IMG/VR virus record: IMGVR_UViG_3300009545_000068
Coordinates: 1-20,028 of that record
Source of the DNA: a virus
Strand: one strand, 5' to 3'
DNA length: 20,028 nucleotides
The position numbers and the translations under genes were made by a program. The notes under the pieces were generated by a model. It was not told the DNA's origin, made no database searches, and worked only from the letters and a program-made list of their open reading frames with translations. Of this stretch, positions 1 to 20,028 are shown piece by piece (positions within the stretch are counted from its first letter, which is position 1; each line of letters starts with the position of its first letter).

Positions 1-3000
1 CCACTGGGGGCGCCCATGAAGCACTAATTGATTGAAACGCCCACGACGAACTCAAAGACTGACTGGCCCACGACGAACTTATGTTAAAAATTGATGAACT
101 TGCAAAACTTGCAGAACGTGGAACCGGTGCCCATGAAGCACTTAATGACTGACTGGCCCATGAAGCAGATGTTGCTGTGTCTGCACTAGCAACGTATGAT
201 GATGTAATACTATAACTTGATGTTGTAGAAACAAAAGCATATGATGCCGTAATTGCCCATGACGATGTTCCAAATAAACTTGCGGTAATATTTGAAAGTG
301 TAAGTGTACCAATTGCCGGATTGTATTGAAACGTTTTAAAGTTTGATACATACAAAGGTTGACTTCCAGTATTTTGAACAAATGGAACAAAGAATGGTGC
401 ATTAACTAATGTTCCAGTAACACTGGCTGACAATGAATTAATTGCATAACTTCCTGAAACACCCCACACTATACCTGAACCTGTAGCATTAATTAAACGT
501 CCATTTGTAGTTACACCGACTAATGAACCGGATGCTAATGGAATATCGCAAATAGCAAATTCTTTTCTGGCTGTGCCTGTATTAATTGTGCAATACCACT
601 TATCAGTATTGAATTCTACCACACCGGCTTCTGGGGAAGATAGAAGCGTCGATGAATCCCATTTCATCTGACCTCTCGTTGCAGTTCCATCACCACCGGC
701 GATGTGTAATAAAGCAGAAGGAGAATCATTGGTCAAAGCCTGACCAATTTTTACACCGCCGATTGTAATTTTTTGTTTTGTAGTTCCACCGGAACCATAA
801 TCTCCATTTACGGCAAAATAATGTCCATCAGTAGTAACATTTGCATATGAAGCATATACTACATCCTTTAAATTATCTACTCTCCATTTACCACCTAAAG
901 TTGTCCCCATGTATGCGGCAATAGATGCTTGAGCACCAGATAAATTTCTTAATAAAATGTGTGTATTAGCACCTGCTGTATTTGTTGCATCACTTGTATT
1001 GTTTAATATTGAAAAACTGCCTGTCGGTGCCGCCGAAAATAAACTTACACCACTTCCATTTTCATAAATTGAACTTGTGCTTGATAATGACCCCGTTCCA
1101 ATCCAACGAATGTGATATCCATCCGTTCCAGTTGTGAACTGAACGTAGGACGAAGAAACTGCAAAACTTGAACTTAATGATTGTGATGCCCAAGACGATG
1201 ACACAGCAAAAGCAGACACACCGGATGGTGGTGCCCAAGATGCCGATATTGCATTATTTGCCCAAGATGCGGTTCCAACATAAAGACCGCTGCTACTAAC
1301 ATAGGCAACAGTCGTAGATGTTACATCTTTCCACGATTGAATGGCACCTGCATCCAAAGAGTATGGAGCAACATTAATGTAAGGATGGTTAAATGGTAGA
1401 TTGTTTTGCAGGCCATATTTCCATGCCAAATATCCTTCCATTTTTCTTTGTTCTGCATCCGAAAGAACTCTTGTTGTAATTAAAATTTCGGCAATATCAC
1501 CATTGAAAGGAACACCAAAGTTGGGTTCAAAACCAACAAACATATCTCTTAAATCAATCAATGGAGAACCGTTAACAACACCAGAACTTGTAGCAGCATT
1601 GTTAATATAAACCGTTAAAATTGAACTGTTAGCATTGATTGCACCGTTGACTATATGCCATGATTGTGATATTGATGCTAGCGCATTAATATCATAATTG
1701 GTAGTGCTTGATTCATTATACAAAGACCACTCTCTTACACCACTTAATGTTCTTGGGCCGATTTGAAAGTCATTAGAATTGCCTGAATGGCCATTGGCTA
1801 TAATATCTCCTGTAGAACCCACCGCAACGGACGTTGGGTATGTATTAGGTTTAGCAACTACGAACACATTCAATGACGATTGTGTTATTGACGTGCTGCC
1901 TGAAATTGCTGCCAATCTATCATTCACACCATCAAAGTGAACTACGTTATAACCATTAAGTGAAGCAGATACCAAAAATGGTTGATTTCCGGCAGTCGAT
2001 TGTGTAAAGTAATTTCCGTAAGACCCAGTATCAGGCCATATTGCTATTGATGCACTTGTGCTGCCGGTCAAATCATTACCTCTCAACCAAACTCTCGCCG
2101 GAACAGTTAAGTATTGAGGCGTCCACAATATTGATGAGCCTGAATTAAATGCTTCCACTGTAAACGCCGCGTCAATTTGTGATGATGTGGCATTGACACC
2201 AACTGACACTCCAGTATCATAAATTAAACTTGTTGCGGTTAATGAATTACTTAACCATTTTGGAACATAATTGTCTGTTCCTGAAATTCCTAATGGCGGC
2301 GCCCATGAGGCGCTTATAGCATTGAATGAGGTTGATGCTTGTGTAGCATATGACGAACTCAATGATTGTGATGCCCATGATGCTGATAAAGCCGTTGAAT
2401 TATTTTGTGGCGGCGACCATGAAGCACTAATAGCAAAACTTGAACTAATTGATTGGCTTGCCCACGATGCAGAAACCGCGGTTGATGCCTTTAAAGCAAA
2501 GGAGGCGGTTGTAGAGTTAAATGAACTCGACGCAAATGACGATGATAGTGTAAATAATGACGCCGATGCCCAAGATGATGATATTGAAAAATTGCTTGGA
2601 ATTGGCGGTGCCCATGAAGCACTTATTGATTGACTGGCAAAACTTGAACTTACCGACCAAATAGACTGTGATGCCCAAGATGCAGAAACTGCATTTGGAT
2701 TTGCATTGGTAGCATAAGAGGCTGTTATTGCAAAACTTGAACTTAATGATTGTGATGCCCAAGATGCAGAAACTGCATTTGGATTTGCATTGGTAGCATA
2801 TGAAGCAGTGACGGCAAATGATGAAGTAAAAGTAAAACTTGAACTCATTGACTGACTTGCCCACGATGCCGTAGAAGCAAAAATTGACCTAGATGCCCAC
2901 GATGCCGAAGTAGCATACACTGATGAAGATGCAAATGAGCCTGATGTTGACCAAAATGATTCACTCGCCCAGGATGATGATATGGCAGTAGAACTAGCTC

Positions 3001-4678
3001 CTACAGGCGCCCATGATGCAGAAACGGCTTGAAAAGCATTAACGGCACTCGAAGCGGTAAACGAATAAGATGAACTTACAGAATTACTTGAACTTAATGA
3101 TTGTGATGCCCAAGATGATGACACAGAATTTGCTCCAGGTGCCCAAGAAGCACTAATAGCATTTGATGCGGTTCCGTATAATATTCCACTAGAACTTAAA
3201 GCGGCAACTGTATTACCATTGTAATCTTTCCATACCTGAATGTTACCCACGCTTCCAGATGGGATAGGCATTGTTGCTTTGTATGGGTGTGACGACGGCA
3301 AACTTCCTTGTAATCCATATTTCCAAGCCAAATAACCTTCAATATATTGTTGATTTTGATTCGTCATTGATGACGTAAAAATCAAAATTTCAGCAATATC
3401 ACCGTTGAATGGTTGGTTTGATGCGGATTCATAACCGATGTATAAATCTCTCAAATCCAAATTACTTGATAAAGTGGCGGTGCTAGAACCTGATGCAGAA
3501 CCACTCAAGTAAATTGTGTTGGTGCTTGACGCTCCGTTGACAATAACCGTGTTAATATACCACTCGCCGGTTTTTGCATTAAATGGAGTCACAGGACATT
3601 CAGCAAAATAATTTGTAGATTTATCTTCGGTATAAACATCCCAAGTAAATCTTCCCAATCCGCCGTTAAAGAAGTTACCAACTACCATGTCTCTATCATT
3701 ACCAGGATGACTGTTACCAAATAATGTTCCCATGTTAGATGGGGTAACAGAACTTGCATAATTTGCCACTCTTGCAACAACGAATGCTGTCACTGCACTT
3801 GCACTAACAGATGTTGGAGTCAAGACTTTTAATTGGTCATTACTACCATCAAACCTAACACACGGTTGACTGTTCAATACATCAAATACCAATAGAGGTC
3901 TTGCTGAAGGGCTTGAGGCTGTAGCATGATTTTTATATGGACTTGAATCTTGCCATAAATCAATGAAACTTGCCGTTACCAATGAAATAGCATCGGCTTT
4001 GAACCAAAATCTTGAAGGAATGGTTAGTAATGTTGGTGTCCACAAAATCTGTGAACTACTCATTTCTGTGACGGTGAATGTGTCAGTCGCAACCGGATTT
4101 GGTGTATTAAATCCTATGTTGTTTTTTGTAACCCAAATTAAACTGCCGGAAGTAAAGTTATTATTTAACCAAACCGGCACAAATCCATTTGCACCCAATA
4201 ATGTTCCACTTCCACCGCCGCCACCATTTAAAGCGAATGATGCGGTTGTAGCAAAAGTAGAATTAAGAGCGTAACTAGCAGAAACAGGAACAGCAACCCA
4301 ATATGAATTATTCGTGCCGCCTACAAGTCTATATTCTTGTTCGTCGTCAATTACATAGACCGTCAATCCTTCATATCTCGAACCAAGGTCAATGGCATTT
4401 CTGTCAGTAACATTTTGTTTTACTAAACGACTATCAACAGGATAAGGAACGTCCGATATAAAATGTGATGCGCTTATGGCGTAAGACGCAGATGCGCTTG
4501 AAGGAGGGTATTTTGAATAAAATGATGCAGAATCATCTGCATTGATGTATCCGGTATTATCAATGTATAAAATTAAATCCGAACCTGATATGTGGGTTTC
4601 CCCATAATACGTATTTGTGCTGTCACGTTGAAGAATGACAACATCTTTTGGATTTGGATTTGTGTTGATAATGGACAT
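1..4678 (-). CDS. Giant tail-fibre protein with two LamG-like lectin modules, 3' end beyond window
   Basis: I read this frame codon by codon from the ATG at 4678 to the left edge and found no stop, so at least 1559 codons belong to one gene whose C-terminus lies outside the window. An AAGG ribosome-binding site sits 7 nt before the ATG. Two concanavalin/LamG-like modules are visible at about residues 220-465 and 858-1092. Each has an FDG motif, a RDLYIGYE or RDMFVGFE motif, FNGDIAEIL and the block YLAWKYGLQ. Between and after them lie tandem Ser/Ala/Trp repeats of the type SASWASQSLSSS, common in phage fibre shafts. It follows the gp15-like gene in the neck operon. I infer an adhesive virion fibre that binds surface glycans; the lectin ligand is unknown. 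The fibre role is well supported, but its exact place on the tail is not. Confidence 0.85.
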   Translation of the reverse strand, partial: MSIINTNPNPKDVVILQRDSTNTYYGETHISGSDLILYIDNTGYINADDSASFYSKYPPSSASASYAISASHFISDVPYPVDSRLVKQNVTDRNAIDLGSRYEGLTVYVIDDEQEYRLVGGTNNSYWVAVPVSASYALNSTFATTASFALNGGGGGSGTLLGANGFVPVWLNNNFTSGSLIWVTKNNIGFNTPNPVATDTFTVTEMSSSQILWTPTLLTIPSRFWFKADAISLVTASFIDLWQDSSPYKNHATASSPSARPLLVFDVLNSQPCVRFDGSNDQLKVLTPTSVSASAVTAFVVARVANYASSVTPSNMGTLFGNSHPGNDRDMVVGNFFNGGLGRFTWDVYTEDKSTNYFAECPVTPFNAKTGEWYINTVIVNGASSTNTIYLSGSASGSSTATLSSNLDLRDLYIGYESASNQPFNGDIAEILIFTSSMTNQNQQYIEGYLAWKYGLQGSLPSSHPYKATMPIPSGSVGNIQVWKDYNGNTVAALSSSGILYGTASNAISASWAPGANSVSSSWASQSLSSSNSVSSSYSFTASSAVNAFQAVSASWAPVGASSTAISSSWASESFWSTSGSFASSSVYATSASWASRSIFASTASWASQSMSSSFTFTSSFAVTASYATNANPNAVSASWASQSLSSSFAITASYATNANPNAVSASWASQSIWSVSSSFASQSISASWAPPIPSNFSISSSWASASLFTLSSSFASSSFNSTTASFALKASTAVSASWASQSISSSFAISASWSPPQNNSTALSASWASQSLSSSYATQASTSFNAISASWAPPLGISGTDNYVPKWLSNSLTATSLIYDTGVSVGVNATSSQIDAAFTVEAFNSGSSILWTPQYLTVPARVWLRGNDLTGSTSASIAIWPDTGSYGNYFTQSTAGNQPFLVSASLNGYNVVHFDGVNDRLAAISGSTSITQSSLNVFVVAKPNTYPTSVAVGSTGDIIANGHSGNSNDFQIGPRTLSGVREWSLYNESSTTNYDINALASISQSWHIVNGAINANSSILTVYINNAATSSGVVNGSPLIDLRDMFVGFEPNFGVPFNGDIAEILITTRVLSDAEQRKMEGYLAWKYGLQNNLPFNHPYINVAPYSLDAGAIQSWKDVTSTTVAYVSSSGLYVGTASWANNAISASWAPPSGVSAFAVSSSWASQSLSSSFAVSSSYVQFTTGTDGYHIRWIGTGSLSSTSSIYENGSGVSLFSAAPTGSFSILNNTSDATNTAGANTHILLRNLSGAQASIAAYMGTTLGGKWRVDNLKDVVYASYANVTTDGHYFAVNGDYGSGGTTKQKITIGGVKIGQALTNDSPSALLHIAGGDGTATRGQMKWDSSTLLSSPEAGVVEFNTDKWYCTINTGTARKEFAICDIPLASGSLVGVTTNGRLINATGSGIVWGVSGSYAINSLSASVTGTLVNAPFFVPFVQNTGSQPLYVSNFKTFQYNPAIGTLTLSNITASLFGTSSWAITASYAFVSTTSSYSITSSYVASADTATSASWASQSLSASWAPVPRSASFASSSIFNISSSWASQSLSSSWAFQSISASWAPPV
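2616..2642. repeat. 27-bp dispersed repeat, copy 1 (in giant fibre)
   Basis: This 27-base stretch is identical to 19680-19706 in the other fibre gene, about 17 kb away and in the same orientation. It encodes part of the Ser/Ala/Trp repeat. It could serve as a site of homologous exchange between fibre genes. Confidence 0.85.
2667..2800. repeat. Two perfect 50-bp direct repeats, 84-bp period
   Basis: Positions 2667-2716 and 2751-2800 are identical over 50 bp. They lie exactly 84 bp apart, which is 28 codons, so the reading frame of the giant fibre is kept. The protein unit contains SASWASQS and ATNANPNAV. Base-level identity, where other units of the same family have drifted, points to a recent tandem duplication or slippage. 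Confidence 0.9.
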
Positions 4679-4700
4679 CTAATTACCTTATCGTTGCCTA

Positions 4701-4710
4701 ATAAATATAG
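4701..4710 (-). promoter_or_regulatory. Candidate phage promoter element CTATATTTAT before giant fibre gene
   Basis: Read on the minus strand, the decamer CTATATTTAT lies 22 nt upstream of the giant-fibre ATG in the short gap 4679-4722. The identical decamer lies 26 nt upstream of the gp13-like ATG at 8424. The AT-rich core recalls the T4 late promoter (TATAAATA) without matching it. Two copies in the two largest minus-strand gaps of this block are suggestive, but AT-rich DNA makes chance matches easy. Confidence 0.3.
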
Positions 4711-4722
4711 GGGCATTGAAAA

Positions 4723-5718
4723 TTACTGTAATATAGAGCCAGATGTATTTAAAGGATTTCCTTGAACAAATGGAGGCGGTTCAATTGGAACGTCTTTTTG
4801 TAAATTTGGATAATTTGGATTTCTCCATTTTTCTACATTTTCTGGTAATGGAGCAACCTGATTTATATTACTTACCGTGGTTTCTTCTCCCATTATGACT
4901 TTCTTAGGAGTCATCCATTTTCTCGTTGTAGGATGACGACCATCACCTTCCAATCCAAAATTAGTATCAGGCAACAAATACGCATTGACTAATAAATCAA
5001 ATTCGGTCTTTACAATTCTATCTTGGTCAACTTGAAGTTCGGTTGTATGTGCAAATGAATCTACTCTAGTTCTAAAACGAAGTCCTCTGACATTTCCCCA
5101 ATAATCTTCGGTTTCAAAATTCAATCGTTCTACGAGCGTATTCATTTGTTCTATATATTCTGTCCAAATTATAAAATGATATGTTATTAACATATGGTCA
5201 GGCATAACAACATCATATACTTCATTTATAGGAGCATTTTGTCCAATTAAAATGTTGAATTTTGTATAACGATTTTTTTCTGAATGTTGCCTCATCACAG
5301 GATACGTAAGATATCTATTAAACATCCTCATTGTATCGTCTTTTTCGGTGGTCGTTCGTTGTAATGTTATAGCAGGCAAAATTAATTTTCCATTATAATC
5401 ACGTATTACACCATCAACTTGAATTGATTTCCATTTTTCTGGAGATGAATAAAATACAGGAACTTTTATTTGATTGCCTTCATCTGTTACGGTTAATTGA
5501 AATGTTTGTAATTGTGTAAATATTGTTGTATCAATATCTAATAAAGTTACTGTATTATCTTTTTGTTTGTCAGTGTCTCTACGAGTTTGATACGCACGAT
5601 TGATTTCAATCTTCTTTTCACTTAAAACCGAAGATTGATGTGCTAGTTCCTGACTTAAATCCCCCTTAGCATTTCCAATATTAGGAACCGGATTATTTGG
5701 GTCGCCTGTCCATGCCAT
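4723..5718 (-). CDS. gp15-like tail terminator / proximal tail-sheath stabiliser
   Basis: A 331-residue protein; T4 gp15 has 272. By analogy it caps the top of the contractile tail tube and sheath and joins the tail to the neck. The region around residues 60-250 follows T4 gp15 in order: a short stretch where VPVFYSSPEKW matches VPITYASKEHF of T4, then the LILPAITLQ segment matching ILPRINLHL, then a TYHFIIWTEYIEQMNTLVERL helix region matching YELSIFTRYEDDMFQIVEQIL. The N-terminal 55 residues and the Pro-rich C-terminus have no clear T4 counterpart. It starts one base after the gp14-like stop codon, and its leader is TATAATATG without a clear Shine-Dalgarno. The assignment rests on remembered T4 sequence and gene order, so it is strong but not computed. 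Confidence 0.8.
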   Translation of the reverse strand: MAWTGDPNNPVPNIGNAKGDLSQELAHQSSVLSEKKIEINRAYQTRRDTDKQKDNTVTLLDIDTTIFTQLQTFQLTVTDEGNQIKVPVFYSSPEKWKSIQVDGVIRDYNGKLILPAITLQRTTTEKDDTMRMFNRYLTYPVMRQHSEKNRYTKFNILIGQNAPINEVYDVVMPDHMLITYHFIIWTEYIEQMNTLVERLNFETEDYWGNVRGLRFRTRVDSFAHTTELQVDQDRIVKTEFDLLVNAYLLPDTNFGLEGDGRHPTTRKWMTPKKVIMGEETTVSNINQVAPLPENVEKWRNPNYPNLQKDVPIEPPPFVQGNPLNTSGSILQ

Positions 5719-5719
5719 A

Positions 5720-6193
5720 TTATACTTGTCTATTTACAAGACTGAGTTTGCTCAGTCTTGAGTAGTGAGTATTAACAATGATACTCAAACTCTTGTCGGA
5801 TATTCCTCCAAGAAATTGTTCTTGAACAACGTTGTCAATTTCATGATAACGTTTGTTAAATTCAACGATATCACCGACTTCTGGATAAAGATTGACCAAT
5901 TTTAAATTGTCTTCTCTAAACTTGAATACTACAGTTTGATTTCTATCAGGACCAAATTGGTCATAATTTGTATCAATATCTGCTCTATCAATAAGACAGG
6001 TACATTCAACTCCTGGCCAAAACATTTTACCATTTTGCGGACTGGATTCTCCGTAGATATTGATTATGGTTTGTTCAGGACAAATTTTATAGATGAAGAC
6101 TTCTGTTTGAATGATGTCTCCTGCTAATTCCGCGTTCAATGAAGTGACTAACTTCAAATCTCTCGGACTAAAAAATCGTCCTAATAATCCCAT
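5720..6193 (-). CDS. gp14-like neck protein
   Basis: A 157-residue protein, shorter than T4 gp14 (256). By analogy gp14 forms part of the head-completion/neck complex with gp13. The N-terminal part, with LNAELAGDIIQTEVFIYKI, lines up with the [20 protein letters not shown] region of T4 gp14. The later VGDIVEFNKRYHEIDNV lines up with the GDLIYFPMDNSLFEINWV region. The shortness reflects loss of the long T4 C-terminal extension. Position between gp13-like and gp15-like genes supports the call. The last codons contain a perfect 10-bp inverted repeat at 5737-5760. Confidence 0.75.
   Translation of the reverse strand: MGLLGRFFSPRDLKLVTSLNAELAGDIIQTEVFIYKICPEQTIINIYGESSPQNGKMFWPGVECTCLIDRADIDTNYDQFGPDRNQTVVFKFREDNLKLVNLYPEVGDIVEFNKRYHEIDNVVQEQFLGGISDKSLSIIVNTHYSRLSKLSLVNRQV
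5737..5760 (-). other. Perfect 10-bp stem-loop at the gp14/gp15 junction
   Basis: CAAGACTGAG at 5737-5746 and CTCAGTCTTG at 5751-5760 are perfect inverted repeats with a 4-nt loop. In minus-strand mRNA the hairpin ends just before the gp14-like stop codon and about 18 nt before the gp15-like start. No U-run follows, so it does not look like an intrinsic terminator. A role in mRNA stability, processing or translational coupling is possible. Confidence 0.6.
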
Positions 6194-6194
6194 A

Positions 6195-6713
6195 TTATTG
6201 ATGCATCTGAATTAATTTGTTTGCTAATTCTTCAATTTTGTTTAAAGCGAGTATAAATTTGTTCATGTCATCAGTATCATTGTTCAGTGCATCTTGACAC
6301 AATTTTTTAATACTGTTACCAATTTGAACTTCTTGTTGTTCTTCTTGATTTGACATATCGCCTTCTTGACCGCCTTCATTTGAACCAATCTTCGCACCTG
6401 CGTGTGAAGGATTCTGAGCATCAAGTTTTGAGAAATCATTTTCTTTTACAAATTTGGCTTTATTTTCATCTTCTTTATATCCAAATTCTTTGGCTAAAAT
6501 TCTGGCTTCTTGAAGCGCAACTTGTTTAGCGGTGTTGATGTCTTTGATATAACCCATACCAACTGCCTCTACACGATTGTAAGAAATATCTCCACCTGCG
6601 TTCATGAAAACTTTCTTGAGGCCTGACGCCACAAGTGATTCATTTACATTGGTATTCTCTTTTAGCAATCTAAATTTATTGCCACCTGTATTTTCAAATA
6701 ATCTAGTTTTCAT
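6195..6713 (-). CDS. Unknown neck-operon protein with Lys/Leu-rich N-terminus
   Basis: A 172-residue protein I do not recognise. The first 20 residues are basic and Leu-rich and hold two (L)-x-E tripeptides, LFE at residues 5-7 and LKE at 17-19. This resembles the capsid-targeting peptides that T4 prohead protease removes. The middle, about residues 100-128, is Gly/Gln/Glu-rich and probably disordered. The last 45 residues look helical. It lies between two other minus-strand structural genes with gaps of only 1-3 nt, so it is probably co-transcribed with the neck genes. A scaffold-like, internal-head or neck accessory role would fit, but nothing in the sequence identifies one. Confidence 0.65.
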   Translation of the reverse strand: MKTRLFENTGGNKFRLLKENTNVNESLVASGLKKVFMNAGGDISYNRVEAVGMGYIKDINTAKQVALQEARILAKEFGYKEDENKAKFVKENDFSKLDAQNPSHAGAKIGSNEGGQEGDMSNQEEQQEVQIGNSIKKLCQDALNNDTDDMNKFILALNKIEELANKLIQMHQ

Positions 6714-6716
6714 AAT

Positions 6717-7214
6717 TTATCTATCTTCAAAATAATCGTCTTCACGGTCTGGTTCGTCGTAATCTGGTTCTTCATTGTCTAATTTTTCTATAATGTCACC
6801 TTCAAGTTTTTCTCGGTTTGTTTCAATGTAATCGTTCACCGCCTTTTTCAAGACGTTAAACTGTTCTTCGGATAAACTTCTAAAATTGTCAATTTCTTTT
6901 GGTTGACCTTGTTCTGGTGTAATAGTCAACAATACAAAATCCCAATCAGTAATGTTTGCCTCGGCGCCTTCTGCTGGGGATGAATTTTCAGGCGGCCCAA
7001 ACATACCTTTCGCTTCTACTCCTGGTTGGGCTTCATATTCAATATTGACAGTCACCATCACGGAGTCTGTATCAGTTGTTAGGCCTGGAATCACAAGAGA
7101 TTCAAATTCAATTTCATGGTCTTCTACTGTTCCAGATGACCACTCGTTGAGTTGTTTTTTATACATTTCTCTCAACACAGTCTTAATTAAAGGTTTTAGT
7201 TGTGATTTTTTCAT
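6717..7214 (-). CDS. Unknown acidic neck-operon protein with capsid-targeting-like N-terminus
   Basis: A 165-residue protein without a recognised domain. It opens with MKKSQLKPLIKTVLREMY, a Lys/Leu amphipathic segment of a kind seen at the start of many phage virion proteins. LRE at residues 14-16 and LNE at 22-24 are possible prohead-protease sites. The body is beta-rich (about residues 30-110), then a helical segment follows. The C-terminus is very acidic, ending in repeated D/E/P/Y residues. AGGA lies 4 nt upstream of the ATG. It sits directly after the gp13-like gene. I infer a virion or head-assembly protein; an internal-head protein is an alternative to a neck protein. Confidence 0.65.
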   Translation of the reverse strand: MKKSQLKPLIKTVLREMYKKQLNEWSSGTVEDHEIEFESLVIPGLTTDTDSVMVTVNIEYEAQPGVEAKGMFGPPENSSPAEGAEANITDWDFVLLTITPEQGQPKEIDNFRSLSEEQFNVLKKAVNDYIETNREKLEGDIIEKLDNEEPDYDEPDREDDYFEDR

Positions 7215-7215
7215 A

Positions 7216-8424
7216 TTATCCTATGTAGATAAATAGTGGAACTCTTTTCAATGTTTCTTGCATTTGTTCCGCTTGTAATGCTTGATTCTCCATCAATTGT
7301 TTTTGACTTGCGGCTTGTAATGTTTCTCTTAATTGGGTAATCAAGTCTGTTTTCTCTTGTTGGGCCTCACTACGGAGTTCGGCACCATCCAAGGTTACTT
7401 CGCCGCCAGGAATTGGAAGCGATTGATATTTTTGACGAATAATGCCCAACATTTCTTTACAAACTGCCAAGAAATATTTACGAATCCATTGTTTACCGAC
7501 TGAATTTATGGTGCTATAAGTTATATTGTTGTATGGAATATTAGCATAATCTGCAACACTTCCTGATGGATTGTTATTGTTTGCCAATGAACCACTTAGT
7601 CTATCATTACGAACCATGTAATTGAAATATACCTTAAATGAGAATGTTGGAATCGGAAACAGTTTCAATTTATTATTTACCAATTCAAATGAATATGCAG
7701 ATTTACGAACCATATCATTAAATTCAATTGCCTGTCCACGAAGCAAATCTTCAAAAATTGGAGTCATTAAAAATTGAACTGCGGGAGAGTAGGCACCAAA
7801 TCCCATTTCATTCATTACGTTTGAATAACTCATACCGGTCATGGAAAATGGGTCGTAAATACGAGCAAATGCAGGTGGAAAATCATGAAATATTCTCATC
7901 ACTTCAATACGATTACAATTTTCAACCTCGTTTGCCCAAAGTTCTTGTAAGTCATAAGTCTGTTGTAATGGTTGAGTTATTACAAATCCTTTTTTCCAAT
8001 CTGCATAACCACCAACGCCTACTTCTCTACCATATCCCTTGCCAATTTCAATTATGTAAGGTAAATTATCAGCGGTTACTGCTTTTCCAGTCAAATTTCC
8101 TAAAGCAGATATACTTTGACCTTGAAATGTCAATAAGTAATTCTGAATGTTCATTTGGTTTACTTGAGCCGCATATTCATTTACGGCTTCTTCAAACGCG
8201 GCATAAAAGTTAACATCCAACATTTCTATGTCAACAATTGGGTATCCCAGTCTGTATGCTGCCCAAATAGCAGATGCTTGTGCATCTGACCTGAAAATTA
8301 AGTCGGAATCGTAAAATCCGTATGGAGTATGTCCTGGAACGGCAGAACCACTTCCTGGCCATCTGACCCTATCTTGGTCAACAAGGGTCGTCGGATTGGT
8401 TATTGGGGTTGTTACATCACTCAT
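7216..8424 (-). CDS. gp13-like neck / head-completion protein
   Basis: A 402-residue protein; T4 gp13 has 309. Residues 54-87, containing RLGYPIVDIEM, match the RLGAPIINVEL start of T4 gp13. Residues 306-350 match its most conserved part: VGKQWIRKYFLAVCKEMLG corresponds to NNRWVKDWATALAKELNG, and PIPGGEVTLDGAEL to MLPGGVTIDGQRL. Both proteins end in a short hydrophobic tail closing in IG or VG. The extra length is an N-terminal extension plus a Gln/Glu-rich helical insert at about residues 353-393. In T4, gp13 joins gp14 to close the DNA-filled head and receive the tail. It is the first gene of the neck operon, and its start faces the plus-strand island across a 67-nt gap. Confidence 0.85.
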   Translation of the reverse strand: MSDVTTPITNPTTLVDQDRVRWPGSGSAVPGHTPYGFYDSDLIFRSDAQASAIWAAYRLGYPIVDIEMLDVNFYAAFEEAVNEYAAQVNQMNIQNYLLTFQGQSISALGNLTGKAVTADNLPYIIEIGKGYGREVGVGGYADWKKGFVITQPLQQTYDLQELWANEVENCNRIEVMRIFHDFPPAFARIYDPFSMTGMSYSNVMNEMGFGAYSPAVQFLMTPIFEDLLRGQAIEFNDMVRKSAYSFELVNNKLKLFPIPTFSFKVYFNYMVRNDRLSGSLANNNNPSGSVADYANIPYNNITYSTINSVGKQWIRKYFLAVCKEMLGIIRQKYQSLPIPGGEVTLDGAELRSEAQQEKTDLITQLRETLQAASQKQLMENQALQAEQMQETLKRVPLFIYIG

Positions 8425-8450
8425 AGTATTATACGTCTCTATCTATTCAA

Positions 8451-8460
8451 ATAAATATAG
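8451..8460 (-). promoter_or_regulatory. Candidate promoter element CTATATTTAT before gp13-like gene
   Basis: The minus-strand decamer CTATATTTAT lies 26 nt upstream of the ATG at 8424, in the divergent gap 8425-8491. It is identical to the element at 4701-4710. The gap must carry promoters for both strands, which makes a regulatory role plausible. Confidence 0.35.
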
Positions 8461-8479
8461 AATCCGTGCTCTTTACGAC

Positions 8480-8486
8480 TATTTAT
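8480..8486 (+). promoter_or_regulatory. TATTTAT element 5 nt before lysozyme start
   Basis: TATTTAT is followed by exactly five bases and the ATG at 8492. The same arrangement, TATTTAT-N5-ATG, precedes the gene at 13469. These are the two island genes not immediately preceded by another coding region. If the element acts like a -10 box, transcription would begin at or next to the start codon, giving a leaderless mRNA. This is inference from two examples. Confidence 0.3.
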
Positions 8487-8491
8487 TCTAT

Positions 8492-9040
8492 ATGATTAAA
8501 CTAGGAAAACTTGTAAAGGAGATTATGGATGCGCCACCGGCAAACAACATTCAACAAGCATCTACGAATGTTTTATCTAGTGATTTTATAAATTACATAA
8601 AGTTTGTTGAGAATGGACAGAAAGTTGGATATGATAAAACTAAAAAGTTATGGTTCCCACACAAATCTGTAGAAGGTGGGTTTCCAACGATAGGTTATGG
8701 TCATAAAATTCAAACCAACCATGAATTAGAAGCATATAAAAAAGGTATTAGTGACGAAGATGTTGAAAAATTGTTAAAATCAGATTTAACCATAGCCAAT
8801 AAACACGTTCATGAATACATCAAAAGTAGATATAAAGTTGATGTAATGTTGACACAAAAACAAAGCGAAATGTTAACTGATTTTGCTTTTAATTTGGGTG
8901 GATTAAAGAAATTTCCAAGATTTGTTGATGCAGTGTTAAGAAACAGATGGGATATTGTAAAAACTGAATATGTTAGAACTGCGGCAGGAAAATCTCTAAA
9001 ACAAAGAAATCAATCATTTTACGATAGATTTTTGAAGTAA
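8492..9040 (+). CDS. T4-type (GH24) lysozyme
   Basis: A 182-residue peptidoglycan muramidase. I chose the ATG at 8492 rather than the upstream in-frame ATG at 8396, which would overlap the divergent gp13-like gene. FVENG (Glu40) corresponds to the catalytic Glu of T4 lysozyme, and TIGYGHK (Thr66) to its TIGIGH. Asp48 may be the second acid, with an insert of about ten residues (HKSVEGG region) before Thr66. Later FNLGG and the FYDRF tail fit the C-terminal lobe. The first 16 residues, MIKLGKLVKEIMDAPP, are not part of the fold and resemble a capsid-targeting peptide, with VKE as an imperfect cleavage site. It could be the endolysin or a virion-packaged lysozyme. No holin is visible next to it. 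Confidence 0.85.
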   Translation: MIKLGKLVKEIMDAPPANNIQQASTNVLSSDFINYIKFVENGQKVGYDKTKKLWFPHKSVEGGFPTIGYGHKIQTNHELEAYKKGISDEDVEKLLKSDLTIANKHVHEYIKSRYKVDVMLTQKQSEMLTDFAFNLGGLKKFPRFVDAVLRNRWDIVKTEYVRTAAGKSLKQRNQSFYDRFLK

Positions 9041-9041
9041 T

Positions 9042-10862
9042 ATGAATGACCCAAAATTTCCATCATTTTTTTGGTTATCGCCACAAGGAGAAATTCAAGA
9101 TATTGGTGCTTTGTTGCATTTACGTCATATAGCAACAAAAGGATTTGAATCATACGATTCTGCGTTTAGAGCACATTGGTTCAGGGGAGTTAAAAATTAT
9201 CAAGGTGTTGTGTATTTAGAAGGTCATAACGATATTTTAAACACAGCACAAAAACAGACAATAGAAGATAGATTTTTAAGTGATGCTTCGGTAACTGTCG
9301 TTAAAATTGAGGGCGATGGTGGAGCACGTAAAACTTTGTTTTCAAAAGAAGATGTTATGGAAGGGCTTGATATTTCAAAGAGGATGGTGTATAATAAGCG
9401 GTTTATGAATGAAATAAAACAGTTAATTGTAGAGGGCGTCCGTGAAAAGGCATTAGAAGACTTTATCAAACAGTCCATTATTGGAACTGAATGGCAAGGA
9501 AAGGTTTTCATTGCTGGTGGATATGTGCGTGATGAATTCATGGGCAAAGACCCAAAGGATTTAGATTTACTTGTTAACGCACCTAATGGTGGAATTGAAT
9601 TTGCCAAGTGGTTGACAAAGAAAGTTGGAGCCTACCGAGGCGGCGAGAATGAGGAAGACCCAGGTTCTAATCCGGTAATCTTCCCAAGATTCGGCACAGC
9701 AAAATTCAATCTTCGTGGCGTAGTTCATCAGGGCATAGATTTGTCCGATATGGATATTGAATCTGTCATGCCTCGCAAAGAACAATACACACAAGGTTCA
9801 AGAAAGCCAACTGTTACTGGTGGTGAATTGAAAGACGATGTAGAACGTCGTGACTTTACGGTGAATAGTCTTTTGAAAGATTTATCATCAGGAGAAATCC
9901 TCGACTTGACCGGATTAGGAAAGGCCGACATCAAGGCGGGCATCGTAAGAACCCCATTGAACCCTGATAAGATTTTCACGGATGACCCGCTTCGTATGCT
10001 TCGTGCAATCAGATTTGCTGTAAAATACCAGTGGAAACTACCAATGTTCATGTTGAGGGGTTTGAAAAAGAATGCCGCACAACTCAAGAACATTTCTCAA
10101 GAAAGAATTCGTGATGAATTGAACAAGATGCTATTGACAGGAACTCCTGACAAAGCAGTTAAAATGTTAAAGGTAACAGGATTACTTCCGTTTGTAATTC
10201 CTGAACTAATTCCTGCAATTAAGATGGTTCAAAATAAACATCACAAAGCCGATGTATTTCAACACACCTTGGATGTATTGAAAAAGACTGAACCTGTATT
10301 GGTTCAACGTCTAATGGCTTTGTTCCATGATATCGGCAAGACAGTCACAAAGACTGTTGAACCTGATACCGGTGGTGTTCATTTCTACGGACATGAATTG
10401 GCCGGAGAAAGAATGGTCGATTCTGTAATGAATCGTCTAAAATACCCAAGAGAATTAGTTGATGCCGTCAAGTTGGGTGTTCGTAATCATATGCGTCTAA
10501 AACAGGCAGGTGATGAAGGTGTTAAGATTAAAGATAAGACTCTGTTGAAATTCCGTAATGAAATGGGAGAACAACTTGAGAACGTGTTAAATCTTATGCA
10601 CGCCGACAACATAGCCCATTCAGAAGCGTCTTCAATGCCAAATCAGATTGCTGGTATTCGTAGAAGACTTGAAACTTTGAAGGATATTCCTACAAAGCCA
10701 AAGATGCCTATTTCTGGATTTGATTTACAACAAATCGGTCTAAAACCAGGCCCTTTATTTAAAGAAATTATGAATGCCGTAGCCGAGGCTTGGTATGATA
10801 ATCCTGGACTGACAAAAGAACAAGCAATGGATATTGCTAAAAGAATTGCTAGGGTAACATAA
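9042..10862 (+). CDS. CCA-adding-type tRNA nucleotidyltransferase with HD domain and N-terminal fusion
   Basis: A 606-residue protein starting one base after the lysozyme stop. Residues about 150-380 are a class II CCA-adding enzyme/poly(A) polymerase core: GGYVRD at 159-164, metal-binding DLD at 173-175, RRDFTVNSL at 269-277, DDPLRMLRAIRFA at 314-326 and ISQERIRDEL at 351-360. Residues about 400-530 are an HD phosphohydrolase domain with QHT (His408), HD at 429-430 and GHE at 450-452; such domains occur in bacterial CCA enzymes and remove 2',3'-cyclic phosphate. Residues 1-110 are an extra module of unknown function. A capsid-targeting-like segment, MNEIKQLIVE, sits at 122-131 between module and core, so the enzyme may once have started at 9405. 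Base composition jumps at this junction. CCA addition is the likely activity; tRNA repair is an inference. Confidence 0.85.
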   Translation: MNDPKFPSFFWLSPQGEIQDIGALLHLRHIATKGFESYDSAFRAHWFRGVKNYQGVVYLEGHNDILNTAQKQTIEDRFLSDASVTVVKIEGDGGARKTLFSKEDVMEGLDISKRMVYNKRFMNEIKQLIVEGVREKALEDFIKQSIIGTEWQGKVFIAGGYVRDEFMGKDPKDLDLLVNAPNGGIEFAKWLTKKVGAYRGGENEEDPGSNPVIFPRFGTAKFNLRGVVHQGIDLSDMDIESVMPRKEQYTQGSRKPTVTGGELKDDVERRDFTVNSLLKDLSSGEILDLTGLGKADIKAGIVRTPLNPDKIFTDDPLRMLRAIRFAVKYQWKLPMFMLRGLKKNAAQLKNISQERIRDELNKMLLTGTPDKAVKMLKVTGLLPFVIPELIPAIKMVQNKHHKADVFQHTLDVLKKTEPVLVQRLMALFHDIGKTVTKTVEPDTGGVHFYGHELAGERMVDSVMNRLKYPRELVDAVKLGVRNHMRLKQAGDEGVKIKDKTLLKFRNEMGEQLENVLNLMHADNIAHSEASSMPNQIAGIRRRLETLKDIPTKPKMPISGFDLQQIGLKPGPLFKEIMNAVAEAWYDNPGLTKEQAMDIAKRIARVT

Positions 10863-10863
10863 C

Positions 10864-12621
10864 ATGATGATTAAACTTAAATCGCTTATATCAGAAGGAC
10901 ATTATCCTGTAGTTGTTGGTATAATAACTATGGATGGAAGGATTATGTCTCAAGAGACTCATAAGACTCACGGCGATTTAAATTTTAAACGTGGTATATG
11001 TTGGAGATATAATCCAAACAAAAAAACAACTTATTGGCACGGTGATGAAAGTGAACATGATGAAACCGATGAAATTAATGTTGATGCACATTTGTATAAA
11101 AAATATGGATATACCGTCGAAAGAAATGTTATATTAGGCGGCAACGATGCGATTGATAATATTGATTTATACAATCAACATCATGACGATGCACATGGTA
11201 TCTATGGATTGAATGAATCATCTAACGGAACGTTGACCATCTATCAAGGAAGAAACGTCTATAATAGAGGGTCAAAATATTTTACAGTAGAAAAGGCGTG
11301 GGCACAACAATTTACTCAATCAGGTCAAGAAAAAGAAATAACAGTTGCTAAAATTGACCCTAAAGTAATTTATGAAGAAAAGCCACTTCCACAGGCCACG
11401 AATGAATTCATGGTAGAAAAAACCGTCGAAGTGGCAAAGGCAAAAAATTTAGGATACAAAGCAATTTGGGTTGATGAAGGAATTCGTGAACCACGTTCTA
11501 TTTTTGTTATGGATATGACGGCTGTAAAAATTGTAAAGCCATCTGTAATTAAAGAGTCGGTTGATGCAACCAAATTAAGAGACGAAACAGAAGATTTTAG
11601 ACAATCTTTACTTAAAAAATATCCACAATTACAAGAACTGTATTTTGGTGTGCAAGTCGGGCAAGTATTACATATCAGTTCAATAAAGGTAAAATTAGAA
11701 GACAGACATCAAGGTGTAGGAAAGAATGTCATACGTGATATCAAAAAATTTGCCGACGACCATGATTTAGTTATTACTCTTGCTCCAGAACCGGAACGTG
11801 GATACAAGGATAAGTTGGATAGATTCTATAAAGATTTAGGATTCATAAATAATCGCGGTAGAAAAAAAGATTATCGTTACGCTTCATTTTTTGGTAGAAC
11901 GATGTATAGAAAACCAAAAATTAATGAAGGTGCTATACTATTACATAAAGAAGATAAAAAAGAAATATACAAATATTTGGATGAAATGGATAAATACAGT
12001 CAATCTATATTTAAACATACCGATAAATTTGGATATGAAAAAAATAGATTTGTGGATAGTGAAGAGGTAATAAATTTACTACAGACAAAATCAGATGAAT
12101 TATCAAAAAAATTCAACTTTAAAATTCAATACTATTTTAAAAATAAAAGTGCCACAAAAGGATATTATGATGAAATTAAAAATGTAATAGGTATAAATCT
12201 ATTTTTACATTCCGATATCGCTATTTTTAGAAATGGCATCCACAGAATATTTAAAATTTCTAATTTAAATTTTAAATCAATTAAACTCACTTTTTTTCAT
12301 GAATTTGTTCATTACATTCAAACGACATTACGAAAAGAAAAGACCGGAAATATTTACACCGTTCCGTCTGATTGGTCTAATAAAGATAAATATATGAAAC
12401 GCCCGTGGGAACAGCAAGCCCATGCTATAGCATATTTGGAAAAATTAAAACAAGATTTAAATACAAAAAATCCAAAATCAATTTTGTTAAAATTGAAAAA
12501 AATTGGACTTCTTAAACAAGATGCTTTGAATAATTTAAAAACTTCTGATTACAAATCTTGGAAGGCTATAATGAAACAAATTATTATGGCTCTTACTGCG
12601 GATATAAAGGAAAAGAAATGA
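10864..12621 (+). CDS. Multidomain protein: ART-like, GNAT acetyltransferase and HEXXH metallopeptidase
   Basis: A 585-residue protein; the ATG at 10864 or 10867 could start it. It begins with a capsid-targeting-like peptide ending ISE|G (residues 9-11). Residues about 15-110 are a module with a WRYNP...YWHGD pattern. Residues about 122-225 resemble ADP-ribosyltransferase-like domains of phage polyvalent proteins: TIYQGR, then KYFTVEKAWAQQF, and a closing GYKAIWVDEGI...IFVMD strand pair. Residues about 235-350 are a GNAT acetyltransferase with the acetyl-CoA loop RHQGVGK at 281-287 and FYKDLGF at 321-327. Residues about 360-585 hold a zincin motif HEFVH at 479-483 with Glu516 in RPWEQQAH as possible third ligand. 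The ART call is the weakest, the GNAT and zincin calls are good. The last part is very AT-rich. Substrates are unknown; host proteins are a reasonable guess. Confidence 0.75.
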   Translation: MMIKLKSLISEGHYPVVVGIITMDGRIMSQETHKTHGDLNFKRGICWRYNPNKKTTYWHGDESEHDETDEINVDAHLYKKYGYTVERNVILGGNDAIDNIDLYNQHHDDAHGIYGLNESSNGTLTIYQGRNVYNRGSKYFTVEKAWAQQFTQSGQEKEITVAKIDPKVIYEEKPLPQATNEFMVEKTVEVAKAKNLGYKAIWVDEGIREPRSIFVMDMTAVKIVKPSVIKESVDATKLRDETEDFRQSLLKKYPQLQELYFGVQVGQVLHISSIKVKLEDRHQGVGKNVIRDIKKFADDHDLVITLAPEPERGYKDKLDRFYKDLGFINNRGRKKDYRYASFFGRTMYRKPKINEGAILLHKEDKKEIYKYLDEMDKYSQSIFKHTDKFGYEKNRFVDSEEVINLLQTKSDELSKKFNFKIQYYFKNKSATKGYYDEIKNVIGINLFLHSDIAIFRNGIHRIFKISNLNFKSIKLTFFHEFVHYIQTTLRKEKTGNIYTVPSDWSNKDKYMKRPWEQQAHAIAYLEKLKQDLNTKNPKSILLKLKKIGLLKQDALNNLKTSDYKSWKAIMKQIIMALTADIKEKK

Positions 12622-13430
12622 TGACTCTAAAAGAAATGTTACTTGAAAGACAAATAGACCAAGCCGAAAGACTTGGATGTTTGATGGCTATGATTGATGA
12701 ATCAGTTGCATCTAAAATTTTAAAATTTGGAAAACAACTCATAAATGAAGAGGATTTATATCATAAGTTTAATGAAAAAGGTGAAGATGAATTTGGCAGA
12801 GAAAAAGAATGTCATGTAACAATACGTTATGGATTTACAAAAGATTTGAATGAATTGGATATTAGACAGTTATTAAAAGGTCGTGATGAATTTTTGGTGG
12901 AAGTGAATGGGTTGGATATTTTTGACACAAATCCAGAATTTGACGTGGTAAAATTTAATGTAAGTTCTCCTATTCTAAATCAGTTAAATGAGTTGTCTGG
13001 AATTTATCCAAATAAATCGGATTTTCCTGATTACCATCCACATCTTACATTGGCATATGTAAAAAAAGGAACGTTCCCACATAAGAAAAAAATACACTTA
13101 GAATTACCAATCAAGTCTGTGTGTTATTCTCCCATAAGTGGAGATAAGTCACATTTTCAATTAGATGAAAGTGATAACATATATAACACAATCAATGATA
13201 AAATTTCAAAATTAGAACAAGAGTGGGATAGACTTGATGCAACAGGAACAGGCGCAGTAAGGCAACATGAGATTGAGAAAGAACTTACTCAGTTAAGATT
13301 TGAAAGAGACATCTACAAAAAAACGGATGATGATGTTGATAATCAAAAAGAAGTTGACCCAGAAAAAATTCCAATTGACCCGACTAAAGCAAAATCTCTA
13401 TTTCAACAAATGAAACAAGTTGTGGCATAA
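12618..13430 (+). CDS. 2H phosphoesterase-like protein (LigT/cyclic-phosphodiesterase fold), first copy
   Basis: A 270-residue protein. The ATG at 12618 overlaps the previous stop as ATGA and has AAGGA 6 nt upstream, which decides the start over an upstream in-frame ATG at 12558. The N-terminus MMTLKEMLLE resembles a capsid-targeting peptide with cleavage at LLE (8-10). Residues about 20-160 carry the two H-x-T motifs of the 2H superfamily: HVTI at 66-69 and HLTL at 142-145, the latter in YHPHLTLAYV. Members hydrolyse 2',3'-cyclic phosphates in RNA ends or, as with the anti-CBASS protein Acb1, cyclic oligonucleotides. The C-terminal 80 residues are a helical, charged extension (about 195-235) and a Pro-containing tail. 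The fold is well supported; the substrate cannot be read from sequence. Confidence 0.75.
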   Translation: MMTLKEMLLERQIDQAERLGCLMAMIDESVASKILKFGKQLINEEDLYHKFNEKGEDEFGREKECHVTIRYGFTKDLNELDIRQLLKGRDEFLVEVNGLDIFDTNPEFDVVKFNVSSPILNQLNELSGIYPNKSDFPDYHPHLTLAYVKKGTFPHKKKIHLELPIKSVCYSPISGDKSHFQLDESDNIYNTINDKISKLEQEWDRLDATGTGAVRQHEIEKELTQLRFERDIYKKTDDDVDNQKEVDPEKIPIDPTKAKSLFQQMKQVVA

Positions 13431-13456
13431 TTACGTTGAAATGGTCTAAAATTTGA

Positions 13457-13463
13457 TATTTAT
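13457..13463 (+). promoter_or_regulatory. TATTTAT element 5 nt before second 2H gene
   Basis: TATTTAT-N5-ATG is repeated here as at 8480-8491. The 38-nt gap 13431-13468 holds no other recognisable signal and no Shine-Dalgarno. The minus-strand reading of this site is ATAAATA, part of the T4 late consensus, but no minus-strand gene starts here. Confidence 0.3.
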
Positions 13464-13468
13464 AACCA

Positions 13469-14422
13469 ATGAAACTAAAGACTCTGATTCAAATAAACGA
13501 ATGGATTAGTCATGGAATTGCGGTAAATCGCACACCTGACTCCAAACTTCGTGCCACTCCTGGCGGCCAAAATGATGGTGCCAAGGGCTGGAATGAGGGT
13601 GTGGGAGATTGGGATGGTATTATTGAGGGCAAAGACTGGTTTTGTTATGTAGAAGGAAACGACTGGCACAGTAAAATGGCAGGGGCGTCTATTTACATCA
13701 CCGAAGACGACAAACCACATAAGATATCAATTAAGATTAAAACTCATGGATTACGCAAAAATGGCGACACTAATGAGTCATATAAAGAACGTGTTCGTAA
13801 ACATTCTCACAAAGTAGCCCGCTCGTGGATGTCCAAAGCAAAAGAAATCCACAATAATACAGAACTTAATGAGGTTGGAAATCCTATTCCTGTTAGTTGG
13901 AAACACGCCTTCAAAGAGGCATTAAATGACCCAAAAGTTAAAGGATTGGTCGCTGAAACATCGGAGAAGGAATTATCTCCTATTTCAGACCCGGTCAATT
14001 TTACTCCAAGATTAGGAGAATCGGATGTTATGAAACCAAAAAAGATAAGTTATTCGGCAGTTGTTTTAACAGAAGCAGACCAAGAAAAAGTAAAAACAAT
14101 TTTTAAAGACCAAATCCCTGGCGGTTGGACTATATTCGCACATCATATGACAATTTGTATGGGCCCTTTACAAGAAGCCCAAAAGGCTGATATTGGCAAA
14201 AAGGTCACATTAATATGCACAGACCTTGGAAAATCATTGACTAATATTGCTTTGAAAGTAAGTGGATATACTACTACAAATGCTACACCACACATTACAC
14301 TTGCGGTAAATGTAAATGGTGGAGGAAAACCTGTAGATTCAAACAAAATCACAGACTGGACTCCATTATCACAACAAATTTCTCTTGACGGTATTGTAAC
14401 GGAAATTCCGTCCAAAAATTAA
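13469..14422 (+). CDS. 2H phosphoesterase-like protein with long N-terminal module, second copy
   Basis: A 317-residue protein. It begins with MKLKTLIQINEW, a capsid-targeting-like peptide with INE at residues 9-11. Residues about 12-130 form a Gly/Trp/His-rich module I do not recognise. Residues about 190-300 carry two H-x-T motifs, HMTI at 226-229 in AHHMTICMGP and HITL at 275-278 in ATPHITLAV, then GGGKPVDSNKI; this arrangement recalls 2H domains tied to RNA repair. LGE|S (182-184) lies just before the domain and LNE at 133-135 just after the N-terminal module. It is not a close copy of its neighbour, so two distinct 2H proteins stand side by side. The 2H call is good, while its substrate and the N-terminal module are unknown. 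Its TAA stop shares the palindrome TTAA with the stop of the converging gene. Confidence 0.7.
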   Translation: MKLKTLIQINEWISHGIAVNRTPDSKLRATPGGQNDGAKGWNEGVGDWDGIIEGKDWFCYVEGNDWHSKMAGASIYITEDDKPHKISIKIKTHGLRKNGDTNESYKERVRKHSHKVARSWMSKAKEIHNNTELNEVGNPIPVSWKHAFKEALNDPKVKGLVAETSEKELSPISDPVNFTPRLGESDVMKPKKISYSAVVLTEADQEKVKTIFKDQIPGGWTIFAHHMTICMGPLQEAQKADIGKKVTLICTDLGKSLTNIALKVSGYTTTNATPHITLAVNVNGGGKPVDSNKITDWTPLSQQISLDGIVTEIPSKN

Positions 14423-15027
14423 TCACTACCAAAAAATAGTGCGCCACTAGCCGGCATAGTGTAAGTGACATCGAGATAAATATTTAAACTATCAAAATTT
14501 ACACCTTCCGACGTATTATTAGAAACTAAACGAAAATAGATATTTGGATTGACATAATTAAAAGTTCTTCTTGTAATTAAATCGGTTTTTACATCTGCGT
14601 TCATATCAATTACATAAGCAGACACGGTATCTAAATTGTATGTTGTTGTGTGGGCATTTAAATATGCGCTAGATTCGTTGTTATATTGTAAAAGGTCGGT
14701 TTGCATATATGAATTATCATCATTAAGACATTGGATGTTTACGTCAATACCATCATATACTCCTAAATTTGGATTTGCATAAAATGTCTGCATTCTTAAT
14801 GTCGCAGTTTGAATAGTCGCGGTAGCAGGAATAGTATGTATATCAAATCCTATCCATAAATTACATGGTTGACCTGTAGAATCTAATGAACTTGGGTTAA
14901 ATGTTCCTGCAGGGCCACCGGCAGTCCCAACAATAGCACAATAAAATTGTAAATCATCTACGGTAAGTAATGGTTGTGCAGATGTAACACTTCCCCAAAA
15001 AACTCGTTGTAATGTTATTGATGGCAT
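14419..15027 (-). CDS. Beta-rich presumed virion protein, end of fibre operon
   Basis: A 202-residue protein with no signal peptide or catalytic motif. Residues about 57-80, including IGFDIHTIPATATIQTATLRM-like spacing, resemble the pattern of DNRLRE-type carbohydrate-binding beta-sandwiches, where a FD-strand is followed by IP, ATI and AxLRM. The remainder is rich in Thr, Asn, Tyr and Ser, as in tail-fibre tips. AAGGA is 5 nt upstream of the ATG, and the gene overlaps the end of the preceding gene by 13 nt, which argues for coupled translation. I infer a fibre tip, decoration or carbohydrate-binding protein. The family assignment is tentative. Confidence 0.6.
   Translation of the reverse strand: MPSITLQRVFWGSVTSAQPLLTVDDLQFYCAIVGTAGGPAGTFNPSSLDSTGQPCNLWIGFDIHTIPATATIQTATLRMQTFYANPNLGVYDGIDVNIQCLNDDNSYMQTDLLQYNNESSAYLNAHTTTYNLDTVSAYVIDMNADVKTDLITRRTFNYVNPNIYFRLVSNNTSEGVNFDSLNIYLDVTYTMPASGALFFGSD
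14431..14449 (-). terminator. Weak candidate terminator for the minus-strand fibre operon
   Basis: On the minus strand, TAGTG-GCG-CACTA forms a 5-bp hairpin followed directly by six T. It lies inside the last codons of the converging gene, where two neighbouring copies of the same inverted repeat offer alternative pairings (14424-14461). The stem is short and the T-run also encodes two Phe residues, so this is uncertain. Confidence 0.3.
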
Positions 15028-15662
15028 TTTTTTCCTTGTTCGTAAATTTTATAAAGATAAACCGGCTCACGTTCTGTCATTATGGTAAACCCAACGTCGG
15101 TTTTCCAACCAAATAAATTAGTAAAAAAATTACGTAATTCGACCAAAGTAGTTCTATCTTGTCGTTCAAAAGTAATAATATCTAAATCATTTACACTCCA
15201 ACCGCAACGAACAATGCCTCCAGTTAAATAAAGAGTTATTGGCCAAGAAATTGTATCTGGCAATTTTTCTAATACTTCTTTACAAGTAACTATCGCCGGT
15301 TCTTTTGTAGGTGATGGAATTTTTGTATATTGTAGAGTGTTTTTGTCAATAATAAGTTTACCATTATCATATAGACGTAATGCTACAAATTTCTGATTTT
15401 TCCACTGATTATCAACTGTTCCTTGTATTCCTAAATCTGAAACAAAGGTATGAAATAAATGTTTAATTCGTGGGGTTGGCTCTTTACCTTCTACTGTGAA
15501 AATTAAATTACCATCGGTGCGACCAAACTGAACAATTTTTCCAGTAATCCAAACATTTAATGGTTCCAATAAAAAGTCTGGTAATATACGGACAACATCT
15601 TGCAATGTTGTTGTTTTAATTTCAGCAACATTTTGTGGACATTCTGTAACATATATTGGCAT
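15015..15662 (-). CDS. Tandem nucleotidyltransferase-like protein, one repeat apparently inactive
   Basis: A 215-residue protein built of two related halves, residues about 19-104 and 126-211, offset by 107 residues. The second half has TGGIVRCGWSVNDLDI (147-162), which fits the hG[GS]-x(9-13)-Dh[DE]h signature of minimal Pol-beta-type nucleotidyltransferases, with Asp159 and Asp161 as metal ligands. In the first half the matching stretch is TGKIVQFGRTDGNLIF (40-55), with Asn52 and Ile54 in place of the aspartates, so it cannot bind metal in the normal way. Other shared positions include T..[DE]V...LPD at the start of each half. A third carboxylate is not obvious even in the second half. It lies between tail-fibre genes in one operon. 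Substrate and role are unknown; a structural use of the fold is possible. Confidence 0.6.
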   Translation of the reverse strand: MPIYVTECPQNVAEIKTTTLQDVVRILPDFLLEPLNVWITGKIVQFGRTDGNLIFTVEGKEPTPRIKHLFHTFVSDLGIQGTVDNQWKNQKFVALRLYDNGKLIIDKNTLQYTKIPSPTKEPAIVTCKEVLEKLPDTISWPITLYLTGGIVRCGWSVNDLDIITFERQDRTTLVELRNFFTNLFGWKTDVGFTIMTEREPVYLYKIYEQGKKCHQ

Positions 15663-15663
15663 A

Positions 15664-17559
15664 TTAAAAATTCAATGAAAAATTTCCATAGTATTTGCTG
15701 TTAATATTGTCATATATTAAACTAATCATATCAACTTTATTATTAGTTGTTGTAAATGTGGGCGCAGTTCCACCACTCCACAATACTGCTGCTGGGAATG
15801 TAACTATTGAACCTGTGCCGGCAGCAGGCTGTTTAACTACTAAAATGTATCTTCCACCCCCAACTGGATTTGAAAGTGTTAAAGTTTGTCCATTTGCAAC
15901 TAAATATTGAACATTGCCAGTATTCCAATCAATACTAGATGTAGTTGTAGTTAATAATGACGCATATTGTTTTGTAAATATTGTATTATCTAAGAACGAT
16001 GAAGTTATTGAATAACTTGAACTTGTAACTGTTCCTACAACGCCGCTAGATGAAATGTATGAAGCGGACTGTGAATTTTTTACAAATGACGCTGTATTAG
16101 CATAACTAGACGTTCCATTAAACTGTGAAGCGGTTATTGCTGAACACGATATTGTGTTGATGACGTTAAGTTGGCCAGTTATATTTGTTTGACCAATTAA
16201 ACGAATAATACCATTTGGTGTACCTGTTCCGGCGGTTATAGTCACCCCTCCACCAGGCCCAAGGGCACTTGTTCCTGCAGTTATTGATATATTGCCTGCT
16301 GCTCCTGTTGAATTATTTGTGGCAGTTAATAGAAGGTTACTTGCAGAAATAGTTCCGTTCATTTGACCAAAACTTCCAATTGACAAAGACTGTGATATTG
16401 GTGAAGTCACACTTTGTAAAATTGAAGAAGTTCCGTAAAATATAGAGGCAGTTGCAACTGAACAAGAAATGTTACCAACTACATTTACAGGGTCACCAAA
16501 AGTAAATGTTGGTGACGTTCCAATGGCATCAAATGTAGTTGAACCATTGCTTGCCACTGTGGTTTTGTAATAATTACTAGAATTATATGCTACTCTCAAT
16601 TGTTCTGTTGTGGCCTGTGTATGAAGTTTTGCCGATGGAGTCGTAGTTCCTAATCCGACGCCTAAATTACCATCCGTTGTTATTTGTGCAGACCAGAAAT
16701 AATATTTGCTTGCTCTAAACTCCATCATCTGATTGGCAGTATTAGCATCATTTACAGATGCAAATGCAATACCATCCGTTAATGTAATATGAGGTTGAAG
16801 TGTAAGATTTTGGTCGGTTCCAACATTTTGATTTAATGCGTAACTTCCACCGCCGAACGTTGGAAATATTTTTCCTGTAAATATACCGTCATATCTTAAA
16901 GCCAAAGCCGACCCGGAAATAAAATCGGACGCACGTAACCCTCCAACAATGTCGATTGGATTTCCATTTCCATTAAATGATAAAATTGGATTGCCTAATA
17001 CATCGGCTAAAAAATGGTCATCGGATAAACTGATTGCTTGAATGCCATTTGCTGAATCCCATAAACCTCCAACCGGAGTTAATTGACTATTGAATGTAGA
17101 AATTCCGTTAAAAACTGTATCCCCTACTGCTGTGACAGTCCCATTTCCAAATTGATATATTAGATTTCCGTATGTGTAAATGTCCAGACCATTATTTGCA
17201 TAATTATATGAATTTAAATCTCCACCATTTCCATTAACACCGAATTGATAAAAGTTTCCATTTATATCATTTATTTGTATAAATTGATAACTACCTGCCG
17301 TAGAAGTAAAATCGGCTACTTGGTTATTTGATGTTTTTAAATGATAAAATCCACTGCCTGTGCAATATAAATCTCCGATGACATTAAATCCATTTGAGGC
17401 ACTAACACAATTTTTTGCAAAACTAGAACTTAATACTGTTCCAATAACTCCACTTGCAGTTACATAGGAGGCGGTTCCAAATAATGATGCAGTGACACCA
17501 TTAGTAGCATTTATACTGCCACTAACAATTAAACCACTTTTTACAATCAATTCATTCAT
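15664..17559 (-). CDS. Tail-fibre protein, paralogue of the broken fibre gene upstream
   Basis: A 631-residue Ser/Thr/Gly/Asn-rich protein with recurrent SASY, TASY and GTSS units and no catalytic motif. Residues about 220-290 hold a block shared with the upstream fibre: TGKIFPTFGGGSYALN, then NVGTDQNLT, DGIAFASVNDANTAN and MEFRASKYYFW. A GTTTPSAKLH segment follows, typical of fibre and intramolecular-chaperone-adjacent regions. The last 90 residues switch to a beta-rich domain (GRYILVVKQPAAGTG, YYGNFSLNF) likely to be the distal tip. It starts 4 nt after the stop of the upstream fibre gene, so the two are co-transcribed. Receptor binding is inferred; the receptor is unknown. Confidence 0.75.
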   Translation of the reverse strand: MNELIVKSGLIVSGSINATNGVTASLFGTASYVTASGVIGTVLSSSFAKNCVSASNGFNVIGDLYCTGSGFYHLKTSNNQVADFTSTAGSYQFIQINDINGNFYQFGVNGNGGDLNSYNYANNGLDIYTYGNLIYQFGNGTVTAVGDTVFNGISTFNSQLTPVGGLWDSANGIQAISLSDDHFLADVLGNPILSFNGNGNPIDIVGGLRASDFISGSALALRYDGIFTGKIFPTFGGGSYALNQNVGTDQNLTLQPHITLTDGIAFASVNDANTANQMMEFRASKYYFWSAQITTDGNLGVGLGTTTPSAKLHTQATTEQLRVAYNSSNYYKTTVASNGSTTFDAIGTSPTFTFGDPVNVVGNISCSVATASIFYGTSSILQSVTSPISQSLSIGSFGQMNGTISASNLLLTATNNSTGAAGNISITAGTSALGPGGGVTITAGTGTPNGIIRLIGQTNITGQLNVINTISCSAITASQFNGTSSYANTASFVKNSQSASYISSSGVVGTVTSSSYSITSSFLDNTIFTKQYASLLTTTTSSIDWNTGNVQYLVANGQTLTLSNPVGGGRYILVVKQPAAGTGSIVTFPAAVLWSGGTAPTFTTTNNKVDMISLIYDNINSKYYGNFSLNF

Positions 17560-17563
17560 AATA

Positions 17564-19255
17564 TTAAATATACTTACCGTTTAAATCTATAGTCCATTGT
17601 AAAGTAGAAGAATTAATTAATACATTAACAAATGATGCACTTAAAGACATTGATAATTGAACTTGTGATGTATTTCCTATATCAGGTGTATCAATTTCTG
17701 AAAATGAAATACTTCCACTATCCCAACATCCAAATAATTTTCCACATCTCATATTACTACCACTTGATACGATATAGTCTAAAAACATGGCTTTATATGA
17801 ACTTGTGTTTAATTGATATGCTACGTAACTTGAAGATATATTACTTATTGAAGAAGTAGATATAAGATTTAATCCATTTAATTTACTAGATGTTACTGCA
17901 TAACTTGCGGTAGTAGCAAATGATGAAGTTCCATAAAAAATTGAAGCAGAAACTACTGAACATGAGAGTGTGCTATTAATAAATGTCTGTCCGTTAATTG
18001 TAGTCGTTCCAATTAATACATTAGATTGACCATTTAACGTATTTGTTCCTGTAGTTCTGTCAAATGATAATGTATTTCCTAATCCATTCCCATCAACATC
18101 GCCGATAGACCAAGCGGAATTTACTTGAGAAATATCTGTTGCTACTTGTAACGCACCAACGCTATTACCAAGTGAACCATTTATATCCATTCCTAATGTT
18201 GGATTTGTTTGATTAATACCAACACATCCTGTGCCGGAGTTAACGATCACTATTGATGCGTAAATAAATCTATCATTAATTGAATCATATCCAGCAATAT
18301 ACGTGTCATTAAAAGTTGAAATTAAACCGACAACTTGTGGATTTAAGAAATCTCCAATACCTACATTAGCATTACCCGAACTATCGCCAAAATATGTTCC
18401 ACCAAAAGAAGAACTTTCAGGCATAATGACAATATTTTTATCAAGAGTAATTGTAGCCGAATCACTTAGTCCAGACAACCAATCATACGCTTTTAATGTT
18501 AAAACATATCTACCATTATCAATTTGGTTTGTTCCGGCTAAAATATTTACATTATTAAATGGAGAACCTATGTTCGAGGTTGTTCCTGATGATGCCTTTA
18601 CATCCACATCATATAATGGAGTGTATGCTGTTCCAGTTCCTACACCCAATTGACCAAAACGGTAAACTAAAGAAGAACCTGTGAGTTGTCCCACATTGCT
18701 TTTATATTGAACTGAAAATGGATTGCCTATAGCAGGAATATAAGATGCTGATACGGCATTTAAAACATACGAGGCAGTCACCGCATTTTTAACATAGCTA
18801 GAAGTAACGGAAAAACTAGAACTTACAGAATAACTAGAACTTGTCACAGTTCCAACAATTCCACTTGATGAAATGTATGAAGCAGATAATGACTGACTGG
18901 CCCATGAAGCACTCACAGCATTTTTTACATAACTTGCCGTATTTGCCAAAGATGCTGTGTATGGAGAACCATTTTGTAAATAGTTTCCAGTTATATCCAA
19001 ATCGCCTATTACAAGTGCGGGAGCACCATTACCAGTAAATGTGAATATAGGAATTCCAGTTTGACTGTATAGAATGTGGTCATCTGCAACATCAATTGCT
19101 ATAGTAGAATTAGCATTGTCCCAAATTCCACCAATAGGTCGGATGATGTCGTTAAATACTACAGCACCATTAAAATCAGCAGTATTAGCAGTAATATTTC
19201 CGTCAATATTTACCGGATTGGCCCAAAAACTATATTGACTTGCACGAAACTCCAT
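17564..19255 (-). CDS. Distal part of a tail fibre, downstream of an in-frame stop
   Basis: The first ATG gives 563 residues, but the frame is open back to the TAA at 19325 and the residues before the ATG (PQITLADGIAFASVND...) match the paralogue. The ATG at 19255 falls in the middle of a conserved block and has no Shine-Dalgarno. I therefore read this as the second half of one interrupted gene of more than 770 codons. The N-terminal part shares MEFRAS.Y.FW and ISSSG.VGTVTSSSYS with the fibre at 15664-17559. The C-terminal 80 residues, with FLDYIVSSGSNMRCG, FSEIDTPDIGNTS and a final WTIDLNGKYI, match a common fibre C-terminal domain of the form FFDY.V..G.N.RAG...DIG.TS.V. The function of the whole is host adhesion by inference. 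Confidence 0.65.
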   Translation of the reverse strand: MEFRASQYSFWANPVNIDGNITANTADFNGAVVFNDIIRPIGGIWDNANSTIAIDVADDHILYSQTGIPIFTFTGNGAPALVIGDLDITGNYLQNGSPYTASLANTASYVKNAVSASWASQSLSASYISSSGIVGTVTSSSYSVSSSFSVTSSYVKNAVTASYVLNAVSASYIPAIGNPFSVQYKSNVGQLTGSSLVYRFGQLGVGTGTAYTPLYDVDVKASSGTTSNIGSPFNNVNILAGTNQIDNGRYVLTLKAYDWLSGLSDSATITLDKNIVIMPESSSFGGTYFGDSSGNANVGIGDFLNPQVVGLISTFNDTYIAGYDSINDRFIYASIVIVNSGTGCVGINQTNPTLGMDINGSLGNSVGALQVATDISQVNSAWSIGDVDGNGLGNTLSFDRTTGTNTLNGQSNVLIGTTTINGQTFINSTLSCSVVSASIFYGTSSFATTASYAVTSSKLNGLNLISTSSISNISSSYVAYQLNTSSYKAMFLDYIVSSGSNMRCGKLFGCWDSGSISFSEIDTPDIGNTSQVQLSMSLSASFVNVLINSSTLQWTIDLNGKYI

Positions 19256-19324
19256 CGAAAGATTTGCCGTATTTGCGTCATTTACAGAAGCAAAAGCAAT
19301 ACCATCAGCAAGAGTGATTTGTGG

Positions 19325-19327
19325 TTA
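19325..19327 (-). other. In-frame TAA stop inside the tail-fibre gene
   Basis: The frame reads GTT TAA CCA CAA, then continues open for 586 codons. The paralogue has a Gln codon (CAA, in LQPH) at this position, so a single C-to-T change from CAA explains the stop. Other genes here (for example those ending at 9040, 10862 and 13430) end in TAA, so this is not a recoded genome. Mutation, sequencing error or programmed read-through are all possible. Confidence 0.8.
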
Positions 19328-20028
19328 AACTGTTAGATTCTTATCAGTTCCAACATTTGTATTTAACGCATATGAACCACCGCCAAATTTAGGAAAAATT
19401 TTACCTGTGAAAGTATTATCATATTTCAATCCTATTGCCGAACTCGTTAAACTACTTGTTAAGTTAAGAGCAAATCCATTTCCATTAATATATGAAGTTG
19501 ATAATGATGCGGATGCCCATGAAGCAGACACGGTTGCTACAAATGGCGACCAGGATGCAGAAATTGAACGTGAAGCAAAACTTGATGATGTTGAAAATAA
19601 TGATGAGTTTGCCCAACTCGATGTAATTTGATATGTAGATGCAGTTACTAAAGTTGTTGCCCCTTGATTTGGACTCCACGAAGCACTTATTGATTGACTG
19701 GCAAAAGACGAACTCACTGACCAAATTGATTGACTTGCCCACGACGCACTTGGAACTGTTGTTATGATTGTCTGTGGTGCATATGACGCGGATAATGATT
19801 TATTAGAATATGATGCGGTTCCCTCTAAAGAACCAGTCATTTTTAAAGTTGTATTCCAATCCAATATAACATCTTCATTATTATTAAGTAATTGTCTATC
19901 CATCCAATTCGCACATTTTATATCGTCTTGTCCAGTTAGTAATCCGGTTGACCAATTTAGTGTATCAACTACATTACTTGTTAATGCTTTCGTAGATGGA
20001 TTAATTACTTCATCTTCATCTTTATTTC
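19325..20028 (-). CDS. Proximal part of a tail fibre, 5' end beyond window, ends at in-frame TAA
   Basis: The ATG at 19903 is not necessarily the start, because the frame stays open to the right edge (NKDEDEVINPSTKAL...), so the gene begins outside the window. The segment CANWMDRQLLNNNEDVILDW is the usual lead-in of phage fibre shafts. It is followed by SASWASQS-type repeats like those of the giant fibre. The piece ends in YDNTFTGKIFPKFGGGSYALN and NVGTDKNLTV, then TAA, exactly where the paralogue continues with LQPHITL. It would give a truncated fibre lacking the distal tip unless the stop is read through. A second copy of a 27-bp repeat lies at 19680-19706. Confidence 0.7.
   Translation of the reverse strand, partial: NKDEDEVINPSTKALTSNVVDTLNWSTGLLTGQDDIKCANWMDRQLLNNNEDVILDWNTTLKMTGSLEGTASYSNKSLSASYAPQTIITTVPSASWASQSIWSVSSSFASQSISASWSPNQGATTLVTASTYQITSSWANSSLFSTSSSFASRSISASWSPFVATVSASWASASLSTSYINGNGFALNLTSSLTSSAIGLKYDNTFTGKIFPKFGGGSYALNTNVGTDKNLTV
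19680..19706. repeat. 27-bp dispersed repeat, copy 2 (in broken fibre gene)
   Basis: The sequence is identical over 27 bases to 2616-2642 in the giant fibre. The flanks remain similar for about 20 more bases, which suggests shared ancestry or gene conversion between the fibre shafts. Confidence 0.85.

Follow-up and report, generated by a model that had tools for sequence, protein, structure and literature searches.

A tail fibre-type gene interrupted by a single in-frame TAA in a metagenomic phage contig

The interrupted fibre frame

The window analysed here, the whole stretch of 20,028 bases, is a virus record with two fibre-type genes on the minus strand at its end, located at 15664-17559 and 17564-20026. 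The former (15664..17559, minus strand) is intact, codes for 631 amino acids and has a weak match to the PHROG tail fiber family phrog_9017 (E 0.0027). In the latter, translation of the minus-strand frame reveals a single internal stop, the TAA at 19325-19327 (minus strand), ahead of the terminal stop at 17564-17566. The N-proximal part (19328..20026, minus strand) comprises 233 open codons with shaft repeats of the SAS type and extends up to the contig end, its true start being outside the window or uncertain. The downstream part (17564..19324, minus strand) adds 586 more open codons and the terminal TAA and displays no decay; when read as an ORF of its own it begins with the ATG at 19255 and is open for 563 amino acids. 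The remaining two frames of this 586-codon stretch contain 49 and 59 stops, and the open frame is therefore not a product of chance. The interrupting TAA is situated approximately 700 bases from the contig end, inside the repeat-rich gene.

The original prediction described a tail fibre split by one TAA with the frame open on either side. This description agrees with what is found at the locus, namely a fibre-type gene, a single in-frame TAA preceded by 233 and followed by 586 open codons, and a paralogue that can be aligned across the stop. With open codons before and after the TAA and a paralogous module that aligns through it, the region 17564-20026 was formerly one gene, which is now split.

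In viral contigs, searches with the downstream ORF, the neighbouring fibre gene and the adjoining 215-aa gene yielded no close relatives, and no strain-level relative of the window was found. Viral contigs scanned for a DNA pattern spanning the site, in which any codon was allowed at the stop, contained 0 matches, in a scan that may omit records very near the window. The downstream ORF is without a Pfam match, and the neighbouring fibre gene matched two phage records only along a stretch near the C-terminus that makes up 15% of its length. Where related records matched the upstream part, the matches were judged by eye to be due to SAS repeats and were set aside as uninformative on the stop site.

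The paralogous module and the C-terminal domain

The stop is located within an 86-codon module (19199..19456, minus strand) delineated by alignment, and the intact neighbouring fibre gene holds a paralogous module (16639..16926, minus strand). When the two are aligned through the stop they share 69% amino-acid identity without a gap at the site, and a Gln codon (CAA) stands opposite the TAA, which is the residue that had been expected from the paralogue. At the DNA level the paralogous copy is 74% alike. The likeness is about equal on both sides of the stop: in the 43 codons before it 14 are the same, 15 synonymous and 14 non-synonymous, and in the 42 codons after it the respective numbers are 15, 15 and 12. 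Describing this Gln as conserved goes too far, as a single paralogue is its witness and two remote relatives, L007 and L008, read R and F near the stop position (aligned by eye, in a part with a length difference). These two loci were retrieved in a module profile search of viral contigs. The same kind of search in GTDB genomes gave no match, nor did a module search of phage records, and the module was absent from the 50 records of related phages searched.

The part beyond the stop ends with a 108-aa domain (17567..17890, minus strand) that is common to the fibre genes of related phages. Using tblastn, 42 pieces were reduced to 11 distinct C-termini, among which L116 is cut at the 3' end of its locus and appears to repeat L090; in 11 of the 11 the domain is uninterrupted and in frame with its N-terminus. 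The alignment of the domain consists of 11 sequences, that of the window and those of 10 relatives. No PHROG match was obtained for any of the 11 aligned domains, and no sequence match to the C-terminal domain was found in the PDB.

In the structural model (mean pLDDT 81.5, pTM 0.72) the domain is predicted to be all beta. Comparison of the model with known structures gave T4 gp9 (1qex_A; Z 12.5, rmsd 2.8, 107 aligned residues), a chain of the Klebsiella phage KP1 baseplate entry (9f4a_LA; Z 10.4, rmsd 2.9, 106 aligned), the tailspikes 6e1r_A (Z 10.2, rmsd 2.2, 97 aligned) and 6c72_A (Z 8.7, rmsd 3.0, 99 aligned) and the tail fibre 7xy1_A (Z 8.5, rmsd 2.8, 96 aligned). Foldseek matches among predicted viral structures reached E-values down to 5.8e-10. 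The cut-off domain thus resembles, in its predicted fold, T4 gp9 and the C-terminal domains of tailspikes, unlike its sequence, which is only 19% identical to 1qex_A and 12% to 6e1r_A. A shared fold, itself predicted, does not establish receptor binding. It had been proposed that the stop severs the shaft from a conserved receptor-type C-terminal domain; the relatives do keep the domain in frame with the rest, and its predicted fold makes calling it a tip fair, while the term receptor-type is unsupported by the fold alone.

Origin of the in-frame TAA

Long frames with one stop between them were sought in the window and in related loci. The only other pair in the window, at 6719, represents two ordinary adjoining genes. 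When the scan was extended to 212 sequences totalling 2.50 Mb, in which some records overlap or are repeated, it gave 100 distinct pairs in which each side is open for at least 150 codons; 13 of these have their first ATG at least 15 codons after the stop. Judged by eye, five of these 13 are the window itself, L079, L072, L130 and L143, while the remaining eight (L064 twice, L075, L077, L084, L199, L206 and L207) seem to be read antisense or in a wrong frame. In L130 a possible start codon directly follows the stop, so that two genes are probable; a homologue of its second part is found in L028. In L072 a coiled-coil-rich gene is interrupted by an in-frame TAA at 8518, with 284 open codons on one side and 628 on the other.

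In L079, which belongs to a related phage, the collagen-like fibre gene has a TAA at 13189, where CAA is present in 18 of the 18 sibling contigs covering the site. This TAA is approximately 1 kb from the end of its contig, and a second private change is located 8 bases away. Similarly to the gene in the window, that of L079 is repeat-rich and open on both sides of a TAA that replaces a Gln codon; the difference is that siblings reveal the L079 change as private to one contig, whereas no sibling of the window was found. Throughout 198,476 aligned coding bases of the L079 siblings this is the one nonsense change, private to 1 of 19 contigs, and two frame-breaking differences were seen in two contigs, both in the same fibre gene. 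Being one event among non-independent contigs, the L079 control gives a rough rate only, and suggests that a lone nonsense change per 20-kb window is uncommon, though unremarkable once a large number of windows is examined. In fibre genes, lone stops arise as private variants or errors, and, with 1 of the 19 sibling contigs carrying a Gln-to-TAA change of its own, they need no mechanism.

It was originally suggested that read-through of the TAA yields a mix of short and long fibres. Partial or complete reading of the TAA as an amino acid, by read-through, a suppressor tRNA or a code change, would be in line with the frame being open on both sides. In addition, a study of code-15 phages (PMC9523058) describes TAG read as Gln, a tail fibre broken into six proteins by standard gene calling, and peptide proof of the recoding. 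The window resembles these phages in that a stop breaks into a fibre frame at a place where one would expect Gln; it differs in that one TAA is involved instead of TAG with peptide proof, and in that TAA is the terminator of the genome. After the two halves of the split gene had been set aside from the 15 frames checked, TAA was found to terminate 12 of the 13 other genes and TGA the remaining one, and 10 of the 13 have a second in-frame stop within 18 codons after the terminator. A recoded stop would interrupt many genes and not serve as a terminator, whereas here there is one interruption by the usual terminator. No tRNA gene was detected within the 20,028-base window and a single one, tRNA-Ser, in 37 loci of relatives; no suppressor tRNA was seen in the window, a fragment of its genome, or in those loci. 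In bacteria, UAA is in general the least leaky of the stops. RNA folding of three stretches around the stop was no better than that of shuffled sequences (z +0.07, -0.51 and -0.24), although not all known signals are structural, and no Rfam family reached the threshold in the window. With an ordinary terminator, no tRNA gene in the window and no fold beyond chance, decoding of the TAA finds no support and is considered very improbable. A leaky stop or a standing polymorphism at this codon, with both tipless and tipped fibres made by the phage population, also seems hardly probable; were it true, adsorption or host choice would vary among virions or lineages.

A real split into two genes, one for a short shaft protein and the other for a protein initiated at the ATG 19255, would be compatible with the open 563-aa ORF and with the several tandem fibre genes, some of them short, of related phages. 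However, this ATG, the first one past the stop and 23 codons on, encodes an internal Met common to the paralogous module, and the codons between the stop and the ATG are still paralogue-like. The 15 bases preceding it have an A+T content of 53%, lower than at all 12 other starts (mean 76%, range 60-93%), and by eye there is no N-terminal sequence resembling the starts of the relatives' fibre genes. Nothing in these sequence features appears to favour a re-start downstream of the stop, and we consider such a split very unlikely.

An error of consensus or assembly, the phage gene being intact and the TAA present only in the contig, is a serious possibility that falls somewhat short of even chances. 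The contig end is about 700 bases away within the same repeat-rich gene, the private TAA of L079 is likewise near a contig end with a second private change beside it, and the downstream frame is undecayed. On the other hand, the window is not full of errors, as the only other pair found by the scan is formed by ordinary neighbouring genes, and a mix-up with the paralogous copy would not create a stop, because that copy has Gln at the place and only 74% DNA likeness.

About an even chance is given to the reading that one fibre gene of a large T4-related phage has recently been hit by a single nonsense change, with no switch or recoding and with a fibre that is probably dispensable. According to this preferred explanation, the sampled phage would have acquired one recent nonsense change, translation would halt at 19325 to leave a shaft without the C-terminal domain, and the remainder after the stop would be untranslated, its decay not yet begun. 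With an intact fibre-type gene beside it that carries a copy of the same module, this fibre is probably redundant or dispensable. The sequence shows one ancestral frame with one stop, and TAA as the usual terminator; we infer that the allele is real and of recent origin, that the phage can do without the fibre and that no protein is made from the downstream part. Losses of tail fibre genes are known from phage populations, as described for lambda stf (PMC2762979), and our analysis therefore leans slightly towards a real allele over a consensus error. The error is kept close behind on account of the near contig end and the clean downstream frame.

The laboratory strain of phage lambda has its stf gene broken by one frameshift. 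This side tail fibre gene, which was originally annotated as orf401 and orf314, was mutated in 19 of 21 independent low-adsorption mutants, with frameshifts in 15 (PMC2762979). The interrupted gene may be likened to stf, a side-fibre gene in which loss alleles arise readily and lower adsorption in lambda (PMC2762979). It is unlike stf in that the lambda alleles were demonstrated experimentally and are mostly frameshifts, many of them in homonucleotide runs, whereas here one TAA occurs in a metagenomic contig. A real allele would add one more disposable fibre gene of the lambda stf type, this time in uncultured large phages. The case has little significance in itself, and its by-product is a rough base rate of lone nonsense changes in metagenomic fibre genes; a single in-frame stop should accordingly be taken for recoding only when reads support it.

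Other genes of the window

The neck-type gene at 7216-8424 shares 47% identity with its counterpart in Microcystis phage Mel-JY01 and 37% with those in Flavobacterium phages of the immuto group, and has a PHROG head-tail adaptor match. A tRNA nucleotidyltransferase with an HD domain is encoded at 9042-10862 (plus strand), yet the window has no tRNA gene. The following 585-aa ORF (10864-12621, plus strand) has parts that match separate stretches in different relatives, as if small genes had been fused. The gene at 12558-13430 (plus strand), homologues of which are present in related phages, has a match to the Pfam family Acb1, an anti-CBASS protein (30.2 bits, cut-off 27). Next to it, a 317-aa gene (13469-14422, plus strand) is conserved in relatives (78% in L136) and has only a sub-threshold Pfam match; its HHMTI and HITL motifs are, by eye, reminiscent of 2H phosphoesterases. 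For the 202-aa gene at 14419-15027, Pfam matches to coronavirus S1 and DUF3531 were below the cut-off and were taken as chance. In a very long SAS-repeat fibre gene (2-4678, minus strand), a stretch that ends in EGYLAWKYGLQ occurs twice; relatives of this gene are 64% identical over 1438 residues.
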